Assembly: GCA_963556495.2 (NCBI GenBank)
Contig: OY747705.1
Coordinates: 20,760,001 to 20,824,000 of the forward strand
Length of the DNA: 64,000 nt
DNA from: Valencia hispanica
Lineage: Eukaryota > Chordata > Actinopteri > Cyprinodontiformes > Valenciidae
Direction: 5' to 3'
This document shows positions 1 through 64,000 of this stretch, one piece after another. The notes under the pieces were generated by a model, which saw nothing but the letters and a program-made list of their open reading frames with translations, ran no database searches and had not been told where the DNA came from. Each line of letters starts with the position of its first letter. Within the stretch, counting starts at the first letter, position 1. The position numbers and the translations under genes were made by a program.

Positions 1-234
1 TAGTGTTAATAGATATATTGACACATTGGCATAGTTTTTAGCTCCTCAAAATATGAGTCTTCTTTCAATCTGATCTTGGCCTCTTGCTTACAAGTGATAA
101 CAGGATAGCATGGAAGATGAATAGACAAATCAAAGTCTTATCTGCATAAACAAGGACATTGCTTCACTGCATCCCTTTACTTTAGCAGGTTATGTAATGC
201 CTGGAAGAGCGAGATCCAGGATACTTAAATGAGC

Positions 235-470
235 TTCCCTGGAGAGTTGTTGTACATTGAGAAAAAGTGGGAGCTTTACCTAGAGCCACTGCTTCTCAAC
301 ATTGAAAGGAGTCAGTTGATGTGTTTTTTAGGGTAACCTCACTTTATAGGCTTTTGGGGCATGTCTCACTGAGAAGAGACCAAGGGGCAGACCCAGAGCT
401 CAATGGATGAACTATATATCTTTTCTGGCCAGAGAATTCCTTGGAACCTGGCCCTCAGAATGAACCACGG
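235..470 (+). mobile_element. Decayed Rex3-like (RTE clade) LINE 3' fragment
   Basis: The stretch aligns by eye with the C-terminal coding end of the better Rex3 copy at 32.7-33.5 kb: an 'agagcc(a/g)ctgcttctc(a/c)acattga' block is followed by equivalents of the 'cagg/ggcatgtctcac' and 'cctggaacctggccc' blocks in the same order. No reading frame survives. It lies in intron 1 of the celf5-like gene, antisense to it. Boundaries are approximate. Confidence 0.5.
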
Positions 471-548
471 AGTACCACTGGGCTTACCAGGACATCCCTT
501 CTTAAGTCAATAATTTATTGCAAGTTTGATAAACATCATAGGGCTGCA

Positions 549-930
549 TTGTGGAGCAGCTGTTAGCACTGTTGCTTTGCAGCAAGAAGGTCCTGGGTTC
601 AAATCCAGGGCTGAAGTCTTTCGGCATAAAGTTTGAATGTTTCCCTAACTCATAGAAGGGTTCTCTCCAGGTACTCTGGACTTCCCTCACAACCTACAAA
701 CACTGTTAGGGTAACTGATTATTCTAGCGTGAGCCTGCATGGTTGTTTGCCCTGGATGTGACAGGGCTGTTCTGTCATGAACTGGCGACCACTCCAAGGT
801 GTACCCCGCCTCTCACCCAGAGTCCTGGAGATGAGCATCAACTCCCCCCCTCCCCCACCTGCCCACTCCTTTAAGCTTGCAAGGTTTATGATGGATGGAT
901 GGATGGATGGATGGATGGAATATCCCTGCA
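549..930 (+). mobile_element. tRNA-type SINE with GATG-repeat tail
   Basis: A pol III B-box-like sequence GGTTCAAATCC is at 596-606, about 40 bp after an A-box-like 'gtggagcagctgttagc'. The body carries the teleost SINE blocks 'ggttctctccaggtactctgg', 'aactggcgacc' and 'gtgtaccccgcctctcaccc'. It ends in a GGAT/GATG array at about 889-918. The same kind of tail ends the Rex3-type LINE at 33.47 kb, so mobilisation by an RTE LINE is a reasonable inference. A second copy of the family lies on the minus strand at 23.8-24.1 kb. Confidence 0.7.
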
Positions 931-1914
931 ATCTTGTACATGTCACAGATGCTGTATGGATGGATAGATCATCATAGTCCTGATAATTAGAATAATCTAA
1001 GTGCCAAAGATTATTCCAAGTAGTTGCTTCCAAGGTGCAGGGTCTCTTGTTAAACCTATTTGAAAGAATAATTTCAAAGAATAAAATTGTATTTTGATGT
1101 CTAACAAGTAGAGTGTTCCTGGGGAAGGTGAAGATTGCTCTGTACACATCAGGTCACAGTAATGTCTTCCTAAACAACTTTCATTGGGCCTTAGGAGGAT
1201 GGAACTTGTCACTGTGCCTGTACAGTGTGGGCAGAGTGAATTTACATCCCCTCCGCTGCTGGCCTCGGCCTCCCCATTTCAGCCGAGGCAGCGCAGCCAG
1301 CATCACAATCTCCGTGGCAGCGTCCGTCATCTTGTGACAGTTCCTGCGCCCTTCAGAGACACTGTAGAATTACACAGATTTAGCTGTGACGGCTCTGCGC
1401 CCGGACCGAGCTCCCACTCCCATGCGAAAAGACGTTAAAGAAAGCATGTGAATGAATAAATGATGTCGTCCCTCCGCAGACAAAAAAAGATGGGACTGAC
1501 AAGGGAAAGCTCTTTAAAAATGTATCCTTTTCGAGCGCCTCTGCCCCACTTTAGGAGCGCGTTAAGGAAACACTCTTCGATTACAAAAAAAAATAAAAAT
1601 AACACAAAAAAAACTAAGGAAATGTTTGTGGAGGAGAGGCGCTCTTAATGATGGAGGATGTATTCTGAAATATGGAATTATGAGGATTGGAATGCAAATG
1701 CTGGAAAATGATAACTGAGTCACATTTAAAAAATACTGGGAAAATATGAGGAATAATAGATGCATCTCGCTGACAAATTGTTTGGACTAAGACTTGACGG
1801 AAAATAGAAAATAATTATTAAAGCGCGCATTTTAAAGACATCAGCTAAATATTATAAGACTTATTAGGACATGATAAAGCGGTGTTTGCGACCGTTTCAG
1901 GTGCGACACGTTAC

Positions 1915-2272
1915 CTTTGTGCATGCCGGTGTATCGGTCCTTGAGAACTGTCAGTTCGTGGATTTTCCCAAACTGTTCAAACAGGGGTTTCAGGTCTTTT
2001 TCCTCCAAGTTCCTCGGTATCTGCCCGATAAACAGCTTAATGGCATCTTGGTCTTTCATGTTGCCGCTCTCCGGATGAATTGAAATGGGTTCTGACCCGT
2101 TCATGGGTTTAGGGAATGTGATCTGAGGGTACTGGTGCTGATGTGGGAGAAGTAGTAATGGTTGGTGGGTCGATGGTGCCCCCGGTCCGGTGAAAACCAG
2201 GCTGGAGTGAGCGGGCTGGGACTGCTGTGGATGGTGCTGCCTTCTTGTTTCAGTCTGAGTGAATCTGGCCAT
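1915..2272 (-). CDS. celf5: CELF-family RNA-binding protein, first coding exon (celf5-like)
   Basis: CELF proteins bind UG/GU-rich RNA through three RRMs and control alternative splicing, translation and mRNA stability. This exon starts at the first in-frame ATG (2272-2270) and encodes 119 residues plus one base. A Gln/His/Pro-rich N-terminus (about 1-75) leads into RRM1 with RNP2 LFIGQI at residues 80-85, then the strongly CELF-like [14 protein letters not shown], and TGMHKG at the end. The splice donor AAAG|GTAA lies at 1915/1914, splitting the last Gly codon in phase 1. The opening [12 protein letters not shown] resembles the CELF5 start rather than CELF3, 4 or 6, which is why I chose celf5. 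The next exon (CAFLTYC block) is not in this window, so the gene continues off the left edge. Upstream of the ATG the frame stays open to 2455 with no other ATG. Confidence 0.85.
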
Positions 2273-2303
2273 TCTGAGCTGGGAGCAGAGTGGATAATAA
2301 TGA

Positions 2304-2337
2304 CAACACACACACACACACACACGCACACACACAC
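2304..2337. repeat. (AC)n microsatellite in the celf5-like 5' UTR region
   Basis: An AC run with a single interrupting G starts about 30 bp upstream of the presumed celf5 start codon. On the transcript strand it reads as a GU repeat. Confidence 0.85.
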
Positions 2338-2459
2338 TCGCTGTGAGAGAGCAAGCACTCAGCTGGAAACCAGGCTGACTTTCTATCCAAAACACAACGT
2401 ACCCGCACACACAATAAAGAGCAGAGGGGGGTAATATTCGAGGGAATAAGACCACTGAG

Positions 2460-5400
2460 GCTTTATTGGACGCTCTGGAGCGACACCCAGTGGTGTTTAC
2501 GAAGAAGACAACTTTATAGAGGAAATCGTGAAAAATGGACCTCTGTTAAATGTAAATAAATTAAAAAAACATTTTATTTGGAGTGAAGTGACTTTTGGAA
2601 GATATTACTGCCCCATCAGGCCTGGATTTTGTTCCTCCAAAGAACGCATGACTCATTTGCGAGTGTGGAAAAGAGAACTTATCAAACTCAATAAGCCTAT
2701 TTAACACTTTTTTTACCATTCATTGCTAGTATAGTTATAACAAATACAGAGACATCTATAAAAACAACCCAATTCTTAATAGCTCCAGGTTAAAGACAGG
2801 CATCAGTGTAAAATTGACCCTGGCAGGTAGTTTAAGCTGAAAGTCTTGTACATTTAGCATTCTTAGCCTATATGACAATGATTTAAAAAAAGATTAAGTC
2901 TAAAATGTTTAGCATTAATTATATTTAGACATTTATTATAGCGAATATCATCCAAAATTTTACATTTGCCCATGGCCGAGAGATGGAATTACTAGGACTA
3001 TTACATTGAAAGTATATTGGAGGTATATTTATATCAATGAGGGCAGAGCTGGCCCAAGGACATACAAAGCCCAAAGCCAATTTTATTTTGGGGCCCAACT
3101 ACTGTAAATTTCACCAGCAGCTCCACTGACCTTCCTTTTAATAGTGACTACACTTGATCCATTTTGCATTTTGTGTTCATTAAGGCAACTTGTTTCACAG
3201 TTAGAATCCAAAAATGTGACAAAAAATAGCACTTAAAATAAATACTCGGTTTAAACATTTTGTTTAAATTGCAAGTTTTTTTTTTCTTATGACAATTTGA
3301 AGACATTTTTTATGTCAGAAAATGACAGGGAGATTAATACAGAGGAGAAGTAATCAGACAGAAGCATCCTAAAATGTGTCTTTGTTCTTAGTCAGTGAAC
3401 CGTGAATGCAAGAAAATAGTGCTTCAGTGAATATTTTTTTATTTCTGTCTACGTTTTTAGTCATTTGTCTTAACCTGGAAGGTTGACAGGAAAATTCCAT
3501 ACAGTTGAATAGTTAGAACATCCAATAGTTTGCTTAAATCATGCGTCAGTGACTAGGGTTTTAACCAGGAAGAGTTAACATGTAATTTACAGCTATAAGT
3601 CTGTGATGTTGGTAAAATTATTTTATAAGTCAATTAATTTGTGTACCTACAACAGCAATGACAATTACAATGAAGAAAAACATTTTCCCCAAAAATATCT
3701 TACCTATTTAAATTGCCATAAATGTAAGTCATCACAGCAGTTTTGTAAAACCTGTCATCTGAGATCAGACCTGAGCACTTGAGTTGTTTAATATAAGATA
3801 AGAAACATGTCTATGTCAAAGTTTGATTTCAACAACAGGTAGGTGTAGTGTGTCATGAAATACATTTGGGGGATTTCAGAGAACCTCTAAAGAAAGAAAA
3901 AAAAATCACTGATGCTTGTTTGGTTGAAACAAATTAAAATTGTCTGTAAAATCTCTGGTTATAAAAAGTAGATCTACACATGACAAGATCTGCAAACAGT
4001 ACAGGGATGTCAGAAGGTTCTTTATTACCAATTTTTGTAGCGTATTTCAAATGACTATTAAAGAAAACTGATTATTATGTGCGACACAACTTATAGTTAA
4101 GTGTGAATATTTAAGTTTGACTTTACTACTACAGATATTTCAAAACAGATGTTATGCCCTTTGTTTAAAACATATCTTGTCCAGATGTGAAGGCAAAAGT
4201 TATGAAACATGGCCTATGCCCAGAGGTGGTGATGGCATTCAATTCAACAATACTTGAAAATACAAGACAAGTTTATGAACAACAAAAAACTATCAAGACA
4301 TAAAAAGCAGAAATCAGTAGTCTGCATGAACGAAGTAAGCTGGTAAGCCCCAATGTTACCATTTGGTAAGTTTCCTTTTTTTTTACGTATAAATAAATAA
4401 ACCGAAACGTAATCTCATACACCTTTGTTAGGCAAATTATTTGAAGAATGTGTATTATTTGACTCAATTTACTCTCTGTTTAACAGCAGTCTGATGTGTA
4501 AACACAAAATAAATGTTTTGCCTAACATCTAGATTTCAGACTCGCTTCACGTTAGCATAATTGCATGTCCTGATTTGTTGGGCTTTAAGGTTTAGCTAGT
4601 TCTCATCTTTCCCTTGTGCTTTTTTAGTTTTTTTTAGCTCTTTGCTTCTTCTTCTGAAGGTTTAGTTGTGTTTTGATATAGCTCCCTGATTATTTTTTTT
4701 TTGCTTCCCTAAGTTCCCTTCAGTTCATGATCCCGCCCTGCTGTTGTTCAGGTAATTAAACTTACCTTTTCTATTTCAAATAGTTGAATTTCCTCTTCAG
4801 GAGATCATCAGGTTTTATGTGAGCTGTTAATGAGCCATTCTTTTCATATTAGATGTGGTTAGGCCTTAACCTTGAAGAGGGAAATTGGGGATGCTGCTGT
4901 AGGGTCTTTTTAGAAGTTAATGAAAGTAATTTTAGTCTATACAGTTCTCTCCAAACATGGACTTCACAGAAGAGAGGTAATAATTGGAGTTCTTCACTTT
5001 GTCAGAATTATGTTTCCTTTACTCTTATCGCTCTCCATCCTCTTTCACTTCAGACTTGATTCAGATAGTGGTTAAAATCTCCAACAGACAGATGGGATCT
5101 GCAGAGGACATCACATTATTTTTTCCCACTTATTGAGAAAACACCAAACTTTGACACCACATTTGGCAGAGTAAAAAATAAATCTGGTATTGTATTTAAA
5201 TTGTAATTATATTCCTGCCAATGTTTTAATAAAAACATACCAGGTGATAGACTGTTTCAGAATGGCAGACTCTAAGGATACTAATATTCAAAAAATCTTT
5301 AATTATACTGACAATCAGTCTGACTGCAAATGTACTTACATATATCAAAATTTGATGTACTTCACAAAAAATCCTTAAAACACAAACTAGATTTACAATG

Positions 5401-7970
5401 TTTTTCTTTTTTTGTTCTTCCAGTTTGGTCTAAATAGAGAAATACTGCACCAAATTTAATTGATTTATTTAGTTAACTTAATTAGTTGGAAAATAAGTGG
5501 ATAAAATATCAAGCAAAGCATATAAGTATATGTTAAACTACAATTTATAATAGTTATAATCGTGATAATTTCTTTAATAGAAATGATCAACACTGGTACC
5601 ATATCTATTATATCCAAAGCTTTCAAACAAAACATTAAAGTTGTTACAGTGACAATGAAATATGTCAACTGTGAACATATTTAAATTTGTGAGTGGATTT
5701 GAAGTCAGAATTACTACCCCCTTCTTTCAAACTGTGCTCCTGAAAATTTTTTCAGTGCTACCAAGTAACTACAAAGCTTACTCTACAGAAACGATTGGGA
5801 CAGCCCTTATTAGATGCATATGAGAATTAAGAATGAGGACCAAGGTATAAAAAGGGATTTAGTAATTGTCTCTTAAAGTCAGCTGCAAATAAACTAGCTC
5901 AGAAAGACAGGCTGCTTAGTAACATTTTGGCATTTTGAGGTTCTTAATTGATGCTTATTAGGATTTCAGAGAATTGTGAAACTTGGATTAGCTTGTTCAC
6001 ACTTATTAGTAACACAATGCAATAAAATAAAAGGTTCTTATGTTTCTAACATCATAGCTTCTCATCATTAGAATCATTTGCATTTGAAAGGGCCGTAAGC
6101 ACAATATTTAAGTTTTTTACTTTTCCTGTGAACATTTTTAAGGTTTTGGTTCTGTTACCAATTTAATAGGCTAATAATGATTATAATTTAATTGTCCATT
6201 TACATAAAGGCTTCGTACTAATATTAATGTAGTGCTCAATAAAACGTATTTCAACAGTCATAATCTCTTAACATCTGGTAATTTATTTATGGGATGTTTT
6301 CCATTGATAATAATGCCTTTCATTATTATCTTTCCAGATTTTTCACTCTGTTTAGCAAAAGATATATTTCCTGTGACAAAAATGTCAGTCAAATGACAGT
6401 CAAGGGACCAACAAACATTAACCACAATTAGGAGTCCTACTGTAAATATTTTCCAAATAGCCTGCTGGCTAATCCCCCAAGAGAGTGTTTATTTGCATCA
6501 TTTGCTTTCGCTTTGCAGGCACTGTCGACAGCATTCAGATTCAAATCCTTCATGAAAAACAAAATAGCTCCAGTAAAATTTGATGCAGTCCAGTGTATGA
6601 GGCACCCTTCCGGCTCAGCCGCACACTACTCTTTAAATAAAACATATCTGCTGGACAGATTTCTAATTACAGCCTATTTAACAGTGGATTAAATGAAGTG
6701 ATATACTGTCTGTGACAGCAGGATCAAGGCTGCAAGGTGAATCAATACAGCTGGCTGCTGCTTCTTCTCTCACTGTGGAGGAATGGCACCACGGGGCTGC
6801 CCTCTCCTAACTTTAACTTCCCAATATCTGCATCACTGTGTGAGAGAATTTGCCTTCAGCTCCCCCGGATGCTCCAAGATCTGCACTGCATCTAAACAGC
6901 AAGGAAGGCCTCACTTTCAAATAACCTGATCCGTAGCAGAAACAGTTATACAATAAGCGGTTGACGAGTTTGGGGGAAAAAAAAAGCCATGTTAGAAGTT
7001 ATTTTGTTTGGGAAGAAATCAGATCATTTCAGGCTATTTAACTTTGCCCATAATTTTTCTTTTTGCAAGCTCAATAATTGAAACTGTAGAAGCAAAGCAG
7101 GGGTTCACATTGACATGGCGCGTCAATAAAACAGTTGGTGGCAGCTTTGCAGACACATAGCATTTTTATTGTACACTTGTCCTTTTGAAATGGGAATATA
7201 ATTCTTTGAGGCAGCAGCAGCAGACCCAAAACATCGTCTAAGTTACAGTTGCTGAAAGTGCTGTTTGTTTTCAAAGTGTTATTTTATGCTCCACTCATTC
7301 TGTATTGATTAAAAGAGGCAGAGCTCTTGTAGAATGTGGCAGGCCACCTCAATGGGAACTGCTTGGAACTAGAGTCGAAGTTTCCGGCGGAGAGCTCAGC
7401 GTGGCAGTTCGCTTATATCTGGACTGGAAACACAAACGGGGTGCAGTGGGGCTCATATAGAGTAGGAGTGGAGTGCGCCATCAGAGTACTGGATCAGTAT
7501 CCTCTTAGGAGGGTTCATTGGCTATTTTTAGGGACGTGGTCCACATTAAGGAGGGGTTCATGTTTTTTTTTTTTATATATTGACCAAAGCCATTAGTCTT
7601 TCACCAAGCTAAAGTGAGAGGCAAAAACTATATTAAAGGCCAAACTGTAAGAATAAACTAAAAATACACATACATACATACAATACATACAATTACACTT
7701 GCTGGAATTCTTTTTTTCCCTGGTGCTCGTTACCCAGTCTAGTACCTTAAGCACAGACAGCTTGGTTTGATCAGTTCTCCTTGGGAAGGTTTTGGACTCC
7801 AGATGAAGACTACCAAGCTTTTTGCATTTTCTCTTGTTCTGTCAAATATTAGACGTGTTTAGTCTGAACAAACAGTTCAGATAGAGAGAGATATAGCCTT
7901 ACTCAAATAGATATTTAATCATTTTCTAATCTAAACACTATTCACCAGTGGTGGGAATAGTATGCAAAAA
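2460..7970. other. AT-rich intergenic DNA, no gene seen
   Basis: No exon-like conserved peptide, RNA gene or clear repeat family is visible. Short open frames here have no recognisable content. The block 7336-7560 is more GC-rich than its surroundings and has an 86-codon open frame that I do not recognise. Confidence 0.5.
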
Positions 7971-7978
7971 TAAAACGC

Positions 7979-8949
7979 ATTGTCTTGCTAAAGTATTCAC
8001 CCATCGAACTTTTTCACAGTCATATCCAAACCATGAAACCTCATATAATCTTGTACCCCTAATTAAAAGCCACTAAATAACTAAATGGAATCCATCTATA
8101 TGTAATCACAATATTACTTTTGATGTTTAGTTAAAACATTTGTTAGAGAACATTAGTGAACAAAGAGCCTCATGAAGACCAAGGAATACGGCAGACGGCT
8201 CAGGATTAAAGCTAGGGAGAAATATAAAGTAGGGTTTGGTTATGTCATTGAGCACTGTTCAGTCCATCAACTGAAAATGAAAGGAGTGCACATCATCCTG
8301 AACACACCAACCTCATGGGACATGGTGGTTGCAATATCATGCTGTGGGCATGCTTATCTTCAGCAGGGACATTCAAGCTAGCCAGAGAGAGGAAGATGGA
8401 TGAATAATGAGCCATACTGGAAAACAACCAGTTTGAGGCTAGAAAAGACTTGAGACTGGATAGAGTGATGCCTTCCAACAGAAAAAGCTCTAAACACACC
8501 CAGAGTTACAATGTAATGGTTTAGATCAAAGCACATTGAAGTGTTAGAATGGCCCAGTCAAATTCCAGACAGAAGTTCAATAGAGAATCTATGCAATGTC
8601 TTTAAAAAAAAAAGATTTTCAGATTTCCTTCATTCAGTCTGACTGAGCCAGAACTATTTCGTAAAGGAGGGGTCTTTAGATGTGCAAAACTGGTAGTGAC
8701 ATACCCCATAGGTCTTGCACCTGTAGCTGCAGCAAAAGGTGGTTCTAAAAAGTATTCACTCACATAAGCTGAATACAAATGCACACTTTCAATTTTTATT
8801 TGTAAAACAAATGTTTATGCCGTGTTTAAATGTTTAAACCATTTTTTCTTTCTCTGGATTATCTAACCTGCTTTGTTGCACAAAATTCTGACCAAAGGCA
8901 TTGAAATGTGTGGTTGCAACCACTATAAATACTTTTGCAAAGGAGTGCA
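7979..8949 (+). mobile_element. Internally deleted Tc1-like DNA transposon
   Basis: The left end has the Tc1-type 'aaagtattcacccatcgaactttttcacag' region, and the right end has 'aaatacttttgcaaaggagtgca' in inverted relation. The interior keeps the start of the transposase ('atgaagaccaaggaata' at about 8172) and then jumps to C-terminal blocks such as 'catcatgctgtgggcatgctt' and 'gaatggcccagtcaaattccaga'. The middle of the gene is missing and the frame is broken, so it is a non-autonomous relic. Confidence 0.7.
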
Positions 8950-9991
8950 TGAGACTGTTAAATGGCATTTTACCAATTTAGTTACATGAGCCAAAAATAA
9001 ATAAAAATAAAAATAAAGCATATCACTGAAAACATCAGAAGGTGAACACTTGGCTCTGTTAAAGCTGGGTAAGTGCTGTTTTGAAAGTGTACTTGTAGGT
9101 TTACAGGCATTATAATTTTGAGATGTATTTTGGTGTCTGACACATCACTGCACTCTGTTCCAGCATCGTAATACATGCTTGTTCAGCTGTAAGCTGTTGT
9201 TCCCGGAAAATGAGGGTGTGATGTGATGCTGGCATCTCACATCGCTGGAGACAGTTTTATGGAACAGTGACTTAGCAGACTGATGTGATGAGATAAGACC
9301 AGGCCGTGCCACACCTTTTGTCTTTGAGACTTTGGTCTCTGTACTAAAAGAAACATAGGTCTTCAATATTGATCCGCTTTACTAAAAGAAAAAAAAAGTC
9401 AACATGCCTTTTTAATTGTTTAATAACTCACCGTGACCTAACTGACCTAACTTTTAACTACTCCAGTGACCTTTTGTATTTGCAAATAAACACAAAGAAA
9501 GTAAGCTAAGCTACAAACAAAATATCAGCTAGTCTATGAATGTTTTGCCAAAATAAGTTTATTGTACTAAATTACATCTACAATGTCACTTTTCTAAGAA
9601 CAACCAAGGATGCAATACTAATCCACGGTGAAAAATAAAAGAATATCACTAAATCCATGTAATGCAGAAAGGTAATAAAGATGAAGAGACTATCATTTTT
9701 GAGGATAAACATCTTCATTTTCCAAAAGCATCTTGGTTAAAACTATAGAATTTGCTCTACAGTTGGCAGTATATATATATATATATATTGTACAGACTGA
9801 ATAAATGTTTTCATTTGCATGGAATCATCCTGGATTTATGATGCCTTGTTTCAAAAAAGGACAACAAACATTAATCAACATCTAAATGAGTTGAATGTAA
9901 ATGTACCCGACTTAGCCTAAAGGGTGGTTTTCATAGGACATCAGTTTTACCACACTTGGCAGTAATAGATTTGAGCTGCACTTACTGTGCT

Positions 9992-10190
9992 GGGGTCTCA
10001 TTTATAAAACTTCCTTATGCACAAAGCAGGGTCTGACAACAGCATAAGTCACTTTCTATGCCAAGTTTGGGATTTAGGAAAAAAAACTTGGCAGAAAAAA
10101 GTTGACAACTTAAAGCACACTAAGGACCTTGCTGATGTACATTTTGGACACGCAGGATAGTGGCAACGCAGACGGTGAGATGGCAAAATC
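9992..10190 (+). mobile_element. Harbinger-type MITE terminal fragment
   Basis: It begins with GGGGTCTCATTTATAAAAC, the same terminal sequence as the complete element at 41155-42476. No matching right terminus is found nearby, so this is a one-ended fragment; its right limit is a guess. Confidence 0.5.
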
Positions 10191-10483
10191 GCAAATTTAA
10201 GCTACATTACCAAAATATTCCTATTTTGCCAGGTCTAGATGTAGAATAGCATAAATTTTTTAACATGCCCATACTGCTTTTTCAATTAGAAAATGTTAAT
10301 CACTATTTTATTTAAAAAAATGATCCAATATAATAAATTAATTAATAAAAAAATCCATATTTAATTCTAAAATTATTTAAATACTCTGAGATGGTCATGT
10401 CTACATATGGAATTCTGTTCTTATTTCCATATGCCTTGATCAAGAACTTTTTCAATAATGAATTGTTAACTGTTAACCATCCC

Positions 10484-10771
10484 GATCATAACTGGTGGGT
10501 TGATGGTTTGAACCCCCGCTCCATTTGTCTCGGTCGTTGTGTCCTTGTGCAAGACACTTCATCAGCCTTGCCTGGTGGTGGTCAGAGGGCCCAGTGGCGC
10601 CTGTGTGTATGGCAGCCTCGTGTCTATTAGTAACATGCCCCAGGGAAACTGTGGCTACAATGTAGCTTACCGCCATCACCGTGTGAATATGTGTGTGAAT
10701 AGGTGAATGACTGAATGAAGTGTAAAGCCTTTGTGGTCCTCCAACTGAAAAAGCACTGTACATTGCTGGCC
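10484..10771 (+). mobile_element. tRNA-type SINE inserted in the tandem array
   Basis: It contains the B-box-like GGTTTGAACCC and the blocks 'ccttgtgcaagacacttca', 'ccccagggaaactgtggctac' and 'gtgtgaataggtgaatgactgaatg'. These match the copy at 45715-46028 block by block. The interrupted array unit resumes on the right ('ccattttatac'). The 5' A-box part is missing. Confidence 0.6.
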
Positions 10772-11412
10772 ATTTTATACAACAATGACTAAAATTAATA
10801 CATTCATAAGAAAAAACAAATTTAAACAAGAAATTACAAAAATATTCTTAGATGGTCATGTCTACAGTACATATGGAATACCATCCTTTATTTCCATGTC
10901 CCTAGGTAAAAAAATTTCTCAATAAAAAAATATTAATTACCATTTAATGCTAGTTTAAATTATTAAATAAGTCAAAAATCTATTATTTGCAAAGAAATTA
11001 CCAACATATTTTTTAGATGGTCATGTCTACATGTGTAAACCTATCCTGTATTTCCATGTCCATAAATCAAACTAATCGTCAATGAAAACTGTTAACCACC
11101 CATTTTGTGCCATAGAGATAGATATGAATGAATTCATATAAAATCCATGTTTCATCAAGAATTTACCAACATAGTCTCAGATAGTCATGTCTACATCTGG
11201 AATAATCTAATTTTATTTCCATCTCCCTAGATAGAACCCATTAAAAAAATGTTTTTATCTGCCATTCAAGACCATTTTGATAAAAATGAATAAATTCACA
11301 AAAAATCCATTCCTTATCTAAAATTCTCAAAATATTTTCAGATGACTAATTGTGCATCTGCTACAAGCTTGAGCATTACGATGTTTGCTGGACACAGAAT
11401 CATTGATTCCTT

Positions 11413-11496
11413 AAAAATCAACCAGTTTTATCTAAAATTCTGAAGACATTCTCAAATGATCAGGCCTGTATGCTGTACATGATGCATTATTTTCTG
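11413..11496 (+). repeat. Target-site duplication, left copy (80-84 bp)
   Basis: The 80 bases 11417-11496 are identical to 19601-19680. Up to four extra A's can be added on the left, where the repeat merges with the poly(A) tail of the element. The pair brackets the L1-type LINE exactly. Confidence 0.95.
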
Positions 11497-11534
11497 ATTT
11501 TAGGGAGTGTTGGGGGGATGAGCTGCTGCTAAGA

Positions 11535-11567
11535 TCTCGCGAGAGCTGTGCGTAAGTAATATGGCGG
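11535..11567 (+). promoter_or_regulatory. Candidate internal LINE promoter: CGCG palindrome plus YY1-like site
   Basis: The palindrome TCTCGCGAGA is at 11535-11544, and AATATGGCGG, close to the YY1 consensus, is at 11558-11567. Both lie within 75 bp of the element's 5' end, where an L1 promoter must act. TCTCGCGAGA is a known vertebrate core-promoter motif and mammalian L1 uses YY1 to position its start. Function here is inferred. Confidence 0.5.
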
Positions 11568-11672
11568 TAAACTGGTAAAACAAACAAACTCGGGTAAAAA
11601 CAAACCATAACATTCGAGCCAAATATAGCAAACGTTTGATAATAATAACCATTATTTTGTATTTCTCCATAA

Positions 11673-12492
11673 AACAAACTAGATGAGGAAACCTTGGACA
11701 GCCTGGAAAGCTACTTGGACGAGTGCTTTGACAACATTGTTATGGGCAAGCCAAAGAAATCCACCTCTGCTGTGCCGACAAGCACACCATCACAAAAACG
11801 CACCCGTTCTGAGGCCAGCACCTCCACAATCTCTCCAGAGAAAAGCTACAGCGATGTCCTGCACTCAATAGATAAGAAGCTAACCAGCCTAGACGCCCGT
11901 CTGGGCCTGGTTGAGGTTCTCCATAAAGAATTTCAAGCTCTAAGGGAATCCCTGGAGTTCAGCCAACAACAGGTAGCATCGCTCGCTGCAGAAAACCAAA
12001 CGCTTAGGGAGAGTGTAAAGAAACTCACCGAGGGGATGACGCAGCTGTCCGGAGAAAGTAAGAGGATGAAAGAAACTATCTTGGATATACAGGCCAGGGG
12101 AATGCGGGACAATCTTGTTTTTTTCGGGATCCCAGAACAGGCTGAGGACGACGCTGAATCCACCGTCTGAGATGGTAAAAAACATCACTTTTCACCGCGT
12201 CCACCGGCTCGGAGGTAAGAAGCCCAACAACAGCCTGCCGCGACCTATTGTTGCTAAATTCGAGCATTACAAGCAAAAAGAGCAGGTCAGAGGCCGGGGC
12301 AGAGAGCTGCGGGGAACGAATTACAGCGTTAACGATCAATATCCGAAGGAAATCCTGGATAGAAGGCGCGTTTTGTTCCCAATCAGGAAGAAATATATCA
12401 GTGAAGGCACCAGAGCTACAGTAGCGGTAGATAAACTGTATGTTAATGGGCAGCTGTTCAGGGACCCCCAGCTTACTCCTTGGCTTTATTAG
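11673..12492 (+). pseudogene. LINE ORF1 (L1-type RNA-binding protein), frame-broken
   Basis: ORF1 proteins are RNA chaperones that coat LINE RNA. The first part (open from 11673, to 12170) has a Ser/Thr/Pro-rich head and a long heptad-like helix (about 11860-12090, LREXL-type repeats), then MRDNLVFFGIP, the start of the L1 RRM domain. It ends at a TGA at about 12168. The second part, readable in another frame to 12492, continues with ITFHRVHRLG, RPIVAKFEHY, RRRVLFPIRKKY and a final DPQLTPWLY-like end, typical of the L1 RRM/C-terminal domain. A small deletion with frameshift near 12160-12175 separates the two. No ATG is in frame at the head; the first in-frame ATG is at 11742. Confidence 0.85.
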
Positions 12493-12494
12493 TC

Positions 12495-12896
12495 ATGTAA
12501 CACTGGTCAGATAAGAGTTGTTTTATCAGTCAACCATAATCTAATGTTAGCACAGCTCTGTAAAGTTGTTTACATCACTCAATGTGGGCGGGGCCAGGGC
12601 TAAGCACTGGGATACTGGCTCTTTTTTCTTTTCTCATCTTCACATGTCTATCACCAAATGTCTTTGTCACTCCTTTTTCCTTCTTTTATCACTCACACAC
12701 ACACATCATTTTTTCATAACATAACTATTTCTTTCTCTCTCACCCTTCACACCTTCACAACTTTCTTCTATTTCTCTCTTTCTTATATCTCGGCTTTTGG
12801 ATTTTCAATCAGGCAACCCCAAGCAAAAACTAATGATGCACCTGTGTTTATCTGTTTCTATGGTGATATGGACTTTACAACTTTTATCTCAAAACT
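12495..12896 (+). other. Inter-ORF spacer of the LINE
   Basis: This is non-coding sequence between ORF1 and ORF2. The first half is ordinary; from about 12615 it is strongly pyrimidine-rich (TTTCTCTC and CACACAC tracts). I see no feature beyond that. Confidence 0.6.
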
Positions 12897-15800
12897 ATGA
12901 CTACTCTAAGGTTTGTCACATGGAATGTTCATGGAGCTGGCACCAGAGAGAAAAGAGTTAAGATTTTTAACCAGCTTAAAAGATTGAAGGCAGATGTCGT
13001 CTTATTACAAGAAACCCATAAATCTACCTCAGCTGCAGATGATCTTAAATCCCCTGAGTTTCCTAATGTGTTTTCTGCATGCTATAACTCCAGACAAAGG
13101 GGAGTAGCAATATTAATAAATAAAAATGTAAATTTTACAGTAATAGATACAGTTACAGATCCAGAGGATAGATTTATTATAGTAAAACTATCTATACATA
13201 ACCAAAAATTATGTATTGTCAGTATATATGGTCCAAATGTTGATGACCCCTCATTCTTTCATTCCTTCTTCTCGGTGCTCCTTGAACACATGGATTGCTC
13301 ACTTCTTCTTGGGGGCGACCTCAACTTTGGTTTAAATGAAGAAATAGACAGGCTCAGCACAGCAGGGACTCAGCGCAGCGGGAAATCTATAGATATAGTC
13401 AAACAGTACATGAGCGATTATGGACTTTGTGATGCATGGCGATCTCTTCACCCCAATGACAAAAAATATACTTTCTTCTCAAATGTCCACCATTCATATT
13501 CTCGACTGGATTATTTGTTAGTCAGCAGCTCACTGTTGACTGACATTTCAGACACTGAGATACACCCTATAGCTGTTAGCGATCATGCTCCTGTTTCTCT
13601 AACTTTAGTAAATAAAACAGAAACACCTCAAAGCAAAAATTGGAGATTTAATATATCCTTACTTAAGGATAAAGAATTTATTAAATATTTCGAAAAAGAG
13701 TGGGCCTCATATTTGGAATATAACGACCTCCCTGGTACGTCGCCATCCATTCTTTGGGAGGCAGGAAAAGCTGTGATTAGAGGTAAAATAATCTCATTCT
13801 CATCAAATAAAAAGAAAATGGAAAGAAAACGTATTCAGGAATTAGAAGAAACTATTAATTCATTAGAAGCTTCTCTAGATGAGGAGAGACTAGGCAAAAT
13901 CCTTAAAGCAAAGCTAGAATTAAATCAAATTATCATAAACAGACCCAGTTCTTAATTCAAAGACTTAGGATAGAAAACTTTGAACAAGGTAATAAATCAG
14001 GTAGATTTTTGGCTAAGCAGCTTAAAATTAATAAAGAAAAAGCAACTATATCTGCTATTAAAGATCAGACCGGGAATACAGTATATGATCCTGGAAGAAT
14101 AAACAACACATTTAAAGAATTTTACAAGGCTTTATACTTACCAGAGATAAATCCATTGGATCATGAAATTGAACAATTTTTTGATAACATAACACTACCT
14201 AAATTATCTGAAAGTCAAGCGATGGCCCTGGATTCACCACTAACTGCGGCTGAACTCCAGGAGGCCCTCCAAGGCATGCCCAATAATAAGGCCCCAGGCC
14301 CAGATGGATTTCCAGCAGAGTTCTATAAAGAATTCTGGAATATTCTGGCACCAACATTCCACAGAATGCTGCAGGAAACCAAGGAAAATGGCAGACTCCC
14401 ACCAAATATGAATTCTGCCTACATTAGTCTTCTACTAAAATCAGGTAAAGACCCTTTGTTTCCTACCAGCTATCGTCCCATATCCCTTATTAATGTTGAT
14501 CTTAAAATAATCTGCAAAGCCCTCGCAAAAAGGATAGAGAAAGTAACCCCTCTTATAATACATCCTGATCAAACTGGTTTTATTCATCCACAAATTCACG
14601 TAGATTAATAGATTTAATAGATTTTTCTTACTGTAAAAACATTAAAACTAATATATTATCTTTAGATGCAGAAAAAGCATTTGATAGAGTTAACTGGAAA
14701 TTCTTATTTGTAACCTTACATAAATTTGGCTTTGGAAATTCTTTTATAAACTGGTTGAAAATATTATACAGTTCACCAACAGCATGTATCAGGACAAATA
14801 ACCAAACATCATCTAGGTTTTATCTTCAGAGAGGTACCAGGCAGGGATGTCCTCTCTCTCCCTCCCTGTTTGCTATTTTTATTGAACCACTAGCTGCAGC
14901 GATCAGGCAAACTCACAATATTAAAGGCATAAAATGCAATAACATAGAACATAAAATCAGTCTATATGCAGATGATGTATTACTTTTTCTCCAGCATTCA
15001 CAAACCTCTTTCTCTCAGGTAATCGGGTTGATAAACTCTTACTCAAATGTTTCAGATTATTCTATAAATTGGTTAAAATCTACAGTTCTTCCAATCAATT
15101 GTTCTGTCCAGAATCCAACTAATACACAACTACAGTCAGGGAATATTACCTATTTAGGTATCAATGTCTCACCAAGACTGGCAGATTTAATAACGCTAAA
15201 CTACATCCCACTTTTAAAAAAAGTGGAAGATGATCTTGCTAGATGGAAATCTCTACCCATATCACTTATGGGAAGGGTTGCTTCAATAAAGATGATGGTT
15301 TTGCCCAGAATCAACTACTTATTCTCAATGATCCCAAGTAAACCATCACTAGACTGGTTTAGATCTCTGGACTCCTCTATCTCTAAATTTCTTTGGAAAG
15401 ATATACCCCCAAGTATCAGCTTAAAAACACTGCAGAAGACCAAAGAAAAAGGAGGTCTAGATCTACCAAACTTCCATCATTATTTCTTAGCCAACAGGCT
15501 CCAATACATCTCAAGATGGTTAAAACATAGCTACCTAGACGAGTCCTGGATAGACGTAGAAAAGACACTATGTAATAAGATAAAACTTTCAGACCTACCA
15601 TTTATTAGCTCAAATATAAAACAATATGAATGCTTTAAAAGCATAAATATCAGCTCCTCTCTGACAGCATGGTGGGAGTTTCTAAAAATGACAGAGTCCA
15701 CAATAATCCCTTGCAGACGTACACCCATCTGGAATAACCCCGACATCTTGCAAAAAAAATTTATGATAAGTTTCCCAGTCTGGAGGTGCAATGGAATTGA

Positions 15801-16490
15801 ATACCTGGAACATATATTTGAAGGAACAGACTTTATCCCATTTAATACATTAATTACACAATATGGAATTGATAAAAACAAATTCTTAGAATATCAACAA
15901 ATTAAATCTATTATTAAAGGTAAATTTAGGCTCAATACAGCTGAATTACAAATTCCAGCAAGAGTTTTAGATTTTCTTAATCTCAACCCCCCCAAATTGC
16001 TGTCTAAAATATACAAAACTTTATCTACATTAGATGAATCAATAGCCATCCCTATTTCAAAATGGGAAGGGGATTTATCAGCCAGCTTTGACCAAAACGT
16101 CTGGTCTCAGATATGTTTAAGAACCTTTAAAATAACAAAAAATCCTCATTTGCAATTAATACAATACAAAATCCTTCATAGAGTATACTATACAGGTCAA
16201 CGAATGTTTAGGATGGGTTTTACATCGTCTAATACCTGCTTACAATGAACAAGCAATATACCAGATACTTATGTTCATGCGCTTTGGTTCTGTCCACCTG
16301 TTAAGAAATTTTGGTGCCAGATATGTGAGGACTTATCAAAGTGTCTGAAATGTAACATCCCACCATCTCCCTCAATTTGCCTGTTAGGAAATTTAAATGA
16401 TGTCATCATGGACACAAAATCAGTTCTAATGGTTACATTGCCTTATGCATCGCTAAGAAAACTATCCTCCTGAACTGGCCTTGGGGGGGT
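12897..16490 (+). pseudogene. LINE ORF2: APE endonuclease plus reverse transcriptase, frame-broken
   Basis: ORF2 nicks DNA and copies LINE RNA at the nick. It starts at ATG 12897. The endonuclease is seen as FVTWNVHG, LLQETH, LLGGDLNFG, SRLDYLLVS and AVSDHAPVSL, all intact. Reverse transcriptase follows with NNKAPGPDGFPAEFYK, SYRPISLINVD, motif A LSLDAEKAFDRV, motif B GTRQGCPLSPSLF and motif C YADDVLLFL, so the catalytic Asp residues are present. The C-terminus has LQIPARVL and a Cys/His region ending HALWFCPPVKKFW. Breaks: frameshift at about 13945, frameshift at about 14590, a TGA at 16246-16248 where the family usually has Cys, and a frameshift near 16440 before the terminal KKTILLNW. All look like one-base changes. 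No single frame covers the protein. Confidence 0.92.
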
Positions 16491-19400
16491 TGCACTGGCG
16501 GACATGGGTTACTGGCCTGGTGGCCGTTCTGCGCCTGGGTAGGGTCTGGGGTGGGCCTGGGGATTCGGGGCTTGGGGGCGCCGCACCCCTTAGCTGTGGT
16601 CCTGGCTGGGGGTCGGCCGGCGTGGGGTCTCTGTTGGCTGTGGGGGTCGGGGCCGGCCAGCGGCCGGCATGTGCAGCTGCCTCTCTCTTTTTCTCTGGGC
16701 CAATTGTCATCGCCGGTCCCTGTTTGGCGTCTCGCCTTGTTTGCTGGTTGGGGTGCCTGGCTGCTGGTCGCGGCAGCTGGGTGGCGTTTCTGGGCCGGAT
16801 CAGTCCTTTTTTGCGCTGGACTCGGCTCCTGGGTCTTGGTCTTTGTGCGGGGCGCTGGGGTTGGGCATTTGGCCAGGTTCGGTCGGACTTGCGGGTGGAC
16901 TGGCCGGGTGGTGGGCGTGCAGGGCAGGTGGGTGGGGCGCTGGGTTTGGCCTCCTGCCGGGCCGTCGAGCAACAGTCGTCGCTCCACAAGAAGTGAGGCT
17001 GGTGGATGTCGGCCTGGTGGGTCGAACTCAACCTGGGTGTCAAGTGTCTTTTGTGTTTTGAGAGTAGAGCGAATGTCAGGGTGGGTTTAGTTCCCCTTCT
17101 GGGATGGGGCTGGGGGGACTGCCTTGGGGTCCATGGGGCTTTGTGGTGCTGTGGCCGTGGGCCCCGGGTCGAACGTGCCATGGCCTCCCTCCCCTGGTGG
17201 ATCCCGGTGAACAGCGGTGCCTATTGGGTTGCGTGGGGGAGCTGGCTCCCTGGGAAGACATTTTGTCTCCCAGTCCTTCCCTCCCCATCCCTGGACACTT
17301 CTGTCCACCCACTCCATCACTTTACCACTCATATAGGGTCTTGGGGCATGGGCACATCACTGGGGTGAAAGGAGGGGCTTCCCTCCTCGCTATCCGGTGG
17401 TGTCCTGGGTCCCAATTTTAATATACAACTTAGGCACTCCCACTTATAACATTCTCACGCGACACATATGTAGGGACTTTGGGGTGGGCACACTTTTCGG
17501 CATCCAGAGGGGGAGCGGTTCAATCAGCTTCACCTCTGGTGCCGGTGCCCACTGTTAAACCACATATAGACACTGAGGGCTCGGGGTGGGGGTTGGGGGA
17601 TGTGTGACTGCCTTCCCCACATCCCACCCCTCTGTTTTAAATGCACATTATAACAACACGCATCAACACCATACTCGAGCGGGAGGATGGAGGCTAGGGG
17701 TCTTTTCACACCCCTGTTCGCTACGGGCCATCAGGGGTTGGGGTCCGGAGGAGGAACAGGCGGTCTGGTCGGGGTCCTGGGCTGTCGGGCTGCTTTGCCA
17801 CTGTGGGGCCCTTGGCGGTCTGCTTCTATCCGTCCTAGAAGGTAGGGGGTCCATCACCCAGGTCTGGGGACTGGTGGCTCTACTGGGGCATCGGTACCTG
17901 GACCTGGGAGCATAAAGTGTGTATGGGGTGTGTGAGTGAGGGTACAGCGTCATTTTTTTGGGTGTCTTGGTGAGTCAGTGAGAATGTATGGGTTTAAGAG
18001 GGAGGGAACGTATGACTGTGTCTGTATGTCTTTGTCTACCTGTCAGGTTGGATCTTGGTCTGCCCCCTCGCCTGGCGCACCTCAAGCCTTACACTTAATG
18101 GGGGTCCTATTTCCCCTCTGTCACTCCCCGCCGGTGACGGGGGCCCCTGCCTGCTGGTGCATCGGTGGTCAATCCGGTTCGGACCTGGTGCGTGCCTGGC
18201 CGGGCCTGGGGGGGCCGGTGTGTCGGTCGGCCGGTGTGTCGGTCGGCCGATGCGCTGGGCCGATATCTTCCTTTGGTTGGTTGGGGCACCTCTTTGGGGG
18301 TTGCCAGGTTTGGGATTGTTGGGTGGTGCCTGCTCGGTGGCTCGGCGGGATGCAGATCCGGCGTCTCTGCTCGTTTGATCACCTGTTCTGTGCGCACCGT
18401 GCATGGCTGGTTCATTGGCGGGTTGGACCGGCCCTGGCCCTCGTTGAATGCCTGGTCTCGGCGCCCTGCGTTGCGCGGGATCGGGACCTGGGAGCTGGTA
18501 CAACTTGGTGTCCAGATGCTGGCTGAGCCCGGCCTGGGGATGCTGTCCGTCCCCTGCGGCTATTGGTGGGGCGCTGGGATGTTGGCGGTGGGGATTGGCC
18601 TAGGGTGGAGGCGGCGTGTGGTGGCCGGCCCTGCAGTGCTGGGGGCCCCTCGTCGGCCGGTCCCTTGTTGGGTCCCTGCTGGGGGCTGGGGTGCCCCTGG
18701 GCCCCGGCTCTCCCGGTCCATTGACTGGCCCGCCCTGGCGCGGCCGGTTGCCGGCAGGGCCCGTGGGCTCGTCACTGCTGCCCCCCGGGCCCCTGCATAG
18801 TGGCCGCTGGATGTTCCCCTGGGGTTCTCCTTTGCTCCACTCTTGGGGGATGCGGTCGGCCCCACCCGGGTCCGCCTGGGGCTCTGGGGGTCCTTTGGAC
18901 GTCTTTGCTCCGATCTCCTTCATGTCTGCATCGATTCCTGGGAGACGGATTGATGCCTGCTCACACCAGCTATCGAACACTCTTATGGAGAAACCTTATA
19001 TGCACCAGCATGCTAACACACACACGTAGATGTGGGGTCTCTGGTGTTTAAGGATATATTCTTGGGCTGAGGTTATCATTACTAGAGCTTAATTAATCGA
19101 TACCATGAGTTTTTCTGTGACGTTGTTGTTGTATTTTTATATCTATTTTTGTGTGATGTGGTTGTGTAATTCTTAGTTCACAATGTTTGGTTTGTTTTGT
19201 CGATGTTCCTTTTTCGTGTTTTGTTTTGTTTTTTCCGTCTCTCTCTGCCGTCCTGTGGGTATGGAGGCAGACTTCAATGTCTTCCTGTGTTTTCTTTGTT
19301 CCCCTTCCTCTCTTGTATTTTCAACTCACCATCTCTCTTGACTTTTTGTTTCCTACCTCTCTTCTTTATCTTCCTTCTTTCTTCTCCTTAATTTTCCGTC

Positions 19401-19583
19401 TCCGTGTCCATAACATCAGGAAATAAAAACCCCAACCATTCATAATAAAGATTTTTCACACATATATCAAGTGGAGGACTATAGCAAAAGCTGTACTGCT
19501 CCGCTTGTGAAAGTAAATCTGTTGGGCTTCTACTTGGTACTCGGACACCAATTCTGAGCTCCACACTGCCAAACAGGACACAT
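16490..19583 (+). other. Long GC-rich 3' region of the LINE
   Basis: From about 16490 to 19020 the plus strand becomes very G-rich with many GGGG and GGCC runs, unlike the AT-rich ORF2 and the surrounding genome. Stop codons are rare simply because of composition, so long open frames appear on both strands; they show no conserved domain and I do not call them genes. After 19080 it turns T/C-rich. AATAAA occurs at 19422 and 19444. The segment 18750-19420 recurs at 36.1 kb. Confidence 0.8.
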
Positions 19584-19596
19584 AAAAAAAAAAAAA

Positions 19597-19680
19597 AAAA
19601 ATCAACCAGTTTTATCTAAAATTCTGAAGACATTCTCAAATGATCAGGCCTGTATGCTGTACATGATGCATTATTTTCTG
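19597..19680 (+). repeat. Target-site duplication, right copy (80-84 bp)
   Basis: Identical to 11417-11496 over 80 bases. It starts directly after (and overlaps by A's with) the LINE poly(A) tail and ends where the two flanks diverge ('tttctgttttgc' here against 'tttctgatttta' on the left). Confidence 0.95.
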
Positions 19681-22050
19681 TTTTGCTTAATTAAAAAAAT
19701 TCAAGAAATAAAAAAAGATTAAACCTTTTCCTCAGCCAGTCTCAAAATATGTCGCAATGTGCTATAGACAAAAAAGCATGGATTCATACCAAATTCAAGA
19801 GCATTTCTAGGCATCATATGTGAAAGAATTGTACTTAATTTTGTTAGGATTATTTAGGATTTCTGGTTGTACAAAGATTTAGTGAAAACACACTTCTGAT
19901 TATGTAAGGCGAGTCTTTTACAACACAAGATTTAAGATCATCTAAGGAATATATAATGAAAATCTGAGGTCATTTTAACATAGCTGGGATTTTTCAATTT
20001 TTGTTAATAAGTCCTGCCTACTTTCATTAATCAATACCATAATCAACAGTTAACCTAAAGACTATGCCATAATGGTATGTGCAAAGTTTTGTGAAAATCC
20101 CCTTAACTTTTTCTTAAGGTAATCTGCTCTCAAATATAGCACCCCTAGAGGTGAAAATTTGCCAAAACCAGTGCAAAGCTTCACAATCCACCTTCAAAGT
20201 TAAGATATTAAGATTATATTATTTATTTTGACTATTTCTAAATTATGGCAGTTTAATTTTGTGGCTAGGTTACAAACAACATGTATTCACGCCTAACATT
20301 CCGCTGCAACAAAAATTCAAAAATCAGCGACATTAACTTTCTTTCTGTTTCCTCTCAAGATAAAATGTGCACATTTCTAAGCCAATCGGGTTTGATCCTG
20401 GGGGGGTTCAGATGGGTGTTTGGCTTTAGCTAGCTTTATCACAATGTAACAAAGTGGGCATGACCTAAATCACCTGATCCAGAATTTTCAAGGATCACTC
20501 TGACATTAATCTTTTATCTGTGAGGAATCCTAGGGGGCGCATATCTGTATAAGATCTTGGTTTTCCCAATTTAAGTTCAAAGGTCAAATGTGAGATAGCA
20601 TATTAGCCACGGCCACATCATTATCATATTGAAAGTATGACCTCAAGGTTTAGTTTTGAACATCTAACAAGTTTGGTGTAAATTCAAGGCATTAAGCAGA
20701 TATAAACTTTTAGACTCTATAGCCTCCCCTATCAGAAAAAACTGTATAAAACTCAAAATATAATGACAATGTCTTGTCCCTTTTAGAGTCTAAATTCTTG
20801 TTGTGTAATCATGAACTATTTTGAAGATACAGTCAATCAACTTTTGTGCTAGCAACCGCTAAAATGTTTAGTTTTATGTTGCTTGCACAATTTTCCAAAA
20901 TGTTTACATTTTTTCTATATATTTGTGTTTGACTTGCTCTCCATGCAAGGCAAACGCTAAGTTTCACATTGATCCACCTTAAAATGTGGAAGGATATATC
21001 AAAAATAGTCTATTTTACAATATCGTAAAAAATCTAGGTGGAAGTGGGTGTGACCAATTAAAGGTTAATGCAGAATCATCCAAGGAATGATATGATATAA
21101 AGGTTTAAGTGTGAGACTCATAGTTTAGGAATTATTATTCTACACGCATCATCCTTCACAATAGGGCCCCCTAGTTATTGGGTACACCTTTTTGTTTCTG
21201 AGTAGCGATAGCATTTTTTTTTAAAATCAGACTGCCCTATCGTTTTCCGGTTCTTCCACCCAGCGCATTTTAGCGGAGAAGAATAAAAATAAATATGGAA
21301 AAATCCATACAATTACAATACGGTTGAAACTTGTGGCCTGTTCTGCCCACTCTGCAGGCTTGGAACCTTAAAAAGATGCAGTTCTCCAACAGTCAAATTT
21401 TTTCAGTAATCATAAATTGGAGCTGACATTTTCAAACATCAGGAACAACAGTTTAGAAAATGAACTTACACTTTATAACCACCAGGTGGAAGCCTTACCC
21501 CACTGTACACATCTCTGATATCCTTTTAAGGATATCAGCATTATAAGAAAGTCCTTCAGCTAAAAACCATGAGTAATTTTCCAAACCTTAATTTTGCTAT
21601 CTAAAGAAAGACTCAAATAAATCTACCATGGAGCAGTGTTTTGTTGTCTCTGGGCATTTACCTCATATCATTTTAACAACTTGAAACATGTCAAATTGCA
21701 GTTGTTTTGGGAAAATGGTGAATCACCAAATATATTCATATAACTGGCATTACCTTAAAGTACCTTTAGATGAAAACAAAGCCCAAGATATCTTTCCACC
21801 TCGGTCTCTAAGATGAATTTTTAATTGACCATAATTCTTTATCTGTTTTTTTTAATGAAAAATCACAATACTTTCTTAAATTCTACAACCACCTCATCAA
21901 AATGGATGGTTCTGAAAATTGTTCAGCATCAATGTACCAATTTCTTTCCTGTTTTTTACTACAAGTTATAAAAAGACTTTGCATGACAACACAAACATCA
22001 TATATGCATGGAGGCAGGCTCAATCACAATTACATGCACACAGAAGGCGG
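19681..22050. other. AT-rich non-coding DNA, nothing recognised
   Basis: No gene, tandem array or terminal-repeat element was recognised. Open frames are short and without domain content. Confidence 0.4.
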
Positions 22051-22556
22051 GTTTCCACTATCGGAACATTAGGGTAATTTTACCGGGCCTTTCTGGTGTG
22101 AACGTGTCGGGCCATCTCAGGAACCAACGGAGTACCAGTCTGGGAATATGTATTTTGAATGGCTCAATTGAGTTGCTGTGAAGGAGCTGTGGTTAAGTCA
22201 TGCATATTGGTTGTAATTCAGAGGGAAATTAGCAGATGTCGCTAAACATCCGGGCTCGTAAAAAGAAGAAGAGTTGCTGGCAAAGCAGGTTATAACAACA
22301 GCAAACAGAAACACAGCAACAAGCCCAGCTTCTTCCATCTTGATCTCTCTTTATTTCTGCTCCTGTTGGCGCCTTTTGGAGCCGATCAGTGATGCTACTC
22401 GCTGCTGAAATGGTCGTGATATGTGGATGTCTTTAGTTGATTTCTTTGAAAGGCCAATTGTGTATGGAGACACAACGGATGAGAGGAGTGGGCCAACAGA
22501 TGACTCCATCAGAAAAAGATCTGTCTAAATTACTCTGAAGTTCTGATAGTGGAAAC
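22051..22556. mobile_element. 506-bp MITE with 17-bp terminal inverted repeats
   Basis: The left end GTTTCCACTATCGGAAC (22051-22067) is the inverse of the right end GTTCTGATAGTGGAAAC (22540-22556) with one mismatch. The interior has no transposase. No convincing target-site duplication is visible, so the superfamily is not assigned (hAT-like or Harbinger-like are possible). Confidence 0.75.
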
Positions 22557-23834
22557 ACTCCTATAGTGGCTGAAACTATTCTCTGCAATAATAATATTTG
22601 CTACTTTTATGAATTTTGGTGCTACAGAAAATTTGTTTTTTGTGTCTTTTAGGATTTTTTTAGGATTTTGTTTTCGATCAAAAAAAGATCTCCCTATAAT
22701 TATTTTGGTTGCATTTTGTTCATCATAGTCATTGTTATTCCCAAATTTTCTCTCACCCCTTTGTTCTTTTTACTGCCTTGTCTCTTTATAGTTGTCAAGA
22801 CTTGTCCAGTTTGCTGTCTGAACCAGATATGGCCTGTCATGCCATTAATTTAACAAAGTCAACAGCAGCAGTGGGAATATCTAATTTCCCCCTAACATTG
22901 GGCAAATCTGCCTCTTAACAGGACTGACAATGCAAGACAACTAGGCCAATCCATACTGTTTGCCTAAGCTACCAGGGCAGGACATTTAAACCAATATATC
23001 TTTTTGTCACAGAGTGTGGTTAGATTACCTCTTTAGAAAAATCAGAGTGTCTACCTGGAGACCATTTCTGAGATGCTAAAAATCCATCTGTCCATGCTCT
23101 GGTACCCCTTATCCTACCCCGGAACATATCTAGGAAGTCTCTGTTCAAAGGAAACAAAGGGCCCAAAGTGTGCTCATCTGCCCAAACAAAAAAAGGCATG
23201 ATTAACTTGTAAGAATGCATATTTGTCTTTCCTTCTTATCTTTAGCGAAGAAAAATTAAAGAAGATAACCATCGGATAACAAAAAATGCATACATGCATT
23301 AAATAATTATAATATAAACTTGTTTACTTACTAAATGTCAAGGTTATTAAATTACCCATTAATATTCATTTAAAGTAAATTTATTTAACTTAACATTACT
23401 TTTGTTAATAAAATACGGATTCACCATGAATATAACATTTAAAGCAGGTTTGTCCTTACTGAAATTCAATTACACACAAACTCAGAAATTATTGATTTTC
23501 AAATGTTTCAAATTCTATACTTTTGCTCCCAGAGTCCATCATTACCACAGTAACATCAAATAATCCAACAAAGTGCCCACGTTTATTTTATCAGTGCCAT
23601 CTTCCAGGTGTAGTAGTGATTTATTGTCCTCTTTGTACCCAAGTCTCTGGCTGAGAGATTCTCGCAGGTGTTTCAGGTCTGTTTTAAAGCTACCTCCCTT
23701 CCTCAGGTGATGTCTCGGAATTTAGAATCCCCATAGAAACATACTTTCCTGCTTTGTTTGTCCTTTTTTTTCTCCCATGCTTTTAAATTAATTTTCCTTT
23801 TGGTTTAGATTCCAACCTAAAACTGAGAGACAGG

Positions 23835-24110
23835 CCACATCCTGGACAGGTCATCAGTCCATTACTCGGCTAACAGAGACTCACAGGTAAGACAACCATG
23901 TACACACACTTTCAGTGTGCGCATGGAAAACTGGCCAATTAACCTTGGATATGGATATCTTTGGAGTCTATTGGGAAACAGAAGTACCTGAAGAAAACCT
24001 TTGCAAATAAACACATGAACATGCAAACACCAGGAAGAATGGATAAAGATGAGATACAAGCACAGCACTGTCATGCAGCCCATCGTACTGCCACATTTTA
24101 AAGGACCAGT
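23835..24110 (-). mobile_element. tRNA-type SINE, minus-strand copy, decayed
   Basis: The reverse complement carries the same ordered blocks as the SINE at 549-930 ('ggacaggtcatcagtcc' = clamp before the tail, 'gaaaactggccaattaacc', 'aacatgcaaacacc'). The 5' head region lies near 24085 ('gtcatgcagccc'). The GATG tail is not preserved. Confidence 0.6.
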
Positions 24111-24789
24111 GAATTGTTGGTCAGTTAAGCTGAAATGCACTCCAAGCTAATACCTTGTAAAACCTCTGTTGCAGTATAAATTATAGTGCAACTAAGGATA
24201 ATGCAAAGTTAAAATTTAAGACTATCTATTAAACAATGATATTAAAAGTCCAAAAGAGTTTCAGATCCTACAAAACATGTTCAAAATAATATCCAAAGGC
24301 ATAAAAACATCTTCAAAAAACCAGTGCAAAGAAGCTGACAAAAAATTATCTAATTTTCTCCAGCATTTGTGGGCGATCCTTACATAACTATTTTAACCAA
24401 GGCAGAGGTTCCTCTCTAAAGGATGGTATGCATTAAGCAGTACAAACCTTGATCTCAAGTCAAAAGGTTGTGAAGCATACAGCATCATTGGAAGCCTTTG
24501 ATCAAATGCACAATTTAGTAAGAAAGCAGAAACTTGTGTTTTCTGTAAGTAGACACATATCACCTATAGTTGCATATAGTTGAGTCAAAAAACATTTGGT
24601 GGAAAGAGCATTTGTTAACTAATAAAAATACATTTACGAGACAAATAAGGTCATCTTTTATACACTTGGTTGAGAGTAGCTTTTGTGTCTAAAATCTAAT
24701 GTGCTTGCAACATTGTGAAACACCAACTCTATAGCTCATTTCTTTTCTCAGCCATGTACATCTCAAAAAACAGCAGAGACTATTTTACA

Positions 24790-25320
24790 GTCCGGTGCCT
24801 TGCAAAAGTATTTACATAACTACAGTCTTTGGTATATCTTATTGTGTTTTTTGTGATTTATCAAGACAGTGTAGTGCATTATTGTGAGTATAATGAAGCT
24901 GATGTATGGTTTTCAAAGATTTTTGCAAACAAAGACCTGAAAAGTGTAGGGTGCATATGCATTCAACCCCTTCTATTCTTCTGCCTCTGAATGATATACA
25001 GCTGTTCTACATAGGCCTCAGTGGTTTGTTTGAGATTATTATGTGGAGCTCCATAGTATAAGAGAACAAATAGGATTATACGGGACCAATTATCTTTCCA
25101 GGTTACCATTCGGGTTGTATAAAACATTAAAGCAAGTTTAGGTTATAAAGGCATGTACCAAGCTTTGAACTTGTTATTGAACACTGTTCCAACCATCATT
25201 TGAAAATGGAGAAGGCACATCTGCCACCAAAACTGATGGTGGACAAGGTGAGTATTAGCCAGAGAAGTGCAAATCAAGTCCATTTTAGATCAACAGATCA
25301 GGTAAGAAAATCTGCTTACT
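24790..25320 (+). mobile_element. Tc1-like transposon relic
   Basis: It starts with 'ggtgccttgcaaaagtattta', the usual Tc1 terminal repeat, and continues with 'tatacagctgttctacataggcctcagtggtttgtt' and 'gaacactgttccaaccatcatttgaaaatgg', blocks seen in the 5' half of fish Tc1 elements. The transposase frame is destroyed and the 3' half is missing. Confidence 0.6.
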
Positions 25321-26282
25321 CTGAATTAGGCAGGCCACAACCCTGACCTTAATGGAAGAGTAGTAAGATTGTTTATTTTTTTAAGAAAGTCAGAAGAATC
25401 CCTATTTCCATTGTATTCATTCACCACTTCTCCCATAAACATATATATAAAACAATGTATTCCATCTAAATTTAGTTATTCATAATGCTTTAGTTTAAAC
25501 ATTGCTGTTGTAACTTTGCCTCACATCTTATCCAAGGTTTGTTTGTGGTAACATTTTGTTGTAGTTTACATCCAAGCATATGTTTTAAAGCAACTGCTAC
25601 TGAATCAGTTCATTTTAATTTTTCTTCTGATAAAAGTTACATTTCTGGTAAATAATTTCTGTTAATGTTTCTTGGTATATTCTCACCATTGTTTGCCCCT
25701 TTGTTAGAATTAGAATTAGACTAATAATCTTTGTTGAGATTGTATTGTTTGGTTTTAACTGTTTTCTAATGGTACAGATCGATGAGGTTCAGGTGTGTTT
25801 CAGTTCTGTATAAAACCAGTAAAGTTTTGGCAACTGATGGCTTGAGGTGGGAAATTGTAAAAACACAATTATTCATCCTTTTCCTTCTTAACAACATCAG
25901 CATCAATTAAGTAGTAATTTAATATTTACCCAGCAAGAAAAAACTCAAAATGTCTATAAACCTCCATCCTTAAAATTGCTGTACATTACCTCACTAGGGG
26001 GACACCTCAAATATGTAGCAAAAGGTAGTCTCCTGATGCACTGAGGGGTTCCATCCAATGGGTCTTCTTCTTCTTCTTCTTTGGGTGAGGTAGGACTATA
26101 CAGTGTTGTATTGCTGCCATCTACTGTTCACTTCTTCCCAAGTCAGTTTTCCTCTAGCTATGCAGGTTAGCCACCATCTAAGCACGCGTTGTCAACGTCA
26201 TCTCCCTATATTCTCTTATACAGGTCAATGCAGTGCAGATAATGCAACGTGTTTTTTTTTGCCTTTGTCCAGGAATCCCGAG

Positions 26283-27035
26283 TCAGCAGTGTGTGCATAC
26301 TGAAGACAGTTTCTCCGGTTGATCCAAGCTCTTGAAACAGCTTTCTTCTGCGATGGAAATACTTATGCACTCAATTAGGATGTGTCTCACTGTTTCAGTG
26401 TTCCCACACTCACATTTGCCATCCGGGTGTTTCCCTATCAGAGCCAGCCCACTCCTGAACCCACAGTGCCCCAGAAACAGTCTCGTAACAACCACTGTAT
26501 CTCTTCTCTTGTCAATGGCCAAATGTTTTTCTGTTCTTACTGTGTTCTGTATTGAAAAATATGCCCTTACCTTTTCATCATTTCCCCATGGCTTTTGCCG
26601 CTGTTCAGTTATTGATTTATTTATGATTTCCGTTTATTACGGTGGACCATACTGCAAATATAATCCTGTTCCATCCCGCTGCACTGCATTTTTGGCCAAA
26701 GAATCTGCTTCTTCATTGCCCTCCACTCCTCCATGTGATGGAACCCACACAAACCCCACCTCACACCTTGCCCTGTCTATTTTGTATAGTGCCTGATATA
26801 TGTCTGCTAGCAGATCAGGTCTGGATTGGAAATTCCGTTCTTTAATTGCAATTAAGCCTGCTGCTAAATCACTGCATATGATTGATCGGTTATGGTTTTG
26901 GTTCTCCACCCACCAGAGTGCCCATAAAACTGGCATCAACTCTGCTGTAAAGACCGACATGTGATCTGGAATCTTAAAGCCTTTTTTAACTACATTTTCA
27001 GGTATATATACACCACAAGCCACTTTGCCACTCAC
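26283..27035 (-). pseudogene. I/Nimb-like ORF2 C-terminus: RNase H and Cys/His motif
   Basis: RNase H removes the RNA strand of the LINE RNA:cDNA hybrid. Visible motifs: VFTAELMPVLWALWW (catalytic Glu), ICSDLAAGLIAI (Asp), VGFVWVPSHGGVEGNEEADSLAK (His/Asn/Asp end). The first strand is cut: the frame begins at SGKVACGVYIPE, without the preceding YTDGS-type motif that carries the first Asp, so the domain is incomplete. After a frame break, 26522-26283 encodes RRDTVVVTRLFLGHCGF and a C-x-C-x(7)-H-x(4)-C motif, commonly found after RNase H in this group. Neighbouring reverse transcriptase sequence is missing. Confidence 0.8.
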
Positions 27036-27044
27036 AATTTAATT

Positions 27045-27785
27045 TGAATCAAATCAAACTTTATTTATAAAGCGCTTTTCATACAAGAACTTGGAGCACA
27101 AAGTGCTTTACAGATTAAAATGACCCCACATAAACCACATTCCCATCTCTCCCCCACAGATTTAAAAGCATGGTCACAGTTATACCCCCGTCCCCCCACC
27201 CCGACTCCCATGCACACACACAGTTAAAAGCAACAGTAAAAAAGGACATTGGGCCGAATGCAGATGAACCATGCAACAAAACGTCATCAGAGGAGCCATC
27301 TGCACCGGCAGCGATAGATCAACAGCAGAAGCCGAGGCACCGACACAGGGCGCCCAGTGGAGGCAAGGCCAAGACCCCCACCTCCACCCAAGCTCTACCT
27401 GGGGAACCCCCGAGGCAGCTACAGCCGACCACTGCTCCCAGGGCAGAAAGCTCCCACAGAGGAAACACTGGAACGGGAATTTAGATAAATTAAACGGACA
27501 GTAATAGATAATAATCAGTTAAAAGCTAGGCTAAAAAGGTGAGTCTTGAGCCTGCTCTTAAAAACATGAACGTTCTCCACGGCCCTGAGGCCCTCTGGCA
27601 GCCTGTTCCAGAGGTGAGGGAACAAAAAACTGGAAAGACGCCTCACCATGAGTGCGTGTTCTGACTTTTGGGATGACAAGGAAGAAGAGCCCAGAGACCG
27701 CGAAGGGTCATATGGTAAAAGCAGTTCAGAGAGATAAAAAAGGCCCAAGACCAATAAGACACTTAAAAACCATTAAATGAACCTT
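27045..27785 (-). mobile_element. L2-like LINE 3' end, minus strand
   Basis: The minus strand at 27754-27515 encodes the C-terminal tail of an L2/CR1-type reverse transcriptase (LLLPYDPSRSLGSS, FPHLWNRLPEGLRAV, FKSRLKTHLFSLAFN) and then a 3' UTR that ends with 'aaagcgctttataaataaagtttgatttgatt' near 27045. The 5' part is truncated. The 3' UTR (27045-27490) is shared with copies at 27837-28290 and 63094-64000. Confidence 0.7.
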
Positions 27786-27836
27786 AAAATGTTTTGCACT
27801 AAATAACTCTACAGTTTATCAGTGTTAACATTTTAT

Positions 27837-28290
27837 CAGTTTTACTATTCAATCTCATCTACTCTTTATTTTAATATTTTACCTTTTTATCTTAATCTTC
27901 CTTCCAGTGTTTGCTCTGTGGGAGCCCTCTGCCTCGAGAGGCAGCTGTGGCTGCCTTGATGCTCTCCAGGTAGTGCTTGGGTGGAGGTGGGGGTCTCAGC
28001 CTTCCCTCCACTGGTCGCCCTGGGCCTTGGCTGTTTCTGTCGATATGCGGCTGCCAATGCAGATGGCTCCCCTGATGGCGTTTACTTACCTGGCTCATCT
28101 GTTCTCGGCCCAATGTCCATGTTTACTGTTGCTTTTGCGTGCATGGAAGATGGGTTGGGAGGGGGGTGGGGGGGGGGTGGGGGGGTATAACTGTGATTAT
28201 GTTTTTGTTTGGGGTTTATGTGGGGTCTGTAAAGCACTTTGAGATGCTATTTTGTATGAAAAGAGCTTTATAAATAAAGTTTGATTTGAT
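27837..28290 (+). mobile_element. L2-like LINE 3' end, plus strand (inverted partner)
   Basis: This is the 3' UTR of the same family in the opposite orientation: 'gggagccctctgcctcgagaggcag', 'aggtggaggtgggggtct', then 'agagctttataaataaagtttgatttgat' at the end. Its first 60 bp match the far 64-kb copy rather than the 27.5-kb copy, so the two neighbours are different insertions or subfamilies. A G-rich run sits at 28148-28186. Confidence 0.7.
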
Positions 28291-28490
28291 AACTGGTGTA
28301 TTAGGTCCTAATTTCTCGCAGAAGCCCCTCCAACTTTGTTTCTTTGCTTCTTTGATCACATATCTCGCTTTAGCTCTCAGTTTCTTGTATTCAACAATAG
28401 CACAACTCTCCATTGGACACTTTTTTAGTTTCCTATGAGCTCTGTTTCTTGCTCGCACCACTTTCCATTGTATTTTGGTCCAGAACATCC
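28290..28490 (-). pseudogene. I/Nimb-like ORF2 linker after the endonuclease
   Basis: The minus-strand peptide contains KLRAKARYVIKEAKKQSWRGF and ENLGPNTPV-like sequence (KLGPNTPVI), the region that normally leads from endonuclease into reverse transcriptase in I-group LINEs. It stops abruptly at the L2-like 3' end at 28290. Confidence 0.65.
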
Positions 28491-28567
28491 CATTTACTAA
28501 CTAATGCCAGTTCTGCTGATGTAAAAGTAATGTCAATAGATGATGATATTGTCCGATTTGTCCTAAA

Positions 28568-29640
28568 CTATGTTGGTTGTCCATCATTTAAAACTATCAA
28601 CTTGTGTTGATCTATATATTCCTCCACAACTATACAATTTCGGTCCTTCTTCTTGCTCCCCCACAACTCATTGTGTGCATTTAGGTCTCCAACCCATATT
28701 ACAGGGCCACTGATTTTATCCACAATTTCTTGGAAATAGTCTTTCTCTAATCTGATGCAGGGATTATATACATTAACAGCTGTAATTTTCCCCCTGTCTG
28801 CCCACACTTCTATTATTATGCACTCTATTACTGCACTCACTTCTTGTCTCCTGTATTGAATTCCATTCCTAAAAAAAGTCGCACAGCCTCCACCTGAGGT
28901 TGCCTCCCCATTCTTTCTCTCACAATTGTATCCTGGGATCACAAAATCTAGACTTGGCTTAAGACAAGTTTTTTCAATGCAAATTATATCAGCTTTGCCT
29001 TAAAGAGGCTGCACGCAATTTTCTGAAATTTAAACTCGCGACTGACACCTGTGGCCAAAAAAACGGAACTGCTCTGCCTTTCTGCTCGCTCTCGCAGCGC
29101 GCTCTTACGTGCACACTTCACAAGTCATCCGCTGCAAAGAATTCAACATTATGTTTACAGAGGTAAAGACAGTCAAATACATAAATAGTTTGAGAAACTA
29201 AGTTTGTTTGCAATATATATGACACAACAAAAGGCTAATTGCTGACTAGCGGTGGTGGCAGAGTGATCTCAAACATTTAACATGAACACGCTTGGCGTCA
29301 CATCCGCAGACAGCGCACGAAAAATCTGACCCGACAGAAGATAGGAAAAATTGGATATAGGTGCACCCACTGTGAGCTGACAAGGTGTCAGTATGCTCAT
29401 CAGGAGATGTTTGAGTCATAAATGGTCAAATAAAAAGGCTATTGTTACGTTTATTTTGGGGAAAAAGTTGCATGTAGCCTCCTTAAGATCACTTAGAAAG
29501 TGTTTGAACTCCTGTCCATTTACTATGAGACTCCTAGCATTCCATTGCATAAAAACCAACATTATGTAGATAATGCTAGTTGCCGTTGTCATACCCTCCA
29601 TCTCTGTAGAACATATCCTCTCCATCCGTGTCGTCCCATC
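28568..29640 (-). pseudogene. I/Nimb-like ORF2 endonuclease, split by a MITE
   Basis: The APE-type endonuclease starts on the minus strand with MQWNARSLIVNG near 29553, runs to FLSDL at about 29488, is interrupted by a 479-bp TTAA MITE, and resumes at about 28998 with ADIICIEKTCLKP. It goes on with GGGCATFFRNGI, KITAVNVYNPC, VIWVGDLNAHNELWGS and LIVLNDGQPT, the standard order of endonuclease motifs. One base appears lost next to the MITE junction. The fragment ends before the last Asp/His motifs near 28568. Confidence 0.75.
29004..29482. mobile_element. TTAA-flanked MITE (Kolobok/T2-like)
   Basis: TTAA flanks both sides (29000-29003 and 29483-29486). The termini with their TTAA read TTAAAGAGGCTGCACGCAA on the left and, inverted, TTAAGGAGGCTACATGCAA on the right: 16 of 19 match. 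There is no coding capacity. The TTAA(A/G)(G/A)GG start resembles the T2/Kolobok MITE pattern TTAAAGGRR; piggyBac also uses TTAA, so the superfamily is tentative. Confidence 0.75.
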
Positions 29641-29835
29641 TTAAACGCTGACTTTCATTTGTACTTTGTGTTGGAAAAATTGTATATAAGTTATTATTGA
29701 TTTATGTAAAACTGCTGTTTGCTTTACTGAGTGACTAATGTACTGGGGTCACAGCTGAGTTCAAGAAGTGTTTAATTCTCTGTAAGCTTAATGGAGTCGT
29801 AACCTAGTATTACCTTGGATACCCACGCTCTATTA

Positions 29836-29875
29836 AAGTCTTTCAGGCCCTTCTAAAGTCTTTCAGGCCCTTCTA
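29836..29875. repeat. Two-copy 20-bp tandem repeat
   Basis: The unit AAAGTCTTTCAGGCCCTTCT occurs twice in direct succession. Confidence 0.8.
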
Positions 29876-30036
29876 AAAAAGAAAAGTTGAAAAAAATAAA
29901 ACACAGAGCTCCTCTGACCCTTATTTCTGAAGGCATTATTGTCTTGCGAGATCTGATGCGATATTTTGGCTGTCGTGGACGGTCATTGTAATAATGCAAA
30001 TGAGGGGCGCGTTGATTGGTGGCATTCGAGGTCATT

Positions 30037-30490
30037 TGTTGTTTGGAAAGTAGCAGCCATTACCCGTGTTGTCCTCGAAGCTACTACTCCCGCTAGCATA
30101 CTGTTGGAGAATGTGATAAATGCAGTCTGTTCTTTTGTTTAACTTTGTGTGACAAGACTAGGGGAAGTAACTTTTAGTGTGGGGGTAAGAACCTTCTTAA
30201 GGAAATGTGCTTATAAGGAGCTGACTTTGTAAAAATATGCTGTCCAAACAGGATGCACCTACAAACAAACAAACAAACCTACAAAGTGCCATTGTGTTAG
30301 AAACAGTTCTGCTGTGTGTTGTATGGTGATAAGATAAGACAATGGACAATGGGGGTGTGGTGAAATCTGTTCATTTGTGTGAATAAATAGAAGCTGTGAT
30401 TCTCAACATCTTTGAGACTCTGCTGGATCAGAACAACGACTGGTGTGTCAGTTTCTTTTACTGCATGATTCTCCCTCAGCTGAGCAAACA
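30037..30490 (+). mobile_element. Possible solo LTR (454 bp)
   Basis: It begins TGTTGTTTGG and ends GAGCAAACA, giving TGTT...AACA inverted ends, with CATT on both sides (30033-30036 and 30491-30494) as a possible 4-bp target-site duplication. Inside are a TATA-like 'cttataagg' (about 30210) and an AATAAA (about 30381), about 110 bp before the 3' end. No internal retroviral or gypsy genes are adjacent. The short duplication could be chance; an alternative start is TGTTGGAG at about 30102. Confidence 0.4.
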
Positions 30491-31429
30491 CATTTCACAT
30501 TTTCTCTGTGCGTGCTTTTCTTTCTAGGTAAACCTGTGAGTTAAAATAACCTAACACATACAATAGCCACATTAGCAATTAGCTGCTGTTTGTTACACAC
30601 TGTAGAGCAATTAAAACACAGCCTTACCATTTCAATTGTAGGCAAGTCTCTGATTGTTGGAATGGCCCCTTTTTCCAAACGGAGCTCGAGTTTGTACTTC
30701 GAATCGGAATTCAGAAATGGCGGCGCTCGACAGAATATGAGGGGGAGAGTAGCAGGGCGGGCTTCCTGCAGCATAGGTCTGCGATGTCCATATATGGTAT
30801 ATCCTGCGCCGACTTGATGTCAAGTCGGCCAGAAATTTAGCATCGCGTATTTGAGTGTGCGTGCAAGTGGGCTGGTTGATGAACCCAAGGGTAAACAAAC
30901 GCTTCAAACAAACGCTATTGGCTTCCCGGCCAGTGTATAATCGTTAGGCAATCATAACATAAATTTTTTCTTGTGGAAAAGTGAACATTACAGGTCATGA
31001 CTCCTTTAAAATAGTGCAGTTCAACAGAAAAGAGGTTAAGACAGCAACTGAAACCTGAACCCAATTTCTATTTTTTGAAGCCTGATAGACTGTTTAATCT
31101 TGCAACAGCAGCTTGCAAGATAATGTTCCTTTCCTTATTTGGTGAGATGTGACAGTTCAATGTGTGCACACGCCTATGACTGTTGAAATGTAATTAAAGG
31201 TAAAGGGAGTCAGCTCGTTGGAGAAGGCACTGAGGGTGCTTGGTGTCTTCATCCCCTTACAAAATCTCCATGCAAGTAAAACATAGAAGTTGTTTGTGTC
31301 TTTCCTCATTCTGTTCTTTATGTTCTAGGGAAATATTTACCTAACACTTTGTGTCACATTGTCTTGGGAATAGGTAAATTGCCATATTTCTTCTGGATTA
31401 ATCTTCTTGAATATTTGCAGCCTTTCTGC

Positions 31430-32250
31430 AGCAGATGCGATTTCTCATGCCACATCTTACTTTCTATTGGCTACCATTTTTACTTTCCACATTGTTTCAA
31501 CCACAAATGCCAATGGTGATTTTTTTACTGATTATCACTGAATCATCACTGGCAGAGGAATCCTTTGCCCATATTGGGTCTCTGTTCATTGGTTCAGCAT
31601 ACACCTGTTTAACAGCCTCTGCATAGGATATTTTATTTCTGTTATTTCTGATGTTGTTATTTTATTGGTAGTACACAGAATGAGGAATGAATGTGAGGAA
31701 TACTGGAGTAGACCCTCTACCATTCTCACTTTTTCCCATGAGCTTGACTGCTATTACATTCCTCTCTTTCAGCCCAGCTAACAGCTCTTGTTCAGATAAT
31801 TCAAGTGACACATTATATATGACTCCTCTAACCTCTACCTGGGATCGTGGTTTAGACACTTCAACCCTCTTTCCCAACAAATTATTAATCTTTAACGCTT
31901 TAGTTTGCTGCACAGCTGACTTGCACATTATAGCCATTATTCCACTTCTCATAACATAGACATGTGACATGTCTCCCAGCTCCTTTTTTAGTTATTTTGC
32001 CAGCTTCAAAGGATTGCTAGAAGAGAACCCAGCACCCTCTCTTACTTTAACAAACATTTTAAATCCCTCTTCCTTGTTTTGGTCCTGTCTCATTACTTTG
32101 ATTTGAACATTATCATCCATGTCGCTATCCTGAGACTTATCTCCATGCTCTTTCCTTTTGATTTTACTCTTGCCAACTTTACTCCACCCCTCCCCATCCC
32201 CTTCACCACCTACAGGCATGGGGCTGGCTCCAGTACTTCACCCAGAATTT
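31430..32250 (-). pseudogene. I/Nimb-like ORF1 (gag-like) remnants
   Basis: Minus-strand peptides in broken frames: a charged head (EGWSKVGKSKIKRKEHGDKSQDSDMDD, 32219-32000), a central domain (ALKINNLLGKRVEVSKPRSQVEVRGVIYNV and AGLKERNVIAVKLMGK, 31970-31662) and then ISYAEAVKQVYAE at about 31630. These are typical of the nucleic-acid-binding ORF1 of I/Nimb LINEs. The zinc-knuckle part expected between the last two segments is not found, so an internal deletion is likely. Confidence 0.6.
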
Positions 32251-32344
32251 TTTAATCCACTAGAACTCTTCTCAACGACAGCCGGCTCTCCTGTGTCTCC
32301 TCGTTCCTGCCAAACCAGGAAGTCTGATCCAACTCTTCCTCATC

Positions 32345-32470
32345 CAATGGGTCGACTCATCAGCCAACACTTTATTGTGCTTTATTTGCTCTACTGCACC
32401 ATCAAGTGGGTGGAAAATGCAAGTAAACAGGCACAGTGATAATTATTATGAGACGATTTACTCTGAATCA
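32345..32470 (+). mobile_element. hAT-like MITE fragment (copy 1 of 3)
   Basis: It shares 'gact(c/a)at(c/g)agcc(a/g)ac', 'tttgct', 'caagtgg(g)tggaaaat(g/a)ca' and 'caggcacagtgataatta' with the copy starting at 39250. It is truncated on the right. Confidence 0.5.
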
Positions 32471-32493
32471 TATGCGGAGATCCCGGAGGGGAC

Positions 32494-32511
32494 GGGGGGA
32501 CATGTCCCCCC
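32494..32511. repeat. Perfect 18-bp palindrome
   Basis: GGGGGGACATGTCCCCCC reads the same on both strands. Confidence 0.9.
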
Positions 32512-32663
32512 CTTCCATGAAGTTGTCCCCAAAAATATTTGAACACATAATACAGTATTATCCAATAAAAGTACGACACAAACTATACAAATTACCATGC
32601 ACCATGCAGATTTTCAGTTCAGCTCGTTTGGATTGCATATTAATTGAAATGCATAAAAAAAAA

Positions 32664-33486
32664 TACTGCTGAATATGTTACCATTTTGGCTTCATCGGAA
32701 CGTGATCTACAGCTTTCGCTGGAGCGGTTCGCAGCCGAGTGTGAAGCGGCTGGGATGAGAATCAGCACCTCCAAATCTGAGGCCATGGTCTTGAGCCAGA
32801 AAAGGGTGGGGTGCCTTCTCTGGGTCGGGGATGGGGTCCTTCCCCAAGTGGAGGAGTTTAAGTATCTGGAGGTCTTGTTCACGAATGAGGGAAAAATGGA
32901 GCGGGAGATCGATAGACGGATTGGTGGGGCATCGGCAGTTATGCGGGCGCTCTACCGGTCTGTCGTGGTGAAGAGAGAGCTGAGCCGAAAGGCGAAGCTC
33001 TCGATTTACCGGTCGATCTACGTTCCTACCCTCATTCATGGTCACGAACTCTGGGTGATGACCGAAAGAACGAGATCACGGATACAAGCGGCTGAAATGA
33101 GTTTCCTCCGCAGAGTGTCTGGGCTCTCCCTTAGAGATAGGGTGAGAAGCTCAGTCCTCCGGAGGGGGCTCAGAGTAGAGCCGCTGCTTCTCCACATTGA
33201 GAGGTGTTAGTTGAGGTGGCTCGGGCATCTGGTCAGGATGCCTCCTGGACGCCTCCCTGGTGAGGTGTTTCAGGCACGTCTCACCGGGAGGAGGCCCAGG
33301 GGAAGGCCCAGGACACGCTGGGGGGACTATGTTTCTCGGCTGGCCTGGGAACGTCTTGAGATTCCTCCCGAGGAGCTGGAACAAGTGGCTGGGGAGAGGG
33401 AAGTCTGGGTCTCTTTGCTTAGGCTGTTGCCCCCGCGTCCCGACCCCGGATAAGCGGAAGAAAATGGTTGGATGGATGGATGGATG
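32664..33486 (+). mobile_element. Rex3 (RTE clade) LINE, 5'-truncated 3' end
   Basis: The frame runs from the sequence just after the reverse transcriptase catalytic YADD/FADD block (LASSERDLQ, RFAAECEAAGMRISTSKSEAM) through EEFKYL, SVVVKRELSRKAKLSIYRSIYVPTL, RTRSRIQAAEMSFLRRVSGLSLRDRVRSS to one TAG at about 33208 and then RWLGHLVRMPPGRLPGEVF and LAWERL to a stop at 33453. It ends with GGATGGATGGATG at 33472-33486, the usual Rex3 tail. Only one in-frame stop breaks about 260 codons, so this copy is much younger than the one at 235-470. Confidence 0.85.
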
Positions 33487-33689
33487 TTACCATGTTAACA
33501 TTTTACTGGTAAAAATGGATTATGACTTGATTTTTGTTTTTTTTACTTTTTTGGTCAGAATTATTCTACTATACAGATAACATTTCAGATTGATTATTAT
33601 ATTGATGGAAAATCTTTGGATTTCTTTCATAGCTCCCACATCACTTGACTTAGTCACATTTCATTTTGACATTTTATCTTTTTAGATAG

Positions 33690-34495
33690 TGTCTTCTCTC
33701 TTTATTATGAAAAGATTAAAGAGATGTTCCATCTAAGGGTTTTGGCGAAGGTGAAACCATACCTTCCAGCCAGTACTTTCGAGCAGGTCATCCATTTGTT
33801 CGTTACCTGTAGGTTGGACTATTGCAATGCACTTTACATTGGACTGGAATCGTCAATGTTGGGTCGTCTTGAGCTGTTTCAGAACGCAGCTGCTTGTCTG
33901 TTGTCAGCTACTAAATGAACCAAACATATCACCCCAGTGCTAATGTCGCTTCATTGGCTTCCTGTCTCTTTCAGGATCCAGTGTAAGGTCCTGTTGTTTG
34001 CTTTTAAGTGTCTTAATGGCTTAGTCCCCTCAATCTGTCAGACCTTCTTTTGTATCACAGACCAGCCAGAACCCTGAGGTCCAGCTCGCAGGTGTTTTTA
34101 GTGGTGCTGAAAACAAAATGCAAGACCCATGGTGACAGCTTTTTCAGTGGTAGCTCCCAAACTTTGGAACAATCTTCCTTTTAATAGTAGGTCTGCTAAG
34201 TCCTTGGCTTCTTTTAAAACTTTATTGAAAACACATTTTTATGATTTGGCTTTTAATCAGATCTGACTTTGGAAACCTTTTTCTTTTTTTTCTTTTAGTA
34301 TCCCTTTCATTTTATTGCTTTTCTTATGGTTGTTCTTTTATTTACATTACCTTCATTGTTGATTTCTCGTTACATTGGCTGTTCCTCTGTCATTTTTGTG
34401 AAGCACTTTGGGCAGTGTGACTGTTTGAAAATGTGCTATATAAATCAATTTGACGTTTGAAAATGTGCTATATAAATCAATTTGACCTTGACCTT
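33690..34495 (+). mobile_element. L2-like LINE 3' end
   Basis: The plus strand encodes the reverse transcriptase tail: CRLDYCNALYIGL, RLELFQNAAACLLSATK, a stop, HWLPVSFRIQCKVLLFAFKCLNGL, then after further breaks FSVVAPKLWNNLP and FKTLLKTHFYDLAFN. The 3' UTR ends with two tandem copies of 'tttgaaaatgtgctatataaatcaatttgac'. The frame has several stops. Confidence 0.75.
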
Positions 34496-35029
34496 GATGT
34501 TGAAGTACTGAATCTTTTAGCTTCACATCTGTCCACACCTGATCTATGCAGTTGTTGCTTTGCTAGTAAAAGTAGCTATGTAATTTCAGGACATGTTTGA
34601 TGTTGGATTATTCTTGAAAGTATTTCATTAATAGTTTTGGAACTTCATTTTGAGCTCAAGCTTTTTTTAAAGTTACTTTGATGGACTATAGTGAAAATTA
34701 GAGAAGGGTGCAAAGAAATGTTGTTAGATGTGGTCATAAAAGTGCATGGATGCCAGCTTCCACCTAGTACCATTGTTGATATTGCTGGTTGTACGTAGAA
34801 AAACCTGTATACAGGTAGTTTGGACTATTACAGAACAATGCTATAGCTATTATTATGTAACATTCCATGACATTAACATGCTGAAGGCCCACACTGCAAG
34901 GAAAGTTGCAAAGAAGCAGGAGAGAGCAATTTTTTTCATGCCCCCCAAAAAATTACTCTCTGAAATTTTACTGTTTATTGCCCCCACCGAAAAAAAAAAA
35001 GAAAAGAAATGGGATTTCCGTCCTTGCTC

Positions 35030-35280
35030 TGAATAAATAAAATCATGATATTTGTGATGACAATATATACATTCTGAATATGTTCTGAATATTTTCTTGA
35101 TCTGTCTGGTACAAAAGAAAAAGTGGAAACTAACAAGAGTGTTTTGGTGTGAATGAGCTTGTGTTATTGTGTAATCATGCTTATGTCATGAGGGACAAAA
35201 TGTATTTAGTTGTACTTTCCAAAATAAAGGCTTTTCCACTGTGCTGGGCTTCAGGCAGTTCTTATGTTTTCAGGTGATTT
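35030..35280 (+). mobile_element. hAT-like MITE fragment (copy 2 of 3)
   Basis: It matches 39400-39660 over 'gatgacaatatata', 'acaaaagaaaaa(a/g)gtggaaactaacaagagt', 'gcttttccactgtgctggg' and flanks. It covers the right part of the element only. Confidence 0.55.
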
Positions 35281-36125
35281 TCCCTGTCATAGAAAAAGAC
35301 CCTTTCAGAGACCCCAGGCAGTAGCATCAGCAAGTGTAACAGGGTTAAAATGTTGTATGATTCCACTTGTCATTACTTTTTATTTTGGTTCATGTAATAT
35401 CGGAGAAACACCCTCTCTGGGTGGTAGGTTGTGAGAAGTGCAGTGGGCTCAGTGATCACATTGCCATTCTGTGAGAAATGGGTACGAAGTTGGTTCAGTT
35501 AAATTAGCACTGTGGTAGATTGTTGTGCATTATTGTCCATTGTCTATAATATAATCACAAATTTGCTGTAATATGTACCAACATCAATTAGGATATTAAG
35601 GAGTTGCACACTGTACATTTTATGAGTTTAAACATAGAGCATGGGAGTAATACATGAGTAGAAAAATCTGCCTGCTTGATGCTAACGTAGCGTGTGATCC
35701 CTCGCAAGATGCTGTATCTGCTGTGATGAGCCTAACCAGATTGTTGACCAGTACATATCTTGTTTCGTCAGATTAAACAGCATTAAACTCCACTCCGTCT
35801 CACGGCCGTGATTCAAACACAACGCATAAGTAAACCGTAGGAAGAACGTGGAGGACGAGCAGAACTGGGCTATCTTGAACTGAACCAAGCCGGACTGATA
35901 CACGGCCAAATTCGGCGTGGTTACACAAGTTTATAAAATGTTGGGAAGTTGGGATAGTCCTTTTTCTTTTCTTCACTCTAGTCTTCCAATGTTACCATAT
36001 GAATGAATGTTACCATACACAGATAAATCTCTTTAGTTTCATCAAAATAAAAGACGTTAAGAAAGATTCCAAACACACACGCAATACAATCCTAAAACAA
36101 CAAAATGTGATGGGGAAACAGCACC

Positions 36126-36433
36126 GTGTTTGCTGAGGGTGGGGCGGAGGGTGGATTGCCGGCAGGGCCTGTGGGCTCGTCGCTGCGGCCCCCCGGGCCC
36201 CTGCATTGTAGCTCCTGGATGTTCCCCCAGGGCTCTCCTCTGCTCCTCTCTTGGGGGTGTGGTAAGCCCTTCGTTGATCCGCCTTGGGCTCCTGTGCTCT
36301 GGGGGTCCTTTGGGTTTCTATGGCTCCGATCTCCTTCGTGTCTGCGTCGATTCCTGGGAGGTGGATCAATGGCTCCTCACACCAGCTATTGAACACTTGT
36401 ATGGAGAAACCTAATGCACCAGCATGGTCATAT

Positions 36434-36464
<31 letters not shown>

Positions 36465-36850
36465 TGTCACACACACACACAGGTGTGGGGAAATCCGGTG
36501 TTTATATATACATTCTTGGGCTTAGGTTACCATTACTAAATCTTGTAATAATCGGTACCATGAGCTTTTCAGTGACGCTGTTATTGTATTCATATATCTA
36601 TTTGTGGGTTGTGGCTGTGCAGTTCTCAGTTTGCATTGTTTGATTTGTTTTTTCGTTGTTTTTTCACTCTCCCTGCCGTCCTGCTGGTGTGGTGGGAGAC
36701 TGTGATGTTTTCTTTGTTCCCTTTCCTTTTTTGTATCTTCCGCTTACCCTCTCCCTCTTAACCTTTTTTCTTTACCTCTCTTCATCTACTTTCTTTCTTC
36801 CCCTTTATTTTCCATCTCCGTGTCCCTGGCCCATTGGAAAAAAGCAAACA
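36126..36850 (+). mobile_element. L1/Tx1-type LINE 3'-region fragment
   Basis: It is collinear with 18740-19420 of the full LINE: 'ccggcagggcc(t/c)gtgggctcgtc', the shared 'gatctccttc(g/a)tgtctgc(g/a)tcgattcctggga' block, an AC repeat (36431-36480), and the pyrimidine-rich end 'tctccgtgtcc'. It lacks the last ~160 bp of the 11-kb copy before poly(A). It is truncated at the 5' side like most LINE copies. Confidence 0.85.
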
Positions 36851-36949
36851 AACCCACAGTAATTTCTAAGAAAGAAATCAGATCAGATGGGACTTAAAAT
36901 TAACTTTTTGGTCTGCATGTAAAATAAGTATAATAAACTATGATACTGA

Positions 36950-37040
36950 ATACAAATTGCCTACAGTGAAGCACGGTGGTGGCAACATCATGTTGTGGGG
37001 AAGCCTTTCTTTAGCAGGGGGAGGGAAATACACACAGTTT
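36950..37040 (+). mobile_element. Small Tc1-like fragment
   Basis: 'gaagcacggtggtggcaacatcatgttgtgggg' and 'agcaggg' match the Tc1 transposase region that includes the second catalytic-strand block. It is only about 90 bp. Confidence 0.5.
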
Positions 37041-37059
37041 TGATGAAATGGATTAGAAT

Positions 37060-39240
37060 ACACAGGACACCCATTATTTATAACTGTGGAATTAAACTAA
37101 AGCAATGGCAGTAAATGCACAAAAAGGCAACCAAAGCCATCTAAATGTGTAAAAAAATTAAAGCCGGTATTTAGTTCCCTTTTAACAACGAGTTTGCTTT
37201 GCCAAAGATTGAGTGGGAAATATCAAATAACCTCTATGATTAGTATATTGATGGAATTTCACTGTTAAATTAAATATATAAAATTGTATGTAACTGAATG
37301 CAAGGAAACAGGCAAGCAATTTATGTAAAAACATTCTGTTATCAAAAAACAACAGTTACTGAACCAAAACCTCCCTTAGGCATGTCTCAGGCTTAGAGCA
37401 TCTTGTTTTAAATTTCCATGTCAAATTGTGTGTCTAATTCAAACAGAACATTGTTAAAAATTGAAGGTTTTCCCTCACCAGTTTCTCTTTTTGTTGTTTC
37501 TCAAAGCATTATGACCCTCTAATAACAGTGGGGTTTCAGACATCACACACAGCTCGAATCAAAGTCATTCGTACCGCCTCTGTGTTGACCTTAGAGTTGC
37601 ATCGGGGACTAAATGCAAATGACCCAGTTGTCTTGTTGCTTGTCTGATATGATAATAGTCTCAGAGTCAGTCAATTTGTACGCTTGAAAGAGACAGCAAT
37701 GGACATGTCATTGATCTCTTGTTAAACATTTTTGTCTATGATGTATTTCAAAAAATAAAACTAAATACTTGATACACACTCCAAAGTGATGCAGGAGCAA
37801 AAATATCATCACAAGCCCAAGCTGTTTGCTTTGAAACTTCCACCTAATGTGAACTCTGTCAGTCAAGGTTATTGTTTCACATCCCTGGGTTATGTTTGAT
37901 TACAGTTTTTTGGATGTTTAATGTAACTTAAGGTTGTCAAATGGAAAGTGCCATAGGGTAATCGTTTTAATTTTTGTTGTTTTTTGTCTGACTGGCATTT
38001 GCTGTAATGACTGGCGCTTGGTCTTCTGCATCAGTAAACCTCATCACGATGTTGTTTTCAGTGGCTCATTATAATAGTCTTGCCCCCGATGACTTTTGCT
38101 TGGGAATACATTGTCATCTGACCCTTATTTTAGATTTGCAGAAAACTGTATGAAGCACAGGGAGTGGGACAACCAAATGGGGAATTAATGGGGATTTGCC
38201 AAATGTCAGATCAAGTTGTCAACAACAGACTCGGCAGAATTCATTTCCTCTGTAGGCTTCATTTCATAGCAGGCATAGACTGTGAAATTATCCCTGAAAA
38301 AATGAGTATCCTCTGGAAATTGACAAAAAGTTATTTAAAGAAAAAATTGTAGGTATTTGAGAAAAATGTCTGCCTGCCATCTCTCCAGACAACTTCAAAT
38401 GACATTTTTTCAGATCTGTCAGACTTATGACCTCATAGTTTGAAGATCGTGTCCCGTGAGACTCAGGTGGAGAGAAATGCCTTGCCTACGTTATAAATTT
38501 TGGGGCTTTTGATGATTTCTGTAACTGTGATGATCCTTAGATGTTTTATACTTCTGTTTCATTGTTTTTGGGTTGTTTTGATCTTATTAGTTATTTTCTC
38601 ATAATTTTCCTCCAAGTTAATTGCATTTTTATTTATTTCTCTCATTAGGATTATTGTTTGCTGATTTGAGTTTCTTTCCATCTAGTGTTTATACTTGTGT
38701 TTTCTTTCTGTCTGTTTGCCTCCTTTCCTTCCTGCTTTATCCATTGGTGCTTTTACTTTGTGTTTTTCTTGTGCTTCTTTATTCTTATTTATTTAGATGT
38801 CATTATTCTTAGTTAACCTTCTGTGTCAGTCTTACCTTATTCATTTAAGATTATTTTCTGTCTACTCTTCCTTTCTGTTTATGCTTACATCTCTGTTTTC
38901 CTCCCTACGATTCTGCTTCCCTGCCCAGCTGTAAGTCATCTGCAATCTTCCCCTGCTCTCTTTCTCTTTCTCACTTGCATCCTTGTCACTAATTGGTTCT
39001 CAGGTTTCAGTGTCACTCCTCATTCCTCCTCAGGATATTTAAGCTCTCTGGTTTTCCTTGTTCCTCGCTGGTTCCTCGTCTCCAATCCCTGTATATATCT
39101 TCATGTTCTCCAGTTTACATTGTAAGTTTCTGTTATTTATTAAATTTGCTTCCGTTTTACATGGCTTGCTGCATTTGGGTCCTCCTTCACAAACATGACA
39201 GCAATCATTGTTTTTGGATTAAATTCAAAAAGCTTTTGGT
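37060..39240. other. Non-coding DNA, nothing recognised
   Basis: AT-rich sequence with no domain-bearing frame. From 38590 to 39130 the plus strand is T/C-rich, which gives open frames of low-complexity Phe/Leu/Ser that I do not consider genes. Confidence 0.4.
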
Positions 39241-39244
39241 ATTA

Positions 39245-39660
39245 GTGATGGCGAGATGAAGCCTTGTGATGCACTGAAGTTTTCCATCCGGTTGGTTGAC
39301 TAATGAGCCGACGCTTTAGGGTGCTTAATTTGCTGTTCAAGTGGAAAATACAAAACAGGAACAGTGATTATAATGATATGGCCTCTGAACTTTTAAACTG
39401 AATATATACATTAATGATGTTTATGATGACAATATATAAATTGTGAAAATAGTCTAAAGATTGTCTTAATCTGTTCTTGTGATACAATGTTAGAATGTCT
39501 GCTGTTACAAAAGAAAAGGTGGAAACTAACAAGAGTTGTTTTTGTGTGAATGGTCGAGAAGGACTAAATGCATTTATTTGTTCTTAAAAGCAAAAGCTTT
39601 TCCAATGTGCTGAGCTTCGGGCTGTTCCTCTGTTTTGAGGTAGTTGCACCTGAAGAAATA
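39245..39660 (+). mobile_element. hAT-like MITE (copy 3 of 3, most complete)
   Basis: It starts 'agtgatggcgagatgaagcc', which resembles CAGTGATGG-type hAT ends, and contains both the part matched at 32345 and the part matched at 35030. There is no transposase. The right terminus was not pinned down. Confidence 0.5.
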
Positions 39661-40724
39661 AATAATAATGCAGGATCTGCTTGTTTTGAGATTTTGTTGT
39701 TACTGATGATTTATTACTATGTGGAAATTTTATCAGGGAAGCTTAATCAAAATGTTGGCAGACAAAGGAAAATCTCATCTTTATTTCAATCACTGAGGCA
39801 AATTAGGTCTGCAGGGCTTTAGAATATGGTTAAAACGTCAGTGTACTCTTTGAGTCAATTTAGTGGACTAGACTCTCATGGGAAGGGCAACCAGTACTGC
39901 ATATTTTCTCCAGATGTGGCTTATGGCTCTCCCTATGGTTTACTGACATCCAAACATTGTAGAAATGGCTTTGTAAGTCATTCCAGACTGATTGATGTCA
40001 ATGTTTTGTGTACATGCCATTTACAATGTCTTTTTTGTTACTTTTTTGAGATCTTTCAGTCGTCAGTGAGGTTTTATTTAAATAATTTATTATATCTTTA
40101 GGTCAGGTACTATTTAGGCCTGGGTTTGGCTTTAAAAATTTAGCTTAGCATTTACAAAAATTGAGTTTACAGTTTATTTTTGATTTAACAAGAGAGGCAA
40201 TTATTATTTTCCAGAGGTTCAGGTTGATTTGGATAGCTCTTTTTCTTTAATGAATGCAATCATCATATAAAAACTGTTTTTTCTATTAATTTAGGCTATA
40301 TTTATCCCCCAAAAGATTTATTAGACGATCTAAAAAAAAATAAGAGTGACAAAAAAGCAAAAACAGGAGAAATCAGTAAGATGGCGTTGTTTTTCACATC
40401 ACAGCATGTATAATTTTTACCCTGCACTGATTACAGAAAATTCACAATAAAACAAAGCTTATGCAAAAAAAAAACATGGTATATTGTGCATAATCAACCT
40501 AAAGAGAAGGTTCAAAGAAATTATTAAGAGATTAACATTAAGCATTAAGTCTGATATGTGTGAATGTCTGACTGTCATTGTATAAAAGGAAAAATAAAAT
40601 GTAAAAATGGAAGTTGGAGAAATACTGAGATGCTTATGAAGACCTATAATAGGGCAAAAAATTCAGGATAGTCTAACTTCATTTAGAAAAAAACACATTG
40701 CAGTGCAGCTCGGGCTGTAATACA

Positions 40725-43020
40725 TTGCTCTCAAAAGTTAAGGATATTTGGCTTTCAGATGGATGAAATTTACGTAAAACATAAAAAGTTCATACTCTAA
40801 CAATATTATAAGGTGAACGTAGATCATTTAAGTTGAAGCATGCAATGCTGATATTCACATCTCAAGCAATGTACCGAAACCAAAACACACAACAGTGTTG
40901 GGTATGCCACAACAAAAAATGTCAATGTCTGAACAACATATCATGTGCCCATGAGCATCAATTACAGCTTGAAAGCGACTTCTCGTGGTGTTCACAAGTC
41001 AACCTATTGTGTGCGGATGCATGGCATCCCATACTTCTCGAAGGGCAGCCTTCAGCTCATTGAAGTTCTGGCATACCTAGTTATGAGTCTCTACAAAGTG
41101 ACTCAGCTGACCCAAGGTTTTTTTTTATGAGATTCAGGTCTGGACAAAGTCCAGGGGTCTCATTTATAAAACTTTGCGTAGAATCATTACTAAAACCGTA
41201 CTTAAGCTCAGCACCTTTTTTTTACTTATGCCTAGTAAGTTTCGGATCTATCAAACTTGGAGTACACACAGCTGCATGCACTTTCCGTTTTATAAATCCC
41301 ACTCTCCCTATAAATGTGCGCAGGTGTTTTTGATCATATCCCGCCTCCTACACACCCACTTTCTGCCATAAACGGTCCATGCAAAGTGTCTAATAAATAT
41401 TCTGCATAGACTTAAGCAGCTAATATGGGGCGTTTCACGGGTAACCGAGAGGCGGAGAAAGTAATTCCACAGAGACAGCTGCAGGCTCGTAGAGACACGG
41501 TAAACTTTTATTTCAATCAATCACTCAATCTGCGCTTTACGCAGCCAAAGTGCTTCACATTAAAAGACAAAAATACAGTTGCAAAAAAGAAAATGTGTGA
41601 CAAGAAGAGAGTAAAAAGATTAAAAAATGTAATAATAAAAGCAGCACAAGCAATAAAAAAGATAAGAACAATAAAGTTTCAATTAGGCCTATATGATTAC
41701 TTCTTGTAGCAACACTAAGACTGGGATTTATGAAACCAAATAAAACTACATATTTAAAGCCTAACAGAAAAGCCACATCATCCTTGCAAAATATTGATTT
41801 GGGGTCACAAACAAACGGAAGAGCTGCAAGTGACGCAGAGTTGATGCAGCAGCGTTCCTGATATAAATAAGAAGAGCAGGGGACAGAGTGCACGGTTCCA
41901 GCGGGTCAGTAGATCCAGCACTGGGTCCAGTTCGGCACATAGATCTAATAGTACTGCTTTATGGAATCTACACCGGGTCCCCCGTCCAGATGCTTCCAGT
42001 GGCGTGATCTTCAATGAGCGCCAGCATCCATTGTGCATCATTATGCAGGGGATGCTGCAGTATTCGTACTTCACACAATTAATTCACCAATAAGTGCAAT
42101 TTCTATATAATCTGAATAGATAAATACATATGAACATACTGTGATATAATTCTTATGTGCAACATATTTTCATTCAGATTCTCATTTTTATTCTCAGTTC
42201 AGAGACAGGATGGGGGGGTGACTGCTGGTTGTGTGTCTGTGTCCGCAAAGCTCTACAAGTTTGAAATTGTGGCTTTTATTTTTGCCATCTCTCCTGCGTC
42301 GCGGTCAGTGTCCTCTGTGTCCACAAAGTGCGTAAGCAAGATCCTTAGTGTGCTTAAAGTTGCGCACATTTTTCCGTCACGTTTTTTTCTATACATCCCA
42401 AACTTTGCGTAGAAAGTTGCTTACGTAGTTTTCAGACCCCCGTTTTGTGCGTAAGCAAGCTTTATAAATGAGACCCCAGGCCTCTCCATTAGAAGTTCCC
42501 CAGTCTCCAGTAGCTGGGTCCTAATGATGTCCTGGTTTGTTTGATGGAGGACCCAAATGCAGCAAGAAGTATAGATAAATGATTTTAAAGAAATTTTAAT
42601 GGATGGGTGGTTCACATACCTGTTGTGAATTTCCCTGCTAAGCTCCTTGCTAAAGAACAGCATGTTGTGCAACAAGTAATTGAACTTTGACATGTGCATT
42701 AAAACATTTAGAGAAGGTCACATTAAGTTCAATTGTCATAGTGCATCTCAGATTCATCCTGAAAGTTCACCTGAAAGCTGAATATCTCTAACTTTTTGTA
42801 ACTTGTGTATATTCTGTTGCAACAATGACATGCTAGAAACCCAGGTTTTCCTATCTGTGTCATCCTGTTCCCATATCTTCCAGGTTATCAGCAGTCCATC
42901 CAATGCATACCCAGAGTAGTGACAACACCAGGAACTCTGGTGAAATATTTGATTGTCTTTTATAAGGTCGATTGTAAAATTAGCAGATCCTCCTCTGGTG
43001 CCTGATTTAATAGAAAGCAT
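40725..43020 (-). mobile_element. Tc1/mariner-type transposon relic hosting a Harbinger MITE
   Basis: On the minus strand 41150-40900 resembles the C-terminal part of a Tc1/mariner transposase ('cttcaatgagctgaaggctgcccttcgagaagtatgggatgccatg'). The flank 42480-43020 seems to be the rest of the same element, since removing the nested element joins 'gtccag' to 'gcctctcc' cleanly. Coding is destroyed and the outer ends are uncertain. Confidence 0.45.
41155..42476. mobile_element. Harbinger-type non-autonomous element, 1322 bp
   Basis: The ends are GGGTCTCATTTATAAA and its inverse TTTATAAATGAGACCC, bounded by the 3-bp direct repeat CAG (41152-41154 and 42477-42479). A 3-bp CAG duplication fits the CWG preference of vertebrate Harbinger elements. 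Inner subterminal sequences ('gcgta', 'gcgtaag' clusters) are repeated near both ends. It encodes no transposase. The segment about 41500-41700 looks like an additional nested repeat. Confidence 0.75.
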
Positions 43021-43029
43021 TGTTTAGTG

Positions 43030-45308
43030 TTTGGTACAACCAAAATCAAAACTTGCCATCTTTTTCAGAGCATCTAATTTTTCAATAGTTTTACCTAAAC
43101 TAAAAAAAATAAATTTGACAAGAAAGCAGAAGTCATACACAAGCCATTTTATTTAGAGTGTTTTGCCCTTTGGAGCTATCACTCATCAGATAACAAGGCA
43201 ATAATGATTAAGTGATACCTCAGTTATGAAAACTTAGAACAGCCACTATAGGACACTGACACTGCAGCACCGGTTTCACTCTTTGTGTTTCTGCCAAGCT
43301 ACAAATGCTACTTCGAAAAAGGCTTTTTTCAATGAATTCCAACTGCTTACCTTTTTTTTTTTTACTACTGAGATGATGGTGGTTGCTTGCTGTCCATTTT
43401 CTATTTATAATGTTTTGTATAATCTGTAACTGGGACTCCTTCCCCTAAAATGAGAACTACATTGACATATTTATTGAATCGTTCCTATCCTTATAAATTA
43501 TAGGATACACTACTGTAAAAATTGGTACAGGTGATAAACTCATTGAACTTTTTATTCTGTGGATAAAAAGGGTGGGATGGGATTTTGGAGGAGAATATTG
43601 TTTTCTAAAGCTTCTTCTTGTATCAATAATTCTGGAAAGTTTCACAGTAACTTCAGGTGCCTTGTCCACACAAGAATATTTTTTTCCATTTTCCTATGGG
43701 CAAATCAAGATACATAGTTTCCTGTGTATCTTGATACATAGCAAAACTCTATTGTCATTTTGATAAGTCTGTGTAGTGCTGTGACGCTTCTACAACAATA
43801 CACCAAAAACAGTGAGTCTCCTAGGGATTCACTGTTCATATGAATGCAATCCCAAAAGAATAAAAATTGTATGTACAACCATCGGCGGAGCGGTGGGTGT
43901 CTTTTGGAGTGTTTTTTAAAAAAATTTATAGGAAGATGTCTGAGTGACAGCTGTATAAAACAAAAACTACAAAAAAACTACACACAATATTAGAAGCACA
44001 TAGCACACAGTCGTAAATTTCTTTCTTAATTTTGGTAGGCCTATGATCAGTTCAGTCACTAGCGCCACTGTATGCTTTTGTGCAGCACTTAAGCATGTGA
44101 GAGGGGGCGGAGACAAGCTGCCCGCAAATTTGCTGCAGGAGAAGTGCAGGCAGACAGAGGAGAGCTCACGTTTGACCAGGTACCACAGCAAATCACTCAT
44201 ACTGTAAATATGACGATGTATCACAAAGACTGATGTCGCATTGCTCACCTGGCATATTATTTTACTTGTCTTCCTATGTTTGCTAGCTCTGGGGGGGCTA
44301 ATCAACAATAGCGAAAAGAAAAGCCGAACAACAATGCTGTTTTTCTTTTAGCTTACGTGTGTTTATTTAAAATTTTCAGTTCCTATCCCCCATGGCTAAA
44401 TAAAACACTCTAAATTGGTTTTAGTTATGTACTGTTAGACTTAGACTTAACTTTATACTTTTTTGTACTGATGTACAAAACATTGTACATAAGGGGCTTC
44501 TTTCAAAGACAAATCTCAGGTAACTATTATATTATGCTTTATATGCCGTTCATTATATTTCTATGCAAAACTAGAGGAATTTCAACGCAGCACTCACATT
44601 CACATGTGAAACCAGATACTTACATGTAGGCTACTTCAGGAAAAAAACAAAAAAAAATGTCTTTACTATCAAACCACAAATTAGGGTAAACTTTTTTGTT
44701 TTGTTTTGGCTAAATAAATAACATATGTTTTGGATTAGTTCAATTTAAGAATAAAGAGAGAGAGTTATGTATTTATTTTTTAGCACTTTGATCAAAGTCA
44801 TGAGTACGCTAAGTTTATTGCATCATAATTTGTTTTCTTATATAAAGTTATGCTTGTCGAACACAACTTAAAACACCCCCCATAAATAACAACCCTTTAG
44901 GGCTAAGCCCCTAGTGTCTGCAGTAATATGCTGCAGATGTTCTACCACATGGCCAACGAAAGTTTGCTTCTGTATGCTGGGGAAGTGGTACTGCAGACAA
45001 AGACTGCAGACCTCTGGATAAACTGGTCAAAATGGCCAGTTCTGTCCTGGGTCCTGAGCTGGACCCTGTAAGAATTATGGTGGAGGAGCAGAAAGCTACT
45101 CTCTGAGATGCAGGACTGCAGCGACATTCAACATGTTTCTTAAATTATTATTACTATTATTATTATTAATGTTTATTTTACTGATATGTTATATTATTTA
45201 ATTCTTATTTTTATTTAATTTGTTTTTATCTATATAATTTATCTATCTTAATATGTGTGCACTGAACAAAATGAATTTCCCCTCTTAGGGATAAATAAAG
45301 TATCTGTC

Positions 45309-45310
<2 letters not shown>
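43030..45310. other. Non-coding DNA, nothing recognised
   Basis: AT-rich sequence without a supported gene. The block 44030-44170 is richer in GC but its open frame shows no domain. Confidence 0.4.

Positions 45311-45311
<1 letters not shown>

Positions 45312-45394
<83 letters not shown>
45312..45394. repeat. (AT)n microsatellite, about 80 bp
   Basis: An uninterrupted alternating A/T tract followed by TTTATTTATTT. Confidence 0.95.
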
Positions 45395-45399
<5 letters not shown>

Positions 45400-45714
45400 T
45401 TATTTCAGCAGATTAGCCAGAGATCATTTAGATTGACCACCCTAGTCAGTATGAAATCTGATAAAAGGTTTAATGCATATTAAGTGAGGAAGACACTGTG
45501 CACATTGTTTCATTGTAAATTTGTTTTTATTCATCACCCTGCAAGGCAGTTATGTTCCATGGCAACCTATGGCTATTTAACATCCAGTCTAATTATGTAA
45601 TTTTATTACTTTCTGCTGTCATCACTAAAAAAAAAATAAAATAAAAAAAACTATTATAATTAAGTTACTAAGTATGTTTTTTTTGGGGGGGGGGGTTGCC
45701 CATAGGAAATGTGG

Positions 45715-46028
45715 GGACGACTGTGGCTCAGGAGGTAGGAGTTTGTCATGTAACTGGAGAGTTGTCTGTTTGAAACCCCCGCTGCATCTGTCTCAGCTGT
45801 TGTCTCCTTGGGCAAAGACTTTCACCCACCTTGCCTAGAGCGGAGGGTCAGAGGGCACAGTGGTGCTAGTGTACTTCAGTCTATATTCTGTCTGTGCGCC
45901 CCAGGGTAACCGTGGCCACAGTGTATCTTACCATCACCAATGTGTGTGAATGAATGAATGTAGGGTAAAATGCTTTGGGGTACTCTGGATTAGATAAAGC
46001 GCTATACAAGTACAGGGCATTTACCATG
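45715..46028 (+). mobile_element. tRNA-type SINE
   Basis: It has an A-box-like TGGCTCAGGAGG (about 45724), a B-box-like GTTTGAAACCC (about 45769) and then 'ccttgggcaaagac', 'ccccagggtaaccgtggccac' and 'gtgtgtgaatgaatgaatg', ending 'gcgctatacaagtacagggcatttacca'. It is the same family as 10484-10771 and more complete at the 5' end. Confidence 0.7.
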
Positions 46029-46468
46029 GGATATTAAACACAAGCCAAAGGATTTTATTTTTATTTTGTCATACAGATACAAACAAATAAAAAAATAAAT
46101 ACATAATGAAGAAGCTTTGAAGTCTTTTATAAATTAAGCAAGGGAGTAACAATAAATATCTACATGAACATACTGATGAATAGTAATTATTTTGCTGTAT
46201 AAATAAGCTATATTTATTTATATATATTTATATTTATGTCTCAATGGTACCATGATAATAAAGTAGCAGCCTAATTGCTCAAATTTTTATTTGTTGTTAT
46301 AGCGATACAAGTAAAATGCAGCAGCTTCATATCTGTTGAGACACAGTCACAATATTATTTAAACTGTATATTGTATTATATTCATACCTTTGTAACAACT
46401 GCAGTTATTTTATTTGCTGAATTTCAAAGGAACCTATTTGTTGTGTGCTGATTGTGTTATAAATTTAA

Positions 46469-46477
46469 CAAAGGTCA
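46469..46477 (+). promoter_or_regulatory. HNF4/PPAR-type (DR1-like) site upstream of creb3l3
   Basis: CAAAGGTCA, preceded by AA, lies 363 bp before the creb3l3 start codon. It fits the HNF4 consensus and a DR1 half. creb3l3 is a liver/intestine gene known in mammals to respond to HNF4 alpha and PPAR alpha. A 9-bp match can occur by chance. Confidence 0.35.
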
Positions 46478-46839
46478 GATCCTTATTTGTGTCAATACAC
46501 TATCAAAGAAGAAAAAAGGAAGGTCCAGACTTTGATCTCTCTGCTGTATCTCCTCTTACTGGAGATTTCCTGTCCTCAGGCTCCAGACAGACCAGCTTTT
46601 TAAGTTAATGACTTGTGTACTCTGTGCTGCAAATTAGATTGCTGATATCTCTTCATACGGCCAATGACGATAAAGCTGGCCAGTCAGCTGGGTGTGTTGT
46701 GTTGGAGTTTGAACTCTGGACCTAAGCGGAGGAGCTGAGAAATACAGTGGAGAATCTTTGGATGAATAGAAAGCAAGAAGGTTGGATATTTTGACGGGGA
46801 CTCAGTTACTTTGGAGAATTTCACCCAAACACTGAAACC

Positions 46840-55372
<8,533 letters not shown>

Positions 55373-55439
55373 GAAATGATGAAATCCGCCCCGATTCAAT
55401 CAATCCTGCTTATGTTAAAGCAAGGAATTATCAGGGACT

Positions 55440-56130
55440 TTTGTTTACACAGACAGGAAAATTTACTTTTGATCTTTCCTGTTTTACCCTTGAAACATAC
55501 AGTGGTTCTCAAAAGTCAGCTCATCCCCAAGAGGCCAAATATCCATGGCCATGCAAAAATCTTACAAAACAATGTTGATGAATTGATTCTGGTCGGATGA
55601 AGCTTAATCTTAACTTTATGCCACAAATCCAAAAGATAAGGCTGATAGGAAACAACACTGCACATTTCAGAAGAACATGATTCCAACAGTGAAACATAGG
55701 GGTTACAGCATCATTCTCTTGGGTTATGTCTTCATCACATCCATGAACAGTTCTAAATATTAGTAACTTTTGACCCAAGATCTTCTGGTGTATGCTAGAA
55801 AGCTGAAGATGCAGAGGGATTTCAATTTTCAGCATTATTGTCACTCTGTAGGGTCACTTAAAGAGGTGTGCTGGACAAGAGATGTCCTACAATTTATTAG
55901 ATTTAGAGCATTTTGCAAGGTAGAGTGGGCTATATTGCCACATCAAGATGTATCAGGGTAATAGACTAAAGAAGACTGAATGCTGAAATTCTTTTGATTT
56001 CAGCTTCAGCCATAAGTTTTAAAGTGTTTACACTTATGCAGCCTGGTTGCTGAAAATGTTTTGAAATTAATTATTTTGGTCTCAGCCTTTTACATTAAAA
56101 AACGCATTTTAATGGGTTGCCAAGACTTTT
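55440..56130 (+). mobile_element. Probable Tc1-like relic downstream of creb3l3
   Basis: 'gaattgattctggtcggatgaagctt', 'acactgcacatttcagaagaacatgattccaacagtgaaacatagggg' and 'acagcatcattctcttggg' follow the order of a Tc1 transposase C-terminal half, strongly diverged. It may form part of the creb3l3 3' UTR. Confidence 0.45.
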
Positions 56131-57214
56131 TATATCCACTGTATTTAGTGTCTACTTTGTTCTTATTTGTCTTACTATTTTGTATTTGAGAGAGGATGTT
56201 AATCTTCTATAGAAATTGCCCACTGATGTGACTTACTAATATCTTGATGAACACTAAAGTTTAAATGAGAGTTTTTGAAAATAGACAAATAGAACCACAT
56301 TATTTGTACAAATTTAGATTCACAGCTAATTCTTGAAGTTAGAATCAGTTTTGTTATGTCATTGATAAAAAAAACAGATTGCAACATTTTAGATTAAGCT
56401 GTGAGTGAAATTGAATTAAATGAGAATTGTCAAGGCCAGATTATTTGATTTGAAATGCTCTGATTTACTTCTTTGTTTTGGTTTGTAATTAAAAAGTCAC
56501 TCTGAGCATATGGTGCTATATCTCTCTCTGTCATGTCTAAGTTCTGCCTTAAAAGATCAAATTTCTAGACAGGCAATCATTCAAAGGGCAAGCCCAGAAA
56601 GATGAGTGGGAGAGAAGAACAGAAAACTGGGCCAAAGGTGGGACAGACGACCTCTTATCTAATGAGTCAGACTTTGCACTCCCTGAGTAATATGTTGACA
56701 TTTTTACTTTTTAGAGGAAGGTGGTTTCCAGGGCTTCAACATATGATCTGACCTGTCTTTGCTAACCACACAGTGATGTGATGAAATACTTTATCCCTTC
56801 ACTGTCACTTCATAATTCAATACAACAAACTGACATTTTCAGTATCTGGCTTGACTTAACTTCAAGAAGCAACCCCATATTTAGTTTGCAGCTCAAGTTG
56901 TTCGCTGTGTAAACTATACATGTTACTGGGTTAAATAAATACAAGTAGATCCATTGCGATCATTTATGTTTCAAGGAATACAAGAGTTGACAGATTAAAC
57001 AATACCTAAAGAACAATAGAATTATACTAAAGACAACATGGAACATAAGCCAGATAAGATCATTTCAGGTCTCCTCGACACCCATCAGCGTCTACATTTA
57101 GATTTTACTGATAAATGTCATTACACTAAGATCATTGCACTGTGAGCATGCAAATAAAAAACATCAATGTTAATGGCATGTTCCTACTTAGTAATAAAAA
57201 AAACTGTTTATTAT

Positions 57215-57720
57215 ATCTTGCAAGAGTGTCCCTTTTCACTTTTTAACATTTATTGATGTTACAACCTCAGACTTCAATGTATTTCATTGAGATTGTATGT
57301 GATAAACTAGCACAAAGTCACACAAAGTGTAAAGCCAAAGTAAATGATGCACAGTATCGACAATTTCACAAATAAAAATCTAAAGAGTGTGGTATGCATT
57401 CATATTTTAAAAAATCCAATAAAAATCTAATGCAAATGACTCAGCTTGTTAGAAAACTGAGTAAAACTGTGTAATTATTTTTGTAAACATACAATTGTTC
57501 TGTGAATTTATCAGAGGTTTGGTAGAAAACATTAGTGAGCACTGTTCACTCTGTCATCTCAAAATAGAAAGGGTATACCACCACTGCAAATCTACCAAGA
57601 CATGGCCATCTACCTAAGCTGACCGGTCAGGTAAGAAAAACATCGATCAGAGAAGCAGCAAAGGGTTCTATGGAAACTCGAGAGGCACTTAAACATTTCT
57701 TAATAACTGGGCAGAGACCA
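57215..57720 (+). mobile_element. Tc1-like transposon 5' half
   Basis: The end 'gcaagagtgtcccttttcactttttaacatt' is followed by 'acaacctcagacttcaatgtatttcattgag', 'gaaaacattagtgagcactgttcactctgtcatc' and 'ctaccaagacatggccatctacctaagctgacc', in the order of a Tc1 left end and transposase start. The frame is broken. Confidence 0.65.
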
Positions 57721-58479
57721 TTGTAGTGAAGGGCTTATATCCCTTCTCCACTGTATAGCAACCCCATTTTCAGTAGGTGAAAGCTACAGCTAGAATGTTT
57801 ACAACCCATTTCAACCCATACGGGGTATCTGCGGTTAACTTTTAAAAGCAAAGTCACAACATGTGTTTTTATGGTGGCTTAAACATCATCAGAATTATAT
57901 TATGTGTTGTTGATTATTGCCTAACCACTTTAAATATTTTTGACAAATGATTTTAGGAAGATGGAGAGAGTCTTAAATTCCAGATGTAAACCCCCATCAG
58001 TTTAACGTGAACAGTATTCATGTCCACAGTCTTGCACAGACGTGATTTTGGGAGAAAGTTTTATGGTTACTGTTGGTACAGGAGACTGTGTAGGATTCAT
58101 TTTTTGATAGTCATTGAACAACGTAGGAATTGATAAGGCAATTGATTAGGAAATTGAATTTTTGAAAATGGTTTCCTAATATTATTTTTTTAAAGTAAAA
58201 ATCTCCAAACCATGTTCAGTGCAATATGTAATGAACTAGTGGACAAATACCACATTTGATAAATTGTCAAAATAATTTGTAATAGCATTTAACAATTTTT
58301 AATGTAAATTAAATGTGAAAAGATTAAAAGATAATCATCAAATATTAATAGAATGTTTTAAGAGGACAAACAGAACAGGTTTAGAATTCAACCTGCAGGA
58401 ATGCAGAGCTGTAGAGTCGTTAGAGACTTGAGACTTTTTTGAGATTTTAGGAAAATCTGAGGTGAAAATCTCCTGGAAG

Positions 58480-58800
58480 CTTCTTCTCCTGTATATGAAC
58501 TATCAGCACCGGCACCCTCAGAGGTTTGTGTTCTCTGCCTCTTACTCTTCTCCCAACACAAATGATTGCACCTCAGCAGACCTGTGGATGGAACTCACAA
58601 GGTTTGTTGAAGACACTGTCATTGGTCTGATCAAGGACGATGATAATTTTGACAGGTGTTGGGTCAGCTGATCCATTGGTGTGGGCTTAGCCCACTCAAG
58701 ACAGTGGAGATCAGGGTAGAGCAGGGTAGAGATTACACCCTCCACACGCACTCCCCTCATCATCCCCAACAACCCTTTGTCTACTGCGGATCACATCATA
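58480..58800 (+). mobile_element. CR1/L2-type (Rex1-like) reverse transcriptase relic
   Basis: The translated plus strand has TNDCTS, then FVEDTVIGLIKDDD where the family shows a FADDTTVIGLI-type motif C. It is followed by out-of-frame pieces resembling LKTVE and PLTILN...VEHF. It is short and decayed. Confidence 0.5.
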
Positions 58801-58999
58801 TTCTACGGATCTACCTTTCCCAATAAACTGGTCAGTATTGATTGAGTAAGGATGAAGGATAATACTAGAAGAAAACCAGTCAGGGGCAGCACAAGATTTG
58901 AGACAAATCCAGAGGTTCACATTCTAGCAGCAAAGCAAAATGGAATGGTTTATGAAAGCATAATCATTTGTTGGTGTTTCATACCGAACAAATTGGTGT

Positions 59000-61030
59000 C
59001 TGTACTTTTCCAAAGCACTGTAGTCACCCCGTAATAACTCTAGAAAATCTACTCAGAGGAAAAAACCTAAATGTGTTTGCTAATTGGACTCCTTTACTTC
59101 TAACCGAAACATCCAATTCCTTTCCACTCACTTGTTAACATTGCAGATGCCTTCAAATACACCACAAAAACGTTAATTATAGCAAACAGATAGGGAGCAT
59201 CATCAGCTATTCCAGACATACAGCAAACAAAACACTTTGATTTCCACAACAGACTCTGTTCACCATGTCCTGCTGTCGTACGTGTTACCCAAGAGCCAGG
59301 AGTGAATATTTCCAGTTTTCAGAACAAACCTCCAGCAGAGAGTCTCCTGCTGGGAAGCAGATGTGTGAACTGCAACTCCAGAGCATGTCTGGATTTAATT
59401 CCTGGCACATTTACAAAAAAAATCTCAAGTGTTTTTCTGTGATTATTTCGTATGTAATTGTTGTTGTGACACACATTTAAACGAAAAAGAGAAAGCTGCA
59501 TTTCAATTCACAAAAAGTTGATCAATTAGCAAATATTGAGAGATTTTTAATTACTTTTTTCACAGCCTTGAGACAATGTTCAACCAAGACAGAAGGAAGT
59601 TTGTTTATTGTCAATACACAATTTCATCACATCTCATCCACATAATGTAAAGAGGCTGTTCTTAGGTCTGGGAAACAATGGACCCAACGTGGAACTGTTA
59701 AAAAGATAACTGAATCAAACCTTTAGACCAAAGAACTGGGGGGGGGGGGGGGGGGTTGCCTTTTGGGGAGGGAACTAAACACTTTGGCCCTCATACAAGG
59801 TCAGATGAGATATCAGGACATGGTTTGTTCAGTGTATCCAAAGGGATTAGGAATACTTCAGTTTCTGATCATTATTTTTTTTTCTTATTGTTAATCTTCA
59901 TTTTGCAGGTAGCATTGACATACAAGTGGGCACAGATGAAGAAATTTCCCTTTTCTGCTTCAAGGTGATGGATAAATTTTCTCACATCTCAAGGTTTTAA
60001 TTCCTTCCTCCATTGTCATTTCTATTTTTTTTTCTTGGATAATGTTCAAAACCACTTTGCTTCAAATGCTCTCCAAACACATGAGGATTTTATTTTTTAG
60101 ACTATTCGCACAGAGTAAACAATACTTCAGTTTAAACCACTGTGATACAAAGTGATAAGCAATTATTGTGCTGGCTGACTTGTTCTTTCTCTGTCTGTGG
60201 TCTCCCTCTTGTGTTTTTCTCTGTCCCGCTTGGTCTTTAATCAGGGTGAAAGTCTCTCCATCAACTGCTTTGCTAATCAGTACCCCGAGCCATCACTTTG
60301 ATTACCAAAGTCGTCATGAAGCTGGGAGGGATCCCACTGAGCTCGGAGTCATGGGGGAATGTTGGCGGGCGACCCAATGCCAATCAAAGCGACCCCTAAT
60401 CTTCTTTTTAATCTCCAAATTGACCTTTTTTTGTCATGGTGTAACTGAAATAGATTGGGTGAGGAGGATTTCTGAGCACGGAAAAACTTTAATACTATCC
60501 AAATTGCTGTTTCTGCCACAGAAAGGGAGATGAAACCATTAAGCATGTCTCTCACTTATGTGCTTGTGCTATTTTCATCCCTTCAGTAGTCTGAAAAGTT
60601 TGCAAGTTCAACTTATTTTACTCTCTCTTTAATTGGTCAAGACAAGAGGATACATTCTGCTCACATCATAACAGTTCACATTAGGACATGCAACTTAATC
60701 TCAACTCACGTTTTATTTCATTTATTTATTTCTATTTAAAAAGTAAAGGTTCAAAAACATTTCTTAATTAGGCTTTAGAAGAAGTTTCACTCAACACTAC
60801 AGAAACATTCAAACGATTTTAGAGGAAGCTCTACTGTCAAAGTCAAGATTCCAAATTACAGCCAGCTCTTCTTTACTTAACCCTGCATGGGACCAGATAT
60901 ATCTGTAAATGTCTCATGCTCATCTATCTGACAACACAACCCACCTGAATGCAGTTCAGGTGGTGCAGTCCGTAGCCATGGAGCTTCCCCTGCCCCTCCA
61001 GTTGATCAATGAGACATGCTCCCACCTCAG
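59000..61030. other. Non-coding DNA with an 18-base poly(G) run
   Basis: No gene is supported. A run of 18 G lies at 59738-59755. The rest is AT-rich with short open frames only. Confidence 0.4.
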
Positions 61031-61039
61031 TTGGATCAG

Positions 61040-61092
61040 TTCAGTTCAATTCAATTTCAATTCAAGATTTATTGTCATTGTCACAAAAAAAA
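61040..61092. repeat. CAATT-rich repeat and LINE/hAT-type tail
   Basis: 'cagttcaattcaatttcaattc' followed by 'aagatttattgtcattgtcac' and an A run, a tail pattern common in fish interspersed repeats. The family is not identified. Confidence 0.4.
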
Positions 61093-61229
61093 AAATTATG
61101 TTGGAGTAGCAACACTGTATAGTGTGATGTAACCCAGACTCACCAGACTCACCAGACTCATTGGGCTGCCAATGCTGGCATCAGTAAGCCTTTTGGTCAT
61201 GCATAAGTGGTCAACCTGTGGCGGGAATG

Positions 61230-61830
61230 TGCTACGATCAGGTGTTGTTCACAAAAGATTACGTGATGGCGGGATAAAGGGGTGTGTGGAGGGCTGCCTG
61301 GGCTGTCGCCATGCAGAGTTGCATATGGACAGTAAGAAGGAAGAGTCAGTGGTAAATAGACACAATAGCTTGGACATAACTTGTTTTTTATCCTGGTTGA
61401 AGTCCCGATCCTCAAGTCTTTTTGTCAGCCGCTCCAAAAGGTGGCTGTCCTTCACAGTCCCCGTGAACTGTCTGGCGATCTGGTCTTCAGCTCTAAAGCC
61501 CAGAAGCTCCCAGACCTCTACATCACTCCAGTTTGCCATGTCAGCTAATACAGTTTAGAAATGCTAAATAAACTCCCCATGTTTACTTGCATTTTAAATG
61601 CTCAGCGCACATTCTACACATCAATATGACATCACCCTCTGTCGCGGCAAGGCGTGATCTCTATTCATAAGTCCAGTGTTGTGGCAATATTGGGGTAATA
61701 TTACTATCAAGCATGCTGCCACGAATGCCGCAATATCCTCGCCTCGCTATGCCGCCATGACGCATTCATAAGACACACCGTGCCGGCAATATTACCCTAG
61801 CATGCCACCACTGTGTCTTTTGAGAACGCT
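61230..61830 (-). mobile_element. Harbinger-type element with Myb-like ORF relic
   Basis: The minus strand from 61539 encodes MANWSDVEVWELLGFRAEDQIARQFTGTVKDSHLLERLTKRL, which has the Trp spacing and 'GTVKDS..' block of the Myb/SANT-like DNA-binding protein (ORF1) carried by PIF-Harbinger transposons. The later part loses similarity. The adjoining 61640-61800 holds repeated 'ggcaatatt(g/a)', 'catgc(t/c)gcca' motifs in both orientations, probably a terminal region. No transposase ORF is present. Confidence 0.55.
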
Positions 61831-62778
61831 TATTGTTTCTCCTGTACTCTCCTGTGTTTTATGCTTCTTTTCAGTGTACGCATGCTTATGACAATACTAC
61901 CCAAGCTGCTCAATAACAGCAGAATTTCTCCATGGCTCAATCCAAGCAGGAAAGAGATCTTAATCAGTTCTGATAAGACATTTTCTCAACCACCTAACTG
62001 TACCCTCATCAATGTTATGTTATAAGGTAACATATGTCATGCGTTAACAAGATGTATCATGTTATATGAAAGGTTTGTTGGTCTAACAATATAATTTTTG
62101 TGTTTGCACAATATATTATCACATTAGGGCAATATTTTAATTGTAGAAACGTGTAAAGTTATTTTGTTAAAAAATAATAAATATATTTATATTAACAGAT
62201 ACACTGTACAAAAAAGAAAAAAATTATGTTTTCACTGTCTGACAATGAATAGGATTAATAGATTTTTCCAAAATTAGGTTTGTTAAGGATAATATTTTCT
62301 TTTGCTTAATGCCAGAATAAGACATTTTATTTCTCAAAAATTTAAGTTTAGTAACAATTCCTCAGTATTTGGTAGAATCTCCTAATTTTTATCATTGCTT
62401 TGGGTGTCATTTTTGAGGACCAAACTGACATCTGAACAAAGGAAAATGCATGGTTGAGTGGAGGTTTCATGGGGAAAAAAGGGAAAAACGTAAAGCACAC
62501 AAGGAATCCAAACTCTATATATAAATACTAGGGAGTATAATTACCCCATTGCACACAGATGGGTCTAATTAGCAGAATGAATGTCCGCTATGAGTGGAAC
62601 ATGCAGAGGTAACCAAGGTCAGACTGAGAAAATAGGAGAAAATGGTTGAGAGAACATAGGGAACCAGGGAAGTGAAACAGGACCAGAATAAAAGCAGTAA
62701 CTCACAGTTTTGTGAAGCTGTCTGACCCATAAGCAAGAAATTCTCAGGAGACAAAATAAAATTTAAAAGTTTATTGAA

Positions 62779-62822
62779 AGTTGGAGGAGAATGGTGGAGG
62801 AGAATGGTGGAGAAGAATGGAT
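62779..62822. repeat. Short GGAGGAGAATGGT tandem repeat
   Basis: Three imperfect copies of 'ggaggagaatggt' in direct succession. Confidence 0.7.
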
Positions 62823-63093
62823 CTGGAGCATGAGCTGCTGGGGATCTGCTGTGGAACAGGAGATGGATTTCTGAAATGGAAGATAATGAGCGGTGATCCT
62901 GAGGAGAATATTTAATGATAAATCTGCTTACACTTGATGAGGAAATTCAGGAGGTGTTGTGGGGGTGAGCCAAGGAATGGGTTTAAGCTGAAAGGTGAGT
63001 TTATGCGCAGTAAAAGAATAACTGAGAGTGTCTTACAGGATGTCATAGGAGGATGTGCAGGAGGTTTGGGGGAAGGTGGAACTTGAGGTGGGT

Positions 63094-63300
63094 GAGTTAA
63101 ATCAATCAATCAATCTTTATTTATAAACTGCATTTCGTACAAAATTGCATTAAAACTACCCCACATAAAATCACATTCACATCCCTCCCCCACAGAATAA
63201 AAAGCATGATCACAGTTATAACACCCCCCCTCCAAAGCAACTTCTATGCACATACACTTAAAAGCAACAATAAAAAGGATATAGGGTCATCTCCACGCTT

Positions 63301-63351
<51 letters not shown>

Positions 63352-64000
63352 TTTGTCTTTCTTTATTCTTATAATGTTGTTTCCTCCTCTAGTGTATAGT
63401 ATTCATGCTTTGTATTACTGTTTGCCCCACTTGTAAAGTAGTCATACTAAGGCTGAGTAACGGTAAAGGCTAACAGAAGATGGATGAGGTTTGAACTATG
63501 ATGTGTTAAGTAGGCTACAAGAATTCTGACTGATATTTTAAAGATCTAGTCAGCAAGAGAGGAAGCTAGGGAAAGGGAAAGACTTTTAAAGAACTTCAAG
63601 CAAGTATAACTGTATGTAGTATGCATCTCCGCTGTGTTTGTTGAGTTTGTGTCTATATGTGTATTTCAAATACAAAGTAAAAAAAAAAAAAGGATATAGG
63701 GCAGAGTACAGATGAGCCAGGTAAGGAAACGTCATCCGAGGAGCCATCTGCACCAGCAGAAAGACATCAACAGCAGCAATCGAGGCACAGACACAGGGCG
63801 CCCAGTGGAGGCAAGGCCAAGACCCCCACCTCCACCCAAGTGCTACCTAGTGAGCACCCAGGCAGCCACAGGCAGCCACAGCCGACCACCGCTCCCGAGG
63901 CAGAGGGCTCCCACAGAGGAAACACTGGGAGGAAGATTTAAATAATAGGTTAAGATATAAAAATAACTGGGATAATTGTGATAAGATTAAATAGTAAAAC
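63094..64000 (-). mobile_element. L2-like LINE 3' end, interrupted, running off the window
   Basis: Reading inwards from 63094, 'aatcaatcaatcaatctttatttataaa' is the 3' tail (reverse strand), then 'taccccacataaaatcacattcacatccctcccccacag' as in the 27.05-kb copy, and after an interruption (63287-63686) the shared 'gagccatctgcaccagcag', 'gcgcccagtggaggcaaggccaagacccccacctccaccc' blocks to 63940. The 5' side continues beyond the window. Confidence 0.7.
63287..63686 (+). mobile_element. 400-bp poly(A)-tailed insertion of unknown source
   Basis: The 15-bp duplication AAAAAGGATATAGGG is at 63272-63286 and 63687-63701. Between them are 'tcatctccacgc', a (TTTA)n tract (63299-63354), about 315 bp of unique sequence and an A run just before the right duplication. 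This is the signature of LINE-driven retroposition. The body is not any repeat seen elsewhere in the window and has no tRNA promoter boxes I can find. It could be a SINE-like element or a retrocopy of a transcript. Confidence 0.75.

Follow-up and report, generated by a model that had tools for sequence, protein, structure and literature searches.

An element of the L1 clade in a fish genome is flanked by a perfect direct repeat of 79 to 84 bp, and we consider it very probable that this near-complete copy arose in a one-off event of ordinary target-primed reverse transcription in which the second nick fell unusually far from the first. The element occupies positions 11497 to 19601 (~8.1 kb including its A tail) on the plus strand of a window of 64,000 nucleotides, the whole stretch of DNA analyzed here. 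Its limits and identity are given by the bounds of the duplication, by its endonuclease and reverse transcriptase domains, and by the presence of a LINE-1 ORF2 protein among its best relatives in the Protein Data Bank (PDB).

The two copies of the repeat, 11413 to 11496 on the 5' side and 19597 to 19680 on the 3' side (both plus strand), are identical at 84 of 84 bases. A preliminary description of this DNA had reported identical flanks of 80 bases, and the identity proved to reach four bases further left. The left copy abuts the start of the element at 11497, and the right copy follows immediately 3' of the poly(A). The first five bases of the duplication are A and are fused with a run of 18 As (19584 to 19601), of which 13 to 18 are the poly(A) of the element. 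Since the As at the start of the left copy are possibly derived from poly(A), the length of the duplication is 79 to 84 bp: the unambiguous part is 79 bp (11418 to 11496, equal to 19602 to 19680), and the full 84 bp applies if the first nick was made at the TT/AAAA site at 11412/11413. Six direct repeats that are exact over 24 or more bases were found in the window, with words of one or two letters excluded from the count, and this pair is the longest of them. The chance expectation for exact 84-base repeats, calculated from base composition, is ~1e-40, and the pair is no chance match. The second-longest repeat, of 51 bp, is located at 27342 and 63790; its members are 36 kb apart and are probably copies of another interspersed repeat.

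The left edge of the duplication carries the signature of the L1 endonuclease. A perfect site on the bottom strand (5'-TTTTT/AA, within 11407 to 11418) marks the start of the left copy, with the first-strand nick between 11412 and 11413. The motif TT|AAAA occurs 78 times on the plus strand in the 64,000 bases of the window, and the chance of the boundary falling at such a motif is ~1 in 800. The presumed position of the second nick (TTTTCTG/TTTTGC) is unlike the first site. Insertion at TT/AAAA with an A tail is as in the L1 clade, and the combination of an L1 endonuclease site, poly(A), and a target-site duplication (TSD) longer than 20 bp places the case in the class of long TSDs; the usual, although not strictly defining, L1 TSD of about 7 to 20 bp is exceeded here with 79 to 84 bp. 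The repeat is most likely a true TSD, as had been proposed at the outset, with the two nicks ~80 bp apart.

The duplicated flanks enclose an L1-type LINE, a further claim of the preliminary description that is borne out by its domains. Pfam identified in ORF2 (12897 to 16478, plus strand) an APE-type endonuclease (PF03372, 3.8e-18) and pieces of a reverse transcriptase (PF00078). This frame is broken and was delimited using open reading frames, Pfam matches, and aligned relatives, its end at 16478 being set by eye. Both pieces are of L1 type, and the endonuclease is closest to that of L1. (i) The endonuclease piece scored 159 bits on LINE-1 ORF2 in the PDB, compared to at most 43.6 bits on chains of AP endonucleases. 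(ii) For the reverse transcriptase piece, the top-scoring chains bearing the names LINE-1 ORF2 and R2 gave 172.9 and 23.3 bits, respectively; 8c8j, labeled simply RNA-directed DNA polymerase, gave 173.7 bits, and 8gh6, labeled simply "reverse transcriptase-like protein," which we take to be R2, gave 24.9 bits. (iii) Searches of a protein database with the endonuclease piece returned 88 matches, 22 of which were annotated with an organism (19 fish and 3 frog); those with the reverse transcriptase piece returned 37, 17 of them with an organism (16 fish and 1 lizard). On the basis of the domains, the PDB scores, the predominance of fish among the matches, and the A run, we classify the element by sequence comparison as an L1-clade LINE, whose host is most probably a teleost. 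Elsewhere in the window, a possible fragment of another reverse transcriptase was noted at 32644 to 33207 (PF00078, E value of 0.0066, below the cut-off).

The copy looks near full-length; its first bases read ATTTTA and may include nucleotides added at the junction. Upstream of ORF2, the list of open reading frames contains an ORF1 region at 11694 to 12492 (plus strand) that consists of two overlapping frames (11694 to 12170 and 12115 to 12492). The first part has a match to PF11559 below the Pfam cut-off (21.2 bits, with 34.3 required), and the second part gave no match in Pfam or PDB. Downstream of ORF2, the 3' untranslated region (plus strand) comprises a GC-rich first part (16479 to 18960) and an AT-richer end (18961 to 19583) with AATAAA at 19422 and 19444. 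The GC-rich block is 2.5 kb long and starts where the ORF2 homology stops; its GC content, measured on 16476 to 18960, is 63%, in comparison to 33 to 34% in the flanks and 35 to 49% in the remaining parts of the element.

Scans of the window at Rfam gathering scores and for tRNAs gave no match. On the minus strand, the segment 1841 to 2323 looks like an exon and matches the RNA recognition motif PF00076; it may resemble a CELF-family RNA-binding protein.

The age of the insertion was assessed from the duplication and from the state of ORF2, the latter by aligning 5 of 16 fetched relatives to the window. These alignments place frame changes near 13907 to 13934 and near 14581 to 14584, and an in-frame stop at 16246 to 16248 across which the alignment of a relative continues in one frame. 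In relative P0090, of which 389 of 446 residues were aligned, the C-terminal end is unmatched beyond 16434; as judged by eye, another frame extends to ~16478, the start of the GC-rich block. The missing C-terminus may be a later deletion or a trait of the family. Because ORF2 is broken in several places, a very young age of the copy does not have to be assumed. The identity of the flanks had been taken to date the insertion as recent. The identity itself stands at 84 of 84 bases, but zero differences over this length bound the pairwise divergence between the copies only to below 3.5% (95% upper bound), and a recent insertion is thus only loosely supported.

A second copy of the family is present in the window at 36156 to 36825, with 72% identity. 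It shares the end of the GC-rich block, and at least this end consequently belongs to the family. The strong similarity between the two copies ends at 19409, ~175 bases before the A run, and for this reason a 3' transduction of the last ~175 bp was considered; the segment from 19410 to 19583, which includes both AATAAA motifs, may be either the native 3' end or such a transduction. The 3' end of the second copy may extend past 36825 (a weak match with a score of 21.5, reached by 5 of 500 shuffles). Its flanks provided no usable TSD: the best exact matches between 36100 to 36165 and 36810 to 36960 were two 6-mers, with the 3' end uncertain. Just past this fragment, the segment 36950 to 37010 may resemble a Tc1/mariner transposase gene and may have cut off the 3' end of the fragment. 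Searches for further copies of the family covered viruses and prokaryotes and are of little information for an element of this kind. With one piece of ORF2, 6 pattern stretches in viral contigs and 22 in prokaryotic contigs were obtained, none of which was confirmed; DNA patterns taken from both ends of the element and from the reverse transcriptase region found nothing in viral contigs, nor did the reverse transcriptase pattern in prokaryotic contigs.

The sequence to the left of the target bears on whether the repeat existed before the insertion. A degenerate tandem array with units of ~165 bp is present at 10329 to 11283 (plus strand), and it served us as a proxy for the empty site. Its similarity is 65 to 88% over pieces of 25 to 77 bp and 68 to 74% over longer alignments, and 32 bp of the target are 84% alike to the preceding array unit. 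If the repeat is a TSD, the empty site should contain a single copy of the 84 bp, followed immediately by TTTTGCTT. A site joined in this way aligned to the array unit 10787 to 10963 with 63% identity (116 of 184 columns); the alignment started at 11391 in the left flank, spanned the 84-bp copy, and took in 70 bp of the right flank. The score of this alignment was 35, a value reached by 2 of 1,000 shuffled right flanks (mean 23.6, best 41) and by 4 of 2,912 other pieces of the window put in place of the right flank (best 40.5). For a two-copy site, the score was 34. We therefore rejected the array as stand-alone proof of a one-copy empty site; what the alignment supports is an unbroken sequence across the right edge only.

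The near-equal scores of the two sites, together with the array in the left flank and the resemblance of the target to its preceding unit, are what could be expected if the 84-bp segment had already been present in tandem and the L1 had come to lie between two units, a possibility raised as a potential refutation in the preliminary description. The array is indeed there, but its pieces are 65 to 88% alike while the target copies are 100% identical, and the layout of the locus fits poorly with an insertion between units: to leave the element between two such copies, the insertion would have had to produce a zero-bp duplication exactly at a unit boundary, with a TT|AAAA motif at that same place, and an ordinary insertion within a tandem pair would yield another arrangement. 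We thus consider a preexisting tandem very improbable. A TSD of ordinary length that was extended later, by local rearrangement or through an error of the assembly, is compatible with data from a single assembly; the extension would have had to end precisely at the 5' end of the element and at the endonuclease site, and we regard it as the least probable of the alternatives considered here.

For a TSD formed at the time of insertion, the length of the stagger has to be compared with what is documented for LINEs; at 84 bp, the duplication is about six times as long as is usual. L1 TSDs peak at 13 to 15 bp, also in zebrafish, and those above 20 bp form a named class (L-TSD); the TSDs of 66 full-length L1s measured 10 to 20 bp, with two exceptions (PMC4245944). 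This norm for full-length elements would by analogy speak against a long stagger here. So would the pattern in a HeLa assay cited by PMC2912911, in which extremely long TSDs accompanied 5'-truncated inserts and 6 of 6 full-length insertions had TSDs of 10 to 17 bp, since the present element is apparently near full-length and yet has a TSD of 84 bp. The frequency of long TSDs differed between cell lines (PMC5223499). In HeLa cells, TSDs of >100 bp made up at most 10% of events, whereas in three lines deficient in nucleotide excision repair (NER) they were found in 4 of 7, 21 of 23, and 22 of 28 events. NER-deficient cells had a median TSD of 1,495 bp; complementation (XPD+ cells) brought the median to 14 bp, with 3 of 9 events still exceeding 100 bp. 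Surveys use or report narrower ranges, namely, 5 to 30 bp (PMC2912911), 10 to 49 bp (PMC13295347), and 10 to 30 bp with 7 to 20 bp for chimeric insertions (PMC13174262), and a high-confidence TSD has a minimum of 10 bp (PMC12458276). All 51 of 51 de novo Alu insertions in human sperm had TSDs of 8 to 18 nt (PMC12633430). Within the parts of the literature surveyed, no TSD of such length was found described for a naturally occurring L1 of a fish.

Three known systems can be set beside the fish element. (i) Members of the vertebrate L1 clade (LINE-1 ORF2 of the PDB and the relatives from Maylandia, Oreochromis, and Pygocentrus) are alike in their APE endonuclease, reverse transcriptase, A tail, TT/AAAA nick site, and flanking direct repeats; the fish element differs from this clade by an 84-bp TSD in place of the 13- to 15-bp peak (PMC4245944), and it may also differ by its ~3.1-kb 3' untranslated region with the GC-rich block. 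(ii) The L-TSD class of human cell lines (PMC4245944, PMC5223499) shares the endonuclease site, the poly(A), and a duplication far above 20 bp, but consists of engineered insertions in cultured cells, whereas the present insertion is resident in a fish genome. (iii) The rotifer element R9 also combines a LINE insertion with a very long duplication (126 bp), but it is specific for rDNA, in contrast to an L1 at a TT/AAAA site that is known here from a single instance (PMC6895275).

The DNA helix repeats every 10.5 bp, and ~80 bp are equivalent to about eight turns. A regular cut at such a distance, with the second nick set ~80 bp off as a rule of the L1 family or of its host, would explain the one perfect 84-bp case. 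That LINEs are capable of long staggers is illustrated by R9 (PMC6895275), and each LINE clade has its own TSD peak (PMC4245944). Against such a rule stand the sample of one, the alignment of the endonuclease and reverse transcriptase pieces to LINE-1 ORF2 across most of their own length, and the L1-clade peak at 13 to 15 bp in human, cow, opossum, and zebrafish (PMC4245944), which argues against a long cut throughout the clade. We consider a rule of this kind highly improbable. It would be just as surprising if natural L1 insertions in the host species systematically carried duplications of ~80 bp, be it due to the family or to the repair background; were this so, systematic long TSDs would have been overlooked by surveys because of their ceilings on TSD length.

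The preferred reading, a single insertion by target-primed reverse transcription, would then proceed as follows. The endonuclease would have nicked the bottom strand at the canonical TTTTT/AA visible in the sequence, and first-strand synthesis would have been primed at this nick by the A tail, as suggested by the position of the tail directly at the nick. The length of the duplication implies a cut of the top strand ~84 bp downstream, where a distance of ~15 bp would be usual, and fill-in of the 84-nt stagger would have generated the duplication. Most likely, the long stagger reflects a chance distant second nick or break, dependent on host repair, in a single event rather than a trait of the LINE family. 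The case looks like an uncommon outcome already seen in cell culture, with no evidence of a new mechanism.

How LINEs select the place of the second-strand cut during integration is poorly understood (PMC2881922, PMC6895275), and the choice of the second nick has been described as not clear (PMC2881922). A single case leaves the overall picture unchanged; it is, at the same time, a reason to raise the TSD ceilings of 30 to 49 bp that surveys apply. The 84-bp duplication suggests that the long-TSD outcome of cell lines also arises naturally in a fish.
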